The translations under genes were made by a program, and so were the position numbers. Below are positions 1 to 64,000 of a stretch of 64,000 bases of DNA, piece by piece. Each line of letters starts with the position of its first letter. Position 1 is the first letter of the stretch. Location of the stretch: positions 324,236-388,235 of the forward strand of contig PKTM01000011.1 in NCBI GenBank assembly GCA_002869145.1. Reading direction: 5' to 3'. This DNA is from Denitrovibrio sp. (lineage in GTDB: Bacteria > Chrysiogenota > Deferribacteres > Deferribacterales > Geovibrionaceae). The notes beneath the pieces are model-generated. The model was not told the origin of the DNA, searched no databases, and saw only the letters and a list, made by a program, of their open reading frames with translations.

Positions 1-2
1 AT

Positions 3-617
3 TACAAGATTATAAAAGATCAGGCATATGACCATATAGACGGAAAACTGCCTGAAGCAGACGGACTAATCTATTACGGTACTCTGGCTGCCAGATCAAA
101 GACATCCAAGGCTTCACTTCTGAAACTGATTGAAAAGACAACAGCGACAAAATTTTACGATGTAAATCTGCGCAAAGACTGCTGGGACATGAATACCGTG
201 TCGCTTCTGGCCTCTTATGCGGATCACATGAAACTAAATGAGAACGAACTGATTATTCTCACTGAGGGGATATGTCCTTATGATGGCGGATACGTCTCAA
301 GAGGTCGGGTTCTTATGGAGATGTATGGAATTAAAAATCTATATATAACCTTTGGGGCGAAGGGTGCAGCGTTTATCAGCGAAGACAAAAACATAGAAAG
401 CAGATGCTTTTACGTTGAATCCATGAAGGACACAGTAGGAGCAGGGGACGCTTTCAGCTCGGTTATTATATCGGGTCTGTTGAACGACACAGATATTGAG
501 AAGAGTCTGAATATGGCAGCTTATTACGCGTCAAGGATATGCACTCTTCAGGGCGCACTCACAGAGGATAAAAAGTTTTATGAAGATATCAAGGAGGAGC
601 TAAATGCCTTCAGGTAG
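3..617 (+). CDS. PfkB-family sugar kinase, probable fructokinase (5' end outside window)
   Basis: The reading frame is already open at the window edge, so this is the C-terminal ~204 residues of a longer (about 300 aa) kinase. The PfkB signature 'DTVGAGDAFS' with the catalytic Asp of GAGD is present near codon 146, and an upstream 'DVNLR' motif is typical of ribokinase/fructokinase folds. It phosphorylates a sugar with ATP. Lying directly before sucrose-phosphate synthase and sucrose synthase, fructose released from sucrose is the likely substrate (inference from context). Its last 14 bases overlap the next gene, indicating translational coupling. Confidence 0.85.
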   Translation, partial: YKIIKDQAYDHIDGKLPEADGLIYYGTLAARSKTSKASLLKLIEKTTATKFYDVNLRKDCWDMNTVSLLASYADHMKLNENELIILTEGICPYDGGYVSRGRVLMEMYGIKNLYITFGAKGAAFISEDKNIESRCFYVESMKDTVGAGDAFSSVIISGLLNDTDIEKSLNMAAYYASRICTLQGALTEDKKFYEDIKEELNAFR

Positions 618-2730
618 AGATGGACTTTATGTGATGCTTCTCAGCATCCACGGCCTTGTGCGATGGAACGAACCTGAACTGGGGCGTGATTCGGACACAG
701 GCGGACAGGTTAAATATGTACTTGAACTGCTGGATAATCTTGCACTGCATGAAAAAGTTGACCGTGCCGAGCTTATTACCAGACAGGTTTTTGATAAAAG
801 GGTAAGTGACGACTACTCTGTTAAAGAGGAACTCACTGACAACGGAGGCATCATATCAAGGCTGCCTTTCGGTCCCAGCAGATATCTTAAAAAAGAACGT
901 TTCTGGCCTTATCTGGACACCTTGGTGGAGAATCTGCTGCGCCATATAAAAAGTGTCGGGCGTGTGCCGGATATCATACACGCTCACTATGCTGATGCAG
1001 GTTTTGTGGGCTCTCAGCTCTCTCATTATGTAGGTGTTCCGCTGATTTTTACCGGACACTCTTTGGGGCATGACAAGCTTCGAACCCTTCTTGAAAAGGG
1101 TGTGTCCAAAGACGAAGCCGATAAAACATATAATATTAACAGAAGGATAAAAGCCGAAGAGACAGCTCTTCGTTTCGCAAAGGCTGTCGTTACCAGCACA
1201 AAACAGGAAGCAACGGCTCAGTACGGTGATTATCAGAACTTCCGTCCAAAAAAAATACATGTAATGCCGCCGGGCGTTTATCTGGACAAATTTTTTAAAT
1301 ACAAAGGGCCGGTAAAAAAACTATCAGTATATGACAAGGTTGCGAGGTTTCTTGATGAGCCGGATAAGCCTGCGGTGCTTGCTATATCAAGAGCTGATGA
1401 AAAGAAAAACATAACAACACTTCTGGACGCATATGGTCAGAATAAAGCTCTTCAGGAGGCTGCAAATCTCATTATTGTGGCAGGCAACAGAGAAGATATT
1501 GCAGAGATGCCCTCTGGCGCCAGAAAGGTTCTTTCGGATATGCTCCGAAAGATAGATAAATATGACCTTTACGGCAAGGTTGCCTACCCAAAGAAGCACC
1601 AGTCTGAACAGGTAGTTGAGTTTTATCAGCTGGCAGAAAGACTGAACGGCGTATTTGTGAACCCTGCACTGGTGGAACCATTCGGGCTTACTATACTTGA
1701 GGCTACAGCAACGGGAATACCTGTTGTAGCCACTAACGACGGTGGTCCAACTGAGATTTTAGGCAATTGCAAGAACGGCCTTCTGGTGAACCCCACAGAT
1801 GCTGAGGCTATGGGTAATGCAATACTGAAAGGTGTTACAGATAAAAAACTGCATAGGCAGTGGTCCAAAGCAGGACTGACAAACATTTATAAATTCTATA
1901 CGTGGAAAGGGCATGTTCAGAAATATGTCCGGCTGGTTGAAAAGATAAAAAATATAGACAGGAAAGGTTATTACACAATGAAAAGCGCAAAAAGGATTAC
2001 AGGTGTTAACAGAATGCTTGTAACAGATATCGATAACACACTTCTGGGCTGCGATGAAGCTCTGGAGAGATTTATACAGTTTTATAACGAATATCATGAC
2101 AAGTTTGTGTTTTGTGTGGCAACAGGCAGAAGTCTAAGCAGCGCAAGAGATGTTCTGAAAGAGAAGGGTGTTCCGACACCGGACATCTTTATTACTTCTG
2201 TGGGGAGCGAGATATATTATACCAGCGAACTGAAAGATGACAGCTTATGGGCGACACATATTGGTGAGGACTGGAAACCTGAAAAGATAAAAGCTATCAT
2301 GAAGGACATAGTCGGTGTTACACCTCAACCAAGCAGCGGTCAGCGAAAGCATAAGATATCCTATTTTTATGATGAAAAGAAGTTCTTGGGCACAAAAAAA
2401 CTTACGAAGATATTTCAGGATGCCGACATAAAGGCTAAAATTATCATCTCACACCAGCAGTACCTGGACATACTCCCCGTAAGAGCCTCCAAAGGGCTTG
2501 CTGTGAAGGCTGTTGCTTTCAGGTGGGACATACCTTTTGAAAACATATTGGTGGCCGGAGATTCTGGTAACGACATAGACATGCTGAACGGCACTATACC
2601 GGGAGTTGCCGTTGGAAACTACAGCGAAGAGCTGGAAAAGCTGAAAGGGCGGGAGAACGTCTACTTCAGTGAAAAAGATTATGCAGACGGGATACTTGAT
2701 GGAGTTAAATATTATGAATTTATCAAATAA
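604..2730 (+). CDS. Sucrose-phosphate synthase with fused sucrose-phosphatase domain
   Basis: A 708-residue two-domain enzyme. Residues ~1-460 are a GT-B family 4 glycosyltransferase: an N-terminal '[13 protein letters not shown]' donor/acceptor loop and the EX7E motif 'EPFGLTILE' near residue 358. Residues ~470-705 are a HAD phosphatase of the sucrose-6-phosphatase type, with 'DIDNTLLG' near 474 and '[10 protein letters not shown]' near 652. Expected reactions are UDP-glucose plus fructose-6-P to sucrose-6-P, then dephosphorylation to sucrose. The ATG at 604 follows a good GGAGG ribosome site and overlaps the kinase gene; the next gene overlaps this one. Both active sites look intact. Confidence 0.92.
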
Positions 2731-5074
2731 AGAACTTGAGATAATAGGGGATGCGTTTGAGCAAGACAGGGCACAGCTCTGCTCTTTTTTAAGCAAAATA
2801 GAATCCACTGACAAGCAGCTTTTTCTTCGCACTGAGCTTCTTGAAATGTACGAGGGTGAGGATACTCCTGACTTTATCAACTCACTTCAGGAAGCTGTGA
2901 AATTTCAGGGGCAGATATTTTTTGCCGCACGTGTGGGGATAGGCGAATGGCTTTTTCTGAAGATATATTCAGACACCTTCGACTACAAAGATGTGACTCC
3001 GGTGGAATACCTTGAAGTGAAGGAGCGTATGGTGCTTGGGGATAAAGCAGGCTGGATACCAACTGTAGAGCTTGCTCCTTTCAACAGGGAATTTCCTAAA
3101 CCTTCAAACCCTGACTATATAGGCAGAGGGGTGGAATACCTTAACAGGCATCAGTCCAGCCGAATCTTTATGGATCAGGAAAAAGGGATGAAGCAGCTTC
3201 TTGATTTCTTGCGTGTGCACAAATACGACGGCAGACAGCTTATGCTGAACAGCCGTGTGGACAGTGTGGAAAAACTTAGAAAGTCACTTAAGAAAGCACA
3301 GGCACTGCTGAAAGATAAAAGCGACGAAGGCGAATGGTCTGATATTGAGAATGAAATGGGTCAGCTTGGTTTTGAGCCGGGCTGGGGTAGAAAACTGGGA
3401 TATGTGAAAGAATTTCTTTCGCTTTTGCGTGATGTGCTGACAGCACCGGAGCCGAATGTGCTTGAGAAATTTCTAGACCGCATACCTATGATATTTAATT
3501 TGGTAGTACTTTCACCTCACGGTTTCTTTGGTCAGGCAGGGGTTTTCGGTAAACCCGATACTGGCGGTAAGGTGGTTTATATACTTGATCAGGTGAAGGC
3601 TCTGGAGAACGAGCTGAAAAAAAGACTCGATGAAAAAGGGCTGGATATAACACCTAAGATTCTTGTGGTGAGCAGGCTCCTTCCTGAGGCGGAGGGGACT
3701 ACTTGCGATCAGGAAGAGGAACTTATCAGAGGGACGGACAACTGCTACATAATAAGAGTACCATTCAGAGACGAAAACGGAGAAATTGTTCGTCATTGGA
3801 TATCCAGATTTCGCATATGGCCTTATCTGGAAAGGTTCAGCACGGAAGCCCAGAATGTTATCCTCTCTAAGCTGGAGGGGAGACCGGATCTTATCATAGG
3901 CAACTATTCTGACGGAAATATTGTGGCATCGCTAATGTCGACAAGACTCGGTGTGACACAGTGTACAATTGCACACGCTCTTGAAAAGACAAAGTACCTT
4001 TATTCCGATCTTTACTGGCATGAAAATGATGACAAATATCATTTCGCTTGTCAGTATACTGCTGACTTGATCAGCATGAATTATTCGGATTTTATCATAA
4101 CAAGTACATATCAAGAGATAGCAGGCACTGCCGACAGTGTTGGTCAGTATGAAAGTTATATGAACTATACTCTGCCGGGGCTTTACCGGGTGGTGAACGG
4201 CATAGATACATTCGACACAAAGTTTAACGTTGTTTCTCCTGGCGCTGCACCTGATATCTTTTTCAGCTATACAAGTTCGGAGAGATTTACTGAGCATCAC
4301 CAAGAGATAGAGTCTGTGTTGTTCGAAGAAAACCTGGAAGGCAGCAGAGGGAATTTTGAGGATAAGGAAAAACCGCTGCTTTTCACAATGGCAAGGCTAG
4401 ACAAAATAAAAAATCTGACCGGACTTGTCAGGTGGTTTGGCGAAAATGAAGAATTACGCAAATCTGCAAACTTACTTGTGATAGGCGGTTTTACTAATGA
4501 GACTTTAAGCGGTGATGATGAGGAACGCGAACAGATACGAATTATGCACGAGGTAATGCACGAATTTCAGCTTGATGGCAGCGTTCGCTGGGTTGGCGCA
4601 CATCTGGGGAAAAGGACAACAGGCGAGCTCTACAGGTATATTGCAGACAGACGTGGAGCATTTGTTCAACCGGCATTATTTGAGGCTTTCGGGCTTACCA
4701 TCATAGAGGCGATGAGCTCAGGTCTACCTGTTTTTGCTACAGCATACGGCGGCCCTTCCGAGATTATAGAGGATGGTAAATCAGGGTTTATCATCGATAC
4801 TACAAAAGGGGACAAAGCGTCCGCTAAACTTCTTGATTTTGTGAAAAAATGCGAAAAAAATCCAGACTACTGGGTCGAAATATCTAATAATGCTCTGAAA
4901 AGGGTGGAAGAGAGATATAACTGGTCTCTTTATGCTAATAAGCTGATGACGTATGCCAGAGTTTACGGATTCTGGAAGTTTGTTACAGATTTGGAGCGGG
5001 AAGAGACAGAAAGGTATCTCGAGATGCTTTACGGCATGGTTTACAGAAAGCTTGCCGATCCGTCGGAGTATTAG
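2714..5074 (+). CDS. Sucrose synthase
   Basis: Full-length bacterial sucrose synthase (786 aa; the family is about 800), catalysing reversible sucrose + NDP = NDP-glucose + fructose. The N-terminal ~250 residues are the regulatory/targeting region; the GT-B core starts near residue 265 ('[20 protein letters not shown]') and carries EX7E ('EAFGLTIIE') near residue 660. The ATG at 2714 was chosen over upstream in-frame ATGs (e.g. 2669) because GGAG lies nine bases ahead and the protein then begins '[11 protein letters not shown]'; this start overlaps the SPS gene by 17 bases. With fructokinase and SPS it forms a complete sucrose synthesis/cleavage module. Confidence 0.93.
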
Positions 5075-6579
5075 TCACTCATCATTCGGTACTGGAGAGA
5101 CTCTAGCAGATGCTTAGGCATTATCTCTGCTGAGCCTTCAAGGTCTGCAATGGTTCGGGACGTTTTTAATATTTTTGAATAGGCACGGGCGGAGAGTGAA
5201 TACTTTCTCGCCGCCGTCTCTATTATCTTTGCGCACTGACTGTCTAGTTTGCAGTAATTTTTCAGCTCTTTTTCTGTTAGCCTGCTGTTAAACTTTCCGC
5301 AACGTTTCATTTGTGTGTTGTGGGCTTTCTGGACTCTCAGCCTGATTTTTTCAGAAGATTCGCCATCGTCCAGTGAAGAAAGGTCAGATATGTCCACAGA
5401 CTGGACTTCAACATGCAGGTCTATCCTGTCCATTAGCGGTCCGTAGAGCCTTGATCGGTATTTGCTTATCTGTGATGATGAGCATGTACACTGCTTTGTT
5501 TTATCGCCTAAATATCCACATGGGCATGGGTTCGCAGCAGCGGCCAGCATGAATTTTGCCGGATAGGTTACTGTTTTTGAGGCTCTTGCTATTGTAACTT
5601 CGCCGTCCTCCAGAGGCTGACGAAGGGTTTCCAGTACACTTCTGTTAAACTCCAGCAGTTCGTCCAGAAAGAGCACACCATTGGTTGCCAGACTTACCTG
5701 ACCGGGGACAGTCTTTGATGTGCCGCCAATGAGCGATATGTTACTGCTGGTGTGGTGCGGTGCGAAGAAAGGCCGAGTACATTTCAGATCTTTGGCTGAG
5801 CGTACGAACCCTGCTACGGAATGTATCTTTGTGGTCTCTATGGCCTCTTCCAGCGACATATCAGGCATTATGCCGGGCAGTCTGCGGGCTATCATAGTCT
5901 TTCCGCTTCCGGGAGTGCCTATCATAAGCAGGTTATGCATCCCCGCAGCAGCTATTTCGGCGCACCGTCTAGCGGTTTTTTGACCCTTAACCTCTGTGAA
6001 ATCTTCGATATAAGAACTATTTTTTGCAAATAGTGAATTTACATCAATCTTATACGGTGAATATGCTGACGGGGCATCCATCATATGAAGCACTTCATCC
6101 AGTGATTTTAATGGATAGATGTCTATGTCGCTTACTATGGCAGCTTCATCGGCATTTTCAAAAGGTATCACAATTTTTTTGAACCCTGCTTTTTTAGCAC
6201 AGATAACAATAGGTAGTATGCCGTTGACACCCCTAAGCTTGCCGTCCAGAGATAGCTCCCCTGCAAAAAGAGTGTCTTTGCTCTGGCTTTTTATAAATCC
6301 GCCGGAATGGGCAAGCCCAACTGCAACTGGAAGGTCAAAGTGTGTGCCGTCCTTTTTAAAATCAGCAGGTGCTAGGTTTATGGTTATCGGTTTAGCAAAG
6401 ACATTTATATTAATATTTTTAAGTGCGGAACGTACCCTGTCTCTGCTTTCGCGTACAGAGGCATCAGCAAGTCCCACCATGTTAAAAGATGGAAGACCCA
6501 TAGACGCTATATCTGTTTCTATTTCGACAAGTTCCGCATCAATACCGCTGACGTGTGCACTGAAAAATTTTGAAAACAT
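5071..6579 (-). CDS. YifB/ComM-family Mg-chelatase-like AAA+ ATPase
   Basis: A 502-residue protein with the N-terminal ChlI/Lon-like domain ('[17 protein letters not shown]'), Walker A 'GTPGSGKT' near residue 222, the Walker B region '[11 protein letters not shown]', a Cys-rich insertion '[15 protein letters not shown]' and the C-terminal Mg-chelatase helical domain. ComM relatives are DNA branch-migration helicases in natural transformation, but the family is widespread and often of unproven role. The start at 6579 ('MFSKFFS') is preferred to an in-frame ATG 13 codons upstream because it matches the family N-terminus; the ribosome site is weak. Its 3' end overlaps the sucrose synthase stop by four bases, tail to tail. 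Confidence 0.9.
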
Positions 6580-6730
6580 TGTAATTCCAAAGGATTTTTT
6601 AAAAGTATAAGTTAACAAAAAGAATAAGTAAAATAGATTGTATTTTTTTTATAATTTTTGAATATTTTCTATTGCGATAAAACTGCGTTTTCATATACTA
6701 ATATTATAGCTACGGAGAAAAAGAAAAAGG

Positions 6731-6920
6731 GAGAATTTAGTTTCGGAAAAGAGACCCAGATTCAGATCCAGTTCCAGAAAGAGATTTTGACTTAGACCCA
6801 GTTTCAGTTTCAGAAGAGATTTAGATTTAGACCTAGTTTCAGATGAGATTTTGAACCGGACCAAGGACCAAGTTTCTAGATGAGATTTAGATCGGAACCA
6901 GTTTCAGAACCCGAAAACTC
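6731..6920. repeat. Degenerate ~30-37 bp tandem repeats
   Basis: Six consecutive units each begin GAGA and most end in a CAGTTTCAGA-like segment: approximate starts 6731, 6751, 6781, 6816, 6845 and 6882. The core reads GAGATTT(A/T)GA...GACC(C/T)AGTTTCAGA with unit lengths of about 20-39 bases. Stops occur in the frames read, so it is not a coding repeat. There are no constant repeats with unique spacers, so it is not CRISPR. Function unknown. Confidence 0.7.
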
Positions 6921-6987
6921 CACAAAGAGATCCGTAGCAGGAGTACAGTCCAATGGGTTCAGTAGAAGATTCGGAATTGTTATCTTG

Positions 6988-7024
6988 AAAAGCCTCTTCG
7001 GTTGTTCTTACTGGAGGGGCTTTT
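6988..7024 (-). terminator. Intrinsic terminator of the histidine-kinase gene
   Basis: A long stem (AAAAGCC pairing with GGCTTTT, continued inward through several more pairs with G.U wobbles) lies 35 bases past the kinase stop codon. T-runs exist on both sides, so it could act in either direction. Confidence 0.8.
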
Positions 7025-7058
7025 CTCATTTTGAACTTTAGTAACACATCATTATTTT

Positions 7059-8879
7059 CTAATCACACCCTTCAGCAGGCTTATCGGTTAGTTGAAGCTT
7101 AATAAAAAATGCAGCTCCATCTTCAGTATTTTCAAACCAGATATCACCATCCATATTTATTAAAATTTGTCTGGTCATGTAAAGTCCTATCCCAACACCG
7201 TTCTCGTCTTTCTTTGTGCTGAAGTATGGTTCGAAAATCCTAGGGGCAATCTCATCGCTTATTCCGCCGGCATTGTCCTGTATCTTAATTATGCAGTCAC
7301 GCTCATTTTCTATGTAAAGTCTTATCTGAATATGTTTGTCTGAGATTTCCTGCTGGTTAAGAGCGTCCATAGCATTTTTAATTATATTCATTATCACATG
7401 TCGAAATTCGTTAGGGTATCCTTCTACACTGATATTTTCACAGCAGTCAAATCCGTAAGTATCTGGGCTTACATGAACATCCAACTCTTTGCTTATACAC
7501 ACCAGTGATATTTTAATTTCCTGATTTTTCAGTTGAGGTGCGAACATAGATGCAACTTCAGTGATGGCTCTGCAAAGCACAAAATGCTCTTTAGATTTAT
7601 CAGGTTTCAGGAAATTGCTGAAATCGTTTATAGTGTCTGACATCTGCAGAATGATCTTCATTGTTTTTTCAACATTTTCGCTTATCAGCGACTCTGTGAG
7701 TGTATCACTGTGATATGCATCTTCTATATCCTGAACCAGCATTCCTGCTGCACTAAGCGGCTGACGCCACTGATGAGCAATTGCACCTATCATGTCGCCC
7801 ATAGCCGCCAGTTTTGACTGCTGCATAAGCAGTCTTTCGTTACCAACTCTTTTTAAGGTCTCTTCTGCAACCTTCTCTTCCAGGTTTTTATTGACTTCTT
7901 CCAGTGTTTTTTTAGCAGATTCAAGCTCGTTGTTCAGAGCAAGAAGCTTTTTGTTGTATTTACCCGTTAAAATCATTTTTCCTAAGATGATAAGAAACAC
8001 AGCGGTAAACCCTGCAAGGATTTTAATTATGAGGCCGTAGTCGTAGCTGCTTTGATATTTGATAGAAATCCACTTATTCAGAATCTGGTCTTTTTCCTCT
8101 TTTGTAATGTTGCTAAGAGCTTTGTTCAGTACAGAGAGCAGGATATCTTCTCCTTTTTTTACGCCTACTTTAAGTTCATATCCAAATTTAGCATCACCGG
8201 TTATTTTAAGGTTCAGCATCCCTTGCTGGCGTATATTATAAGACATTTCAAGAAGCGATCCTGCTGTTGCAAAAGCCTTTCCCCTGCTTACAAGATTTAG
8301 AGCCTGAACTATGTTGTCAGCATATATTCTATTAATGTCCGGATGTTTTGATTTGATTATTTCGTCAATCATATAACCTTTGACCACAGCAAGGGTTTTT
8401 CCGTTCAGGTCGTCAATGCCGTTTATGAACTTGTCGCTTTCTCTGGTAACAAACACAGATGGAGATTTTATATATGGAACAGTGAAGTCTAAATATTTAT
8501 CCCGCTCTGGTGTCTGGTTTAGTATAGAGAGGATATCGCATTTCCCTTCCTGGGCGACTTCAAGAGTTTCCGGCCAGTTTTTAGTGCGGTACATGGTATA
8601 GCTAAGCCCTGTGAGATGGCTGAGCAGCTTGTGATAGTCAGCAGAAACACCTATGTATGTGTCGTGCGAGTCAAACTTTTCATAAGGCATCCAGTCCGGG
8701 TCGGTGCACATAACAATTTCACGTTTTTGTTTTATATATTCAATTTCCGCAGCAGAGTAGCTTATGGAAGCAGATGGGTTGTCTACATGATAATACAGGT
8801 CGTGGCCTGTATTATGAGCCAGTGCAGTAGAATAAAACAAAAAAGAGATACTAATAAATATGTATAAATGAAATCTCAT
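7059..8879 (-). CDS. Membrane histidine kinase with periplasmic solute-binding (family 3) sensor domain
   Basis: 606 residues: signal segment (1-21), a periplasmic extracellular solute-binding family 3 domain (~45-275), one transmembrane helix (~283-303), a charged coiled coil (~308-350), HisKA with 'AIAHQWRQPL' (phospho-acceptor His369) and a HATPase domain with N box 'NIIKNAMDAL', 'DNAGGI' and 'GVGIGLYM'. It should sense a small ligand, perhaps an amino-acid-like molecule, in the periplasm and phosphorylate a response regulator. No regulator gene is adjacent or elsewhere in the window, so it is an orphan. No clear ribosome site precedes the ATG at 8879, but this start gives the export signal. 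Confidence 0.92.
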   Translation of the reverse strand: MRFHLYIFISISFLFYSTALAHNTGHDLYYHVDNPSASISYSAAEIEYIKQKREIVMCTDPDWMPYEKFDSHDTYIGVSADYHKLLSHLTGLSYTMYRTKNWPETLEVAQEGKCDILSILNQTPERDKYLDFTVPYIKSPSVFVTRESDKFINGIDDLNGKTLAVVKGYMIDEIIKSKHPDINRIYADNIVQALNLVSRGKAFATAGSLLEMSYNIRQQGMLNLKITGDAKFGYELKVGVKKGEDILLSVLNKALSNITKEEKDQILNKWISIKYQSSYDYGLIIKILAGFTAVFLIILGKMILTGKYNKKLLALNNELESAKKTLEEVNKNLEEKVAEETLKRVGNERLLMQQSKLAAMGDMIGAIAHQWRQPLSAAGMLVQDIEDAYHSDTLTESLISENVEKTMKIILQMSDTINDFSNFLKPDKSKEHFVLCRAITEVASMFAPQLKNQEIKISLVCISKELDVHVSPDTYGFDCCENISVEGYPNEFRHVIMNIIKNAMDALNQQEISDKHIQIRLYIENERDCIIKIQDNAGGISDEIAPRIFEPYFSTKKDENGVGIGLYMTRQILINMDGDIWFENTEDGAAFFIKLQLTDKPAEGCD

Positions 8880-8936
8880 ATGAAATTATAAATTAAATAT
8901 TTTATTTTTGCATTAAAAAGTTAAATGTGTGCAGGT

Positions 8937-8967
8937 ATTGCACAGTGCATGCTAAGAATTGCACAGT
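8937..8967. promoter_or_regulatory. 10-bp direct repeat with 21-bp period (possible activator sites)
   Basis: ATTGCACAGT occurs at 8937-8946 and again at 8958-8967, exactly two helical turns apart. The first copy also forms the palindrome TGCACAGTGCA (8939-8949). It sits between the divergent histidine kinase and the glycine-rich protein, about 90-120 bases upstream of the likely transcription start of the latter, as expected for enhancer-type activator sites. Confidence 0.5.
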
Positions 8968-9031
8968 AACCTACGTTCTATGATCGCTACTATCTCTTAT
9001 CTAACAGATATATAGGCTGCAATTACAGTTT

Positions 9032-9047
9032 TGGCATGGTACATGCA
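9032..9047 (+). promoter_or_regulatory. Sigma-54-like promoter (-24/-12)
   Basis: TGGCATGGTACATGCA matches the sigma-54 pattern GG-N10-GC exactly (GG at 9033-9034, GC at 9045-9046) and is close to TGGCAC-N5-TTGCA. It predicts a start near 9058, 30 bases ahead of the ATG at 9088. An upstream direct repeat could bind the required enhancer protein. No sigma-54 activator is encoded in the window. Confidence 0.5.
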
Positions 9048-9087
9048 AGTATATTTGCAACAATAATCCAATATGGAGGAGATTAAC

Positions 9088-9552
9088 ATGAGAAAAGTAG
9101 TAATAATGGTAGCAATAGTAGCTTTAGCAGCAGCAACAGCGTTCGCATATCCGAACGGCAGGTTCGCAGGTCAGGGGGGCCCATGTGGAGGTCCAGGTTC
9201 CTACGGCGGTGCTGGTTTCGGTGGTGCAGGAGCACAGGGTTTTGAAGCCCCATGCGGCGGTCCTGGTTTTGGACGCGGTTTTGGCCCCGGTGCCGGACGT
9301 GGATTTGGACCTGGTTTTAAAGGTAATGCAGATGTGAACCCGCTTGATGAAGCTGGAGCTAAGGCAAAAGTTCAGGAATACCTTGACGCAAACTTTAAAG
9401 GCTTCGAAATTGTTGCTTCTGAAAAATATGAAAGACCAAGAGGTTCCATGTACACATTCGAAGTAAAAGACAACAATGCTAACGCATTTACATTTGTTGT
9501 GAATCCATTCGGATATGTAAGAGGCCCTATCATAGTACAGAACACAAAGTAA
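9088..9552 (+). CDS. Small glycine-rich exported protein, function unknown
   Basis: 154 residues. The start at 9088 follows GGAGG at a good distance and gives a clean signal peptide ending 'ATAFA'. Next comes a Gly/Phe/Pro-rich segment (about residues 20-75) with two 'CGGPG' units, then a compact alpha/beta-like tail ('AKVQEYLDANFKGFEIVASE' to the C-terminus) resembling small periplasmic PepSY-like folds (weak guess). It is monocistronic: own promoter and own terminator. The divergent histidine kinase shares its upstream region, so control by that pathway is plausible but unproven. Confidence 0.75.
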   Translation: MRKVVIMVAIVALAAATAFAYPNGRFAGQGGPCGGPGSYGGAGFGGAGAQGFEAPCGGPGFGRGFGPGAGRGFGPGFKGNADVNPLDEAGAKAKVQEYLDANFKGFEIVASEKYERPRGSMYTFEVKDNNANAFTFVVNPFGYVRGPIIVQNTK

Positions 9553-9575
9553 TATTGTCCCCACTTGTAACTTTT

Positions 9576-9608
9576 AAAAAAGCCGGAGATAATCTTCGGC
9601 TTTTTTTT
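9576..9608 (+). terminator. Intrinsic terminator after the glycine-rich protein gene
   Basis: Stem AAAAAAGCCGGAGA / TCTTCGGCTTTTTT with a short TAA-type loop, followed by a run of T residues, 24 bases past the stop codon. Confidence 0.9.
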
Positions 9609-9647
9609 ATATCTGTTATCATTAGATAGTTAATAGGAGAGATGTAT

Positions 9648-9839
9648 ATGTATGGATATCACATGCCCTTTGGAGGGCTAATGGGTTTTCTGATCGCTGT
9701 AGTGTTTATAATAGTTATCTACAGACTGCTTAAAGGTGCGCCTCCAGAAAGCAGTGCAAAACAGATACTTGATGAACGTTTTGCTAAAGGTGAGATATCT
9801 GAAGAGGAATATCTCAGCAAAAAAGAGAACCTTAAATAA
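9648..9839 (+). CDS. SHOCT-domain small membrane protein
   Basis: 63 residues: an N-terminal hydrophobic helix ('GGLMGFLIAVVFIIVIYRLL') and a C-terminal SHOCT motif ('ILDERFAKGEISEEEYLSKK'), the short conserved helix pair found at the ends of many bacterial proteins. The ATG at 9648 is preferred to one two codons upstream because AGGAGA ends eight bases before it. Function is unknown; SHOCT segments are thought to mediate oligomerisation or binding. Confidence 0.8.
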   Translation: MYGYHMPFGGLMGFLIAVVFIIVIYRLLKGAPPESSAKQILDERFAKGEISEEEYLSKKENLK

Positions 9840-10022
9840 AAAGTTCAGATAAATGGGTATAAGCTCATTTTTCGCTTTATTATTTTGCCTCAAGTAGATA
9901 CAGAAGATGTTACTGGACATATGCTTATAAGCACTATAATCAGAATTGGTTTTTGTAAAGTTTTGTAAACATTGTGCTTTATTTTTGATAAAATATTGTT
10001 ATATTTTAATCAGGAGGAGCTT

Positions 10023-10148
10023 ATGTTTGGCACATCTATACCTGCGGGAACGCTCACAGTAGTGGTAATTGTAGTTGTTGTTGCGATAGTGTTTATAGGA
10101 ATATTCAGAACATCAAAACATGGCTCTGCAGAAGATAGTGATGAATAA
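10023..10148 (+). CDS. 41-residue single-pass membrane peptide
   Basis: ATG at 10023 preceded by a strong AGGAGG site. The product has one hydrophobic helix rich in Val/Ile ('VVVIVVVVAIVFIGIF') followed by a short polar tail ending 'SAEDSDE'. Upstream DNA is AT-rich with a tandem TTTTGTAAA repeat (about 9953-9971) that may belong to a promoter. It is not recognised as any named family; strong translation signals support it being real. Confidence 0.6.
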   Translation: MFGTSIPAGTLTVVVIVVVVAIVFIGIFRTSKHGSAEDSDE

Positions 10149-10190
10149 GTTCACTGTATATTCTGCAGCGGGAGTATTTTTATTTTTTAC

Positions 10191-11057
10191 TTATAGGCCA
10201 GGTTTGTAAAGATAATAGAATCCGCCTTCAGGAAGATGCGATGCTTTAAAAGCGCCTATCTTTGAAAGGATATCCCTGAAAAGAGACTCTTCTTTTTCAT
10301 AAAATTCTTTTATCTCAAGATCTTGTATGCCTATTTCATCTTTCATGTCTATGATGGCTTCTTCTCTAGTGCCTATTCTGTCTATGAGCTTGTACTCCAG
10401 AGCTTTGCGTCCGCTGAAAACCCTTCCGTCTGCCAGAGTGCGAAGCTGTGTTTCGCTCATACTGCGTCTTTTCAAAACATCACGCACAAACTGGTCAAAA
10501 AATTCGTTGATATTTTCCTGAACATACTGACGCTCTTCTTTGCTGAGCTCTCTGGTTGTGGAGGGCACATCTTTCATCTCTCCGCTTTTAAAAACGACAC
10601 TCTTTATACCTATTTTATCAAAGAGTTCCTTAACGTTTGAGTACTGCATTATTACGCCTATGCTCCCTGTGGTAGTGCTTTCGAGAGCATACACCTTGTC
10701 CGCAGCCACAGATATGTAGTATCCGCCAGAAGCAGCTATGAATTCCATTACAGCGTATACAGGTTTTTTCATTTTCATTATTCTGTTGTAAATAACCTGA
10801 GTTGGCGCAATTAGGCCTCCAGGGGAATTTACTTCCAGTATTACACCTTTTATCTTATCGTTTTCGTCCAGCTTTTTAAGCTTTTTGTCCAGAGTTCTGG
10901 TGTCGAGGATGACACCTTCCAGACGGACAACAGCTATACTGTCCTTGATGACAACATCTTCGCTGCTGCCGGACATAACGAGGAATATCCTTGCTATTAT
11001 ACCTATTATTACAAGTGCTATCAGAAGTTTTGCTGCAAATTTAAGAAACTTTTTCAT
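10191..11057 (-). CDS. sppA: Signal peptide peptidase SppA (short form)
   Basis: 288 residues, similar in size to the Bacillus-type short SppA rather than the double-length E. coli form. One N-terminal membrane helix (~8-28), then the ClpP/crotonase-like serine protease fold. The catalytic dyad is visible: Ser110 in 'AASGGYY' and Lys162 in 'GEMKDV', 52 residues apart as in the Bacillus enzyme. It degrades remnant signal peptides in the membrane. It starts one base past the end of the exchanger gene, so the two are probably cotranscribed. Confidence 0.92.
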   Translation of the reverse strand: MKKFLKFAAKLLIALVIIGIIARIFLVMSGSSEDVVIKDSIAVVRLEGVILDTRTLDKKLKKLDENDKIKGVILEVNSPGGLIAPTQVIYNRIMKMKKPVYAVMEFIAASGGYYISVAADKVYALESTTTGSIGVIMQYSNVKELFDKIGIKSVVFKSGEMKDVPSTTRELSKEERQYVQENINEFFDQFVRDVLKRRSMSETQLRTLADGRVFSGRKALEYKLIDRIGTREEAIIDMKDEIGIQDLEIKEFYEKEESLFRDILSKIGAFKASHLPEGGFYYLYKPGL

Positions 11058-11058
11058 A

Positions 11059-12024
11059 CTAGCTCACCATATAAATATAAACGCTGTATACCATGTAGAG
11101 TAGCACTATTATGTATGAATGAAAAGTTACACCAAAGATTTTTGTGCGAAAATTTCGTTCTCTTATAGCTGCTATGGGGATAAGTATAGCCACTGTGGCA
11201 AAGATGGCCGCAGTTATATGCCCTTTTGAAACATATTGGAAGATGGGGCCTTTGACATAAATTAAGTCTGCTACGGGTATGATAGCAATGTTGAACAGGT
11301 TCGAGCCAAAAAGATTGCCCATTGCCATGTTGACAGAACCGATTCTTATGGCTCCGTAGCAAGCAGCCACTTCCGGCAGAGATGTTACAACTGCCAGAAA
11401 GAATGAACCGACAAAACTCCCGCCAAGACCAGTGCTTATTGCTATAGCATCTGCTGATTTCGAAAGCATAAGCCCTGCTAAAACTATTGCAAATGCAGCG
11501 GCTCCCATCCTTAATACAACTCCGGACAGCGTCAGGGTCACACCATTACTTTCCTCTTCATCTTTTTCTATAACCTTATATGAGATGTATGATGAATATA
11601 TGAAGAGCATCAGAACTACCAGAGTTACAACAGAAATAGGACCTATATATATGTTTATGTAAAACCCGAGTGCACTGAATATTGTCACTATGGCAGCATA
11701 AAGTGCAGTAAGAATGTTTGATTCACTTATCCCGCTGTAAACGTCTGTCTTTCTGAAGTAGGCATCAAGCAGGAATATGGTGAGCATATTAAACATGTTT
11801 GAGCCATACACGTTGCCAAAAGCGAGGTCCGGGTTGTCTACTAACGTAAGTGCGCCGATAGTGGAGATGAGCTCTGGCAGGGAAGTGAAAAGTGCAAGCA
11901 GTGTGATACCTATAAAGCTTCGGCCTATTCCTGTGACTTCGGCAAGGGCATCGCCGTATTCGGACAGCTTTACGCCGGCGAATATAACAACAGCAGCAGA
12001 AAGTAGAAAAAGGATATAGTCCAC
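11059..12024 (-). CDS. CaCA-family sodium/calcium exchanger
   Basis: 321 residues with about ten membrane helices in two inverted halves. The alpha repeats are visible: 'GIGRSFIGITLLALFTSLPE' in the first half and 'GLGGSFVGSFFLAVVTSLPE' in the second, both with the G-x-S/T-LPE core that binds cations. It resembles YrbG-type exchangers, which swap Ca2+ or another cation for Na+ or H+. sppA follows directly. Confidence 0.9.
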   Translation of the reverse strand: MDYILFLLSAAVVIFAGVKLSEYGDALAEVTGIGRSFIGITLLALFTSLPELISTIGALTLVDNPDLAFGNVYGSNMFNMLTIFLLDAYFRKTDVYSGISESNILTALYAAIVTIFSALGFYINIYIGPISVVTLVVLMLFIYSSYISYKVIEKDEEESNGVTLTLSGVVLRMGAAAFAIVLAGLMLSKSADAIAISTGLGGSFVGSFFLAVVTSLPEVAACYGAIRIGSVNMAMGNLFGSNLFNIAIIPVADLIYVKGPIFQYVSKGHITAAIFATVAILIPIAAIRERNFRTKIFGVTFHSYIIVLLYMVYSVYIYMVS

Positions 12025-12041
12025 AGTTTGATCCTAAAATA

Positions 12042-12066
12042 CAGGCACTGCCGATGACAGTGCCTG
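12042..12066. terminator. Perfect 9-bp hairpin downstream of rpsA
   Basis: CAGGCACTG (12042-12050) pairs with CAGTGCCTG (12058-12066) over a 7-base loop, and on the minus strand is followed by a short T-rich stretch. It separates the rpsA operon end from the exchanger gene. Probably a terminator, though the T run is short. Confidence 0.55.
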
Positions 12067-12095
12067 ATTGGTGTAATATTATATTGTACTAGTCG

Positions 12096-12119
12096 TTACC
12101 TGTTGAAAAAAGCAGGTAA
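12096..12119. terminator. Hairpin just past the rpsA stop codon
   Basis: TTACCTG (12096-12102) and CAGGTAA (12113-12119) form a 7-bp stem 14 bases beyond the end of rpsA. The flanking T run is on the plus-strand side, so termination efficiency for rpsA is uncertain. Confidence 0.4.
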
Positions 12120-12132
12120 TTTTAATTGTTTA

Positions 12133-13830
12133 CTAGTCTACGTCAAGTTTCCCTTTCAGGATGTTTCCGAGGCTGAATGTACTATCGTCAGACTGTTCCA
12201 GCTTTCTGAGGTATTCTTTAACCTCACGCTTTTCGGAATCCTGCATGTATCTTCTTATAGAAAGAAGTATTTTCTTCTCTCTGGCATCATTACGGAAAAC
12301 AACAGCCTTGATGGTATCCCCCTCTTTAAACTTTTCAGTTGGGTCTACTTTATCCACATCAAGCTCATTGTCAGGAATGAAGCCAACAAGGTCTCTTGGC
12401 AGCTCAACCTCTAGCCCCTCTTTTGAAACTGAGACAACTTTGACTTCAACAACCTTACCGTTAGGAAGTATCTTGCCTGCCTCTCTCCAAGGGTTTGTTT
12501 CAAGCTGTTTGACACCGAGGCTGATTCTCTCTTTGTCTGCATCTATCTTGAGGACTTTAGCTTCAATTTCGTCGCCCTCTTTATACATCTCTTCAATCTT
12601 GTCTGGCTCTTCAGTCCATGAGATGTCTTTTTTACGGATTAGTCCATCAAGGAATTCTCCGAAATCCACAAATATGCCGAAATCGGTAATGGATTTGATA
12701 GTTCCTTTTACAGCTGAACCCTCAGGGTGTTTTGCTTTAAGAGTTATCCATGGGTTTTCCTGAAGCGATTTGAGTGAAACTATAAGTTTCTTTTTATCAT
12801 TATCTATACCGAGGATTTTGCCTTCGACAGCATCTTTAGGCTCTATAGCGATTCTGGCATTTTTCAGCCAGGAGATCTCTTCAAGTGGAATAAAACCATC
12901 TATTCCCTGTTCTATCTCCATGACAAAACCTTTGTTTTTTCTGGCTACAACAGTACCGGAAACATCAGAGCCCACTGGATATTTTTCAGCGGCAGAGCTC
13001 CATGGGTCTTCCTTCATCTGTTTCAGACCAACTTCAAACTTCTCATCTTCGAGGTCTATGTTGAGTATTTTAACCTCAAGCTCATCGCCCTCTTCGATAT
13101 ATTGGTTAGGGTGTTTCACAACGCCCCAAGCGATGTTGTTTTTACGAAGGAAGCCGTCCACTGCGCCGAAGTTCATAAAAGCACCGTAGTGTTTTATAGT
13201 CTTAACAGTACCTTTCAGCACCTGACCTTCTTCGATAGATGTGAAAAATTCCTTCTTGTCCTTTTCGATATCCTGGATCATCTGAAGTTTGCGTGAAGCT
13301 AGGAATGATCTCTGTTTTCTATTTGATTTAAGCACTTTACACTCGAATGTCTGACCGACGTATTCTTGTGGTTCCATTGTGCTGTTTTTAAAATCTATGT
13401 GATTTTCAGGGATGAAGCATTCTATTTCGCCCCATTTTCCTGTAAAACCTTTGTCCACAACAGATGTGATTTTAACCTCAAGAGGGGTTTCTTCATCCAT
13501 TGCTTTTTCAACTTCGAGCCAATCGGCCTCTTTTTCGATGGCTTTTCTGGAGAGTTTGACGTATCCGCCGCCTCCAGCTATCCCGATGAAGAGGACATCC
13601 ACCTCATCACCGACTTTGATAGTCATTTCGCCGTCTTTCATGAATTCTGCGCTTGGCACAACACCTTCAGTTTTGAATCCGATGTTTACAAGAACGTCAT
13701 TTTCGTTAATCTGTGCCACTGTTCCTTGCACAACAGAGTTTTTCTCAGGCTGCTGGAACGACTCCTCGAGCATCGCCTCGAAATCTTCCATCTGCATGTT
13801 GTCTCCGTCGTTGTTGTTAATACTACTCAT
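12133..13830 (-). CDS. rpsA: 30S ribosomal protein S1
   Basis: 565 residues with six consecutive S1 RNA-binding domains ('GTVAQINENDVLVNIGFKTEG', later 'GTVKTIKHYGAFMNFG', 'GTIKSITDFGIFVDFG' and others), the normal length for a Gram-negative S1. It brings mRNA to the 30S subunit. ATG at 13830 has AGAGG eight bases upstream and overlaps the ispH stop (ATGA). It is the last gene of the aromatic/cmk/ispH operon; the ispH-S1 adjacency resembles the IspH-S1 fusions of some Firmicutes. Confidence 0.95.
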   Translation of the reverse strand: MSSINNNDGDNMQMEDFEAMLEESFQQPEKNSVVQGTVAQINENDVLVNIGFKTEGVVPSAEFMKDGEMTIKVGDEVDVLFIGIAGGGGYVKLSRKAIEKEADWLEVEKAMDEETPLEVKITSVVDKGFTGKWGEIECFIPENHIDFKNSTMEPQEYVGQTFECKVLKSNRKQRSFLASRKLQMIQDIEKDKKEFFTSIEEGQVLKGTVKTIKHYGAFMNFGAVDGFLRKNNIAWGVVKHPNQYIEEGDELEVKILNIDLEDEKFEVGLKQMKEDPWSSAAEKYPVGSDVSGTVVARKNKGFVMEIEQGIDGFIPLEEISWLKNARIAIEPKDAVEGKILGIDNDKKKLIVSLKSLQENPWITLKAKHPEGSAVKGTIKSITDFGIFVDFGEFLDGLIRKKDISWTEEPDKIEEMYKEGDEIEAKVLKIDADKERISLGVKQLETNPWREAGKILPNGKVVEVKVVSVSKEGLEVELPRDLVGFIPDNELDVDKVDPTEKFKEGDTIKAVVFRNDAREKKILLSIRRYMQDSEKREVKEYLRKLEQSDDSTFSLGNILKGKLDVD

Positions 13831-14666
13831 TTACTGACCTCTTTTAAAAATTCTATAACTTCTTCTACCAGATAACCGGGGGTACTGGCTCCTGCTGTAA
13901 TGCCAACCTTCCGGCTACTGTCGAATATTTCTTTTTTCAGCTCGTCTTTGGTCTCTATATGATATGCATCAGAACATATTTCTTTGCATATCTCATAAAG
14001 GCGGGTAGTGTTGCCACTATTTTTTCCACCTATCACAATCATGATATCAACTTTTTTGGCTAAATCAATAGCAGAAGCCTGTCTCAGACTGGTCGCATTA
14101 CAGATTGTATTATTAATAGTGAGATTATCACACTTATTTTTAAGTATTTCTGCAATTTTGTCAAATGATTCCGAATTTTGTGTAGTTTGCGCTACCAGAG
14201 CGTAGTTTTCTGTATAGGGCAAATTTTCCGCTTCAGTAATATCGGACACTATTAAAAATTCTGAATCTATAAAGCTGACAATACTTTTTACTTCTGGATG
14301 ATCCTTTTCTCCAAAGACCACCACAGTAGCTCCTTTATCGCCTAGCTCTTTTGCCCTGTTCTGGGCTTTTTTAACAAAAGGGCATGTGGCATCCACGACA
14401 TTGACTTTGCGTTCGCTTAGTTTGTCATAAGTGGCTTTAGTTATGCCGTGTGAACGAACAACAACTGTATTTTCATCATTTACATCTTCGGGGTCATTGC
14501 ATACGCCTACACCGCTTTCAGCAAATCTGCTGACTATCTGCGGGTTGTGGATGATAGGGCCGAGTGTGAAAACGCCGGAGTATTTATGAGATGTTTCTTC
14601 AACCAGGCTGACTGCTCTTTCCACGCCGAAACAAAATCCGGCATGGTCAGCTATGAAAATTTCCAC
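13827..14666 (-). CDS. ispH: 4-hydroxy-3-methylbut-2-enyl diphosphate reductase
   Basis: 279 residues. The last enzyme of the non-mevalonate isoprenoid pathway, making IPP and DMAPP on a [4Fe-4S] cluster. The three cluster cysteines are present: Cys12 ('FCFGVERA'), Cys95 ('DATCPFVKKAQ') and Cys189 ('NTICNATSLRQ'). The start is a GTG at 14666 with AGGAG five bases upstream. It lies between cmk and rpsA on the same strand and overlaps rpsA by four bases. Confidence 0.95.
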   Translation of the reverse strand: MEIFIADHAGFCFGVERAVSLVEETSHKYSGVFTLGPIIHNPQIVSRFAESGVGVCNDPEDVNDENTVVVRSHGITKATYDKLSERKVNVVDATCPFVKKAQNRAKELGDKGATVVVFGEKDHPEVKSIVSFIDSEFLIVSDITEAENLPYTENYALVAQTTQNSESFDKIAEILKNKCDNLTINNTICNATSLRQASAIDLAKKVDIMIVIGGKNSGNTTRLYEICKEICSDAYHIETKDELKKEIFDSSRKVGITAGASTPGYLVEEVIEFLKEVSK

Positions 14667-14704
14667 TGTTGCTCCTGCGCAGACTAAAACAGCCTGCTCT
14701 CACT

Positions 14705-14721
14705 CTGAAGAAAATCTTCAG
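14705..14721. other. Small perfect hairpin in the cmk-ispH gap
   Basis: CTGAAGA (14705-14711) and TCTTCAG (14715-14721) form a 7-bp stem with an AAA loop in the 98-base gap between cmk and ispH. There is no T run, so it is more likely an mRNA processing or stability element than a terminator. Confidence 0.35.
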
Positions 14722-14764
14722 GCGAGGCACTTCTCATGTTTTATTAATGAGAGGTAGTGTCGTA

Positions 14765-15409
14765 TTAGTTCGTTCTTGCCGTTATTATTGATATAACTTC
14801 CTCTATTGTCAAGTGCGTTGTGTCGATTTCTATGGCATCGTCTGCTTTTTTAAGGGGTGCGTGCTCCCTTTCCGAGTCAATTTTGTCTCTTTCGTCGATC
14901 TCTTTGATAAGCGCTTCGAGACTCATCGTTATCCCTTGGTCTTCGTAATCTCTCATTCTTCGCTTAGCTCTCTCTTTTGAAGATGCCTTCAGAAAAAATT
15001 TGTAATCAGCATCAGGAAAAACATGTGTTCCAATGTCTCTCCCGTCCATAATAACTGATTCGGTCTCTGACATTTCCCGCAGTTTCTCTGTAACAAGTGC
15101 TCTGATATCCTTGTCAGAGGCTACTTTAGGGACCTCTTCAGCTATTTGCGGCGTACGTATTTTCTTGCTTACCTCTTCGGTATTGTCATTTATAGTAAGG
15201 AAGAGCTCGCCGTCTTTGCCGAAGAACATTTTTGATAGAGTTACAAAATCTATAAGTTCCTTTCCAGATACTTGATATTTTATTTTTATATATGCACATG
15301 TACGGTAAAGCGCACCGGAATCCAGAAAAGTAATGCCGAGTCTTTTAGCTACTTCTTTGCTAACTGTACTTTTGCCGCTTCCCGCAGGTCCGTCTACTGC
15401 TATTATCAT
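14765..15409 (-). CDS. cmk: Cytidylate kinase
   Basis: 214 residues from the ATG at 15409 ('MIIAVDGPAGSGKST', P-loop at residues 7-14). An earlier in-frame start would add an unrelated N-terminus and is rejected. The NMP-kinase core includes 'DSGALYRT' and 'MDGRDIGTHVFPDADYKFFL'. It phosphorylates CMP/dCMP. Its ATG overlaps the aroA stop (ATGA), a usual neighbour in aroA-cmk-rpsA clusters. Confidence 0.95.
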   Translation of the reverse strand: MIIAVDGPAGSGKSTVSKEVAKRLGITFLDSGALYRTCAYIKIKYQVSGKELIDFVTLSKMFFGKDGELFLTINDNTEEVSKKIRTPQIAEEVPKVASDKDIRALVTEKLREMSETESVIMDGRDIGTHVFPDADYKFFLKASSKERAKRRMRDYEDQGITMSLEALIKEIDERDKIDSEREHAPLKKADDAIEIDTTHLTIEEVISIITARTN

Positions 15410-16689
15410 TTTTGCTCCAGCCTTGAGAAGGTTTCTATAAAAGAGGGGAAAGAGACATCTACACATTTAACATCGTCCACAGAGATATTGCCGCCGAATC
15501 GTTTTGCCAGCATTATGGCTATCATCGCTATCCTGTGGTCTCCAAAAGATTTTAACTGCGCGTTTGTGTCAACTTTCTTTATTGGAAAAACTTTCATTCC
15601 ATCGTCATATTCTTCAACCTCTGCACCGAGCTGCTTAAGGTTGTAAAGGGTTGTCTCAATGCGGTCTGATTCTTTAACTCGAAGCTCTTTTGCCCCTTTT
15701 ATTATTACAGGGCTGTCAGCAAAAAGCCCGAGCGTGGCCATCATCGGAAGCTCATCTATCATGTTTGCCACAATATCTCCATCTATGGTACAGCCTTTGA
15801 GCGTCTGAGATTTTATAAATATATCTCCGAGCTTTTCGGCACCGCCCCTCTCCGAGTCTATCTCGTATTTGACACCCATATCAGAAAGCACTTTGAGCAT
15901 TCCGCTTCTTGTGGGGTTCAGTCCGACATTTTCCAATACAAGCTCAGAATTTTCAAACATTAAAGCCGCGCCTAGAAAAAAAGCGGCAGATGAAAAATCA
16001 CCCGGCACAACTATATCCATGCTGCGCAAATCGGCAGCCCCTTCTATCTCAATTTTCAGTCCATCGGTTTTGACTCTGGCTCCAAGTGCAGCAAGCATAA
16101 TCTCTGTGTGATTTCTGGTTACAGCTTTTTCAATATATGTTGTTATACCCTCTGTCTGTACACCCGCCAGAAGCACGGCACTTTTCACCTGTGCGCTTTT
16201 AGTTGTGGCCTGCATATGAACAGGCTTGGTTTTAGAGGGGAGGATTGTCATAGGCAAATTATGTCCGTCGTTACGTGCGGCGAACTTTGCGCCCATAAGT
16301 GTCAGAGGGTCTATGACTCTGTCCATAGGACGCTTGCGGAGAGATTCGTCTCCGGTGAGTACAACATATTTTCCTGTAGGGGCAAAAACACCGGTCAGCA
16401 GTCTTGCTGTTGTGCCGGAGTTCATGCAGTCTATAACGTCAGATGGTTCCTGAAAATTCTTATATCCTTTCGATGTTACAACATAGCCGTCGACAGTCTC
16501 TTCAAAGCTAACACCAACAGACCGCATGGCCGCCATGGTTGCTTTAGTATCTTCAGAGAGAAGCGGGTCTATCACACGGCCTTTCCCCTGTGACATAGCC
16601 AGAAACATGAAAGATCTGTGGCTTATGGATTTATCTGAAGGTACTCTTACAGTCCCTTTTAAACTTTTTACTTTATCGAAATGTGTCAT
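15406..16689 (-). CDS. aroA: 3-phosphoshikimate 1-carboxyvinyltransferase (EPSP synthase)
   Basis: 427 residues, normal length. Contains 'SDKSISHR' (substrate-binding Lys/Ser), 'NSGTTARLL', 'GDESLRKRPM' and 'KESDRIE'. It joins PEP to shikimate-3-phosphate in the sixth shikimate-pathway step. It overlaps tyrA upstream and cmk downstream by four bases each, so it is translationally coupled within the operon. Confidence 0.96.
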   Translation of the reverse strand: MTHFDKVKSLKGTVRVPSDKSISHRSFMFLAMSQGKGRVIDPLLSEDTKATMAAMRSVGVSFEETVDGYVVTSKGYKNFQEPSDVIDCMNSGTTARLLTGVFAPTGKYVVLTGDESLRKRPMDRVIDPLTLMGAKFAARNDGHNLPMTILPSKTKPVHMQATTKSAQVKSAVLLAGVQTEGITTYIEKAVTRNHTEIMLAALGARVKTDGLKIEIEGAADLRSMDIVVPGDFSSAAFFLGAALMFENSELVLENVGLNPTRSGMLKVLSDMGVKYEIDSERGGAEKLGDIFIKSQTLKGCTIDGDIVANMIDELPMMATLGLFADSPVIIKGAKELRVKESDRIETTLYNLKQLGAEVEEYDDGMKVFPIKKVDTNAQLKSFGDHRIAMIAIMLAKRFGGNISVDDVKCVDVSFPSFIETFSRLEQK

Positions 16690-17513
16690 GAAAGTGTTCT
16701 CCTGATGGTTGCGGCATGTTCGATCATTTCAAATATCTCTTTTTCATCTGATTCTACTATAGCCTTTTTCCATCTCTGCATTTCTGCAATGTAGCTGTCT
16801 ATGAGCGTGACCATGTTTTTATTATTATCTAAAAAGATTTCTGTCCACATTCTGGGGTCTGAAGCTGCTATGCGGGAGAAGTCTTTGAATCCGGCTCCGG
16901 TATATTCCAGTGCATCTATATCCACTGCGGATACGGTCTGCACCATGGAGAAGGCAGTTATGTGCGGCAGGTGGCTAACCAGCCCAAAAGTGAGATCGTG
17001 CTTTTTGTGATCCATCACCTTCACTTTCATCCCTATAGCTTCGTGTATCTCTATAAAAGGCTCAATGTCGAACCCGGGGCAGGTTGGGGTTAAAATATGG
17101 TATGCACCGTTAAACAGTCCGGCTTTTGCATTTTCAAATCCGGAGAGTTCTTTACCGGCAATGGGGTGTCCCCCGCAAAATATAAGACCTGCCTTTTCGG
17201 CTGCTTCTGTTATGTCTGTTTTGGTGCTTCCTGCATCTGTCACTGGTTTTTTGAAACCTTTTTTGCCAAGTTCTGCTGCGAAAACGCATGCGGTTTTTAC
17301 AGGCAGACAGATATAAAGCATATCGAAATCCAGCGAAAGCAGTGTATCCAAATCATCAGTAACATGCTCGAAAAGCCCTGTGGACACAGCATCAGCCAGT
17401 GTGTCTTGGTCCTTGTCGTAGGCTGTAAGTTTTATCCCCTTCTCAGCGAAGGAGAGTGCCAGCGAGCCGCCTATAAGACCGAGCCCGGCAAAGGCTATAT
17501 GTTTGATAATCAT
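16686..17513 (-). CDS. tyrA: Prephenate dehydrogenase
   Basis: 275 residues. N-terminal Rossmann fold 'GLGLIGGSLALSFAEKG' binding NAD(P), catalytic-region 'GGHPIAGKELSGFENA', then the helical dimerisation domain. It converts prephenate to 4-hydroxyphenylpyruvate for tyrosine (or arogenate to tyrosine). There is no C-terminal ACT domain at this length. It overlaps aroF and aroA by four bases on each side. Confidence 0.93.
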   Translation of the reverse strand: MIIKHIAFAGLGLIGGSLALSFAEKGIKLTAYDKDQDTLADAVSTGLFEHVTDDLDTLLSLDFDMLYICLPVKTACVFAAELGKKGFKKPVTDAGSTKTDITEAAEKAGLIFCGGHPIAGKELSGFENAKAGLFNGAYHILTPTCPGFDIEPFIEIHEAIGMKVKVMDHKKHDLTFGLVSHLPHITAFSMVQTVSAVDIDALEYTGAGFKDFSRIAASDPRMWTEIFLDNNKNMVTLIDSYIAEMQRWKKAIVESDEKEIFEMIEHAATIRRTLS

Positions 17514-18529
17514 CTGTTTAAGGTTCGTCCTATTGTTTTTGCTATAATATCTATCCTGTCCATAAGTATGTCGAAATCATCAGGAAGAATTGACTGATCT
17601 CCGTCACTCATGGCCTCTTCAGGGCAGTTGTGAACTTCCACCATAATGCCGTCAGCTCCGGCAGCTATGGATGCCTGAGACATAGGGAGTATGCAGTCTC
17701 TGCGGCCTGTACCGTGGCTCGGGTCTGCCACAACAGGCAGATGAGTAAGGCTTTTAAGAACAGGGATAGCGGACAGATCGAGTGTGTTTCTGGTCTCTGT
17801 CTCGAATGTTCTGATACCTCTTTCGCAAAGTATGATTTCGTCGTTGCCGCCTGCTGCGACATATTCTGCTGCCATAAGAAACTCTTTCAGAGTGGCACTA
17901 AGCCCACGTTTGAGCATTACAGGCATGCGTATAGTTCCAAGTTCTCTCAGAAGACGGAAGTTCTGCATGTTCCTAGCGCCTATCTGGACAATGTCTGTAT
18001 ATTTACAGATGAGATCCATATCTCTGGGATCCATCAGCTCTGTTATCACCAGCATGCCATATTCGTCTGCTGCTTCACGAAGATATTTGAGACCTTCCTC
18101 ACCAAGCCCCTGAAAAACATATGGGGATGTCCTCGGTTTGAATGCCCCTCCGCGGAGTATTTTAGCCCCCGCCTTGCTTGCACGCTCGGCAATAGCAAAG
18201 AGCATATCACGCCCCTCTACAGAGCATGGCCCAGCCATAACAGCAACGTTTCCGCCGCCTATCTTGACACCTTTTATGTCAAGCACGGTCTCTTCATTTT
18301 TGAAGTCTTTACTCACCAGTTTGTATGGTTTCAGAATTGGTATAACTTTTTCCACACCAGGCAGCGAAAGAAGAGGGGTGTCCCTTAATGCTGATTCGTT
18401 GCCAAGTGCTCCCATAATGGTAGCTTCTCCGCTCATAGAGATGTTTACTTTAAAACCGTATTCTTCCAGTTTTTTCCTTACATATTCTATGTTGTCGCTG
18501 TTAGTTCCTTTTTTAAATACAACAATCAT
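17510..18529 (-). CDS. aroF: 3-deoxy-7-phosphoheptulonate (DAHP) synthase
   Basis: 339 residues: an N-terminal ferredoxin-like regulatory domain (~1-70, 'MIVVFKKGTNSDNIEYVRKK') and a class I beta-type DAHP synthase barrel ('MAGPCSVEGRDM', 'GGAFKPRTSPYVFQG', 'DPSHGTG'). It condenses PEP with erythrose-4-P to open the shikimate pathway. The N-terminal domain in this subtype mediates feedback control. It lies in the operon between hisC and tyrA. Confidence 0.94.
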   Translation of the reverse strand: MIVVFKKGTNSDNIEYVRKKLEEYGFKVNISMSGEATIMGALGNESALRDTPLLSLPGVEKVIPILKPYKLVSKDFKNEETVLDIKGVKIGGGNVAVMAGPCSVEGRDMLFAIAERASKAGAKILRGGAFKPRTSPYVFQGLGEEGLKYLREAADEYGMLVITELMDPRDMDLICKYTDIVQIGARNMQNFRLLRELGTIRMPVMLKRGLSATLKEFLMAAEYVAAGGNDEIILCERGIRTFETETRNTLDLSAIPVLKSLTHLPVVADPSHGTGRRDCILPMSQASIAAGADGIMVEVHNCPEEAMSDGDQSILPDDFDILMDRIDIIAKTIGRTLNR

Positions 18530-18539
18530 TTTATGATCC

Positions 18540-19640
18540 TTATAGGTTATCCGTAACTTTTTGAAGTTTATTTATGAATATTTCGTTCTCTTTCATTGTG
18601 CCCACAGAGACTCTGATCCACTCCGCAAGCCCGGGGCCGAGGTAGCGTACAATCACACCCTCTTTAAGCAGCTCATTAAAAACTTTTTCACCGTCTTTAA
18701 CGTTTACCAGAATAAAGTTTGCCTGTGTCGGAATATATTTCAGGCTGAGCTTTTCAAACTGAGAGTAAAGGTATTCTTTGCCATCTTTATTTTCTTTTAG
18801 CACTTTTGCAAGATGGTCAGAATCTTCCATGGCAGCTTTTGCTGCGACCTGCGCTAACATATTAGTATTAAAAGGCTGACGGACACGGTTCATCATGTCA
18901 ATAGCCTCTTCGCACGCTATAACATATCCAGCACGAACTGATGCCAGCCCGTATGCTTTGGAAAATGTCCTCATAATGAACATGTTTTTATAATCATCAA
19001 GCATGGCGAGAGTATCAGGAAAATCCGGGGCATCTGCATATTCTATATATGCCTCATCCATAACAACTATGACATCTTCGGGAACTTTTTTCATAAAATC
19101 AGTAATTTCTGACTGAGTGAAGTATTCACCAGTGGGGTTGTTTGGATTAGCGAGGAAGATCATTCTGGTCTTTTCGTCTATGGCCTCTGCCAGAGCTTCA
19201 AAGTCAAATTTAAAGCCTTCTTTAACAGGAACCCACTTGCAGCCTTTGCCCGCCGCCTGAGATATTATCCCATACACGGAAAAAGACGGAGCTGGTGAAA
19301 GTACATGTTCCCCGTCAGACAAAAATGTTCTGATTGCCAGCTCTATTATCTCATTAGAGCCTGTTCCAAAAAGAAGCTTGTCCCCTGATACATTATAGAA
19401 ATCCGCAACAGTCTGGCGAAGATAAAATGCATCTCCGTATGGATATCTGGATATCTCAGGGAAAAGGTCTATTATAGCTTGTGTGGCTTTTGGTGAACAG
19501 CCCACAGGGTTTTCGTTTGATGCAAGTTTTACAGAATTTTTAATGCCGAGCTCTCTTTCGAGCTCCTTAATAGGTTTGCCTGGCTTGTATGGAACAAGGT
19601 CAACGATATTTTGACCGGCAAGTTTTCCAAAATCTATCAT
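18540..19640 (-). CDS. hisC: Histidinol-phosphate/aromatic aminotransferase
   Basis: 366 residues of the class I/II PLP aminotransferase family. 'SNENPVGCSP', 'ANPNNPTGEYF', 'DEAYIEYAD' and the PLP-lysine motif 'RTFSKAYGLASVRAGY' are visible. Family assignment is HisC. Its position between pheA and aroF suggests a second or main role as aromatic aminotransferase for phenylalanine and tyrosine; hisF and hisE lie about 42 kb away, not here. Confidence 0.9.
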   Translation of the reverse strand: MIDFGKLAGQNIVDLVPYKPGKPIKELERELGIKNSVKLASNENPVGCSPKATQAIIDLFPEISRYPYGDAFYLRQTVADFYNVSGDKLLFGTGSNEIIELAIRTFLSDGEHVLSPAPSFSVYGIISQAAGKGCKWVPVKEGFKFDFEALAEAIDEKTRMIFLANPNNPTGEYFTQSEITDFMKKVPEDVIVVMDEAYIEYADAPDFPDTLAMLDDYKNMFIMRTFSKAYGLASVRAGYVIACEEAIDMMNRVRQPFNTNMLAQVAAKAAMEDSDHLAKVLKENKDGKEYLYSQFEKLSLKYIPTQANFILVNVKDGEKVFNELLKEGVIVRYLGPGLAEWIRVSVGTMKENEIFINKLQKVTDNL

Positions 19641-20707
19641 TTTTCCCCCTTAGGATAAGAACCGAGAACCTTTACAAAAGATGTGTGCTCCAGCAGAGCA
19701 TCCAGCGACTTTTTAATGTGTTCGTCGTCCTTGTGCCCATCCAAATCAACAAAAAAGACGTATTCCCACGCTTTCTGTCTTGATGGACGGGATTCTATTT
19801 TTGTCATGTTAATATTTTGTTTTGCGAAAATTGAAAGAACCTCATAAAGCGAGCCTGCCTTATGTGCGGCAGCGAAAACGATAGATGTTTTGTCGTTGCC
19901 GGTGGGGAGTGGCTCAAAATCGCCTATTATGAGAAAGCGGGTGTAATTGCTGGAGCTGTCCTCGATGGACTTTTCCACATACCGAAGTGAATACTTCATA
20001 GCTGCCATTTCACTTGCGACAGCTGCTGAGGTGTCATCAAGGGATGCCATCTCTGCTGCTTTTGCGGTGGAATCAACCTCTTGAACAGGTATGTTCGGGA
20101 AGTTTTGGGCAAGCCATTTACGGCATTGACCAAGAGCCTGAGTGTGGGAGTATATGCGCTGAATCTCATCCGCCTTTCCTGATTTATTCATCAGGTGATG
20201 GCTTACCTCAAGGAATATCTCACCGCTTATTTTCAGGTGGCTGCTTACAAAAGTGTCCAGAGTGTGGTTGACAACACCCTCAAGAGAGTTTTCTACGGGA
20301 ACAATGCCGAATCCGAGTCTGCCTCGTTCCACATAGTCGAAAACCTCTGGTATCGTCCTTACAGGAACAAGCTCCGCAGAGAGTCCGAAATGGACCATTG
20401 CTGCAAGGTTGGTGAAGGTTCCCTCCGGCCCGAGATAGCCTACCTTCTGCACTTCCTCTAATGAGAGCGAAGCGGAGATAATCTCCCTGTATACCGATTT
20501 CAAGGCATCATTAGGGAAAGGCCCTTCGTTCATTGCCGTGAGTCTCTCAAAGATCTTTTTCTCACGTGAAGGCACATAAAACGGCTGATTGTGGGCTTTC
20601 TTTATCTCGCCCACAGCCATCGCTTCTCTGGCTCGTTTGTTTAAAAGATCCAGAATTTCCTTATCTATACTATCGATGTTTATTCGGTGTTTATCCAATT
20701 CTTTCAT
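19637..20707 (-). CDS. pheA: Chorismate mutase / prephenate dehydratase (P-protein)
   Basis: 356 residues: AroQ-type chorismate mutase (~1-85, 'IDSIDKEILDLLNKRA'), prephenate dehydratase (~95-275, 'VGYLGPEGTFTNLAA', 'NSLEGVVNHTLD', 'NYTRFLIIG') and a C-terminal ACT domain ('IESRPSRQKAWEYVFFVDL') for phenylalanine feedback. The ATG at 20707 fits the family N-terminus; a GTG 15 codons upstream is possible but would add a hydrophobic extension. It is the first gene of the eight-gene operon, so the operon promoter should lie in 20708-20890. Confidence 0.94.
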   Translation of the reverse strand: MKELDKHRINIDSIDKEILDLLNKRAREAMAVGEIKKAHNQPFYVPSREKKIFERLTAMNEGPFPNDALKSVYREIISASLSLEEVQKVGYLGPEGTFTNLAAMVHFGLSAELVPVRTIPEVFDYVERGRLGFGIVPVENSLEGVVNHTLDTFVSSHLKISGEIFLEVSHHLMNKSGKADEIQRIYSHTQALGQCRKWLAQNFPNIPVQEVDSTAKAAEMASLDDTSAAVASEMAAMKYSLRYVEKSIEDSSSNYTRFLIIGDFEPLPTGNDKTSIVFAAAHKAGSLYEVLSIFAKQNINMTKIESRPSRQKAWEYVFFVDLDGHKDDEHIKKSLDALLEHTSFVKVLGSYPKGEK

Positions 20708-20891
20708 GACGGATAAGATACCAAAGAAAAGCCCTTGAGGCAAGTGGTACACATCTTTTCAGAGTAAAAAAGTTTAATGTGATAGTAATTATAAAAACAA
20801 GTCAGAAATAGTTTGCTAGATTAACTAACTTGCATATGCCTTAAAACTACTGTTGACCGAGGGCTGATGATAATTTTTTTCCTGAGCAAGC

Positions 20892-20926
20892 TTGACAATT
20901 AATAAAAAGACTGTTATCGTCTTTTT
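20892..20926 (+). promoter_or_regulatory. Possible promoter overlapping a bidirectional hairpin
   Basis: TTGACA (20892-20897) with a 17-base spacer to TATCGT (20915-20920) is a reasonable sigma-70 promoter for the small-protein pair. The same DNA holds AAAAAGAC (20904-20911) / GTCTTTTT (20919-20926), a terminator-like hairpin with T runs in both directions. Which role applies is unclear. Confidence 0.4.
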
Positions 20927-20946
20927 ATATAGAATGAGGTAGCTTG

Positions 20947-21180
20947 ATGAAAGAGAAGGCGCTGAAACTTTTAAAAAGAAAGGTATATCTTGCAGATATA
21001 TGCGATGAACTGACCCCTTCGGAAGAAGCAGAGCTGCCTATGATAGAAAAAGAGTTTGAAGAGATAAAAGCCAAACTTTCAGAAGATGAGAAAAATTGGC
21101 TCTATGCCGGATTTGCCGGATGGTATGAAAAGTTTATGGACATGGAGACAAAGATGTTCATAAAGCCCAGAGGAGGATGA
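20947..21180 (+). CDS. Small protein of unknown function, paralogue A
   Basis: 77 residues, acidic/basic alpha-helical and soluble, no signal peptide. ATG at 20947 with GAGG upstream at a good distance. It shares its C-terminal pattern W-Y-x-K-x-x-D-x-E-T-K-x-F-I-K-P with the next gene, and about 30 of 77 positions are identical by eye. The next gene begins one base after this stop, so the pair is an operon made by tandem duplication. No family is recognised. Confidence 0.75.
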   Translation: MKEKALKLLKRKVYLADICDELTPSEEAELPMIEKEFEEIKAKLSEDEKNWLYAGFAGWYEKFMDMETKMFIKPRGG

Positions 21181-21181
21181 G

Positions 21182-21415
21182 ATGAAAGAGAGAATTTTAG
21201 AAATAAGAAAAACAATACTCCCTATGAAGGATGCTTACGAATATCTTAATATTGAAGAGAGGGGGCAGCTTGCGAACCTCCAGAAAGAGCACGATGAAGG
21301 GTATGCCAAACTCAGCAAAGAGGATGTGGAATGGTATGAAGAGCATCTTGCAGACTGGTATGCAAAATATTTAGATGTAGAGACTAAAATATTTATCAAG
21401 CCTTGCGAAGGTTGA
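21182..21415 (+). CDS. Small protein of unknown function, paralogue B
   Basis: 77 residues, same length as its upstream neighbour and ending in 'ADWYAKYLDVETKIFIKP'. AGGAGG precedes the ATG at 21182. The conserved C-terminal block (Trp-Tyr, Asp, Glu-Thr-Lys, Phe-Ile-Lys-Pro) suggests a shared binding surface, perhaps a heterodimer (inference). Function unknown. Confidence 0.75.
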   Translation: MKERILEIRKTILPMKDAYEYLNIEERGQLANLQKEHDEGYAKLSKEDVEWYEEHLADWYAKYLDVETKIFIKPCEG

Positions 21416-21441
21416 TAATTTAAAAAAATAAGCGTTTAAAT

Positions 21442-22179
21442 TCAGTAATAGACTTTTTTTAAGTAGAGCCCTGCGGCGTGAGCTGTGGGGCCTGCTTCAT
21501 TTCTGTCTTTTTTATCAATCACATTTTTAATATAATTTTCGTCATAGCCTTTTCGCACAGCTTCTACAATAGTCCCCGCTATTATCCTCACCATGTTGTG
21601 CAGGAAACCGTTCCCGTTTATCTCAATACAGATGATATCGTCATCCATATAGCACTTTGCAAAGTTAATAGTCCTTACATTATTTTCTTTCAGGCTTGCC
21701 TGCATACAAAACGAAGAGAAATCGTGCTCACCTTCGAATATTTTCAAAAGCTCACTGATGCGGTTTTCGTCCAATGTATCTTTCACCCACCAGACCCGGC
21801 CGGAATATATGGCTGAGCGGTTGACGGATGCGTGAATCTTATAAAGGTAGGTTTTGCTTACGGCAGACATCTGTGCATGGAAATCCTCCGGCACATCAAC
21901 TACATTCAAAATAGCAATATCTTCAGGGAGCATGCTGTTCAGCCCTTTATGAACAGCTTCAGGTTCCAGATATCTTTCTGTCCGGAAGCTTGCTGTTTGA
22001 CCAAGTGCATGAACACCGGAATCGGTTCTGCCGGAGCCTATAACATTAATTTTCTTTTTATACATCTTTGTGAGTGCTTTGTTTAGCTCTTCCTGAACAG
22101 TTCTGGCATTCAGCTGAACCTGCCAGCCGGCAAACCCTGTCCCGACATATTCTATTGTCAGTTTCTTATTATAAAGCAT
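21442..22179 (-). CDS. truA: tRNA pseudouridine(38-40) synthase
   Basis: 245 residues, normal length. The catalytic Asp lies in 'GSGRTDSGVHALGQ' (residues ~48-61), with 'FLHNMVRIIAGTIVEAVRKG' near the C-terminus. It isomerises uridines 38-40 in tRNA anticodon stems. It overlaps the upstream ecfT-like gene by 11 bases and has GGTGAAG as ribosome site. Confidence 0.95.
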   Translation of the reverse strand: MLYNKKLTIEYVGTGFAGWQVQLNARTVQEELNKALTKMYKKKINVIGSGRTDSGVHALGQTASFRTERYLEPEAVHKGLNSMLPEDIAILNVVDVPEDFHAQMSAVSKTYLYKIHASVNRSAIYSGRVWWVKDTLDENRISELLKIFEGEHDFSSFCMQASLKENNVRTINFAKCYMDDDIICIEINGNGFLHNMVRIIAGTIVEAVRKGYDENYIKNVIDKKDRNEAGPTAHAAGLYLKKVYY

Positions 22180-22849
22180 ACTTCACCGCCAGAGCGAACA
22201 TGCATAAGGCAAAGGCTGTCTCCCAAACTTGAGGTTTGCTGAGTGAAGGGGTAGTGTAGTTTCCTTTTTCAACATCTTCCGCAACTCCCGCCGACATCTC
22301 TGCCAGTTTGGCAGCCATAGGTTTAATATACAGTTCTGGTTTGAAAATTGCCTTATAGGTTTTACCCTTATACTGCTCTTTGATAGAGAGTCCGATGTTT
22401 TTAGCCTCGCTGATAAAAACTGGGATGAACTCCATAGCCACCAGAAAAACCACCCGCAAATTTGACCCATGTAAGCCTTTGAAAGGGTAAAGCATCACTG
22501 CTACGAGAGATTTTGGGTCTGAAGTTATTGTGAGCAGGAGCGAAAAAAGGATAATCAGAAAAAAACGAAAAGTAAAAACCGCTGCCAGTTCGAGTCCGCT
22601 GAAAGCAAGATTTATAGCAAATGCTGCAACCAGTATCAGCAAAAAAGGCTTAATTTTTGATGTGATAAGTTTGAGGCTGATGCCGGAATAAGCTGTCAGC
22701 CCTGCAAAAAGCAGTGAGAAAAAGATAAAGGAGAGAGGGCTGTTTGCTACTGATGTCATCTGTATTACACAGATGAAAACAAAAAGCTTAACAGCCGGGT
22801 GCAGACTGTAAAGGAATGACTCTTCTGATTTACCGCTGTTTGCTGACAT
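22169..22849 (-). CDS. EcfT/CbiQ-type energy-coupling transmembrane protein
   Basis: 226 residues with several hydrophobic helices and a cytoplasmic segment containing Ala-Arg-Gly-like coupling helices in the family; here 'NIGLSIKEQYKGKTYKAI' occupies a similar place. EcfT/CbiQ proteins join ATPases to a substrate-binding S component for vitamin or metal uptake. No EcfA ATPase or S component is near, so the substrate cannot be named. It lies between tatA (5-base gap) and truA (overlap). Confidence 0.7.
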   Translation of the reverse strand: MSANSGKSEESFLYSLHPAVKLFVFICVIQMTSVANSPLSFIFFSLLFAGLTAYSGISLKLITSKIKPFLLILVAAFAINLAFSGLELAAVFTFRFFLIILFSLLLTITSDPKSLVAVMLYPFKGLHGSNLRVVFLVAMEFIPVFISEAKNIGLSIKEQYKGKTYKAIFKPELYIKPMAAKLAEMSAGVAEDVEKGNYTTPSLSKPQVWETAFALCMFALAVKYAL

Positions 22850-22854
22850 AAGGC

Positions 22855-23064
22855 TTACGCCTCTTTGTCTTCGCTCTCAGATATCTTTTTTTTGTCTTCT
22901 TCAGGAGTTATATCCACAGCTTCTTCAGCTTCTGTGGCTGCCTTTTTGAAGTTTTTTATAGCTTTGCCCATACCTTCGCCTATCTGCGGAAGCTTCTTTG
23001 CACCGAAAAGCACAACAGCAATGAGCAATATTATTATTATTTCTTGTGAACCAAGACCAAACAT
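22855..23064 (-). CDS. tatA: Twin-arginine translocase subunit TatA/E
   Basis: 69 residues from the ATG at 23064 ('MFGLGSQEIIIILLIAVVLF'), preceded by a GGAGG-like site. One N-terminal membrane helix, the 'FGAKKLPQIGEGMGKAIKNFKK' amphipathic helix and an acidic, disordered tail are all typical of TatA. It forms the protein-conducting part of the Tat export pathway. tatB/tatC are not in the window. Confidence 0.93.
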   Translation of the reverse strand: MFGLGSQEIIIILLIAVVLFGAKKLPQIGEGMGKAIKNFKKAATEAEEAVDITPEEDKKKISESEDKEA

Positions 23065-23128
23065 GGTTACCTCCGTATAATGTGCTAAGCACAATGTAAT
23101 ACTTACATATATGCAAAAGAAGAATTAT

Positions 23129-24601
23129 TCAATAGGAATTTACAGAACGCTCTTTTCTTCTGTTAATATACCAAGTTGCCAACAGGAAAGCTGCCAGCCA
23201 TCCGTAACCGCCAGTGGCAAACATTGTCAGTCCTTTATGGGTTGTTACTTCACAGTCGAGATATCCTTTTTCTCCCAGAGGAAGGCTTCCTGTAACATTC
23301 CCACCGGCATCTATACAGGCAGAAATACCGGTTTGAGCCGCTCTCAGCAGTGGTTTGCGAAATTCTACAGCACGCAGGACATCTGTTGCCAGATGCTGAT
23401 AAGGTCCTGAAGTGTTGCCAAACCAGCTGTCATTGGTAACAACGGTCAGCATATCCGAGCCCAGCATTACCTGATTACGCACCAGTTTGCTGTACATGCT
23501 TTCGTAGCAGATCATAGGTGCAGCAGAAAATTTGTCACCGATAAAAAGGACTGCTTCTTCACCTTTCTGAAAGTCTTCAGCCCCTTGAAAAAAGTAATAA
23601 TCTATAGGTTTGAAAAGTGTTTTAAAAGGGAAGTATTCTCCGAAGGGAACCAGATGAAGCTTGTTATATATTGAAACCTCACCTTTGCTGAACATGAAGG
23701 CGCTGTTGAAATATTGTTTTTTACCATCGATTTCATCATATCTTATTCCGCCAGAGATTATCGGCACTTTCTCACCGGCGATGTCCAGAACATGGTACCC
23801 TCCAAAATCAGGATTAAGGAATGCGGGGTAGACTGTTTCAGGCAGCATAAGAAGGTCATAGTTTTCGTTTTCAGCTTTTCGAACCATCTGGTTTACCAAA
23901 GCCATTATGTCGTATTTTTTCTCAGGTACCCATTTATCTTTCTGAGAGTATGCAGGTTGGATAAGCCTTACTTTCAGATTTGTGCCTGCGTACTGCCTGT
24001 CGGACACAAGGAAACCGAAGCTTAGCGATGCCAGCAGAACAAGCGCTGCAAATATTACCGAGTGTTTGTTTCTGTGTGTAATGAGCGATGCTATAGATAT
24101 ATTTACGTATGCTATGATGAGCGATATTCCGAATTCGCCTGTAACCTCAGCAATCTGTATGGCCGGAGGAAATGTGTACTGGGTGTGAGCAAGATTAAGC
24201 ATAGGCAGCCCGGTGAAAATAGTCGATTTAGCAACCTCTAGAGCAACCAGAACACCAGCCAAAAGGAGGTTTGCACCCACTTTGCGCCTGTATATCCACC
24301 CGAACACCCCCCAGAAGACACCAAGCAGGCAAGCGAAAAGAATAGTTACTATTATCCCCACAGCATAAGGAGCCTCGCCAAATTCAGAGACAGCATTAAT
24401 GACCCAGTGCAGGTTGAAAAGAAAGTAAAACGAACCGAATAACCACCCGGTGAAAAAACCTCTTTCTGTAAGTGATATAGCAATAAGCAGAGGGACCAGT
24501 GCTACATATGCCAAAGGCACAATGCTGTATCCGGGAGAGGCCAGAGTGAGCAAAAAAGCAGAAAAGAGAGCACTAATTACAGCAATTAAAAAATGTTTCA
24601 T
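23129..24601 (-). CDS. lnt: Apolipoprotein N-acyltransferase
   Basis: 490 residues: N-terminal polytopic membrane part (~1-205), then a periplasmic nitrilase domain. The Glu-Lys-Cys triad is visible in 'MLPETVYP', 'YNKLHLVPFGEYFP' and 'PMICYESMY'. It adds the third acyl chain to lipoproteins in the inner membrane, implying a diderm cell. The ribosome site before the ATG at 24601 is poor. Confidence 0.94.
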   Translation of the reverse strand: MKHFLIAVISALFSAFLLTLASPGYSIVPLAYVALVPLLIAISLTERGFFTGWLFGSFYFLFNLHWVINAVSEFGEAPYAVGIIVTILFACLLGVFWGVFGWIYRRKVGANLLLAGVLVALEVAKSTIFTGLPMLNLAHTQYTFPPAIQIAEVTGEFGISLIIAYVNISIASLITHRNKHSVIFAALVLLASLSFGFLVSDRQYAGTNLKVRLIQPAYSQKDKWVPEKKYDIMALVNQMVRKAENENYDLLMLPETVYPAFLNPDFGGYHVLDIAGEKVPIISGGIRYDEIDGKKQYFNSAFMFSKGEVSIYNKLHLVPFGEYFPFKTLFKPIDYYFFQGAEDFQKGEEAVLFIGDKFSAAPMICYESMYSKLVRNQVMLGSDMLTVVTNDSWFGNTSGPYQHLATDVLRAVEFRKPLLRAAQTGISACIDAGGNVTGSLPLGEKGYLDCEVTTHKGLTMFATGGYGWLAAFLLATWYINRRKERSVNSY

Positions 24602-24639
24602 GAATTGATAATATTATAAGGGGGGGAGATAGTAAAGAG

Positions 24640-25008
24640 TTATGGGCGGCATTTAATGCCGATTTTTCTGCAAATCCTGCCGAACATTGTCCCTTCCATA
24701 ACAGCGCCGTTGGAGAGTTCTACGTTAATCTTGTCAGCCATCCCTTGTCCCAGCGCCAGTGTGGTGCCTTCGCAATAGACAGAAACTTCGCCGCTCCCGC
24801 TGTTTTTCATAACTTCGAAATGAGCACCGATGTGCAGCCCCATCTCTTTCAGTCTGCGGACAAATCTGCATGATTCGCTGTCGTCACAGTTCATTTTGAT
24901 ACTTTTGATAATACCTTTGCTGCCTGACTCCAGCATGGACATTGTGAGGTTTTTCTCTTTCACATCAGGAAGTGTTTCGCAGCATGTACTGTTCATATTT
25001 TTTCCCAT
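24640..25008 (-). CDS. FeoA-domain protein
   Basis: 122 residues: a variable, Cys-containing N-terminus ('NSTCCETLPDV') and a FeoA/SH3-like core ('ESGSKGIIKSI', 'FVRRLKEMGLHIGAHFEV', 'ALGQGMADKI'). FeoA proteins assist the FeoB ferrous iron channel. No feoB is adjacent. A strong Fur box lies just upstream (25023-25041), supporting an iron-related role. The start may be 25008 or the ATG at 24996. Confidence 0.85.
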   Translation of the reverse strand: MGKNMNSTCCETLPDVKEKNLTMSMLESGSKGIIKSIKMNCDDSESCRFVRRLKEMGLHIGAHFEVMKNSGSGEVSVYCEGTTLALGQGMADKINVELSNGAVMEGTMFGRICRKIGIKCRP

Positions 25009-25022
25009 GTTGTTAGTATAAT

Positions 25023-25041
25023 GTTAATGAAATTCATTATC
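25023..25041 (-). promoter_or_regulatory. Fur box upstream of the FeoA-domain gene
   Basis: Read on the minus strand, GATAATGAATTTCATTAAC agrees with the 19-bp Fur consensus GATAATGATAATCATTATC at 15 positions, and its core is a 15-bp palindrome (25025-25039). It sits 15-33 bases before the FeoA-domain start, between that gene and fur, so it could repress both. Confidence 0.75.
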
Positions 25042-25238
25042 AACATGAAACTGTGCTTTGATGATAATGTAATGCTATTATATTTGTGCGGAGCTGTAAC
25101 TTGCTAAGCATTAATGAAAATTAACTATATTGAAAGTGGATATTTTTTAATAAAATTGTAATTTAGAAAATATTTTATAGATAAAAAAAAGAATAGAAGC
25201 TATTATTCTGCTATGAAAAGTTTTGTTTGAGGGGCATT

Positions 25239-25682
25239 ATGTCAGTTAAATACAACGAGACACAAAAGGTTTTTGCCGATTACCTTTCACATCAGAATCT
25301 GAGGATGACTTCACAGCGCGAGCTTATACTTAAAATGCTCTGCAAACAGCAGACTCATGTTACCGCAGAGCAGCTTTACGAAATAACAAAAAAGACTGAC
25401 AAATCCATAGGTCATGCCACTGTTTACCGCACTTTGAAGCTGCTTACAGAAGCGGGAATAGTCCGAGAGCTTAATTTTGGCGAAGGTTAAATACGTTACG
25501 AAACTGACACCGAAGAAGCGCATCACGACCATCTGGTTTGTGTGAAGTGTGGTGCAAATGTCGAGTTTTTTGACGAGGAGATAGAGAAAATTCAGGACAA
25601 AATTGCAGAAAAATACGGGTATGAGCTGATAGACCACTCCATGAACCTTTATGGAACCTGTTCAAAATGCCGCAATAATTAG
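25239..25682 (+). pseudogene. fur: Fur-family regulator interrupted by an in-frame TAA
   Basis: The frame from ATG 25239 (GGGG site upstream) gives 83 residues of a Fur winged helix ('NLRMTSQRELILKMLC', 'HATVYRTLKLLTEAGIVREL') and then TAA at 25488-25490 inside 'NFGEG-stop-IRYETD'. The same frame continues for 63 codons with everything a Fur C-terminus needs: 'EAHHDHLVCVKCG' and a second Cys pair 'CSKC', ending TAG at 25680-25682. Relatives have a residue such as Gln at this place, so CAA to TAA is the simplest history. The truncated product would lack the metal/dimer domain. A sequencing error, a true null, or readthrough are the options. Confidence 0.85.
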
Positions 25683-25685
25683 TGA

Positions 25686-26927
25686 TCAGTTCATAAGCTC
25701 TGTGACAGGGACTATCTGAACTCCCATCCTTTCTATTTCATCAAAAGAGTTATTCAGTGCAGACACGGTGCCTTTTTTCAGGTGGCCGATGGCTATTGCG
25801 CTGCCTTTTGACAGTGCCTTCTTTGCCGCAACTATAAGCTGACTGTGCACATGGTTTCTTTTGTCAGTGACAGTCACAAGCCCCGGCTCCTCATTATCAA
25901 GAAACACATTATTTACAGCACACTCCATCCCTGCCTTCTGACATTCATCAAACGCCACTGAGCTTCCTGATGTATAGCTGTCCATAAATCTAGGTGTATA
26001 TTTTTTTATGGCACCCAAAGCCTGAGCCATCTTTTCACCGCTCTCTGTAAATGCAGAACCTGTGTGGTTGTTTGCACCATCTGGAGCCATAGGGAAATAT
26101 TCAAAATTAGCCTTGGTTACTGCCTGTATGATTGTTTCGGGCATGTTCAGAAAAAGAGCACCCTTGCCGGGGTCAAATTTTGGATAAGATTTCGGCTGCA
26201 TGGGGAAATGTATAAAAAACGTATTTCCGGATTTTTTTGCCAAACTGGCTGTCTCTTTGCCGTGTGGTGTGAAGGGTATCACTGCGAATGTTACAGGATA
26301 TCTGACTTCTGCCAGCTCACGTGCCAAAGGTAATGAATATCCGCAGTCGTCTATGACAACAGCAAGCTTGGCACGGTAGCTTTTTGCGGCTGCCTTTGGT
26401 GTTTTTTTGGTCACTGGCTCAGGGTATTTGAAACTGATGTTGTATATCTTTTCAGAATCTTCTGCGGTGAGCACCTTATAACCATCTACAGTGATCTTTT
26501 GATCTATCAGGTATTGTTTCAAATCTCCGGCAAGTTCAGCTGCGGTCTTTTGAGAATCAGCAGCTATACTTATTGATGAGCCTGAGATGTCAAGTCTGGT
26601 GTTTTTTATGTTTTTTTCAAAAAGAAAAAGCTTCACAGTGTCCGGCACACTGTTTTTCTCTATCTTTTTTATGACAGTTTGCGGTATCTCTTTGATTACA
26701 AATTCAGGCTGAGCTTTTACGGGCTCGGGGCTTGTTCCTCCGGAGAAACGGAGGATGATGAAAGCTGAGAGGAGTATTAAAGGGATAACAGCGAAAAGAG
26801 CAGATATAGGGATCTTCCTGTCAGGTTTCTTCTTTCTGTATTGCCTTTTTGCAGGTTTTCTAGCTGTGGTTTTTTTTGCAGCTGGCTTACGAGCAGCAGG
26901 TTTTCTTGTTGTTTTTTTAGGGGGCAT
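25686..26927 (-). CDS. Divergent polysaccharide deacetylase (YibQ-like), membrane-anchored
   Basis: 413 residues. A Lys/Arg/Pro/Ala-rich N-terminus (repeated 'RKPAAKK'-like units), one membrane helix (~43-61), a linker, then a divergent polysaccharide deacetylase domain (~190-410) with 'AVVIDDCGYSLPLARELAE', 'FFIHFPMQPK' and 'IAIGHLKKGT'. Such proteins are periplasmic and usually of unknown substrate. It faces fur tail to tail with a three-base gap. Confidence 0.85.
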   Translation of the reverse strand: MPPKKTTRKPAARKPAAKKTTARKPAKRQYRKKKPDRKIPISALFAVIPLILLSAFIILRFSGGTSPEPVKAQPEFVIKEIPQTVIKKIEKNSVPDTVKLFLFEKNIKNTRLDISGSSISIAADSQKTAAELAGDLKQYLIDQKITVDGYKVLTAEDSEKIYNISFKYPEPVTKKTPKAAAKSYRAKLAVVIDDCGYSLPLARELAEVRYPVTFAVIPFTPHGKETASLAKKSGNTFFIHFPMQPKSYPKFDPGKGALFLNMPETIIQAVTKANFEYFPMAPDGANNHTGSAFTESGEKMAQALGAIKKYTPRFMDSYTSGSSVAFDECQKAGMECAVNNVFLDNEEPGLVTVTDKRNHVHSQLIVAAKKALSKGSAIAIGHLKKGTVSALNNSFDEIERMGVQIVPVTELMN

Positions 26928-27020
26928 GTCAGTTTTGTATTTCTCCCGAATAATTAATCTTATCTGTATTGTACAGAAATGGATTAACTGAGAAAAGCAT
27001 TTTTCTGCCGCCGGGACTTG

Positions 27021-27785
27021 TCAGGCTACCTTAAAATATTCATCAGTGATAAGTTGGCGGGCTTTTGCGGTTATAAATTTTCTGTCTGCAAGATGGGTGT
27101 CTATAGGCTCAAAAAGTGTCACCTTTGCTCTGACGTGTGAGGTTTTGAGGAAATTCCACAAATGAGGGAGAAACGACATGTCGCCGTACCAGCATACATA
27201 GTCGCAGTTTTCGGGTGAAAAACTTTTTCCGTCTATTTCGCCGTATCTGATGCACGCCGGAACAACATCAACAAAGGAATCAGTTGCCGCCGCCAGGAGC
27301 GATGAGCGGAAAGGGAGAATCTGTGACCCGTCAGTAGATGTACCCTCAGGAAAAAGTACCACGTTGAATCCGTTTTTTATCAAATCAGAAATTTTTCCTA
27401 TTTCAAGTTTTACCAGTTTTGCGCTTCTTCGCTCCACAAAAAATGTACCTCCGAGTGAAGCGACAAAACCGAGAAAAGGCGTTTTCTGTATCTCCACCGA
27501 AGAGACGAAAACAGTAGGCTTTACAGAGGCCAGAACAAGTATGTCAAAGTATGACATGTGATTTGAGATTATGAGTTTACCTGAAGGTTCCAGATATTCA
27601 TGACCTGAGGAGCTTACTTGGATGCCAAAGAATCTCAGTGCAGTTCTGCTCATCTTTGCGGTAAACCACGCTCCGACACGTCTTTTGTTTACGTCTGTCA
27701 CAGCGTAGAAGCGCAGAATAACCGCTCCGGTGATGAACACCACAAATAGAAATATTGTTACTGACATTTTATATATACGTCTCAT
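27021..27785 (-). CDS. PlsC-family 1-acylglycerol-3-phosphate (or lyso-ornithine lipid) acyltransferase
   Basis: 254 residues with an N-terminal membrane helix and the acyltransferase motifs HX4D ('NHMSYFD') and 'FPEGTSTDG'. PlsC enzymes esterify lysophosphatidate; OlsA is a homologue acting on lyso-ornithine lipid. The gene starts three bases after the end of an OlsB-like acyltransferase gene, which favours an ornithine-lipid-type role, though ordinary phospholipid synthesis remains possible. Confidence 0.85.
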   Translation of the reverse strand: MRRIYKMSVTIFLFVVFITGAVILRFYAVTDVNKRRVGAWFTAKMSRTALRFFGIQVSSSGHEYLEPSGKLIISNHMSYFDILVLASVKPTVFVSSVEIQKTPFLGFVASLGGTFFVERRSAKLVKLEIGKISDLIKNGFNVVLFPEGTSTDGSQILPFRSSLLAAATDSFVDVVPACIRYGEIDGKSFSPENCDYVCWYGDMSFLPHLWNFLKTSHVRAKVTLFEPIDTHLADRKFITAKARQLITDEYFKVA

Positions 27786-27788
27786 ATG

Positions 27789-28664
27789 CTACACCAAAAA
27801 TTTCCTAGCAAACCCTTTGTCCATCTTTTCTCTATCAACCAGAGTGAGATAGTCGTAGCATTTGAAGGCTTTGTCTTTGGCAGGTGTTCCGCATACTGTA
27901 CCGCCTGCTTTAAGATATGAAAGTAAAAGAGGCGGAACAAGGGTTCCCGCTGCCTCTCGGAAAGGCTTAAAACGTTCTTCAGCAGTTTTTGACACAACAT
28001 CTTCAAAACGGCTGTCACGGAATTTTTTTCGGGGCCGTATGTCTGAGTGTGCACTGTCCATGCTGTCTTTCAGCCAGTGGTGGATTAGCGCTATCTGGAA
28101 AGTATCCTCTGCATGTATGGAGGAGCACCCGAACATGTATCTTGAATCAGTGGCTGCAATGTATGCTCCGAGCCCTTTCCATAGAGCGGAGATGGTAGCT
28201 CCGTTTCGGTAGTCAGGGTGAACGCAGGCTCTGCCCAGCTCTATCTTATGCCCGGGCAGTGCTTCGATACTTTTCATTTTGAACTCTTTTCCAGAGTAGA
28301 ATTTGCTGTTGAACTTAGTGCAGTTGAGCCTGTATGTTCCCACCGGCTTATTAGTTTTTTTGTCTATGATGGCAAGATGATCAAAAAGTATGTCGAACTT
28401 GTCCACATCTATCCCTGAAACACCCTCTTGTGAAACAACACCAACGTATTCGCTGTAGAAAACATCGTAGCGGAGTTTCAGCACATCCATCAGCTCGCAG
28501 CCGTTACGGACGGTCTTTATGATGAATCTGCTGTTCTCTGTTTGTATATGTATATGTGGGCGGTAGGTTCTAATCCGGAATCGGAAGGCTTTGGATATGC
28601 TGCTGAAGGCTCTTGCCGCTCTTTTGACTTTATTCGGGACGATTGGTTTATTTACTGCTGTCAT
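27789..28664 (-). CDS. OlsB-like N-acyltransferase (hemolysin/GNAT-type)
   Basis: 291 residues of the acyl-ACP-dependent GNAT group that includes OlsB and LuxI relatives: 'LKLRYDVFYSEYVG', 'DKFDILFDHLAIIDK', 'VGTYRLNC' and 'IELGRACVHPDYRNG'. OlsB adds a 3-hydroxyacyl chain to ornithine to make lyso-ornithine lipid; other members act on glycine or similar amines. A good GAGGTAA site precedes the ATG at 28664. A PlsC-type gene follows immediately, as in olsBA pairs. Confidence 0.8.
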   Translation of the reverse strand: MTAVNKPIVPNKVKRAARAFSSISKAFRFRIRTYRPHIHIQTENSRFIIKTVRNGCELMDVLKLRYDVFYSEYVGVVSQEGVSGIDVDKFDILFDHLAIIDKKTNKPVGTYRLNCTKFNSKFYSGKEFKMKSIEALPGHKIELGRACVHPDYRNGATISALWKGLGAYIAATDSRYMFGCSSIHAEDTFQIALIHHWLKDSMDSAHSDIRPRKKFRDSRFEDVVSKTAEERFKPFREAAGTLVPPLLLSYLKAGGTVCGTPAKDKAFKCYDYLTLVDREKMDKGFARKFLV

Positions 28665-28682
28665 AGTTACCTCATAAAAAAA

Positions 28683-28759
28683 GCATCCTTTCTAAATATA
28701 GTGAGTTTATGTCAGAAGCGGATGTTGGAATTGTTAAATAAATATTAGAAAGATGATGC
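28683..28759. repeat. Imperfect inverted repeat upstream of divergent genes
   Basis: The arm starting GCATCCTTTCTAAATAT (28683-28699) is mirrored at 28742-28759 with a three-base offset and one extra A, across about 42 bases. It lies in the 195-bp region between the OlsB-like gene and the PHP-GT gene, which are divergent. It could be an operator or an mRNA leader hairpin. Confidence 0.4.
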
Positions 28760-28859
28760 CTAATGCGTTTATATGACAATAGTTTGACAGTTGTAAGAAG
28801 TAATCATGACAGGAGAAGCATATAGATAATAGGAATAACATCCATAGCGAGGTAAGAAG

Positions 28860-31241
28860 ATGGCTCAAGCGGATCTGCACTGCCACTCAAAATTTTCAAA
28901 ACACCCTTCGGAATGGTTTCTACAGAGGATAGGCGCAGCCGAATCCTATACGGAGCCGGACTTCATTTACAAAACTGCAAAAAGCAGAGGAATGGACTTT
29001 GTAACGGTAACCGATCACAACAGCATGGACGCATCATTGTATCTGACACAGAAATATCCGGAAGATACTTTTACCGGAACAGAGTTCACTGTCTATTTCC
29101 CGGAGGACGGATGCAAGACCCATATTCTCTGCTACGGGCACACCCTTGAGCAGTTTGAAGAGATACAGAAGCTACGCAGGAATATATATGATTTCCGTGA
29201 TTATATTAAAGAGCAGGGGATTGCCCACTCTGTGGCTCACGCTACATTTAGTGTGAACGGCAGACTGAGGCTGCACCATCTTGAAAAATTGATACTGCTT
29301 TTTGACGTTTTCGAAGGCATAAACGGAGGCCGGGGCAAGCTGCACAACACAACATGGGTGAGGACTCTCGAAAATCTGACACCCCTTACACTGGAGAATC
29401 TCTACTCCAGATACAGGATAGAGCCTTTCAGCGACAATCCTTGGATAAAAGGATTTACTGCTGGCTCCGATGATCATGCCGGACTTTTCCTCGGGAAAAC
29501 CTATACCTTTGCCGAAGCTGGTACGCCAGATGAATATCTGGAGATGATAAAGAATAAGGAGTGCTGGCACGCCGGACGATATTCCGATTTTCACTCAATG
29601 GCATTTACAGTGTACAAAATTGCTTATGATTTTTCCCAAACAAAGACATCAATGCATTTTGCAGGCGGACTTTTCAGTAAAATAACAAAGTACATTTTTG
29701 AACAGGAAAAACCCGGACTGATAGAACGCATCAAGATGCGTGGGTTTAAGATAAAAAGCAGCGGAAACCGTATAAATGCTCTGATATGTGAGCTGGTTGA
29801 CGAGATGGGCAATGAATCTTTTGACAACATTGAGCGCAAGCTGAATCTGGTCTATCACAAATCATCTGAGATCGCAGACGAATATTTCCGGATGATGGCT
29901 GAAAATCTTACAAAAGATATTGATCAGATAGGGATGGATGACCTTTATAGAAGTGTCACAACGGCACTGCCTGCGATGTTTGTTTCTATCCCTTTTTTCA
30001 GCTCTTTTAATCAGATATATAAAGACAGAGAACTTCTGGGTGAGCTGAATGATAAATACAACTACAGAGATACTCCCAGAAGAAAAAGGATACTCTGGTT
30101 CACAGACACTATAAACGATTTGAACGGAGTATCCGTAACACTGCGCACCATAGGAACACTGGCGCAGGAGAAAGGCTACGAACTTAAGATCGTGTCATCG
30201 CTGCTCCCCGAAGAGCTTGACGAAAGGCTCCCGTCTAACCTTATTAACCTGAAGCCTGTCACGGCTTTTAAGCTTCCTTACTACGAAAAGCTGAATATAA
30301 AGATTCCTTCTGTCATATCCGCCCTGGAGGATATTTACGACTTTGAACCGGATGAGGTTTTCATCTCAACCCCTGGCCCTGTAGGTCTGGTGGGGCTTCT
30401 TGCGAGCAGGCTTTTGTCTGTAAAGAGCACAGGAATCTACCATACGGATTTTACAGGCGAGGTGCACGAGATTGCAGGAAACGAATCACTGACCAATCTT
30501 GTGGAGTGGTATACTAGATGGTTTTTTGATTCTGTAACAGAGCTGAAAACCACATCTGAACAGTATCTGGATTATCTTGAGCGCAGGGGCATAAGCAGTA
30601 ACAAAATGAGTGTTTTCCGCAGAGGCATTGACACCAGAGTTTTCAGACCTGTGGACAAGCACAATGAAAAACCTTTTACACTCTGCTACGGCGGCCGAGT
30701 ATCTCAGGATAAAAATTTTGATTTCCTGATGAGACTCTTTGACGAGATGGAGCGAAGATACGAGCTGAAGCTGATAATCGCAGGCTGCGGACCTTACAGC
30801 GAAACCGTGGAGAGATGGGCGATAAACCGCAGTAATATTGAGATAAAAGGTGAGCTGGACCACTGCAGAATGCCGGATGTATATGGAGAGGCAGATCTTT
30901 TTATCTTTCCGAGTAACACTGACACATTCGGCATGGTTGTGCTGGAATCACAGGCATGCGGGCTTCCTGCAATAGTTTCAAACATGGGCGGACCGAAAGA
31001 GATAATTCTTAACGGCCAATCAGGCATGGTGGCGAAAGCTGATGACTTTCAGGACTGGACAGCAAAAACTGAGTATATGGTAAAGCTTTATATGAAAGAT
31101 TATTATGCTTTTAAACAGTACGGAATAAAAGCAAGAGAGCATGTCATCGAAAATTATAACTGGGATATTGTACTAGAAGATCTTTTTACTGAAAAAAGCG
31201 GTATGAAGAGATTAGAGATAAGCCGTAAGATGGCGGTGTAG
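28860..31241 (+). CDS. PHP-domain / GT4 glycosyltransferase fusion
   Basis: 793 residues. Residues ~1-260 are a PHP phosphoesterase with the metal-site pattern intact: 'DLHCHS' (His7, His9), 'TDHNSMD', 'GTEFTV', 'CYGHT', 'VAHATF', 'FEGING' and 'GSDDHAG'. A linker (~260-400) follows, then a GT-B family 4 transferase (~405-790) similar to MgtA-type mannosyltransferases: 'GIYHTDF', 'RRGIDTRVFRP', 'GGRVSQDKNFDFL' and 'SNTDTFGMVVLESQACG'. One protein may therefore remove a phosphate and add a sugar to the same envelope lipid (inference). The next gene starts two bases after its stop codon. Confidence 0.88.
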   Translation: MAQADLHCHSKFSKHPSEWFLQRIGAAESYTEPDFIYKTAKSRGMDFVTVTDHNSMDASLYLTQKYPEDTFTGTEFTVYFPEDGCKTHILCYGHTLEQFEEIQKLRRNIYDFRDYIKEQGIAHSVAHATFSVNGRLRLHHLEKLILLFDVFEGINGGRGKLHNTTWVRTLENLTPLTLENLYSRYRIEPFSDNPWIKGFTAGSDDHAGLFLGKTYTFAEAGTPDEYLEMIKNKECWHAGRYSDFHSMAFTVYKIAYDFSQTKTSMHFAGGLFSKITKYIFEQEKPGLIERIKMRGFKIKSSGNRINALICELVDEMGNESFDNIERKLNLVYHKSSEIADEYFRMMAENLTKDIDQIGMDDLYRSVTTALPAMFVSIPFFSSFNQIYKDRELLGELNDKYNYRDTPRRKRILWFTDTINDLNGVSVTLRTIGTLAQEKGYELKIVSSLLPEELDERLPSNLINLKPVTAFKLPYYEKLNIKIPSVISALEDIYDFEPDEVFISTPGPVGLVGLLASRLLSVKSTGIYHTDFTGEVHEIAGNESLTNLVEWYTRWFFDSVTELKTTSEQYLDYLERRGISSNKMSVFRRGIDTRVFRPVDKHNEKPFTLCYGGRVSQDKNFDFLMRLFDEMERRYELKLIIAGCGPYSETVERWAINRSNIEIKGELDHCRMPDVYGEADLFIFPSNTDTFGMVVLESQACGLPAIVSNMGGPKEIILNGQSGMVAKADDFQDWTAKTEYMVKLYMKDYYAFKQYGIKAREHVIENYNWDIVLEDLFTEKSGMKRLEISRKMAV

Positions 31242-31242
31242 T

Positions 31243-32544
31243 ATGAGTTTTTCTTTTGCTAAGCAGCTGCTAAGTACGGTTCCATCTCTAATGAAAGGGC
31301 GGACACCCGGTCAGCTTATAATACAGACCACAGACCACTGCAATGCCACATGCCCTCAGTGCGGTATGCGCAAACAGGAGAAATTCGACCGAAGCAGGCT
31401 GGATACAGACGCTATGAAACGGATTATCGATCGAGCAGTAAAAAACAAAGTTAAAGCACTCTCTTTTACAGGCGGCGAGCCGTTTATATTTAAAAAAGAC
31501 CTTCTCGGATGCATTAATTATGGCAGGAAGAGGGGTATCCCATACATCAGGACAGGCACAAACGGCTTCATGTTCAGGGATTCCCACAAGCCGGGTTATG
31601 TGGAAAAGATGAGGAAGTTCGCAAAAGAGCTGAAGGCGAGCGGTCTTTATACTTTCTGGATAAGCATCGACACATGGGATATCATAGAGCACGAAAAAAA
31701 CAGAGGGCTGGATGGTGTTATAGACGGAATCAGGACAGCGCTTCTGGTTTTCAGGGAAGAGGGCATCTTTCCATCGGCAAATCTGGGGATAAACCGCACA
31801 ATAGTGAAGAAAAATCTAAGTATTTGCTCCGAAAGCACACAGGCACAAAGACGTGAGTTTTATGAAGCTTATGTTGAAGGTTTTAGAAAATTTTATGAAT
31901 TTACCAGTGGACTAGGCTTCACTATATCGAACGCCTGCTACCCTATGAGTATGCAGAACGATGCAGTCTATAAAGCTGAATCGGCTGATGACATAGTAAG
32001 TTATAATAACGTGGAAAAATATTATCTTTTCAAGGCAATGTATGACGTTATCCCCGAATACAGAGGTTGCCTGCGGATATTCACACCCAGAAGCTCCCTG
32101 CTTATGCTTACTCGTCATTACGCAGGCTTAAAGGACACAGGTTTTGCCTGTTACGGCGGGATAGATTATTTTTTTGTGGAATCATCCACCGGCCACGCTT
32201 ACCCCTGCGGGTTCCGTGCTGCGAATGATCACGGACCTTACGAAAAGCTTGATATCAAAAAGATAAAGGCGAAACCTGAGTGCAGACTTTGCGACTGGGA
32301 GTGTTTCCGTGACCCTTCAAACCAGACAGGACCCCTTTCTGAATTTTTCCGAAGTCCTTTTAAGGTTATGAAAATATTTCTTTCTGACAGACAATTTGCT
32401 TTGGAGTGGTGGAAGGATCTCTTTTACTATTTCGCCTGCGGAATGTTCAACTTTAAAAGTGAACCGGAATACGGGAGAATGAGTTGGTTTCAGACCAAAA
32501 AGAGGCAGAAAACGTTCGAGACATCGAAAAAAGTGATAGCCTGA
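31243..32544 (+). CDS. Radical SAM protein with C-terminal Cys-rich (SPASM-like) region
   Basis: 433 residues. The [4Fe-4S] motif CX3CX2C is at Cys33/37/40 ('HCNATCPQC'), followed by 'SFTGGEPFIFKKDL'. Further cysteines toward the C-terminus ('FACYGG', 'AYPCGF', 'CRLCDWECF') resemble a SPASM/twitch auxiliary-cluster domain. Substrate unknown. Its start lies just after the PHP-GT stop, so the two probably act in one pathway, perhaps modification of a glycolipid. Confidence 0.85.
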   Translation: MSFSFAKQLLSTVPSLMKGRTPGQLIIQTTDHCNATCPQCGMRKQEKFDRSRLDTDAMKRIIDRAVKNKVKALSFTGGEPFIFKKDLLGCINYGRKRGIPYIRTGTNGFMFRDSHKPGYVEKMRKFAKELKASGLYTFWISIDTWDIIEHEKNRGLDGVIDGIRTALLVFREEGIFPSANLGINRTIVKKNLSICSESTQAQRREFYEAYVEGFRKFYEFTSGLGFTISNACYPMSMQNDAVYKAESADDIVSYNNVEKYYLFKAMYDVIPEYRGCLRIFTPRSSLLMLTRHYAGLKDTGFACYGGIDYFFVESSTGHAYPCGFRAANDHGPYEKLDIKKIKAKPECRLCDWECFRDPSNQTGPLSEFFRSPFKVMKIFLSDRQFALEWWKDLFYYFACGMFNFKSEPEYGRMSWFQTKKRQKTFETSKKVIA

Positions 32545-32620
32545 TACTTTAGAAATTATCTGTTGTGCTGTTTATGGAAAAGTAATAGACTTTTATCATA
32601 CATTTACAGCGGGTGACAGG

Positions 32621-33388
32621 TTGATTAATACAGAGAAAATAGTCGAAGTTCAAAATCTGAATTTTTCATACGGACAGGTTAATGTCCTATCTGATGTAAA
32701 TATGTCTATACACCTTGGAGAGTTTTTAGCCGTAATAGGTCCAAATGGCGGCGGCAAAAGCACTCTTGTGAAAATACTTCTCGGTATACTGAAGCCAGAC
32801 AGCGGGAAAGTTAGGGTTTTCGGTAAAAAACCGGGCACATCGAAATCTGTCGGGTATGTACCGCAGGATTTCTCTGCCGGGCGGGGTTTCCCTGTGACAG
32901 TGCGTGAGGTGGCTATGATGGGTCGTGCTCTCGCCGGAAAGGGTACAACAAAGGCTGAGGACAAAGATGTGGTTGATAAAATCCTGAACGATCTGACACT
33001 TATAGATTCGTCGGAAAAACGGATGGACGACCTGTCCGGCGGTCAGCGTCAGCGTGCACTGATGGCTAGGGCTTTGGCTGTGGAGCCGGAGATACTCATT
33101 CTGGACGAACCTGCATCAAATCTGGATATGATAGGCCAGACGAGGATATTTGACTTGCTGGCGCAGCTGAACAAAAACATGACAGTTGTGGTGGTAAGCC
33201 ACGACTTAACTATAATTCCGAAATACGCAACTTCTGTGGCCTGCGTGAGCGGGAATGTGCATAAACATGACGAAGCTGAGGTTACAGAAGATATGATACA
33301 CCAGTCATACGGCGGTGTGGAGGGATGCCCTGTGGAGCTGGTAGCTCACGGACACCCGCACAGAGTGCTGAAGGAGCACGATCACTAA
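32621..33388 (+). CDS. ABC transporter ATPase, zinc/manganese type (ZnuC-like)
   Basis: 255 residues. Walker A 'GPNGGGKST', Q-loop 'YVPQDFSAG', signature 'LSGGQRQR', Walker B 'ILILDEPAS' and switch His 'VVSHDL' are all present. The start is a TTG at 32621 with GGGTGA upstream; no earlier ATG fits. The C-terminus is His-rich ('HGHPHRVLKEHDH'), in keeping with a metal transporter. It overlaps the permease gene. Confidence 0.88.
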   Translation: MINTEKIVEVQNLNFSYGQVNVLSDVNMSIHLGEFLAVIGPNGGGKSTLVKILLGILKPDSGKVRVFGKKPGTSKSVGYVPQDFSAGRGFPVTVREVAMMGRALAGKGTTKAEDKDVVDKILNDLTLIDSSEKRMDDLSGGQRQRALMARALAVEPEILILDEPASNLDMIGQTRIFDLLAQLNKNMTVVVVSHDLTIIPKYATSVACVSGNVHKHDEAEVTEDMIHQSYGGVEGCPVELVAHGHPHRVLKEHDH

Positions 33389-34197
33389 TGATGGAGTTGC
33401 TCTCATTCGGGTTTATGCAGAACGCCATAATGGCGAGCATTCTTGCATCTGTAGCATGCGGGATAATAGGCTCGCTGGTGGTGGTTAACAGGATAGTTTT
33501 TATCTCCGGTGGTATAGCCCACACTGCATACGGCGGCATTGGTCTTGCGTTTTTTCTGGGTATATCTCCACTTTTGGGAGCCGGTGTTTTTGCCGTGACC
33601 GCAGCGGTTATAATGGCACTGATAACCAAAGACAATAAGTATCGAGCAGATACCGTGATAGGTGCTATGTGGGCATTCGGAATGGCAATAGGCATCATTC
33701 TGCTGGATCTGACCCCAGGGTATAATGTTGATTTGATGAGTTATCTTTTCGGCAGCATACTTGCAGTGCCGAAGTCTGATCTGGTTTATATGTTCATACT
33801 GGACGGGATGATCATCGCATACATTCTCACATGGTACAGACAGATACACGCAGTTAGTTTCGACAGCGAGTTTGCTTCCAGCATGGGCGTCAGGTCTGAT
33901 CTGATATATATGTCCATGCTTGTAATGTCTGCGCTGGCTGTTGTTCTTCTCATAAGGGTTGTAGGGCTGATACTTATCATCTCTATGCTGACCATACCTC
34001 CGTATATGGCCGAGCGAAGATCAAACTCTCTGAAGGGGATGATGATATACGCCACACTGTTTTCGCTGGTATTTTCATTGGTGGGTCTTGTAATGTCTTA
34101 TTTTTTCAATCTAACATCAGGTGCCAGTATCATATTTGTCTCTGCTATATGCTTTTTTCTTAGTCTCATTTATGATCGTGTAAGAACATCAAAATAA
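33388..34197 (+). CDS. ABC transporter permease, metal type (ZnuB-like)
   Basis: 269 residues with about eight membrane helices of the ABC-3 family ('GFMQNAIMASILASVACGII', 'FISGGIAHTAYGGIGLAFFL'). The ATG at 33388 overlaps the ATPase stop (TAATG); the in-frame upstream extension inside the ATPase gene is a shadow. No solute-binding protein (ZnuA type) is encoded next door, so that part must be elsewhere. Confidence 0.88.
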   Translation: MMELLSFGFMQNAIMASILASVACGIIGSLVVVNRIVFISGGIAHTAYGGIGLAFFLGISPLLGAGVFAVTAAVIMALITKDNKYRADTVIGAMWAFGMAIGIILLDLTPGYNVDLMSYLFGSILAVPKSDLVYMFILDGMIIAYILTWYRQIHAVSFDSEFASSMGVRSDLIYMSMLVMSALAVVLLIRVVGLILIISMLTIPPYMAERRSNSLKGMMIYATLFSLVFSLVGLVMSYFFNLTSGASIIFVSAICFFLSLIYDRVRTSK

Positions 34198-34258
34198 ATT
34201 CGCATGATAAGAAACCCTTGTTGATTTTTAGGTATTAATTTATTACTCTGTAAGGTCT

Positions 34259-35023
34259 ATGGGAAAAATAATCGCAATAGCGAACCAAAAAGGTGGTGTC
34301 GGCAAGACCACTACCGCGATAAATCTGAGTTCTGCCCTGGGCTTTGCAGGTGCCAAGGTCCTGGTTGTTGATATGGATCCTCAGGGAAATGCCACAAGCG
34401 GACTCGGCGTTACCCTTGCGGATAACGACGTGTCTATATATGAAGTGCTTATCGGGCGCGCGGATGCTAAAAGCACTATTCGTCCCACTAATGTGGAAAA
34501 CCTTGACATTATACCCGGAAACATAAACCTTTCCGCTGCCGAAGTTGAGCTGGTAACAGAGATGTCCAGGGAAACAAAACTGAAAAAAGTGTTGCGAGGG
34601 GTTTGTGATGAGTATAACTTTGTCATGATAGACTGCCCCCCGTCCCTTGGGCTGCTCACTGTGAATTCGCTGACTGCGGCAGATTCTGTTCTGATACCTC
34701 TTCAGTGTGAATATTACGCTATGGAGGGTCTTGGTCAGCTGCTGAACACTATCAGCCTTATTAAGGACAGCCTCAACGTTGACCTTCAGCTGGAAGGTAT
34801 TCTTCTCACTATGTTCGATCCGAGGAATAACCTTTCAAAAGAAGTTCAAAAACAGGTTGAGGAATATCTGGCAGAGAGCATTTTTGATACGGTGATTCCA
34901 AGAAACGTTAGACTCTCCGAGGCGCCCAGCTTTGGACAGTCCATAATAGAGTATGATATAAAATCGAAGGGTGCTGCGAGCTATATAGAGCTTGCCAAAG
35001 AGATGCTTGCGAGGCTTCCATGA
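34259..35023 (+). CDS. parA: Chromosome-partitioning ATPase ParA/Soj
   Basis: 254 residues with the deviant Walker A 'NQKGGVGKTTTAINL' (~9-23), 'DMDPQGNATSGLG' and 'DCPPSLGLLT'. It segregates chromosome origins with ParB. It overlaps parB by four bases. No parS site (TGTTTCACGTGAAACA) was seen in the window, and the usual gidA/rsmG neighbours are absent. Confidence 0.95.
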   Translation: MGKIIAIANQKGGVGKTTTAINLSSALGFAGAKVLVVDMDPQGNATSGLGVTLADNDVSIYEVLIGRADAKSTIRPTNVENLDIIPGNINLSAAEVELVTEMSRETKLKKVLRGVCDEYNFVMIDCPPSLGLLTVNSLTAADSVLIPLQCEYYAMEGLGQLLNTISLIKDSLNVDLQLEGILLTMFDPRNNLSKEVQKQVEEYLAESIFDTVIPRNVRLSEAPSFGQSIIEYDIKSKGAASYIELAKEMLARLP

Positions 35024-35862
35024 AAAAAAATTCACTTGGTAAAGGGCTCGAATCCCTTATCCCTAAAGCGGAAAAGACCAGAACAATAGTTAATGAGATA
35101 GATATCGCAGATATTAAAGCGAACCCAGACCAGCCCAGAAAGGTCTTTGATGAAGAAGCTCTGGCTGAACTGACCGATTCCATACGGAAAAATGGTGTGA
35201 TACAGCCTCTTGTGCTTGCCCACGGCGAGGAAGAGGGGACATACGTTATCATAGCCGGTGAAAGACGCTGGCGTGCCTCCGGGCTTGCGGGACTGCGAAG
35301 GGTTCCTGCTGTTGTCAGAGAGCTGACCAAAGATACCGAGAAACTGGAGCTTGCTCTCATTGAAAACATTCAGAGGGAAGATCTGGGGCCTTTGGAACTG
35401 GCCAGAGCATATAAGAACCTGATGGAAACCCACAGTTACCGTCAGGAGGATGTTGCAGAAGTTGTAGGTAAAAGCAGACCGGCCATTGCAAACAGTTTAA
35501 GGTTGCTCAGTCTGCCGAAAAGGATCATAAAAGCTCTGGAAGAGGGGCGCATTACTGAAGGGCACGCAAGAGTGCTTATTGGGCTGGATGAAAAGAAGGC
35601 TGTTGAAATTCTCATAAAAATAATAGACAATAATCTCTCTGTTCGTGACGTGGAGAAGCTTGTTTCCAAAAAGGAGCGAGCTGAGATCATTCAGGAAAAT
35701 GAGGATGACGATATTTTTGTGATGAGCCTGAAAGCCGAAATGGAAGAATTTTTCCGTACAAAAATAGAGATAAAGCATGCAAAAAAAGGCGGCACAATTC
35801 AAATAAAATACTCCAGTGAAGACGATCTGGACAGGATTATAAAAACTATCAGAGGGGAATAA
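35020..35862 (+). CDS. parB: Chromosome-partitioning protein ParB/Spo0J
   Basis: 280 residues: short N-terminal ParA-contact stretch ('LGKGLESLIP'), ParB/Srx CTPase domain ('NPDQPRKVFDEEAL', 'GERRWRAS', 'ENIQREDLGPLELA'), helix-turn-helix ('EDVAEVVGKSRPAIANSLRL') and C-terminal dimerisation part ending 'SEDDLDRIIKTIRGE'. The last 53 bases of the gene are repeated at 35999-36051 just before the bactofilin start; the gene itself is intact and ends in TAA rather than the TAG of the second copy. Confidence 0.95.
   Translation: MKKNSLGKGLESLIPKAEKTRTIVNEIDIADIKANPDQPRKVFDEEALAELTDSIRKNGVIQPLVLAHGEEEGTYVIIAGERRWRASGLAGLRRVPAVVRELTKDTEKLELALIENIQREDLGPLELARAYKNLMETHSYRQEDVAEVVGKSRPAIANSLRLLSLPKRIIKALEEGRITEGHARVLIGLDEKKAVEILIKIIDNNLSVRDVEKLVSKKERAEIIQENEDDDIFVMSLKAEMEEFFRTKIEIKHAKKGGTIQIKYSSEDDLDRIIKTIRGE
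35809..35861 (+). repeat. 53-bp direct repeat, copy 1 (3' end of parB)
   Basis: The 3' end of parB is repeated 190 bases downstream (35999-36051), 51 of 53 bases identical (differences at 35835/36025 and 35856/36046). The second copy supplies the ribosome site AGAGGAGA of the bactofilin gene and its TAG abuts that ATG, so copy 2 keeps the original parB/bactofilin junction. Confidence 0.9.
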
Positions 35863-35998
35863 CCGGGAGTATTTTATAGACACAGGAAGTGTCTCACGGA
35901 GGTAGCATGGCTACCGAAGTGTAAGCGAATGTTGGCTTTGCCGGCATGAGCGTGTACTAAGAAGTGACAGGATGTCATTTCTTAGATAATTTAAAGGT
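35862..35998 (+). mobile_element. 137-bp multi-hairpin insert in the parB/bactofilin junction
   Basis: Non-coding segment between the two junction copies with four successive hairpins: AGACAC/GTGTCT (35878-35894), GGTAGC/GCTACC (35901-35915), ATGTTGGC/GCCGGCAT (35929-35947, two G.U pairs) and a 13-bp stem CTAAGAAGTGACA / TGTCATTTCTTAG (35957-35985, one G.U). The first and last share an ACAGGA-type apex. No transposase or long open frame. Best read as a REP/MITE-like structured element inserted with junction duplication; mobility is inferred. Confidence 0.55.
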
Positions 35999-36051
35999 TA
36001 CTCCAGTGAAGACGATCTGGACAGAATTATAAAAACTATCAGAGGAGAATA
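35999..36051 (+). repeat. 53-bp direct repeat, copy 2 (pre-insertion parB end)
   Basis: Second copy of the parB 3' end. In the parB frame it ends GAA-TAG at 36050-36052, directly followed by the bactofilin ATG at 36053, which reveals the ancestral, coupled gene junction. Confidence 0.9.
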
Positions 36052-36052
36052 G

Positions 36053-36427
36053 ATGAAACCGAAAGATAATAACAGCATAGATGCCTTTCTTTGCAAGAAT
36101 ACCAGCTTTAACGGTACCCTTATCTTTGATGGACTTGTCCGCATTGACGGTAATTTCGAAGGTAACATTAAAACATCAGACACTCTTGTTGTGGCAGGTA
36201 CTGGTAATGTTAAGGCGGAGATCGAAGCAGGCGATGTGAAGATTTCCGGACGTTTTGACGGGGTTATCAGTGCTAAGGACAAGGTTGAGCTATACAAACC
36301 TGCTTATGTGACCGGAACTGTAAATACTCCTATTTTCAAAGTGGAAGAGGGAGTTGTCTTCAACGGAAATTGCAACATGGGTGCAACAAACGTTAAGCAG
36401 CCTTCGCAGGAAAACAAGGAGAAGTAA
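36053..36427 (+). CDS. Bactofilin-family cytoskeletal protein
   Basis: 124 residues, mostly the DUF583/bactofilin right-handed beta-helix ('FNGTLIFDGLVRIDGNFEGNI', 'VAGTGNVKAEIEAGDVKISG', 'VTGTVNTPIFKVEEG') with short disordered ends. Bactofilins polymerise without nucleotide and help set cell shape (CcmA in Helicobacter, BacA in Caulobacter) or localise ParAB-related factors. The parAB position is seen in other bacteria too. The csd6/csd4-like pair about 11 kb away makes a shape role likely. Confidence 0.92.
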   Translation: MKPKDNNSIDAFLCKNTSFNGTLIFDGLVRIDGNFEGNIKTSDTLVVAGTGNVKAEIEAGDVKISGRFDGVISAKDKVELYKPAYVTGTVNTPIFKVEEGVVFNGNCNMGATNVKQPSQENKEK

Positions 36428-36429
36428 AA

Positions 36430-37191
36430 ATGAGAAAGCCATATATTTATGGAAACTGGAAGATGAACCTTAGTGCTGCCGAATCAGCTGACCTTATAAG
36501 TTCACTTCTGGCTATTAAGATAGACTTTAACAAAGTAGATGTTGGCGTGGCTCCTGATTTCTGTTCGCTTAAAAAAGTAGCAGAGACTGTACATGCTATG
36601 GACTATCCCGTTTCTGTGGCTGCTCAAAATATCTCTGTAGAAGAGAAAGGAGCATTTACAGGAGAAGTAAGTGCTGCTATGGTGGCATCCGCTGGCGCGG
36701 ACACAGTTATATTAGGTCACTCCGAAAGGCGAACTATATATGGCGAAACTGATAAAGTTATCAATGAAAAGGTGAAAACAGCGCTGAGAAACAAGCTTGA
36801 TGTTATCCTTTGTGTCGGTGAGACACTGGAGGAGAGAGAGGGCGGTGTTGCAGTGGAACGTGTTATTTATCAGGTAGGCTTATGCCTGCAGGATATAAAG
36901 ATGGACAGAATAGACAGGGTTACCCTTGCCTATGAACCTGTATGGGCTATAGTAACGGGTAAAACAGCCACCCCTGCCGATGCGGAAGAAATCCATGGAA
37001 AAATAAGAGATCACCTTTCTAAAATGTATGGTCCTGTTGTGGCCAAAAAAGTACGAATCCTCTACGGCGGCAGCGTGAAGCCTGATAATATATCAGCTCT
37101 CATGATGCGCGAAAATATAGATGGAGCACTTGTCGGAGGGGCCAGCCTTGATGTAGCCTCCTTTGTCAAACTCATAAATTTTAACGGATAA
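36430..37191 (+). CDS. tpiA: Triosephosphate isomerase
   Basis: 253 residues, normal length. Catalytic motifs: Lys in 'GNWKMNLS', His in 'ILGHSERR', Glu in 'AYEPVWAI', plus the phosphate loop 'YGGSVKPDN'. It interconverts DHAP and glyceraldehyde-3-P. AGGAGA precedes the ATG; only two bases separate it from the bactofilin stop, and secG follows at once. Confidence 0.97.
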   Translation: MRKPYIYGNWKMNLSAAESADLISSLLAIKIDFNKVDVGVAPDFCSLKKVAETVHAMDYPVSVAAQNISVEEKGAFTGEVSAAMVASAGADTVILGHSERRTIYGETDKVINEKVKTALRNKLDVILCVGETLEEREGGVAVERVIYQVGLCLQDIKMDRIDRVTLAYEPVWAIVTGKTATPADAEEIHGKIRDHLSKMYGPVVAKKVRILYGGSVKPDNISALMMRENIDGALVGGASLDVASFVKLINFNG

Positions 37192-37203
37192 ACGGAGAAT
37201 TTA

Positions 37204-37521
37204 ATGTATACGATCATATTAGCACTGCACCTTTTTATTTGTTGTTTACTAATCCTTGCTGTTCTGCTTCAGGCAGGCAAAGGGTCATCTCTCGGATCTG
37301 CCTTTGGCGGCGGACAAGGGGATGTTTTCGGTCCCGGGACACCTGTAAACATAATGAACAGGGTCACAACAGTTATTGCCATACTTTTTATGGTGACATC
37401 GCTTACACTGGCAATACTTTCTACCCAGAAGACCACAGACAGTGTCATTAACAAGTTCCAGCCTGCTACTGAGCAGACTGTACCTTCTGATACACCTAAT
37501 GCACCTCTGGAGTCCAAGTGA
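37204..37521 (+). CDS. secG: Preprotein translocase subunit SecG
   Basis: 105 residues with two membrane helices and the SecG hallmark 'AVLLQAGKGSSLGSAFGGG' between them, then 'NRVTTVIAILFMVTSLTLAI' and a polar tail. It aids SecYEG export. The tpiA-secG order is common. Its stop overlaps the GTG start of the next gene. Confidence 0.93.
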   Translation: MYTIILALHLFICCLLILAVLLQAGKGSSLGSAFGGGQGDVFGPGTPVNIMNRVTTVIAILFMVTSLTLAILSTQKTTDSVINKFQPATEQTVPSDTPNAPLESK

Positions 37522-39179
37522 TAAGAGTCAGATTTTTACTTCTTGCAGCTCTCCTTGTTTTTGTCGGCTGCTCCGACGGAGGGAGCAATACGTCTGCTGA
37601 GAAGGAAGTAAAGTCTGTCAAAAAGACAGCTGAGAAAACAAAAGATACACCAGTAAACGGGGATGCCTTTGTGTCCTCAAGCCTTGGTGACGCTACCGGA
37701 CTTATCTATAACATTACATCTGATTCCGCTTCCCACGATGTGGCAGCAAAGATTTATAACGGACTTGTGGAGTACGACAAGGACCTGAAAATCATCGGCG
37801 ATCTGGCTGAAAGCTGGGACATTACAGAAGAGGGGAAGGTCATAGTGTTTCATCTGAAAAAAGATGTTAAGTGGCACGATGGTCATCCGTTTACATCTGC
37901 TGATGTTGAGTTCACCTATAAATTTATGATAGATGATAAAACACCAACATCATACGATGCTGATTTTCGTCTGGTAAAATCATTTGAAGTTATAGATGAA
38001 TATACTGTTAAAATAACCTACGACGAACCTTTTGCACCAGCGCTTATAAGCTGGAGCATGGCTGTGCTGCCTAAACACCTTCTCGAAGGCAATGACGTTA
38101 CAAAGTCACCTCTGCTTCGTGAACCTGTAGGCACAGGGCCTTACAAGTTTAAAGAGTGGAAGGCGGGCGAGTCGATCACCCTTGTGGCAAATGATGATTA
38201 CTTCAAGGGAAGGCCATACATAGACAGGCTTATCACAAGAGTTATCCCTGACACTGCAACAACCTTTCTTGAGCTGCTGAACGGCGCAATAGATATGGCC
38301 GGACTTACTCCGCTTCAATGGACGAGGCAGATTGATACTAACCAACAGTTTCAAAACCAGTATGACAAATATAAATACCTTAGCTTCGGCTATACTTATG
38401 TTGGTTATAACCATACAAAAAAACCTTTTAACGATAAAAGAGTAAGACAGGCTCTCACCTATGCCACCCCAAAAAAAGACATTGTAAAAGGCATACTTTT
38501 CGATCTTGGCGTGCCAGCCCACGGACCTTTCAAACCGGGCACTCTCTGGTATAACGATGATGTGAAAAAATATGACTACAACCCTGAAAAAGCTAAAGAG
38601 CTCCTTGCCGAGGCAGGCTGGACAGACAGCAATGGTGACGGGATACTTGATAAAAATGGTAAAAATTTTGAATTTGAACTGATGACCAATCAGGGGAACA
38701 CTGTCCGTACGAAGATATGTGAAACCCTTCAGCAGAGCTGGGAAAAGATAGGCGTTAAGGTTGATATCCGTGTGCTTGAATGGGCAACATTTATAAACGA
38801 ATATGTAGACAAACAGAAATTTGATGCTTTGGTGCTTGGCTGGAACATAACAAACGATCCTGACCTTTACGATGTCTGGCATTCCAGCAACTGCGGCGGC
38901 AGAAAACTTAATTTCATCTGCTATAAAAACGAAGAGCTGGACAAGCTTATTGTCGAAGGCAGAAAAGAATTCGATCCTGAAAAGCGCAAATTATTTTACC
39001 ATAAAGCTCAAGAGATGCTGGCAGAAGACCAACCTTATACCTTTCTGTATGTTCCTTACTCGCTGGTAGCTGTTTCGAACAGATTTGAAAATGTCTACTC
39101 TGCTCCAGCAGGTATTACACATAATCAGGATAAGTGGTGGGTAAAGAAGGAAAACCAGAAATATCACTTCGAGCCATAA
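37518..39179 (+). CDS. Peptide/nickel ABC transporter substrate-binding lipoprotein
   Basis: 553 residues of the SBP_bac_5 family. GTG start at 37518 with GGAG upstream, a lipobox 'FVGC' (lipid Cys18), a low-complexity Lys/Thr linker, then 'LAESWDITEEGKVIVFHLKKDVKWHDG' and 'EPVGTGPYKF', typical of DppA/OppA-type receptors. It captures a peptide-like solute in the periplasm for the two permeases downstream. ATPase genes are not in the window. Confidence 0.92.
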   Translation: MIRVRFLLLAALLVFVGCSDGGSNTSAEKEVKSVKKTAEKTKDTPVNGDAFVSSSLGDATGLIYNITSDSASHDVAAKIYNGLVEYDKDLKIIGDLAESWDITEEGKVIVFHLKKDVKWHDGHPFTSADVEFTYKFMIDDKTPTSYDADFRLVKSFEVIDEYTVKITYDEPFAPALISWSMAVLPKHLLEGNDVTKSPLLREPVGTGPYKFKEWKAGESITLVANDDYFKGRPYIDRLITRVIPDTATTFLELLNGAIDMAGLTPLQWTRQIDTNQQFQNQYDKYKYLSFGYTYVGYNHTKKPFNDKRVRQALTYATPKKDIVKGILFDLGVPAHGPFKPGTLWYNDDVKKYDYNPEKAKELLAEAGWTDSNGDGILDKNGKNFEFELMTNQGNTVRTKICETLQQSWEKIGVKVDIRVLEWATFINEYVDKQKFDALVLGWNITNDPDLYDVWHSSNCGGRKLNFICYKNEELDKLIVEGRKEFDPEKRKLFYHKAQEMLAEDQPYTFLYVPYSLVAVSNRFENVYSAPAGITHNQDKWWVKKENQKYHFEP

Positions 39180-39294
39180 CATTCAGCGAATTGATGGTGT
39201 CGGTCGCTTAGTCTTTTCAGTACTTTTGTGAACAATCTCAGAAACTGGTTGTCATATCCATAGCAACTCTATGCATAATTGGTAATATATACTT

Positions 39295-40275
39295 ATGATA
39301 CAGTACATACTTCGAAGAATTTTCGGAATGATACCCCTGCTGATAGGTATTACTATCATATGTTTTGCCGTTATCCACCTTGCGCCGGGTGATCCTGCGC
39401 AGTTTCTTTCATCCATGAATCCTAAATTTTCAGAATCCGCCCACGAGAAGTTTGTAAAAATGTACGGGCTGGACAAACCTGTCCACGTGAGATACATAGA
39501 CTGGGTAAAGCGAGTGGCAGTACTTGATTTTGGTGAATCATTTGCTCCAGACGGCAAATCAGTTATGGAGAAGATAGGTGAACGGATGCCCGTTACCATA
39601 TATCTGAACATAGCGGGGATGGTACTAATCTTTCTGGTGGCGCTGCCTCTGGGGGTGCTTTCGGCATACCGGCAGAATACATTTTTTGATAAATCCGTTA
39701 CAGTTTTTGTTTTTGTGGGGTTTGCTGTTCCGACTTTCTGGCTTGCCCTTTTATGCATGTATTACTTTGGTGTGGTGAAGGGCTGGCTGCCAATATCAGG
39801 TCTTAAATCTTATAACTTTGATCAGCTGAGCACGATGGGCAAGATGTGGGACATAGTGCACCATGCGTTTCTGCCTGTTGTCCTGTCTGTGTTTGGCGGG
39901 CTTGCAGGGCTTTCCAGATTTGCCAGAAACTCCATGCTGGAGGTGCTTGGCGAGGAATATATAACCAGTGCAAGAGCTAGAGGCCTTTCTGAGGGGCGTG
40001 TAATTTTCAAGCATGCTCTGAAAAATGCCTTATTACCAGTGGTTACAATATTAGGTTTATCTGTTCCGGGGCTCATAGGCGGCAGTGTTATCTTTGAGTC
40101 AATATTCAGCATACCCGGCATGGGTCAGCTTTTTTATCAGTCGGTAATGGCCAGGGATTATCCTGTGGTTATGGGCGTTCTTGTGCTTGGAGCGGTGCTT
40201 ACTCTTATAGGCAACCTGATAGCAGATATCAGCTACGGTCTTGTTGACCCGAGGATAAGATATGGTAAAAAGTAG
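39295..40275 (+). CDS. Peptide ABC transporter permease, DppB/OppB type
   Basis: 326 residues, about six membrane helices. 'MIQYILRRIFGMIPLLIGIT' at the N-terminus and the EAA-type motif 'EYITSARARGLSEGRVIFKHALKNALLP' near residue 220 are diagnostic. A 115-base gap separates it from the binding-protein gene, longer than usual in such operons, and may hold an extra promoter. It overlaps the second permease by 14 bases. Confidence 0.93.
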   Translation: MIQYILRRIFGMIPLLIGITIICFAVIHLAPGDPAQFLSSMNPKFSESAHEKFVKMYGLDKPVHVRYIDWVKRVAVLDFGESFAPDGKSVMEKIGERMPVTIYLNIAGMVLIFLVALPLGVLSAYRQNTFFDKSVTVFVFVGFAVPTFWLALLCMYYFGVVKGWLPISGLKSYNFDQLSTMGKMWDIVHHAFLPVVLSVFGGLAGLSRFARNSMLEVLGEEYITSARARGLSEGRVIFKHALKNALLPVVTILGLSVPGLIGGSVIFESIFSIPGMGQLFYQSVMARDYPVVMGVLVLGAVLTLIGNLIADISYGLVDPRIRYGKK

Positions 40276-41092
40276 AATACTCTCTAAGGTAAACGGAAAC
40301 ATATTGTTTTTTTCAGGACTTATTATCGTGCTTCTGTTTGTCTTTGTGGCAGCTTTCGCGCCATACATTGCCACACACGACCCTACATATATAGATTTTG
40401 ATTCAGTTTTTCTCCCCCCGTCAGCTGTGCATTATTTTGGCACGGACGACCTTGGGCGTGATGTTTTCAGCAGAGTTATTTACGGAAGCAGAATATCTCT
40501 TTTTGTCGGGTTTGTTGCAGTTGGAATATCGCTTGCCATAGGAGTTTTACTTGGACTTGTGGCTGGATATTTCGGAGGTTTCGCTGACACTGTCATAATG
40601 AGATTTGTAGATGTTATGCTTTGTTTCCCCGCTTTTTTTCTTATACTGGCGGTAATAGCTTTCCTTAACCCTTCTATGTTCAACGTAATGGCCATAATAG
40701 GTCTTACGGGGTGGATGGGCGTTACCAGGCTTGTGCGGGCAGAGGTGCTCAGTGTGAAGACCAGAGACTATATAGTTTCTGCAAAAGTGCAGGGGCTGCC
40801 TGTGTGGCTTATACTGTCTAAGCACATTCTTCCAAATGTTTTTACGCCTATATTTGTGACAGCAACGCTTGGTGTTGCGGGTGCTATACTTACCGAATCA
40901 TCATTAAGCTTTCTGGGGCTTGGTGTTCAGCCGCCGACACCCTCATGGGGAAATATCCTTACAGCAGGCAAGGACAATATAATGTTCGCGTGGTGGCTTT
41001 CTTTCTTTCCGGGGATAGCGATATTCATTACCGTTTTGGGCTATAACCTTCTTGGAGAAGGGGTAAGAGATATTTTAGATCCGAAAAGCTGA
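40262..41092 (+). CDS. Peptide ABC transporter permease, DppC/OppC type
   Basis: 276 residues with the N-terminal OppC helix, 'FGTDDLGRDVFSRVIYGSRISL' and the ATPase-contact motif 'DYIVSAKVQGLPVWLILSKHILPNV'. It pairs with the upstream permease to form the channel. The next gene converges on it 19 bases away; the DppD/DppF ATPases must be elsewhere. Confidence 0.93.
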   Translation: MVKSRILSKVNGNILFFSGLIIVLLFVFVAAFAPYIATHDPTYIDFDSVFLPPSAVHYFGTDDLGRDVFSRVIYGSRISLFVGFVAVGISLAIGVLLGLVAGYFGGFADTVIMRFVDVMLCFPAFFLILAVIAFLNPSMFNVMAIIGLTGWMGVTRLVRAEVLSVKTRDYIVSAKVQGLPVWLILSKHILPNVFTPIFVTATLGVAGAILTESSLSFLGLGVQPPTPSWGNILTAGKDNIMFAWWLSFFPGIAIFITVLGYNLLGEGVRDILDPKS

Positions 41093-41111
41093 TTTTTTAT
41101 AACAGCAAAGT

Positions 41112-43349
41112 TTATTTTATAATATTGCGGATTTTGGAAAAACTGCTGTAATATGCCTGACCCAGAGATATGCATGAATCGTTTGTAGGTACTGATTTGT
41201 GCCGATACACATTTAGCCCTTCTATTTCACTCAGATGTTTTATAATAAACAGATTTTGAAAAACACCGCCCGACAGCACAACATCCTCAATGCCTTCTTG
41301 TTCGCAGATTAATTCTATTGTGTGTTTTATCCGCTCAGCAAATGCATATTGAATATTATAAGATACACTGTGCATATGCTCTTCGTTTTCTATACTTTCG
41401 AGGGCATATGAGAATAATTCTTTGAAAAAACTGTCATCTGAAACATCGCAAAAACTCTTATATTCACCATCTGCTCTGGAGGCAGCCCCCTCCAGTTTCA
41501 TAGCTGAGTGAGCTTCAAAAAGATTTTTGGTAGTTCCGGTGACAATAGCTCCAAGACTTTCATAAAGTCTGCCTGCACTTGTTGTGGTTATGCTGTTTAT
41601 GTTGCGCTCTATCATACTCACAGTAAGCTTTATATCTTTTTCCGATATGAACAGTTTTTTTACCAAAGTGCTTTCGTATTTTTCCAGCAGTCCAAATTCG
41701 TGAAGGTAGGAGATAAGCATACGTCCGGGATTTTTCGCAGCAGAATCCATCCCCGGCTGCATAACTTTTGGGAGATGTGCAGTTCTTGAAATTTTTCTGT
41801 CTTTCATAAGGAGGAATTCACCCCCCCATATAGTTCCGTCAGTTCCAAGACCTGTCCCGTCCAGAATAACTCCCAGCAGGTTGTCCTTCAGTCCGTTTTC
41901 TGCCATACACGCCATCATGTGCGCTACGTGGTGCTGAACCTTTTGTATGGGCAGTCCAAGGGACTTTGCATATGCAGTACTGTGATATTCAGGGTGAAGA
42001 TCGCACACAACACTGTCTGGCTCCAGACCGTAAAGTGATTTTACCTTGTCTATTGTTTCTTCGAAAAATGCACATGTGTCAGGATTATCCAGATCGCCAG
42101 TGTATTGGCTGACAAAGGCGTATCTGTCGTGGGCTATTGTTATGGTGTTTTTAAGATGTGCTCCAACAGCGAGTACACACCCCTCCACAGCCGCAGGAAG
42201 CATCACAGGGTAAGGAGCAAACCCCCTTGCACGGCGCATTATGTATGGTGTTGAGCCTACAATTGCTGCCAGAGAATCATCGACTCTGTTGTGTATCGGC
42301 CTTGTATTGTGGAGAAAGTGTGTAGTAAAATCAGCCAGAGACTTCTCTGCCTCTCTCTCGTTTTTCGCAATTGGTTCGTCCTTTTTGTTGCCAGATGTGG
42401 CAATAAGAAAGTCAGTTTTGCACTCAGCCAGCAGGATTTGATGCAGCGGCGTGTATGGAGCCAGAAAGCCGATATTGTCAGACATAGGGTTTGAGTATTG
42501 GCTTATCGGTGTATCCGGGGCGTTTATAACGGTTATCGGTGCCTGTGGTGAGCTGAAAAGCTTTAGGGAAGGTTTGTCTTTTGTATATTTTTTAAGTGTG
42601 TCGAGTGTACACATCACAGCCAGAGGTTTGTCCGGGCGGTTTTTTATATTACGAAGAGTTTTGACGGGGGTGGACTGAGCAGCATCACATACCAGATGGT
42701 ATCCTCCAAGCCCTTTAACAGCAATTATGCCGCCTTTATCTATTATATCAGCAGCTTCTTCAACCGCGTCTGAACCAGCCAGTTTTCCCATATAGACAAT
42801 AGGGCCGCATACAGGGCAGGCGTTTGGCTGAGCGTGGAACCTTCTGTTTAATGGATTGTCGTACTCATTTTGACACTCAGGGCACATGCGGAACTTTGAC
42901 ATAGATGTCTCTTTCCTGTCGTATGGAAGCGACTGGATGATAGAGTATCTTGGGCCGCAATTGGTACAGTTTGTGAAAGGGTATGAGAACCTTCTGTCTG
43001 TGCTGTCTGAAATCTCTTTTGCACAGTCAAAACAGACGGCAGTGTCTGGCGGAACAAGGGTCACTCCTTCAGATACTTTTGATGGTTCTATAGAGAAGTT
43101 TTCATAAATCGCATCTTCAGTTTTGTTATAAGTTACGCTGATAATGTTGGCAAGCGGCGGGCAGTCCTTCTTTATCTTTGAGACAAATTTCTGAAGAGTA
43201 TCCCTGTCGGTGTTGACTTGTATCTCTACGCCGTAAGAGCTGTTCGTTACATAACCTTTAAGACAAAGGTTTTCTGCCAGCCGGAAGATAAATGGACGGA
43301 AGCCAACTCCCTGAACAACACCTTTTATCTTTATATTATAAGTTTTCAT
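41112..43349 (-). CDS. hypF: Carbamoyltransferase HypF ([NiFe]-hydrogenase maturation)
   Basis: 745 residues with all four parts: acylphosphatase domain (~1-90, 'GVVQGVGFRPFIF'), two zinc fingers ('CFDCAKEISDSTDRRF', 'CPECQNEYDNPLNRRF' with their CxxC partners), a YrdC-like domain (~195-380) and a Kae1-like C-terminal domain ('HPEYHSTAYAKS', 'VQHHVAHMMACMAEN', 'LSGGVFQN'). It makes the cyanide ligand precursor from carbamoyl phosphate. No other hyp or hydrogenase gene is near. It overlaps trkH by four bases. Confidence 0.95.
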   Translation of the reverse strand: MKTYNIKIKGVVQGVGFRPFIFRLAENLCLKGYVTNSSYGVEIQVNTDRDTLQKFVSKIKKDCPPLANIISVTYNKTEDAIYENFSIEPSKVSEGVTLVPPDTAVCFDCAKEISDSTDRRFSYPFTNCTNCGPRYSIIQSLPYDRKETSMSKFRMCPECQNEYDNPLNRRFHAQPNACPVCGPIVYMGKLAGSDAVEEAADIIDKGGIIAVKGLGGYHLVCDAAQSTPVKTLRNIKNRPDKPLAVMCTLDTLKKYTKDKPSLKLFSSPQAPITVINAPDTPISQYSNPMSDNIGFLAPYTPLHQILLAECKTDFLIATSGNKKDEPIAKNEREAEKSLADFTTHFLHNTRPIHNRVDDSLAAIVGSTPYIMRRARGFAPYPVMLPAAVEGCVLAVGAHLKNTITIAHDRYAFVSQYTGDLDNPDTCAFFEETIDKVKSLYGLEPDSVVCDLHPEYHSTAYAKSLGLPIQKVQHHVAHMMACMAENGLKDNLLGVILDGTGLGTDGTIWGGEFLLMKDRKISRTAHLPKVMQPGMDSAAKNPGRMLISYLHEFGLLEKYESTLVKKLFISEKDIKLTVSMIERNINSITTTSAGRLYESLGAIVTGTTKNLFEAHSAMKLEGAASRADGEYKSFCDVSDDSFFKELFSYALESIENEEHMHSVSYNIQYAFAERIKHTIELICEQEGIEDVVLSGGVFQNLFIIKHLSEIEGLNVYRHKSVPTNDSCISLGQAYYSSFSKIRNIIK

Positions 43350-44797
43350 TTTTTCCAGAACATTGGGGTGAAGAGAACCAGAATGGTATATATCTCTAAC
43401 CTGCCAATTATCATGGCAGCACTAAGCACCCATTTAACATATGCCGGGAAGAAAGCGTAGTTTTCCGTAGGACCTACCATTCCGAATCCGGGGCCAATGT
43501 TACCGACAGTGGCAAGAGCTGTGGTAAAGGATGTGCTGATATCCGAACCACTGGTAGCAACTATCATGGTGACAGTAAGAACCAGGAAAATATATAGGAA
43601 GAAGAATCCGCTCACAGCGTATACAATATCTTTTTTAACAGTATGGCCTGAGAGTTTAATAACAAAGATACCTCTCGGGTGAACCAGATATTTCATCTCG
43701 TTTATACCCTGTTTCAGCAGAGTTACAATTCGTATGACTTTTATACCGCCTCCGGTAGAACCAGCACATCCCCCCACAAACATAAGCATGAAAAGGATAA
43801 TCTGAGCGAAGTATGGCCACTGTTCGTAGTCAGCTGTTGCATATCCTGTGGTTGTGGTGAACGAGGCCACCTGGAAAGCGGCATAACGGAAACTGTCAGC
43901 AGCATTGGTGTAAACATTTCCGTGCAGCGTGTAAGCAACGAATAATGTAGCCAGAAATATTATCGCAAGGTACGCCTTAAGCTCACTGTTGATTACTATA
44001 CTTTTCAGCCTTCCTGTCAGCAGTTTAAAGTGCAGAACGAAGTTTACTCCTGCCAGAACCATGAAAATTGTGACCACACAGTCTATATAGGCTGAATCAA
44101 AATGTGCAACACTTGTGTTTTTTGTGGAAAAACCGCCCGTGGCAACAGTTCCGAATGTGTGGGTCAGAGCATCAAAAAGATTCATTCCGCCTAACATTAA
44201 AAGAGCTGTTTGAAGCACTGTGAAAAGTACATATATATACCAAAGATATTTTGCAGTTTCGGTTATCCTAGGGGTTATTTTATCTACTGACGGGCCGGGA
44301 GCCTCAGCTTTTATAAGCTGCATGCCTCCGATGCCTAGCAGCGGAAGGATTGCCACAGCCAAAACAACAATACCCATACCGCCCAGCCAGTGTGAGAGTG
44401 AACGCCAGAAGAGTATGGACATCGGTAGTGCCTCTATGTTGGTCAGGATACTGGCTCCGGTGGTGGAAAATCCAGAAATTGTCTCGAAAAAAGCATCGGT
44501 ATATGAAGGTATGGCGCCGGATATGTAAAACGGAAGCGAACCGCCCAATGATGCGGCCAGCCAGCTGAGTGTTACAAGAACAAAGCCGTCTTTAGTGGAG
44601 ACCCCTTCTGGCTTTGTGTTGCGGTATAAAATAAGAAAAAAGACACCAAAACCAACAAGGAGCGATATAGAGAAGATAAAGCCCCGCAGCGCCTCGGTTT
44701 CGTCATAATGAAAGGCTACTCCGGCACATATCAGATGAAAAAATGCAATGACAAGCTGTAATGCTGCTATGGTCTTTATTATAAGTTTATAGTGCAT
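43346..44797 (-). CDS. trkH: Potassium uptake protein TrkH
   Basis: 483 residues with repeated membrane-pore-membrane units; selectivity-loop glycines appear in 'TISGFSTTGASIL', 'HTFGTVATGGFSTKN', 'ASFTTTTGYAT' and 'TALATVGNIGPGFG'. It is the channel-like K+ transporter of the Trk system. trkA lies directly upstream with one base between them; hypF is coupled downstream. Confidence 0.95.
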   Translation of the reverse strand: MHYKLIIKTIAALQLVIAFFHLICAGVAFHYDETEALRGFIFSISLLVGFGVFFLILYRNTKPEGVSTKDGFVLVTLSWLAASLGGSLPFYISGAIPSYTDAFFETISGFSTTGASILTNIEALPMSILFWRSLSHWLGGMGIVVLAVAILPLLGIGGMQLIKAEAPGPSVDKITPRITETAKYLWYIYVLFTVLQTALLMLGGMNLFDALTHTFGTVATGGFSTKNTSVAHFDSAYIDCVVTIFMVLAGVNFVLHFKLLTGRLKSIVINSELKAYLAIIFLATLFVAYTLHGNVYTNAADSFRYAAFQVASFTTTTGYATADYEQWPYFAQIILFMLMFVGGCAGSTGGGIKVIRIVTLLKQGINEMKYLVHPRGIFVIKLSGHTVKKDIVYAVSGFFFLYIFLVLTVTMIVATSGSDISTSFTTALATVGNIGPGFGMVGPTENYAFFPAYVKWVLSAAMIIGRLEIYTILVLFTPMFWKK

Positions 44798-44798
44798 A

Positions 44799-46145
44799 TT
44801 ATTTGTCTGAGAAGAATTTCTGTAATGAATCCGCAGTATCTTTTATGCAGAAGGTTATAGCGGAATCACCTCCGTGCAGGACAAAATTGCCGTCAGGTAT
44901 TATATTTTCTCCGCTTCTGGATACTGCAAGTATAAGGCTTCCCGAAGGCAGCTTGATGTCTTTCAGAGCTTTCTGGTCAACAGGGGCGCCGATGTTTACG
45001 GTAAATTCGGAAACCTCTGCTTTACCGTCGAATATCTTATAGACATTTTTCACATTGCCTCTGCGGATATATTTCAAAATTGCGTTTACGGAGCTCAGCT
45101 TAGGGCTTACAGTTGAGTCTATGCCCAGATTATCGGATATGTTTATATAGTTTGTCTTGTTCACCAAGGCAACAGAACGCTTTATCCCTTTTGACTTGCC
45201 ATAAATAGCGGCGAGAATATTAAGCTCTTCGTTTTTAGTGGTGGTGACAATAGCATCCGCTTTGGAAAGTCCTTCATCTTCAAAAAGGCTTTCGTCAGAT
45301 ATGTCGCCGTTAAGCACAAGTATGTCCGGAAAATCCGATGCAAGTTTTTTGCAAAGATCGTAGTCTCTGTCAACCAGCTTCACATGCTTGCCCATTTTGA
45401 TGAGGAATTCTGTAACGTATCTGCCTATCTTTCCACCCCCAAGCACAATGACCGTGCGAAGCTTTTTGTGGGGTGTTCCAGTTTTTCTGAGTATCTGCAT
45501 GAAGGTTCGGATTGTAGCTATTATATATATGTGGTCCTGAGACTGAAGAACAGTTTCACCAGTTGGAACGATAACATCGTTGTCTCGCATTACTCCTGCG
45601 ATAATAAAGTCTTCACGAAGTTCCTGTTTTATGTTTTTCATTGATTTGCCGCAAAAGAAGGAGTCTTCGTCAATAAAGATATCTCTGAGCTGTATGTCAG
45701 AGTTGTCAAATAGAAATATATCGCTTGTTGCGCCATGCTGGACAGTATGGGCTATTGTTTTAGCCGCTTCTATCTCTGGGTTTACTATATAATCGATACA
45801 GCTGTATCTATGACCTACAAGTCTTGTTTTAGAGTACTCCATGTTATGAACACGTGCAATTTTCACAGGTACGCTGTATTCGCTGTTTACTATGAAGCAT
45901 GTGATCATGTTTACTTCATCATAGTCTGTGGCGCTTATGAAAGCATCCGCTTTCTGGATGCCTGCCTGTTTTAATATTTCTAGATTTGTTGTCTCGCCAT
46001 GAACGACCAGACAGTCAAGGTGTAAAGATGCGTGCTTTGCCTTGTCGGCATCTTTTTCAATGAGAACAACGTCCTTGCCCTCTTTGATGAGGTGTTCGGC
46101 GATATGAAATCCAACCTCGCCAGCCCCTGCTACTACTATTTTCAT
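44799..46145 (-). CDS. trkA: Trk potassium system NAD-binding regulator TrkA
   Basis: 448 residues with two tandem RCK units: TrkA-N Rossmann folds 'VAGAGEVGFHIAEHLIKEG' (residue 3 on) and 'VLGGGKIGRYVTEFLIKMG' (near 234), each followed by a TrkA-C domain. It gates TrkH in response to NAD(H) or ATP/ADP. The ATG at 46145 is head-to-head with the methyltransferase gene, whose ATG lies 60 bases away. Confidence 0.95.
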   Translation of the reverse strand: MKIVVAGAGEVGFHIAEHLIKEGKDVVLIEKDADKAKHASLHLDCLVVHGETTNLEILKQAGIQKADAFISATDYDEVNMITCFIVNSEYSVPVKIARVHNMEYSKTRLVGHRYSCIDYIVNPEIEAAKTIAHTVQHGATSDIFLFDNSDIQLRDIFIDEDSFFCGKSMKNIKQELREDFIIAGVMRDNDVIVPTGETVLQSQDHIYIIATIRTFMQILRKTGTPHKKLRTVIVLGGGKIGRYVTEFLIKMGKHVKLVDRDYDLCKKLASDFPDILVLNGDISDESLFEDEGLSKADAIVTTTKNEELNILAAIYGKSKGIKRSVALVNKTNYINISDNLGIDSTVSPKLSSVNAILKYIRRGNVKNVYKIFDGKAEVSEFTVNIGAPVDQKALKDIKLPSGSLILAVSRSGENIIPDGNFVLHGGDSAITFCIKDTADSLQKFFSDK

Positions 46146-46204
46146 TGAAGAAATTTACTACATTAATATTGATAACTCAATATAATTGTTTTATCCTTGC
46201 CCTC

Positions 46205-47530
46205 ATGCTTAACAACGCGTTTGTAGAAAAATACACCCAACTGCTTGAAGAAAAAGCAGAAAGCTTTTTTGATGCACTCCAGGGTGAAAGAAAGAAATAT
46301 ATCAGGCTGGCCTCATCCAGACCCGCAGATTATCTTTGCGAGCTGAAAGAGGCTGGGGTAGCTGTGTCCGAAGATAAGAACCTTCCTGATGTTTTCAGGA
46401 TAGAAAGCGGCGAAGAGAAACTCACCGGAACTTTAGGTTTTCAGACGGGCGGGTTTTATATAATGAACCCGTCATCTGTTTACACAGCAAGGGTTCTCTG
46501 CTCTCTTATGCCTGAATATCCATACATTTTAGACGTAGCCTCTGCTCCCGGCGGCAAGACCTGCGCTATTGCGGATATTCTTAATAACAGATGTGCCATA
46601 ATAGCAAACGAGCCTTCCGGCAAGCGAATGAAATCATTACAGTATAATTTAGAGAAATATGGCGCTTATTCAGTGCGAACCATAGGGCGTGACGGCAGAA
46701 GCCTTCATAAAACATTTGATAAATTTTTTGACGGGGTGTTGCTGGATGCACCGTGTAGCAACGAAAACAAGATAGGCCGTAACAAAACCGTAAACTCCGA
46801 ATGGAATCAGGAGATGGTGGACAGGATGGCCAAGCTTCAGAAAGAGATAGCCGCATCTGCATTTGAAACCCTAAAAGAGGGCGGAGTAATGGTTTATTCC
46901 ACCTGCACGTTCTCAGTTGAGGAGAACGAGGAAGTTGTAAAATATCTGCTTGATAATTTCGATTGTGAACTGGTTGATATCAATGGCGGTTCAGGTACTG
47001 GCGGAATAAGCGGTGATGAGAAGATAGATAGCTGTGTAGTGAGATATATGCCTCATACAGATATATATGATGGTTTTTTCATATCCGCAGTGAGGCGAAA
47101 AGGTGGCGAAAGCTCCGGCGGGGCATTTAGCAGACAGAAAAAACATAAAAGCATATCTGAGTTTTTCGAAGATTTTCCTGACTGGACAGAGATATATGAG
47201 AAAGGGAACTCTTTCTATCTGACAACACAGATGGACAGAAGTATAAACTTCTCAAAGAACGGGATACTTATATTCAAACGTGAAGGGGAGCTCTCATCCC
47301 AAGCTTTTTGGCAGCTTTCAAACTTCTTAAAAAAGGAGTTTCGAACCGAAATTTCCTTAGAAGCTGCACTAAGATATCTGAAAGGATTTGACATAGAAAA
47401 AGTTCAAGATTATCATGGACCTGCACTTTATTATAATGATATACCTATCGGGATAACAAAACCTGTTGATAGCATGCTGAAAAACAAGCTGGACAGGTAC
47501 TTTCTTTACGGAAAAAATATTGAGTGGTAA
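46205..47530 (+). CDS. RsmF/NOL1-NOP2-Sun family RNA m5C methyltransferase
   Basis: 441 residues. SAM-binding 'DVASAPGGKTCAIADIL', 'LLDAPCSNENKIGRN' with the release Cys, and the catalytic Cys in 'VYSTCTFSVEENEEVV'. A C-terminal PUA-like/RsmF domain (~330-441) supports 16S rRNA methylation. The ATG at 46205 is chosen because upstream codons (from a TTG at 46145) form an unrelated hydrophobic stretch overlapping the trkA start; no clear ribosome site is seen. Confidence 0.88.
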   Translation: MLNNAFVEKYTQLLEEKAESFFDALQGERKKYIRLASSRPADYLCELKEAGVAVSEDKNLPDVFRIESGEEKLTGTLGFQTGGFYIMNPSSVYTARVLCSLMPEYPYILDVASAPGGKTCAIADILNNRCAIIANEPSGKRMKSLQYNLEKYGAYSVRTIGRDGRSLHKTFDKFFDGVLLDAPCSNENKIGRNKTVNSEWNQEMVDRMAKLQKEIAASAFETLKEGGVMVYSTCTFSVEENEEVVKYLLDNFDCELVDINGGSGTGGISGDEKIDSCVVRYMPHTDIYDGFFISAVRRKGGESSGGAFSRQKKHKSISEFFEDFPDWTEIYEKGNSFYLTTQMDRSINFSKNGILIFKREGELSSQAFWQLSNFLKKEFRTEISLEAALRYLKGFDIEKVQDYHGPALYYNDIPIGITKPVDSMLKNKLDRYFLYGKNIEW

Positions 47531-47532
47531 AT

Positions 47533-48792
47533 ATGAAAGTCTTTTTTAAAGTTTTAAGCGTACTTTGTGTGCTGACTCAATTATCATTTGCTCAGACATT
47601 TATAAACTTTTCGGCAGAACCTTCAGACAGCTTTAACGCTGTACTGGTGGAAAAGTCAGGAAAGTGGCTTCATGTTATAAACGTCAGTGAAGGCACGGCC
47701 AAAGTTCTTGAAAGTTTTCAGGTTCTCACGGGTGGTGCAGAAGGAGATAAGCTGGTTCAGGGGGATGAAAAAACTCCTGAAGGACTTTATTTCGTCACTG
47801 GTTTTATCTCACCAGAAAAGCTGCGCTCTATGTATGGGGAAGAAGTTGCAAAACAATACGGCACAGGTGCTTACCCACTCTCATACCCGAACCTTAAAGA
47901 CAGATTGGGCGGGAAGACCGGAGGCGGAATATGGCTTCACGGTGTTGACCCTGAAAGATTAGAGCCTGTAACTAAAGGCTGTGTAGCATTCGATAACGAA
48001 AAACTTAATAACATGAATAAATACATTCAAGAGGGCACTCCTGTTATTATTACTGATGAAGGTATGCAGGGTGCAGTAAGGGAGCTCCGAGAGCATTTCC
48101 AAGAGATGAAAAAAGTTATCACTGACTATATATATGCATGGGAGAGCAACGTATTTGAGGATTTTGGCAGTTTCTATCACTCTCAGTTCAGAAGCACTAA
48201 AGGACAGGGGTTAAAAGGATATCTCAGCTACAAAAAGACTCTTATGGATTACTACCCGTATAGAAGAGTACATGCTGACAGCTTCCGCATATTTTCCCAA
48301 AATGAGAAAGAATCTGTAGCAGAGTTTGACCAGTACTATTGTGCGGCAAATGTCTTTAGCTATGGTACAAAAAAATTGTATTTAGAAGAGGAATCAGGCC
48401 GTCCAAAGATAATAGCAGAAGAGTTCAGGCAAAAGGATTCAACGCCTTTTGTACGGGCGATGGTCAACAAGTTTATTATTGACTGGAAAAACAGCTGGGA
48501 GTCTCTGGATATTGATAAATATATGAAACACTATTCCGAAGATTTTGCCACCAAAGGTATGAACAAGGCTGCATGGGAATCTGATAAGGCTGGAAAATTC
48601 GAAGATCTGAAAAGTGTAAAGGTTCAGATAGATGGCCTAAGCTACAATGCCAGCTCACCTGTCAGTTTTACGATAGAGTTTAAACAGAGCTACGAAGGGG
48701 ATACATATTCAGACGTAGGTGTGAAAACACTGAGAGTCGAAGGTTGCCCGGGGGATTTCAAAATTATTTCAGAACACTGGAGAGCAATGTGA
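47533..48792 (+). CDS. Csd6/Pgp2-like L,D-transpeptidase-fold protein with NTF2-like tail
   Basis: 419 residues. Signal peptide to about 'LSFAQ', a YkuD/ErfK catalytic domain with 'IWLHGVDPERLEPVTKGCVAF' spread over His136 and Cys150, and then what look like two tandem NTF2-like domains (~190-300 and ~305-419). Helicobacter Csd6 and Campylobacter Pgp2 share the YkuD plus NTF2 layout and trim tetrapeptides to tripeptides as L,D-carboxypeptidases. The next gene is a Csd4/Pgp1 homologue overlapping by four bases, which supports a cell-shape role over ordinary cross-linking. Confidence 0.85.
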   Translation: MKVFFKVLSVLCVLTQLSFAQTFINFSAEPSDSFNAVLVEKSGKWLHVINVSEGTAKVLESFQVLTGGAEGDKLVQGDEKTPEGLYFVTGFISPEKLRSMYGEEVAKQYGTGAYPLSYPNLKDRLGGKTGGGIWLHGVDPERLEPVTKGCVAFDNEKLNNMNKYIQEGTPVIITDEGMQGAVRELREHFQEMKKVITDYIYAWESNVFEDFGSFYHSQFRSTKGQGLKGYLSYKKTLMDYYPYRRVHADSFRIFSQNEKESVAEFDQYYCAANVFSYGTKKLYLEEESGRPKIIAEEFRQKDSTPFVRAMVNKFIIDWKNSWESLDIDKYMKHYSEDFATKGMNKAAWESDKAGKFEDLKSVKVQIDGLSYNASSPVSFTIEFKQSYEGDTYSDVGVKTLRVEGCPGDFKIISEHWRAM

Positions 48793-50225
48793 GAAAGCTC
48801 TTTTTAATAATAATAATACTAACAGCGGCTTCAGTCTGCTTTGCTGTAGACAGACCCTCCACAAAGCACGAAGTCTTCTTCACAGGAACGGACTATGAGC
48901 TGAACATATACCGAATATACGGCCGTAACGATGGTAAAACCATGTTTATAGTTGGGGGCATTCAGGGTGACGAGCCGGGCGGTTTTCTGTCCGCTGACCT
49001 GTATTCCGATTTGAAGCTGGATAGAGGGAATCTTATAGTCATCCCCAGAGCAAATTTTAAGTCTATCATACTCTATGACAGAGGTCCTGACGGCGACATG
49101 AACAGACGTTTTCTGGATGAGCCGGAAAAAGATGACATGGACAAAGTTGTGGCTATCATCAAACAGCTGATGAGCGAATCAGACATATTCCTTAATCTGC
49201 ATGACGGCTGGGGATATCATAATCCAAAATATATCAGCAAATGGCGCAACCCATATAGGTTTGGCCAGTCCATTATCACTGATGCGGATATTTTCAAGTG
49301 TGATGACGGGACAGAGCTGGATCTGCGTGCAGATGCTACCACTGTTGTTGCAGAGACAAACAAAAAGATAAGTGATGAAGAACACTACATGCACTATTTC
49401 AATACAAAAACTGAAGAATCAGGTACAAAATTTGCAGAGATGCGCAAGACAGCAACATACTATGCACTGCGCACGTTCTGCCTGCCGTCATATGGTATAG
49501 AATCGTCAAAGAATCTACCAAACACAGAGATGAAGATTCTTCACCATAATTATGCGGTTAATGAGTTTATGAAGCTTTATGACATAGTGCCTGAGGCGCC
49601 AACCATTTTTCTGGAAAAACCTAAGCTGAGCTATGCTGTTGTAACTGTGAACGGCGAGCCTAAGATAGCGGAAGAAGGCGCTTCTATTGTTGTGCATGAA
49701 GGTGACATAGTAGAAGTTACCCACATAGAGGCTAACTACGACAGGGGTGTTTCCTGTGATCTGCTTGGATATGGCGAGCTTAACGATTATCGTAAGAAAG
49801 TAGAGATTAAGAGTGATTCTGTAATTGTCTTTCGTAAAGACAACGATAAAATGGGCTATATCAACCTGAAGATAAAGAAATCTAACGGCAATGGGCATTA
49901 TTTTGTTTTTATCATAAAGCACAATGGGGAGAAGAAGCTGATACTCTCCGGTGATACTTATAATGTCAAAAACGGCGATGAAGTCGAAATAGTTTCCGCT
50001 TTTTCTGATGCATCCTGCGGTCATGAGTACCCTATAAACCTGAAAGGATACGTACCTCCAAAAGTAGTTCGCAACAGCGGAGATGACAGAGGCTACCTGA
50101 TACCTTTTACTCCTTCAAATTTTATGACCAAATATTCGAAAGATAACGATAAGCGAACCTACCCGGCTGTAGTAAGCTATAACGGTGTTGAACTGGGGAG
50201 CTTCTGGTTTCACATAAATGATTAG
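48789..50225 (+). CDS. Csd4/Pgp1-like M99 D,L-carboxypeptidase (cell shape)
   Basis: 478 residues from a GTG at 48789 (TGGAGAG upstream), which yields signal peptide 'MRKLFLIIIILTAASVCFA'. The zinc site is the unusual Gln type of peptidase family M99: 'GGIQGDEPGG' (Gln59, Glu62) and 'NLHDGWGYH' (His138), spaced much as Gln46/Glu49/His128 in H. pylori Csd4. 'PSYGIESSKNLP' supplies the catalytic Glu. Two C-terminal beta domains follow. It cleaves muropeptide tripeptides to dipeptides in the periplasm, controlling curvature. Confidence 0.88.
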   Translation: MRKLFLIIIILTAASVCFAVDRPSTKHEVFFTGTDYELNIYRIYGRNDGKTMFIVGGIQGDEPGGFLSADLYSDLKLDRGNLIVIPRANFKSIILYDRGPDGDMNRRFLDEPEKDDMDKVVAIIKQLMSESDIFLNLHDGWGYHNPKYISKWRNPYRFGQSIITDADIFKCDDGTELDLRADATTVVAETNKKISDEEHYMHYFNTKTEESGTKFAEMRKTATYYALRTFCLPSYGIESSKNLPNTEMKILHHNYAVNEFMKLYDIVPEAPTIFLEKPKLSYAVVTVNGEPKIAEEGASIVVHEGDIVEVTHIEANYDRGVSCDLLGYGELNDYRKKVEIKSDSVIVFRKDNDKMGYINLKIKKSNGNGHYFVFIIKHNGEKKLILSGDTYNVKNGDEVEIVSAFSDASCGHEYPINLKGYVPPKVVRNSGDDRGYLIPFTPSNFMTKYSKDNDKRTYPAVVSYNGVELGSFWFHIND

Positions 50226-50240
50226 TTTTGAGACTTATAT

Positions 50241-50516
50241 ATGAAAAGATTGTATGCTGTTGTTAAAGGGAGAGTTCAGGGAGTTGGCTACAGAGCCTCA
50301 GTTTCCAGGCGTATAGTGACGCTGGCCAGTATTACTGGATATGTGCGAAACCTTCATGACGGTTCTGTTGAGGTTTTGGCCGAAGGCACAGAAGATATGC
50401 TGGAACAGGTTTTAAAGATAATAAACGAAGGTTCCTTTTTAAGCAGTGTAGATGACGTTGATGTCAAATATTATGATGTCACCGGTGAATACTCTGACTT
50501 TTCTGTTAAATACTAA
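50241..50516 (+). CDS. acyP: Acylphosphatase
   Basis: 91 residues. 'VKGRVQGVGYRASVSRR' carries the phosphate-binding loop and catalytic Arg, and 'GYVRNLHDGSVEVLAEG' the catalytic Asn. It hydrolyses acyl phosphates such as 1,3-bisphosphoglycerate. It follows the csd4-like gene by 15 bases and may be cotranscribed. Confidence 0.92.
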   Translation: MKRLYAVVKGRVQGVGYRASVSRRIVTLASITGYVRNLHDGSVEVLAEGTEDMLEQVLKIINEGSFLSSVDDVDVKYYDVTGEYSDFSVKY

Positions 50517-50591
50517 CATTCGAAAAATACTTTCTTGTAAATATATTTTAAAAGTTGTATATTTCCTCACAGGCAGACCTTACTTACTGCC

Positions 50592-50700
50592 TAGCCCTGG
50601 GGGTGCTGATGTGGAGACTCGGAGCGTAAGCACGAGATGAAACAGGCGGCTGAGAGATACCCCATAAACCTGATCCGGATAATGCCGGCGTAGGGAACGG
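50592..50700 (+). promoter_or_regulatory. TPP riboswitch (THI box)
   Basis: Conserved aptamer elements in order: GGGGGTGC, the pyrimidine-sensing GGCTGAGAGATACCC, ACCTGATCCGGATAATGCC and the closing CGTAGGGAA, with CCCT/AGGG as the P1 stem. Thiamine diphosphate binding should switch off the thiC-thiE-thiL genes downstream. A hairpin terminator follows (50730-50760). Confidence 0.96.
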
Positions 50701-50729
50701 GATTTCAGTTTTTATATAAGAAACACCCG

Positions 50730-50760
50730 AACCCGCTGGCACTCCACCATGCGGGTTTTC
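50730..50760 (+). terminator. Terminator of the TPP riboswitch expression platform
   Basis: AACCCGC (50730-50736) pairs with GCGGGTT (50751-50757) and is followed by TTTC, 65 bases before the thiC ATG. It would form when TPP is bound, stopping transcription early. Confidence 0.8.
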
Positions 50761-50824
50761 TATTGATATCTTAGGAAGTACAGCTTCTTCAGGTGCTTGT
50801 TGAAAAAACTAGGAGCAATGAAAT

Positions 50825-52090
50825 ATGACACAGTTAAAAGCGGCGAAAGAGGGGAAGATTACTCCTGAAATGAAAAAAGTAGCTCTTGATGAGCAGATAG
50901 ATGTTAAGGAGCTTAGGCAGCTCATTGCTGACGGCAAAGTTGTTATTCCGAAAAATATAAACAGAACATTCGATGTGCGTGCAATCGGCAAAAAGATGAA
51001 GACAAAAGTGAACGCAAACATAGGAACTTCCGGCGACTGCCCTTTCCTTGATATAGAGCTGGAAAAGCTTGATGCAGCCATAAAGGCCGGAGCTGATTCT
51101 GTGATGGATCTTTCAACTGGCGGTGACCTGAATGCAATACGCAGAGCCATAGAAGAGAAATGCACCGTGATGCTCGGTACAGTGCCTATATATGCTGTTG
51201 CGGCTGAGCTGGCTATGAGGGATATGACAACAGACCATATAAGCGAAGAGGTTCTTCTGCGCAACATAGAAAATCAGTGCCGTGAAGGTGTGGACTATAT
51301 AACTGTTCACTGCGGTATAACAAAAGAATCAGTAGCCAGAATGGACAACGCAGACCGTACATGCGGTATAGTGTCCAGAGGCGGCTCCATCCTTGCCAAC
51401 TGGATTCGTAAGAACGGCAAGGAAAATCCACTTTTTGAATATTATGACGACCTGCTTGACATAGCTTTTAAATACGATGTGACACTCAGTCTGGGTGACG
51501 GGTTTCGCCCGGGTGCAATAACTGATGCAACAGACAGACCGCAGATATCAGAGCTGATGATACTGGGTGAACTGGCTAAACGTGCTTATGAAAGAGATGT
51601 TCAGGTTATGATAGAGGGGCCGGGTCATGTGCCGCTCAGCCAGATAGTTACAAACATGCAGCTTCAGAAAAGGCTTTGCAACGATGCTCCTTTTTACATA
51701 CTTGGGCCGATACCTACAGACATCGCTCCGGGGTATGACCACATAACAAGCGCAATCGGAGGAGCAATAGCAGGCGCAGCCGGAGCAGATTTTCTTTGCT
51801 ATGTTACACCTGCGGAGCACTTATGCCTGCCGGATGCTAAAGATGTGCATGAGGGCGTTATAGCAACACGGATAGCGGGGCATATTGCAGACATTGAAAA
51901 AGGTATACCGGGAGCATGGGAGAGAAACGTAGAGATGGCTACAGCCAGAAAAGAGCTTAACTGGGAGCGTCAGTTTGAACTCTCAATAGACCCTGATACC
52001 GCCAGATCAAAATTCAGGCACAACAAAGAATTCGACTCATGCACCATGTGCGGAAAACTTTGTGCCGTAAAAATAGACGAAGGCCGCTAA
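50825..52090 (+). CDS. thiC: Phosphomethylpyrimidine synthase ThiC
   Basis: 421 residues, the short bacterial/archaeal-type ThiC. 'NANIGTSGDCPF', 'GRTC'-like 'ADRTCGIVSRGG', 'MIEGPGHVPL' and the C-terminal cluster motif 'SCTMCGKLCAVK' are present. It is a radical SAM-type enzyme that turns aminoimidazole ribotide into the thiamine pyrimidine HMP-P. Directly controlled by the upstream TPP riboswitch. Confidence 0.96.
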   Translation: MTQLKAAKEGKITPEMKKVALDEQIDVKELRQLIADGKVVIPKNINRTFDVRAIGKKMKTKVNANIGTSGDCPFLDIELEKLDAAIKAGADSVMDLSTGGDLNAIRRAIEEKCTVMLGTVPIYAVAAELAMRDMTTDHISEEVLLRNIENQCREGVDYITVHCGITKESVARMDNADRTCGIVSRGGSILANWIRKNGKENPLFEYYDDLLDIAFKYDVTLSLGDGFRPGAITDATDRPQISELMILGELAKRAYERDVQVMIEGPGHVPLSQIVTNMQLQKRLCNDAPFYILGPIPTDIAPGYDHITSAIGGAIAGAAGADFLCYVTPAEHLCLPDAKDVHEGVIATRIAGHIADIEKGIPGAWERNVEMATARKELNWERQFELSIDPDTARSKFRHNKEFDSCTMCGKLCAVKIDEGR

Positions 52091-52165
52091 AGACCGGCAT
52101 TAGAATTCAGCAAAAAGACAATATGGAAAATCGCAGATTTTCTAAGGTGTCTACAGGGAACAGTG

Positions 52166-52780
52166 ATGATAAATTATTTGAGATTGTACCTAATACTCGA
52201 AACAAAGATGCTCAAATGCCCGCTTGAGGAGTTTATCCCGGCAGTGGTGAAGGGCGGAGTTACATGCATTCAGCTTCGAAACAAAGGGTGCAGTTCCTGG
52301 GAAGTATTTTATATAGGGCAGAAAGTGATGAAGCTTCTTGAAGGTACTGATGTTTTATTTGTTGTGAACGACAGGGCGGACATAGCAATTACACTTGGCG
52401 GAAAGGCAGTTCATCTGGGAGCTAAAGATGTCCCTCTGGCAGAGAGTAAAAGGCTGTTTCCAGATTTGATATATGGATATTCATGTAATAACATAGAAGA
52501 TATAAGTACAGCGGATATTGGTGACTACATAGGTGTGGGCCCCGCATTCCCTACTGATACCAAGGCATACTTAAGAGGTCTTATAGGCCCATCAGGCATA
52601 GCCGAGCTGGTGGCAAAAACAGATAAACCTGCTGTTGCCATAGGCGGTATTACAAAGGACAACATTTCGCAGCTCTGCGGTATCGGGCTTGCAGGTGTGG
52701 CGGTATCGTCAGCTATCTGCGCAAGCGATGACCCTTACAAAGCTGCAAAAGAGCTAAGGGAGCTTGCTGAAAAACTGTAA
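52166..52780 (+). CDS. thiE: Thiamine-phosphate synthase ThiE
   Basis: 204 residues of TIM-barrel type: 'VTCIQLRNKG', 'VVNDRADIAITLGGKAVHLG', 'YIGVGPAFPTDTK' and 'AIGGITKDNI'. It joins HMP-PP and the thiazole phosphate. ATG at 52166 with GGGAAC upstream. It overlaps thiL (TAATG). No thiD is in the window. Confidence 0.93.
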   Translation: MINYLRLYLILETKMLKCPLEEFIPAVVKGGVTCIQLRNKGCSSWEVFYIGQKVMKLLEGTDVLFVVNDRADIAITLGGKAVHLGAKDVPLAESKRLFPDLIYGYSCNNIEDISTADIGDYIGVGPAFPTDTKAYLRGLIGPSGIAELVAKTDKPAVAIGGITKDNISQLCGIGLAGVAVSSAICASDDPYKAAKELRELAEKL

Positions 52781-53673
52781 TGAAAAATGATAAGGAATTC
52801 TCTCTTATTGAGGGATTGTCAAAAATGCTGAATAAAGGTGGTGTCACACTAGGGGTAGGCGATGATGCCGCCTTATTCGGCGAGACACTTATTGCAAAAG
52901 ATATAATGGTTGAAGGGGTGCACTTTACTAAAGGTGCGCCCTTTTTGCATGTGATGAGAAAGATAGTGACCGCAAACGTCAGCGACATAGCCGCTATGGG
53001 CGGTACTGCGAAATATGCCCTGCTTGGGATTGCAATTCCTGAGGGGTACAGGGTAGATCCGGCTGATCTGGTGCGTTCATTTGAAATTTACGGTGTCGAG
53101 CTTATTGGCGGTGATACAACATCTTCGAAAGACTCACTCTTTTTGTCGGTAACGATAATAGGCGAAAAGAATGAACATGTTCTTACCAGAGGCGGTGCAA
53201 AGGCGGGAGACCTGCTTTATCTGTCTCGTCCGGTTGGGCGTGTCAGAGAACTGCTCGAAGATGAGGTTGCCGGTGGTGATGTTTATAACCACTATCTGGT
53301 AAAGGCTGAGACAAAACTTGGCGTGCTGCTTGGCTCAACGGGCACAGCATCAGCGTGCATAGATGTTAGTGACGGAGTGGGGCGTGATGCCTCACACATA
53401 GCAGATATGAGTGGTGTCAGGATTGTGATTGAATCTGACAAGATGCCTGTGGAACATCTTTCAGGAAGGTCTGACCCTGTGATGTATGCTCTTGGGTCAG
53501 GGGAAGAATTTGCACTGCTTTTCACAGTACCTGAAGAGAGTAAAAAAGAATTTGAAATAATGTCGGCAGCATCTATACTTATAGGCAGGGTTGAAGAGGG
53601 TTCAGGAGTGTATCTTGAGACGGAATCAGGATATCAGGACATCTCTCAGACTGGATATGAGCATAAGTTTTAG
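52780..53673 (+). CDS. thiL: Thiamine-monophosphate kinase ThiL
   Basis: 297 residues of the PurM/SelD-like fold: 'LGVGDDAALFGETLIAKDIMVEGVHF', 'VSDIAAMGG', 'IGGDTTSSKD' and 'CIDVSDGVGRDASHIA'. It phosphorylates TMP to the cofactor TPP. The last gene of the riboswitch-controlled unit; its stop overlaps the convergent PaaK-like gene by four bases. Confidence 0.94.
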   Translation: MKNDKEFSLIEGLSKMLNKGGVTLGVGDDAALFGETLIAKDIMVEGVHFTKGAPFLHVMRKIVTANVSDIAAMGGTAKYALLGIAIPEGYRVDPADLVRSFEIYGVELIGGDTTSSKDSLFLSVTIIGEKNEHVLTRGGAKAGDLLYLSRPVGRVRELLEDEVAGGDVYNHYLVKAETKLGVLLGSTGTASACIDVSDGVGRDASHIADMSGVRIVIESDKMPVEHLSGRSDPVMYALGSGEEFALLFTVPEESKKEFEIMSAASILIGRVEEGSGVYLETESGYQDISQTGYEHKF

Positions 53674-54581
53674 AACGTATATGCTATTTTAACTGTTTTT
53701 AATCCGCATTCACATTTACTTCTGTCAATAATTTTCGTTAATTTCCCTGTTCTGAACCTTATGAGAGGCAGCGCATTTAGTGATACTGTTGTTATGACAA
53801 GTTCGCCTTCTGTTTCGTCTTCAACAGTTTCTCCCGTTTCAGGGTTAATAATCTCGACAATGTAGTGTTCATCCCATACATGAAAACCGTCGTGCATTTT
53901 GCAGTCTGAGGCAAGTCCGTTGAAGAAGTCTCCAATCCCTGCCGTAAGAGTGATGTCCATTCCGGTTTCTTTTTCAATATGTTTTCTATTCCATTCGGTG
54001 AGAGGTTTACCTGAGAAAACACCCCCTTTAAGCCCCAGACTGCTAAGCTCCAGAGAGCTTGTTCTGCAATCTTCTACAAACTTTATAAGGTCTGATGTAT
54101 CACCCAGCAGATAACTGGCGTCGGTATCTTTTATCAGCTGGTACAGCTCTTTGTGGCTAAGTTTGTGAGCTGGTATCATGAAGTGTCTGAGTTTCTCACA
54201 TGTGCTTGTAAAAGCTCGGCTTGTATCCTCACCGCTTATCAGCAGGAGTGTATCCTCATCTGAAATATCTGCAATACTGAAAGCTCTGGATGTCATTTCA
54301 GCTATGTGCGAGATGTCAGAATCGGAGTAAAGATTCATTATTTTCTCTTGTCCCTGCGACTGAATATATCCCGCACTGAGAGTTTCAGTATCTGCACAGC
54401 AGTAAGCGAAGGGGTAGCCCTGAGCAAGGAGCTGCCAAGTCATAAAGGGGAGTTTTGCGAGCTCTTTGTATGAGGTTATTCGTCCATTGGTGAACATCTG
54501 ACTATAAAATAAATTATTATTTTTTATGTGGTAAAGTGTTTTACCCAGTTTGAGAATCTGAATGTCTGAAAGTTTCTGCAT
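53670..54581 (-). CDS. Degenerate PaaK-like adenylate-forming protein
   Basis: 303 residues from the ATG at 54581 (AAAGGA upstream). The C-terminal half is like phenylacetate-CoA ligases ('ETGEPV'-like 'ETGETVEDETEGELVITTV', 'PLIRFRTGKLTKII', 'CECGLKTVKI'). It is about 130 residues shorter than PaaK: the usual Ser/Thr/Gly-rich ATP loop is replaced by 'YIQSQGQEKI' and the C-terminal lobe is missing. Probably not a working CoA ligase as it stands; either a repurposed binding protein or a decaying gene. Confidence 0.7.
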   Translation of the reverse strand: MQKLSDIQILKLGKTLYHIKNNNLFYSQMFTNGRITSYKELAKLPFMTWQLLAQGYPFAYCCADTETLSAGYIQSQGQEKIMNLYSDSDISHIAEMTSRAFSIADISDEDTLLLISGEDTSRAFTSTCEKLRHFMIPAHKLSHKELYQLIKDTDASYLLGDTSDLIKFVEDCRTSSLELSSLGLKGGVFSGKPLTEWNRKHIEKETGMDITLTAGIGDFFNGLASDCKMHDGFHVWDEHYIVEIINPETGETVEDETEGELVITTVSLNALPLIRFRTGKLTKIIDRSKCECGLKTVKIAYTF

Positions 54582-55026
54582 GGCGCACATCCTTTGCTTA
54601 CATAATATTATAGGTATATCAACCAAAGACACAATGTAAAATACAATTAAATATTGCAATAAAAGTTAAAAAAATTAATGCCAGGAAAACAAAAATAACA
54701 CAGCATTTTAGCCTTATGTTAAAAAGTTAATTTTTACGAAATAAAACTGAATTTTAATTTATAATAAATATAGAGCGGTCGTTCACTTAATCAAATTTAA
54801 CTATCAATAAAATGTTGTTAAAAGTTAATATTTTACAAGAAGAATTAATAAAACCTAACGATGTTTTATGATAAATTAACATGATTTTGGTGTTAAATAA
54901 GTGCTTAAATTCCTGTTGAATATTGAAAAATTGTCGGTTATACAGTCGTATAGTAATAAGGAGACGTTTTATTATTACTTAATTATGTTTTTTTATCGTT
55001 ATAAAGTATCAGATAGGGAGGTTTTT
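54582..55026. other. 445-bp AT-rich intergenic region with a repeated TTAA motif
   Basis: No gene seen. The stretch is very AT-rich. A ~24-bp motif TGTTAAAAAGTTAATTTTTAC at 54717 recurs with one gap shift at 54816, and related GTTAAAAA/TTAACAT pieces lie nearby. This is the upstream region of the SatP-type acetate transporter, so the motif may bind a regulator or a nucleoid protein. Confidence 0.5.
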
Positions 55027-55659
55027 ATGGGAAATCAGGCAGAAGCCGCGGCAAGCAAAGTTGCAACGCTTGATCACGCGGCAAAAGTTGCGGAAACAGT
55101 TATTGCAGATTCAACAGCAAATCCTGCTCCGCTTGGACTTATGGGATTCGGTCTTACTACTATTCTTCTCAACCTGCACAACATAGGGTTGTTTGGTATC
55201 GGCAGTGCGATACTTGCCATGGGCATTTTTTACGGTGGTATAGCTCAGATCATCGTTGGCATCATGGAGTGGAAGAAGAAAAACACATTTGGTACAGTTG
55301 CTTTTACATCATACGGCTTTTTTTGGCTGACTTTGGTAGCTATAATAACCCTGCCTAAGTTCGGCCTGTTTGACGCTCCAACAACCACCGCCATGACGGC
55401 TTATCTTTTTCTGTGGGGATTCTTTTCCCTTATACTCTTTGTGGGGACACTAAAGATGCACAGGGCTATTCAGGTTGTATTTTTCCTGCTGACAATTCTT
55501 TTTATTCTTCTAGCTGTTGGCGACATGTTTCACAGTGCTTCTATAAAGAGATTTGCTGGTTTCGAAGGAGTTCTTTGCGGACTTTCTGCAATGTATGTGG
55601 GAGCTGCTGAAATACTTAACGAAGTTTATGGCAGAAAAGTTCTCCCCCTTGGCGAATAA
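55027..55659 (+). CDS. Acetate/succinate transporter, SatP (AceTr) family
   Basis: 210 residues with six membrane helices and the family signature N-P-A-P-L-G-L ('[14 protein letters not shown]', near residue 35). The start at 55027 follows AGGGAGG and begins 'MGNQAEAAA'; a longer in-frame reading from 54901 has no ribosome site. SatP proteins take up acetate or succinate with protons. Acetate is a plausible carbon source for this organism. Confidence 0.9.
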
Positions 55660-55726
55660 TAATTCGCTACACTTTGCACAGCGGCAGTTAGTAGATGCTG
55701 TGTATGCACCACTTCGGAGGCGCTAA

Positions 55727-55954
55727 ATGGACTACACAAAGCTTGATACAGGTGCAATAAATTTTGCCGGCTGGACAGTAGAGCTCTCCTTTGGCAAAGG
55801 GACTGTTTCTGACATGGTTGGGAATAAGGTTGCACACTTTGACGTTGAGCAGGACGGAAATATACAGCTGAAAGACGGTGAGAAAAAGTTCAAAGATCTC
55901 GCTCTCATTGCTATCCGCAGTTTTGTTCGCTACGGAACAGCTCAGACTGTCTGA
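55727..55954 (+). CDS. Conserved-looking small protein, function unknown
   Basis: 75 residues, soluble, no signal peptide, with 'NFAGWTVELSFGKGTVSDMVGNKVAHFDV' suggesting a small beta-rich fold. GGAGG lies at a good distance before the ATG at 55727. It follows the acetate transporter by 67 bases, across a small hairpin (ACAGC / GCTGT near 55677-55700). No family recognised. Confidence 0.6.
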   Translation: MDYTKLDTGAINFAGWTVELSFGKGTVSDMVGNKVAHFDVEQDGNIQLKDGEKKFKDLALIAIRSFVRYGTAQTV

Positions 55955-56004
55955 TTTTTGTCAGGTTTTTGCGTTATTTTTTATTTTTTGAATCATTATC
56001 ACAA

Positions 56005-56063
56005 TATAATGCCCTCTTGGATTGAGAATATAGTATAAAACTGCTAGATTAATCTAAGAGGGC
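56005..56063 (+). promoter_or_regulatory. TATAAT element and 13-bp inverted repeat ahead of sixA
   Basis: TATAAT (56005-56010) is followed at once by GCCCTCTTGGATT (56011-56023), mirrored at 56051-56063 as AATCTAAGAGGGC with one mismatch across 27 bases. The right arm contains the sixA ribosome site (AGAGGGC, ATG at 56067). It could be an operator for the polyphosphate operon or a hairpin masking the ribosome site. Confidence 0.5.
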
Positions 56064-56066
56064 ACA

Positions 56067-56522
56067 ATGATTATATACCTTATACGTCACGGACACGCAG
56101 AAGAGAGAGAAAAATGGGACAAAACCGATATGGAGCGACCGCTCATTCAAAAGGGTGTCCTTAAAGCTGAAAAAGCTTTTTCAAGATATTTCAAAATTTA
56201 TGAAAAACCGAAAGTTATTATATCGTCTGCTGCCATGCGTGCATTTCAGACTGCTGATGTTCTGCACAGCATATGCGGAGTTGAGGTCATTGTCAGAGAG
56301 GGGCTGAACCCGGGTGCAGAAGCAGCGGATTTTGAAGATGTAATTGCTGAATTTTCAGAAATCAGTCCTATAGCCATTATAGGACACGAGCCTGACATGT
56401 CAGAATTTATCTCAGAGTATATTGCTGATGGTGAGATGATATGCGAATTCAAAAAAGGCTCTATCTGTCACTTAGAAAACAAAATGCTGGTGAACCTTAT
56501 ACAACAGAAGGCACTGCTGTAG
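56067..56522 (+). CDS. sixA: Phosphohistidine phosphatase SixA
   Basis: 151 residues of the histidine-phosphatase (RHG) family: 'LIRHGHAEERE' at the N-terminus with the catalytic His, and 'IGHEPDMSEFI' with the second His. SixA removes phosphate from His residues of signalling proteins. It opens a run of polyphosphate genes, so a role in phosphate metabolism is possible. Confidence 0.9.
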   Translation: MIIYLIRHGHAEEREKWDKTDMERPLIQKGVLKAEKAFSRYFKIYEKPKVIISSAAMRAFQTADVLHSICGVEVIVREGLNPGAEAADFEDVIAEFSEISPIAIIGHEPDMSEFISEYIADGEMICEFKKGSICHLENKMLVNLIQQKALL

Positions 56523-56581
56523 AAATTTTTATGTAGTATTATAGTTTAGATTGTTTTTTAAATATTACCTAGTGGGTGCAT

Positions 56582-58108
56582 ATGAGCTCTGGTGAAAGCG
56601 TTAATGTTGCTGTTGTGGACATAGGCAGTAACTCTCTGAGACTTCAAATATCAGAAGTAAAAGATAAAAGTTACAAGATACTGGATGACTACAAAGAGAT
56701 GCTCCGGCTTGGTGATTCAATATATACTGTAGGCTACTTCACTCCTGAGGTTATAAACCGCATTGTGGAAACGCTTACGGGTGTTAAAAAGCTTGCCGAA
56801 AGCAGAGGCTGTAAAAATATCCGAGCCATCGCTACTGCGGCCTTTCGTGAGGCAGATAATATGGGTGAGGCGCTGATCCGCATTGAGGATGCCTGCGGGA
56901 TAAAGGTTGAGGTTATATCCGGAGAGGAGGAGGCCAGACTAACCTATCTTGCAGCCACAGCAAATTTTGAACTGGCTGGGAGAAAAGCTGTTGTTGTGGA
57001 TATCGGAGGCGGAAGCACTGAGTACACAATAATAACAGATGGTAAGCTCGAAAGGTCAGAATCACTCCCTCTGGGGTGCAACAGGCTCATGAGAGAATTT
57101 CTGAAAAAAGATCCGCCAACCTCCGGCCAGATACTGGAGATGAAAGAACATATAAAGTCTGCTCAGGCTCCGCTGGGGCTTGGCCGTGACATAAACATGG
57201 TTATATGTACCGGCGGGTCTATGAATAACGTAGCTGTGGTTAAACATTTCAAAGACAAAGCTGTGCGTGACAGTAATGTTAAATATGTTGAACGGTCATT
57301 TCTTAAAAAATTTATCAAAGATTTTAGTCAAAAGTCTTATAATCAGAGAATAAAAACTGAAGGTCTGGAAGAGAATCGTGGTGACCTTATCCTTCCGGCG
57401 GCAATCCAGAGCGATCTGGTGCTGAACGAAACAGGGGTGAGCGGGTTTTATACCCTCTCAGGCGGTCTGCGTTCCGGCCTTACCATCGACACCATAAACA
57501 AAATGGGGATTGAACTCCCTTTTCAAAACAACACTGAGAGCATCAGGTATGCCCGTCTCCTGGAGATAGGCAACAAGTTCGATTTTGATGAAGCGAGTGC
57601 TCTTCATGTTCAATCTCTGGCGAAGATGCTTTATGATGGTCTGAAAGAGTCTATGGATTTGCAGGGGAGAGACTGGCTTTTACTTGAGGGTGCGGCGATA
57701 CTGCGTGATGTGGGGAAACACATAGCTTATTCCAAGCACCATAAGCACACTTATTACCTTATTAAGCACAGCGAACTTGTGGGCTACAGTGCCAAAGAGA
57801 TAGAGATGATAGCAAACATAGCCAGATACCACAGGAAAAGCCCGCCGAAAAGCAGCCATGAGGATTTTAACTTAATGACCACAGCAGATCAGACTAAGGT
57901 TCTTAAACTAGCGGCGATTTTACGTATAGCCATTGCTATGGACAGGTCGCACAAAGGGCAGATAAAAAGTCTGGAAGTGAAAGTGAAACCTGATGTCGTC
58001 ATTATCTCTGCAAAGAGCAAAGGCGATATATCTATGGAGATAAGGGACTTTGAGCTGAAGAAGGAACTTATAAATAAAATACTGAAAAGACCGGTTATAC
58101 TGACATGA
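56582..58108 (+). CDS. ppx: Exopolyphosphatase / pppGpp phosphatase (Ppx/GppA)
   Basis: 508 residues. Actin-like ATPase fold with intact loops 'VDIGSNSLRL' (Asp13), catalytic Glu117 in 'SGEEEARLTYL' and 'DIGGGSTEYTI' (Asp140 on), then a C-terminal HD-type helical domain ('AILRDVGKHIAYSKHHKH'). It releases phosphate from polyphosphate or pppGpp. ATG at 56582 preceded by GGGTG. It overlaps the second Ppx-like gene by four bases. Confidence 0.93.
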   Translation: MSSGESVNVAVVDIGSNSLRLQISEVKDKSYKILDDYKEMLRLGDSIYTVGYFTPEVINRIVETLTGVKKLAESRGCKNIRAIATAAFREADNMGEALIRIEDACGIKVEVISGEEEARLTYLAATANFELAGRKAVVVDIGGGSTEYTIITDGKLERSESLPLGCNRLMREFLKKDPPTSGQILEMKEHIKSAQAPLGLGRDINMVICTGGSMNNVAVVKHFKDKAVRDSNVKYVERSFLKKFIKDFSQKSYNQRIKTEGLEENRGDLILPAAIQSDLVLNETGVSGFYTLSGGLRSGLTIDTINKMGIELPFQNNTESIRYARLLEIGNKFDFDEASALHVQSLAKMLYDGLKESMDLQGRDWLLLEGAAILRDVGKHIAYSKHHKHTYYLIKHSELVGYSAKEIEMIANIARYHRKSPPKSSHEDFNLMTTADQTKVLKLAAILRIAIAMDRSHKGQIKSLEVKVKPDVVIISAKSKGDISMEIRDFELKKELINKILKRPVILT

Positions 58109-59622
58109 AAAATGGAGTTTTCGCAGCAATTAATATTGGCGCAAGTGCTTTCCGAATGCATATCAGCGAGTATGTAAACGGCAAAGAACACACTCTGGAG
58201 TATCTTATAAAACCCTTCAGACTTGGAAAAGATACATTTACCAAAGGGTATATAGCCCTCGAAAATGTGTATCTTGCTACAGAGATATTACGAAAATTCA
58301 GCCAGAAACTGGACGAATATAAGGTTAAGAAGAATTATAAGGCAGTGTGTACCAGCGGTGTCAGAGAGGCAGTGAACAGAGCTTTCTTTATTGACTATAT
58401 CCGTCAGGAAACTGGAATAGAGCTGGAGATAGTAGAGCCTGCTGATGAAATATATATAAAATATGTAGGCGTAAAAAACGACATTGCAGATTTTGGCAGG
58501 TGCGAAAAAGAGGGTGTGCTTATAGCAAACATATCCAGTGGAAATGTTGCTCTGGCAGTGCTTAAAGATGACCAGAACATTTATTCAGGGGCACTCCCAT
58601 ACGGCAGTCTGAGACTGCGGAGAATATTCAGCGACATTCCGAGAATAAGCAGGTACAAAGCCTACGAACAGTACGTTATGAAGATGTGTTACTCCATGGA
58701 AAATTCTATGGAAAAAGATATTAAACTGAAGCACTTTGTTAGTGCTGGAAGCTCACTTAATATCCTGCTGAGTATTTTGAAGCCCATCAAAAACGAATTG
58801 AAAAAATCAGAAATAGAAGACCTTTACGAAATAGTAAAGCAGATGCCCAGAGACAGCATAATGACTAAGCTGAATATCAGAAAGGAGGAGGCATCAGTTC
58901 TGCTGCCCACTCTTGTCACATACCTGAAGCTGATGGAGTTTGTTGATACTGATGTTGTCAGATTTACCAGACAGACCTTCCCTCATACTCTCAGCCTTTA
59001 TTATTCAGGCAGCATAAGGGACAGGGGATTCGCTCATAGGGTTAGAAACACCATTTACGGGATGGGCAAAAGATTCAATATGGACGAAGAGCACGCCAGA
59101 AATACCGTGAACTTCTCTATGAAGCTTTTTGAAAAGCTTCGTCCTATTCATTCTATGAAGAGAAGGGAACGTATGATGCTGGAAGCTGCAGCCATTATGT
59201 GCGATGTAGGATACTACATAGGTTCGAGAGACCACAACTATCACTCCTACTACCTTATACAGTCCATAGAGATACCGGGGCTGGAACGTGAATTTGTGAA
59301 GACAGTTTCTTATCTGGCGCTGATGCATAATGGTGATGTGGACAGCTGGTTCGAAAATAAGTATTCATACTTCCCTCTGGATAGGCAGCTTTTGCTGAAA
59401 AAGCTGGTTAGTATATTACGCATTGCGGACGCGATGGATGCGTCACATCTTAACCTGATAACCGACTTTGACGTTGATATACTTCAGGGGAAGATAGTGA
59501 TAAGAGCGAAGTGTAAAAAGACCCCTTTTCTTGAGAAGATGGCTTTTGATGAGAAGGGGAAAATATTTAAGGATACTTTCGGTATCCCGATAGAGCTTGA
59601 TACTAGAATATTATATGACTAA
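58105..59622 (+). CDS. Second Ppx/GppA-like protein with altered phosphate-binding loops
   Basis: 505 residues, same two-domain layout as its neighbour and clearly paralogous. The key loops are changed: 'INIGASAFRM' replaces DIGSNS, and 'NISSGNVAL' (142-150) replaces DIGGGSTE, losing both Asp and the triple Gly, although a Glu (115) sits at the catalytic place. The HD-like region 'IMCDVGYYIGSRDHNYHSYYLI' is partly kept. Likely inactive or altered, perhaps a regulatory partner of the upstream Ppx (inference). Confidence 0.85.
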   Translation: MKNGVFAAINIGASAFRMHISEYVNGKEHTLEYLIKPFRLGKDTFTKGYIALENVYLATEILRKFSQKLDEYKVKKNYKAVCTSGVREAVNRAFFIDYIRQETGIELEIVEPADEIYIKYVGVKNDIADFGRCEKEGVLIANISSGNVALAVLKDDQNIYSGALPYGSLRLRRIFSDIPRISRYKAYEQYVMKMCYSMENSMEKDIKLKHFVSAGSSLNILLSILKPIKNELKKSEIEDLYEIVKQMPRDSIMTKLNIRKEEASVLLPTLVTYLKLMEFVDTDVVRFTRQTFPHTLSLYYSGSIRDRGFAHRVRNTIYGMGKRFNMDEEHARNTVNFSMKLFEKLRPIHSMKRRERMMLEAAAIMCDVGYYIGSRDHNYHSYYLIQSIEIPGLEREFVKTVSYLALMHNGDVDSWFENKYSYFPLDRQLLLKKLVSILRIADAMDASHLNLITDFDVDILQGKIVIRAKCKKTPFLEKMAFDEKGKIFKDTFGIPIELDTRILYD

Positions 59623-59631
59623 GGAAATGAA

Positions 59632-61632
59632 ATGAGTGAGCAGACCCCTTTTATAAACCGTGAGCTGAGCTGGCTGGAATTCAACAGGCGTGTGCTTATG
59701 GAAGCTGTTGATAAGGACGTTCCGCTTTTGGAGAGGCTGAAATTTCTGGCAATATTTTCGTCCAACCTTGATGAGTTTTTCATGATAAGAGTTGGCGGAT
59801 TGAAAGATCAGAAATTAGCAGGATATACCAAAGTAGACATATCAGGAATGACACCAAAGCAGCAGCTTGAAAATATAAGCGAGCGTGCCCACGAGCTGAC
59901 AACACTCCGTCAGGAGATATTTACTCAGGTGAAAAAAGATCTGGATGCAGAGGGGATAGCTATAGCCCCGGAGGTCGAACCGGAGCTGGACGATATAACT
60001 GATGCTATATTCAACGAAGAGATATACCCGATAATATCACCAGTAACACTCTCTCCTACCAATCCTATGCCGTTTATATATAATTTTAGGCTGTCAGTTT
60101 ATGTTGTGCTTAAAAAGGGGAAAGACCTCTTTCACTCGATAATAATTCTGCCGGACAATCTGCAGCGTATCTTTCGGGTAAGACTTGATAAGACATATTT
60201 CATCTTTGCAGAGGATGTTCTTAAAAAATACCTTTATCTAGTGTTTCCCGATTTTGAGATAATAGACAGCTACTGCCTGAGGGTTACAAGGAACGCAGAC
60301 CTCACCCTGGAAGAGGAGGGGGCGGAAGACCTGCTCGGTTCTATCAAAAAATATCTTAAAACCCGACGTAAAGGGGGGATATGCCGGCTTGAGGTGGATG
60401 GCAGACTTCCTGCTGACATTCTGGAAGAGCTTGCCTCGCTTATGGGATTCGAAAAGGACGATGTTTACGTTATAGACGATGTTATCGACATGACGTCACT
60501 TTTTGCTGTTGTCGGGGAGAAACAGGAGCTTTGCTATAAGCCGTTTACCCCTGCAATGCCTGAAGGCTACAGCGAGTCCGCTGATATTTTTGAATATATT
60601 AAACAGAATGATGTGATAATGCACCGCCCTTATCAGGATTTCAGCTTTGTTTCCAAACTGGTAGAGAAAGCATGCAATGACTCTTCTGTTGTAGCTATAA
60701 AGATGACCATTTATCGAGCGAATAAGAACTCCACTATCATGGAAAACCTCATGAAGGCGGCCAGAAGCGGTAAGCATGTGTCCGTTGTCATAGAGCTTAA
60801 GGCGCGGTTTGATGAGGAGAGAAATGTAGACTGGGCAAGTATGCTGGAGGAAGCGGGGTGCATAGTTACCTACGGTATAGTTGGGCTGAAGGTTCATTCC
60901 AAAAACCTGCTCATAGTTCGAAAAGAGGCTGGGCGTATAGTTCGGTATTCGCATATCTCTACCGGGAATTTCAACGAAATAACTGCAAACATATATACTG
61001 ATATTGACTATATAACAGCTGACGAGGAAGTGGGCAAAGACAGTGCAGCACTCTTTAACTTCCTTATGGGGTATACTGATATTGCAAGCTGGCAGCACTT
61101 TTATCTTTCACCGAAATCTATCAAAGGGAAACTGCTCGAACTGATAGACGAAGAGATAAAGCATGCTGAGAAAGATGAGAAAGCTCATATTATAATCAAA
61201 GTAAACTCTGTTATGGAGAAGATACTGCTGGAAAAGGCAATAAAGGCTTCTCAGGCAGGGGTAAAGATAGATTTTATAGTGCGTGGTACATGCGGACTTC
61301 AGCCAGGTATAAAAGGGCTCACAGAAAATATCACTGTACGCAGTATTGTGGGACGTTTTCTGGAGCATTCCCGTATAATGTATTTTCACGCAGGGGGGAG
61401 ACAGAGGATATTTCTTACCACTGCGGATTGGATGGAGCGAAACATGGATAGGCGTGTCGAGCTTCTTTTTGAAGTGCATAAACAGCACGCAAAAGACTTT
61501 CTCTGGAACATTCTGGAAGAAAATATGAAAGATAATCAAAAAACCTGGATATTAAATGGTGTTGATTATAAGAAGTTTAAGTCTGGCGTTAATAAGTTTT
61601 CGCATCAAAAGCATCAGATAGATCAAATTTGA
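59632..61632 (+). CDS. ppk: Polyphosphate kinase 1
   Basis: 666 residues, slightly short for Ppk1 (about 690) but complete: N domain ('FINRELSWLEFNRRVL'), head domain, C1 with the phosphorylated His in 'GLKVHSKNLLIV' and C2 with 'RFLEHSRIMYFHAGG'. It makes polyphosphate from ATP. Nine bases after the second ppx-like gene; together they control polyphosphate levels. Confidence 0.95.
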   Translation: MSEQTPFINRELSWLEFNRRVLMEAVDKDVPLLERLKFLAIFSSNLDEFFMIRVGGLKDQKLAGYTKVDISGMTPKQQLENISERAHELTTLRQEIFTQVKKDLDAEGIAIAPEVEPELDDITDAIFNEEIYPIISPVTLSPTNPMPFIYNFRLSVYVVLKKGKDLFHSIIILPDNLQRIFRVRLDKTYFIFAEDVLKKYLYLVFPDFEIIDSYCLRVTRNADLTLEEEGAEDLLGSIKKYLKTRRKGGICRLEVDGRLPADILEELASLMGFEKDDVYVIDDVIDMTSLFAVVGEKQELCYKPFTPAMPEGYSESADIFEYIKQNDVIMHRPYQDFSFVSKLVEKACNDSSVVAIKMTIYRANKNSTIMENLMKAARSGKHVSVVIELKARFDEERNVDWASMLEEAGCIVTYGIVGLKVHSKNLLIVRKEAGRIVRYSHISTGNFNEITANIYTDIDYITADEEVGKDSAALFNFLMGYTDIASWQHFYLSPKSIKGKLLELIDEEIKHAEKDEKAHIIIKVNSVMEKILLEKAIKASQAGVKIDFIVRGTCGLQPGIKGLTENITVRSIVGRFLEHSRIMYFHAGGRQRIFLTTADWMERNMDRRVELLFEVHKQHAKDFLWNILEENMKDNQKTWILNGVDYKKFKSGVNKFSHQKHQIDQI

Positions 61633-61634
61633 TG

Positions 61635-61662
61635 TTGACATTCACTCTCAATAAGCTATTAT
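61635..61662 (+). promoter_or_regulatory. Sigma-70 promoter for the zinc-ribbon microprotein gene
   Basis: TTGACA at 61635-61640 and TATTAT at 61657-61662, spaced by 16 bases, directly after the ppk stop and 37 bases before the small gene's ATG. Confidence 0.6.
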
Positions 61663-61699
61663 TAGGATATAAATAGTCTTAAATGAGTGAGGTGCTCCG

Positions 61700-61816
61700 A
61701 TGGCAAAGAAATGCGGCGATAAACCGAAAAAAAAAGATAAGAAGTTTAGTTGCAGCAAATGCGGAGCAACTACTAATAAAAAAGAGAGCCTCTGCAGTCC
61801 TAAAAAAGTAGGTTGA
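61700..61816 (+). CDS. 38-residue Lys-rich zinc-ribbon microprotein
   Basis: ATG at 61700 with GTGAGGTG upstream; product begins 'MAKKCGDKPKKKDKK' and has cysteines at 5, 17, 20 and 32, with the knuckle 'CSKCG'. Four Cys could bind one zinc; the Lys runs suggest nucleic-acid contact. It has its own promoter-like element and a strong terminator, so it is a monocistronic unit. Function unknown. Confidence 0.65.
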   Translation: MAKKCGDKPKKKDKKFSCSKCGATTNKKESLCSPKKVG

Positions 61817-61873
61817 CGGACTTGCAGAGATTTTAGAAGTTTAATAAACATTTTAACCTCCATGTGACGTGTC

Positions 61874-61909
61874 AAGACCCGTCTGTGCCCCACGCAGACG
61901 GGTCTTTTT
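61874..61909 (+). terminator. Strong intrinsic terminator after the microprotein gene
   Basis: Perfect 12-bp stem AAGACCCGTCTG (61874-61885) / CAGACGGGTCTT (61895-61906) with a nine-base loop and a T run. Confidence 0.93.
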
Positions 61910-61988
61910 CGTAAAGTAACACCTAGCCCTTGACCGAAATTGATATTTGGTACATTATTCATCATTATATTTTTTACAGGTAGAAAGC

Positions 61989-62750
61989 ATGCTGGCTAAA
62001 AGGATTATCCCCTGTTTGGATGTTAAAGACGGCAGGGTTGTTAAAGGCACTAATTTTGTGAACCTTCGAGATGCAGGTGACCCTGTTGAGGTTGCTGAGA
62101 TATATGACGCCCAAGGTGCAGATGAACTGACATTTCTGGACATTACCGCCAGCTCTGACAACAGAGGCATCATTCTGGAAGTGGTTGCAAAGACCGCTGA
62201 GAGGGTGTTTATGCCTGTGACAGTGGGCGGAGGTGTACGTGAGGTGGCAGACATAAGAAACCTGCTTAATTCTGGCGCGGACAAGGTCTCTATAAATACC
62301 GCAGCTGTTCATAATCCCGATTTTGTTAAGGAATCCGCACTCCGTTTTGGTTCCCAGTGCACTGTTGTGGCAATAGATGCCAAACGTAAAAAGGATGGTT
62401 CCGGCTGGGAGGTTTACACTCATGGCGGTCGAAATGCGACAGGGATAGATGCCATAGAGTGGGCTCTTAAAATGGAGAGTTTCGGAGCTGGTGAGATACT
62501 TCTTACAAGCATGGACTGCGACGGGACAAAGGATGGTTATGACAACGGTCTTAATGCCGCTGTGTCTGAAGCTTTAAAAATACCCGTTATCGCATCAGGC
62601 GGTGTGGGCAATCCTGAACATATATATGACGGACTCACCAAGGGTAAGGCTGATGCTGCCCTTGCGGCAAGCATCTTTCACTTCAGAGAATACACAATCG
62701 GCGAAGTGAAGCAGTATCTCAAAGAGAGAGATGTACCCATTAGGATATGA
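61989..62750 (+). CDS. hisF: Imidazole glycerol phosphate synthase cyclase subunit HisF
   Basis: 253 residues from ATG 61989 ('[20 protein letters not shown]'). TIM barrel with catalytic Asp in 'PCLDVKDG' and in '[13 protein letters not shown]', plus 'PVIASGGVG'. It closes the imidazole ring in histidine synthesis. An upstream in-frame start at 61947 is rejected because it lacks family match. Confidence 0.96.
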
Positions 62751-62751
62751 A

Positions 62752-62814
62752 CTGTTTAGAAACAGACCACGGTTCAGCTCTTTCGAGATTTTTCTCAGAA
62801 AGACATCAGCCGTG
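62752..62814 (+). other. Structured 80-bp leader between hisF and hisE
   Basis: CTGTTT/AAACAG hairpin (62752-62765), then a nested fold: CACGG (62768-62772) / CCGTG (62810-62814) enclosing CTTTCGAGA/TCTCAGAAAG (62780-62802). No T run, so more likely an RNA processing or stability element than a terminator. Confidence 0.35.
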
Positions 62815-62830
62815 CCGGGAGTAGAATAAA

Positions 62831-63133
62831 ATGAACGTAGAGATTATTGAGCAGCTTGTGGAAGTGATAAGGGAGCGCAAGGCGAACCCTTCAGATAATT
62901 CATATACATGTCAGCTTTTGAATGGCGGCGCAAATAAAATAATAAAAAAACTGGGTGAAGAGAATGCTGAGCTCATAAAGGCGATACTTACAGAAGAGGA
63001 TAAAGATGTTGCTGCTGAGACGGCTGATTTTCTCTATCACCTTATTGTTGCTCTCGAATTCAGAAATGTCAAATTTGAAGACGTGCTTGAAGTTCTCACT
63101 GAAAGGTTCGGAAAATCAGGCATCCGAAGATAA
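62831..63133 (+). CDS. hisE: Phosphoribosyl-ATP diphosphatase HisE
   Basis: 100 residues of the MazG-like all-alpha NTP pyrophosphatase type: 'GGANKIIKKLGEENAELIKAI' and 'VAAETADFLYHLIVALEF' provide the acidic metal site. It catalyses the second histidine step. It is separate from HisI here, whereas many bacteria have a HisIE fusion. Confidence 0.93.
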   Translation: MNVEIIEQLVEVIRERKANPSDNSYTCQLLNGGANKIIKKLGEENAELIKAILTEEDKDVAAETADFLYHLIVALEFRNVKFEDVLEVLTERFGKSGIRR

Positions 63134-63217
63134 GTCTGTTTCTATCAAACAATAACTTGACTTTAATGTGTGTTATTATTACTATTGTTGCTCTTTAACG
63201 TCGAGAGGGAGAAGTGC

Positions 63218-63712
63218 GTGAAACTGTCGTACAAAGAACTTTCTAGAGAAAATGCTTCGTTTGAAGGGACACACAGCTTTACAGAAGGCGATTTCAGCGT
63301 TGAAGTAAAAAACTATCAGGCTGACTTTGTTCCGACTGATGCAGGTGTATATCTTGATCTCAGATTTGATTATGAGTTCAAAGCTCCATGTGACAAGTGC
63401 ATAGCTGAAACCACAGGTTTCGGTTCTGAGCGCAGCGGAGTGCAGTTTCTGGAGCAGTTAAAAGATGTTTCCTCGGAAGCGGAGCTGAAAGATGATGACA
63501 TGGGCACCGTCTATGTTGAAGATGACGTTATAGAGCTTGATGACATCATCAGACAGGAGGTTATCTTTTACCTTCCGTTAAAGATGACATGCGGTGACGA
63601 CTGTCGTGGACTTTGCCCAAAATGCGGCGAAAACCTTAATATCGGCAGCTGTAAATGCGAACAAGACGCTGATCCCAGGTGGACAGCACTTAAAGATATA
63701 AAGAAGAATTAG
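63218..63712 (+). CDS. YceD/DUF177-family protein
   Basis: 164 residues from a GTG at 63218 (AGGGAGAA upstream). Cysteines 'CDKCI' and 'CGDDCRGLCPKCGENL' form the metal-binding pattern of DUF177. YceD proteins sit before rpmF in most bacteria and have been linked to 23S rRNA accumulation. rpmF and plsX follow, the standard order. Confidence 0.9.
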   Translation: MKLSYKELSRENASFEGTHSFTEGDFSVEVKNYQADFVPTDAGVYLDLRFDYEFKAPCDKCIAETTGFGSERSGVQFLEQLKDVSSEAELKDDDMGTVYVEDDVIELDDIIRQEVIFYLPLKMTCGDDCRGLCPKCGENLNIGSCKCEQDADPRWTALKDIKKN

Positions 63713-63730
63713 TAGTAAGGAGAAAGTAAT

Positions 63731-63913
63731 ATTGGTGTTCCAAAGAATAAAACTTCAAGACACAAGAAAGGCTCAAGAAGAAGCCATCACCACGCAACAA
63801 CAATGGCGTACAGCAAATGTTCCAACTGCGGTGAGCTGAAACTTAACCACAGAGTGTGCCCTGATTGCGGTCACTATAACAAAAAGCAGGTCATAGCAAC
63901 TGACGAGCTTTAA
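63731..63913 (+). CDS. rpmF: 50S ribosomal protein L32, apparent AUU start
   Basis: 60 residues: 'GVPKNKTSRHKKGSRRSHHH' at the N-terminus and the zinc-ribbon 'CSNCGELKLNHRVCPDCG'. The only codon that can begin it is ATT at 63731, eight bases after AAGGAG; in-frame codons upstream run into TAA at 63716, and the next ATG (codon 25) would cut off the conserved N-terminus. Normal L32 starts Met-(Ala/Gly)-Val-Pro-Lys, so ATT stands exactly where ATG should be. Confidence 0.9.
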   Translation: MGVPKNKTSRHKKGSRRSHHHATTMAYSKCSNCGELKLNHRVCPDCGHYNKKQVIATDEL

Positions 63914-63916
63914 AAT

Positions 63917-64000
63917 ATGAAAGTCGTCGTTGATGCGATGGGCGGGGACTATGCCCCGCGCGAGATCATCAAAGGTGCCGTGCAGGCAAACAAAGAGTAC
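63917..64000 (+). CDS. plsX: Phosphate acyltransferase PlsX (3' end outside window)
   Basis: First 28 codons only: 'MKVVVDAMGGDYAPREIIKG' is the typical PlsX start. PlsX makes acyl phosphate for phospholipid synthesis. It begins three bases after rpmF, the conserved yceD-rpmF-plsX order. Confidence 0.92.
   Translation, partial: MKVVVDAMGGDYAPREIIKGAVQANKEY

Follow-up and report, generated by a model that had tools for sequence, protein, structure and literature searches.

Two overlapping genes of Denitrovibrio sp. encode a YkuD-family protein with two tandem NTF2 domains and an M99-family protein, and the best explanation of our observations is that the two products probably form a coupled, secreted peptidoglycan-trimming pair that would bend the cell into a vibrioid shape. 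The genes lie in the 64,000-nucleotide stretch of DNA that we analyzed as a whole (the window; Table 1). A preliminary description of the window had placed a YkuD-NTF2 protein and an M99 carboxypeptidase at 47533-50225 and had proposed a profile search for both families. Both open reading frames proved to be real, and the Pfam models for YkuD (PF03734), Cds6_C/NTF2 (PF24125), and Peptidase_M99 (PF17033) were all matched.

Table 1. Positions of the gene pair, its predicted domains and residues, and nearby genes in the window
Feature	Position	Strand	Details
Gene 1, secreted YkuD LD-carboxypeptidase-like protein with two NTF2 domains (predicted)	47533..48792	+	419 aa, ATG start
Gene 1, alternative start	47524	+	GTG
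Gene 1, likely signal peptide	47533..47595	+	MKVFFKVLSVLCVLTQLSFAQ, read by eye
Gene 1, YkuD catalytic domain	47620..48066	+	Residues 30-178
Gene 1, His136 and Cys150 codons	47938-47940; 47980-47982	+	Align with Csd6 His160 and Cys176
Gene 1, first NTF2 (Cds6_C-like) domain	48076..48432	+	Residues 182-300
Gene 1, second NTF2 (Cds6_C) domain	48442..48789	+	Residues 304-419
Gene 2, secreted M99 (Csd4/Pgp1-like) carboxypeptidase (predicted)	48789..50225	+	478 aa from GTG start
Gene 2, M99 catalytic domain	48861..49583	+	
Gene 2, predicted metal ligands	Gln59 48963-48965; Glu62 48972-48974; His138 49200-49202	+	By alignment to Csd4
Gene 2, C-terminal beta-rich region	49584..50222	+	Consistent with Csd4 beta-barrel and Ig-like domains
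Upstream neighbor, RsmB/F-type rRNA methyltransferase	46205..47530	+	Ends 2 nt before gene 1
Downstream neighbor, acylphosphatase	50241..50516	+	15 nt after gene 2
parA-parB-bactofilin run	34259-36427		Bactofilin at 36053-36427, the sole bactofilin of the genome

The YkuD protein is a predicted LD-carboxypeptidase

The product of gene 1 (protein 1) matched the YkuD model with an E value of 1.5e-12 and the Cds6_C/NTF2 model, in two stretches, with an E value of 1.1e-29. Bd1075 of Bdellovibrio bacteriovorus (PDB 7O21) was its best match both in sequence (phmmer, E 1e-30) and in structure. A Foldseek search with the AlphaFold model of protein 1 (mean pLDDT 89) returned Bd1075, Csd6 of Helicobacter pylori (4XZZ), and Pgp2 of Campylobacter jejuni (6XJ6) as top matches, with an E value of 4e-24 and a TM score of 0.85 by target length for Bd1075. 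The preliminary description had likened protein 1 to Csd6, which holds for the family; the closest solved relative is instead Bd1075, which likewise joins a YkuD domain to a C-terminal NTF2 domain and is an LD-carboxypeptidase setting vibrioid curvature in Bdellovibrio (PMC8938487).

Alignment with Csd6 placed His136 and Cys150 of protein 1 at the catalytic His160 and Cys176, and Tyr109 and Trp134 at Tyr133 and Trp158, residues with described roles in Csd6 (PMC4599014) that Csd6 and Pgp2 have in common with protein 1. Two other Csd6 residues, Glu110 and His155, are individually essential there (PMC4599014) but are replaced by Gln76 and Gly131 in protein 1. Bd1075 also departs from Csd6 here, with Arg and Ser, and because Bd1075 is an active LD-carboxypeptidase without either residue (PMC8938487), Glu110 and His155 do not define the wider family. 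The N-terminal dimerization domain of Csd6 is absent from protein 1. Nonconservation of the two essential Csd6 residues, the YkuD domain itself, and weak matches to DpaA, both to its model (E 4e-4) and to its structure, would each fit protein 1 being an LD-transpeptidase that makes 3-3 crosslinks or attaches lipoproteins, or a DpaA-like amidase that detaches lipoproteins, paired with the M99 protein for some other reason. We consider this alternative very unlikely, as by far the best full-length matches were Bd1075, Csd6, and Pgp2, all of which are LD-carboxypeptidases, and an M99 partner needs tripeptide ends. Family membership makes a strong case for protein 1 as a predicted LD-carboxypeptidase of the Csd6/Pgp2/Bd1075 kind.

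Tandem NTF2 domains and a terminal Trp

Rather than the single NTF2-like tail of the preliminary description, protein 1 has two tandem NTF2 domains, compared to one in every solved member of the family, which is shorter and without a terminal Trp in Csd6 and Pgp2. Coupled YkuD enzymes of all five phyla sampled mostly have two NTF2 domains, the exception being one group of Desulfarculaceae with a single NTF2 domain by the profile models used. When residues in the NTF2 pocket of Pgp2 are mutated, C. jejuni cells become straight or less strongly curved (PMC8038945). The first NTF2 domain of protein 1 keeps W225, F242, K257, K307, and E324 of this pocket (Pgp2 numbering) with Phe in place of Y233, and the second domain keeps all of these residues, Y233 included. 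Among homologs, both NTF2 copies retain the pocket, and its conservation in the second is nearly perfect, with K307 and E324 in 87/87 C-terminal copies, K257 in 86/87, and Y233 and F242 in 85/87 each.

Trp416 of protein 1 (48778-48780) is at the position of Bd1075 W303, a residue termed unique to Bd1075 (PMC8938487). This position is Trp in 86 of 87 C-terminal NTF2 copies versus 6 of 88 N-terminal copies. Since the C-terminal segment of Bd1075 with W303 has been tied to convex-face targeting and curvature (PMC8938487), we infer that the terminal Trp may act here as in Bd1075. Within the best explanation, a narrower question is whether the doubled NTF2 domain is only structural or oligomerizing, with the terminal Trp as a core residue that has no role in targeting. 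Phe or Tyr is common at the Trp position of the N-terminal copies (61/88), so an aromatic residue may simply close the fold, and W303 was tested inside a C-terminal truncation of Bd1075, apparently not by a point change (PMC8938487). However, the pocket residues that affect C. jejuni curvature are conserved in the C-terminal copy, and we regard a solely structural role as somewhat unlikely.

The M99 protein retains nearly all Csd4 active-site residues

The product of gene 2 (protein 2) matched Peptidase_M99 (PF17033) with an E value of 5.5e-30 and 105 bits against a cutoff of 27, and it matched H. pylori Csd4 (4WCK/4Q6M) in phmmer with an E value of 5e-25. Metal ligands, the general base, and substrate residues have been reported for Csd4 (PMC4220969). 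By alignment of positions rather than by measured distances, the Csd4 metal ligands Q46, E49, and H128 correspond to Q59, E62, and H138 of protein 2. In the same alignment, the general base Glu222 corresponds to Glu238, the substrate arginines Arg86 and Arg94 to Arg98 and Arg106, and Arg147 and Met203 to Arg157 and Met218, with Csd4 Trp148 replaced by Phe158. The QxxE...H metal site, general base, and substrate arginines are also common to C. jejuni Pgp1. E62, H138, E238, R98, and R106 are invariant in 18 M99 homologs, and Q59 is changed, to His, solely in the three deepest. The three zinc ligands named in the preliminary description thus align as claimed, but the Gln that it called unusual is the norm of the family. 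In the M99 proteins of Chrysiogenaceae-like genomes (L062, L063, and L064), HxxE replaces QxxE, so that these proteins naturally carry the substitution of the Csd4 Gln46His structure 4WCM.

Csd4 was also the top Foldseek match of the protein 2 AlphaFold model (mean pLDDT 93); the structural alignment spans 470 columns (E 4e-27) at about 21% identity. The C-terminal half of the model is beta-rich, and protein 2 may follow the three-domain layout of Csd4 and Pgp1; the modest TM scores (0.52/0.59) and high rmsd (8.7) leave the packing of the domains uncertain and the family clear. With nearly all published Csd4 active-site residues kept, the assignment of protein 2 to the Csd4/Pgp1 kind of M99 protein is strong, and the corresponding activity is predicted.

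The two genes are coupled and retained together in Deferribacterota

The GTG start codon of gene 2 (48789) overlaps the TGA stop codon of gene 1 (48790-48792) as GTGA, an overlap of 4 nt, and a GGAG lies a few bases upstream of the GTG. This start/stop overlap makes it very likely that the two genes are translationally coupled. The N termini of both proteins are signal-peptide-like. The single operon of the preliminary description is borne out by this overlap and by relatives: the pair is adjacent and in the same order in 41 of the 41 Deferribacteres genomes having it (a count of genomes outside the deepest family, G001-G003), mostly with an overlap of 4 or 16 nt. In that deepest family, probably Chrysiogenaceae, the genes are unlinked, the YkuD enzyme has one NTF2 domain, and His replaces the M99 Gln ligand. 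Coupling of the YkuD gene to an M99 gene differs from the arrangement of characterized systems, as pgp2 adjoins alr rather than pgp1 (PMC3961634), the Bd1075 gene is monocistronic, and the genes for Csd4 and Pgp1 are not coupled in this way.

Among 51 Deferribacterota genomes, M99 was found in 44 and Csd6_C in 44, and the same seven genomes, some of them incomplete, were without both (Fisher p 9e-9, ignoring kinship). The pair is present in vibrioid Denitrovibrio and Calditerrivibrio. Consistent with the vibrioid host suggested previously, the window is from the same genus as Denitrovibrio acetiphilus, whose cell shape is described as "vibroid," and Calditerrivibrio nitroreducens is described as vibrio-shaped. 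Flexistipes is without the pair at the syntenic rsmF site, where the genes found in its genus sibling G016 are missing, and Flexistipes sinusarabici is described as "straight to acutely bent" and nonmotile. The correlation with shape is thin, because Flexistipes cells are not strictly straight but bent and just three Deferribacterota genomes could be linked to a described shape.

The pair recurs in other phyla

At least 521 M99 relatives were found in a scan of a genome collection. The best 80 of these, which were picked for likeness to Deferribacterota and are no fair census, include Nitrospirota, Fidelibacterota (Marinimicrobia), Gammaproteobacteria, and Desulfobacterota, and most have a YkuD-NTF2 gene just upstream of M99. 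Occurrence of these enzyme types outside Campylobacterota, as the preliminary description put it, is true but not new (PMC3310789, PMC8938487): a 2012 study described Pgp1/M99 from delta-Proteobacteria and certain extremophiles, mainly curved or helical bacteria (PMC3310789), and a Csd6 homolog of Thermovibrio appeared in an alignment in 2015 (PMC4599014).

M99 was almost never found without Csd6_C, in 0/44 Deferribacterota genomes with M99, 1/29 in a draw of 148 Desulfobacterota genomes, and 0/8 Nitrospirota, so that the two occurred together in 80 of 81 genomes; conversely, Csd6_C occurred alone in 10 Desulfobacterota and 2 Nitrospirota genomes. In these counts, some Csd6_C matches may be other protein types, some pairs are unlinked, and shared ancestry is ignored. 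This asymmetry fits a YkuD enzyme that makes the M99 substrate, as Pgp2 supplies the substrate of Pgp1 (PMC3961634), and it agrees with the order of tetra- to tri- to dipeptide that the preliminary description had cited from homologs (PMC3961634, PMC4599014). Quick trees of the two genes group the Gammaproteobacteria and Nitrospirota copies with those of Deferribacterota in one well-supported set, a lead suggesting that the two genes may have moved together.

Desulfobacterota loci have further genes beside the pair. Between the YkuD and M99 genes lies a gene of a family with a membrane helix, a coiled coil, and a C-terminal domain (L140:3400-4149 and similar loci, cluster c5), for which neither a Pfam nor a PDB match was found and whose product might work with the trimming pair as a third component. 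In G000, the only match to it was weak (E 7e-4, to a 311-aa M23 peptidase frame) and probably reflects a shared membrane/coiled-coil segment, so a convincing counterpart is missing there. A bactofilin gene directly follows M99 in about a dozen Desulfobacterota loci. Bactofilins are the protein class of the H. pylori shape factor CcmA.

Stem trimming as a proposed route to curvature

By analogy with characterized homologs, both enzymes would act in the periplasm and in sequence. The YkuD enzyme would use its NTF2 pockets to bind the sacculus and, as an LD-carboxypeptidase, remove the terminal D-Ala to convert tetrapeptide to tripeptide stems; the M99 enzyme, as a DL-carboxypeptidase, would then remove meso-DAP from uncrosslinked tripeptides to leave dipeptides. 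If the NTF2 domains work as in Bd1075, they would hold the first enzyme on one face of the cell, where local loss of crosslinkable stems could bend the cell into a vibrioid shape. A role of the pair in curvature of Denitrovibrio sp. is likely by this analogy; its asymmetric placement, and with it control of curvature, is suggested more weakly.

Alternatively, the main purpose of stem trimming by the pair may be to turn over or recycle the wall or to limit crosslinking, with a minor or absent part in curvature. Pgp2-type proteins have been reported beyond helical and vibrioid bacteria (PMC3961634), and the neighbors of the pair in Deferribacterota include no shape genes, as such a housekeeping role would allow. 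Nevertheless, loss of Csd4, Csd6, Pgp1, Pgp2, or Bd1075, the characterized members of both families, alters cell shape (PMC3310789, PMC3961634, PMC4599014, PMC8938487). The mainly curved or helical hosts of M99, the bactofilin gene that joins the locus in Desulfobacterota, and retention of the curvature-linked pocket residues and Trp also argue against it, and we judge a role largely confined to turnover to be improbable.

For trimming that bends the cell, our findings suggest a widespread route to curvature by sequential removal of stem residues, often inherited as one unit and not a specialty of Campylobacterota. More tentatively, the genes could constitute a portable two-gene curvature cassette in at least five phyla, in which the second NTF2 domain generalizes a convex-face targeting device supposedly confined to Bdellovibrio and the paired pockets let a single enzyme read peptidoglycan geometry at two places; we see this as possible, with the balance slightly against it. 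No mechanism is known for placing an enzyme on one side of the wall (PMC8938487). If tandem NTF2 domains and the terminal Trp do so, one-sided targeting could be tested across many phyla, and the gene pair would allow curved shape to be predicted from the genomes of uncultured bacteria. The new elements are the tandem-NTF2 architecture, co-retention of the pair, recurrence of the coupled pair in other phyla, and the near-obligate association of M99 with Csd6_C. The open-access literature searched yielded no account of the tandem NTF2 domains or of the operon in these phyla, a scope that does not prove them undescribed.

Genes surrounding the pair

The RsmB/F-type methyltransferase gene is a conserved landmark beside the pair in most of Deferribacterota, and the acylphosphatase gene follows gene 2 in some relatives only and is probably a passenger; as functional partners, both are unsupported. 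Bactofilin was also considered, and rejected, as a partner specific to the pair in this genome. The sole copy is linked to parA and parB, an arrangement conserved in nearly all Deferribacterota, and because genomes without the pair also keep it, it lends no specific support here.

A TPP riboswitch (Rfam RF00059, 63.8 bits) lies at 50589-50713, upstream of a ThiC-like open reading frame at 50825. In Balneatrix, a second Cds6_C protein of 560 aa without a YkuD match is encoded beside the pair (L126:6528-8210, minus strand), so the NTF2 domain also serves proteins of other kinds. A gene for a receiver-GGDEF diguanylate cyclase, absent from the window, directly precedes the YkuD gene in Deferribacter, Calditerrivibrio, and the Flexistipes-genus genome G016 (L070:3345-4625, L068, and L202:5468-6760); in L070 the two genes overlap. 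This arrangement hints at regulation of the pair by c-di-GMP in those relatives.
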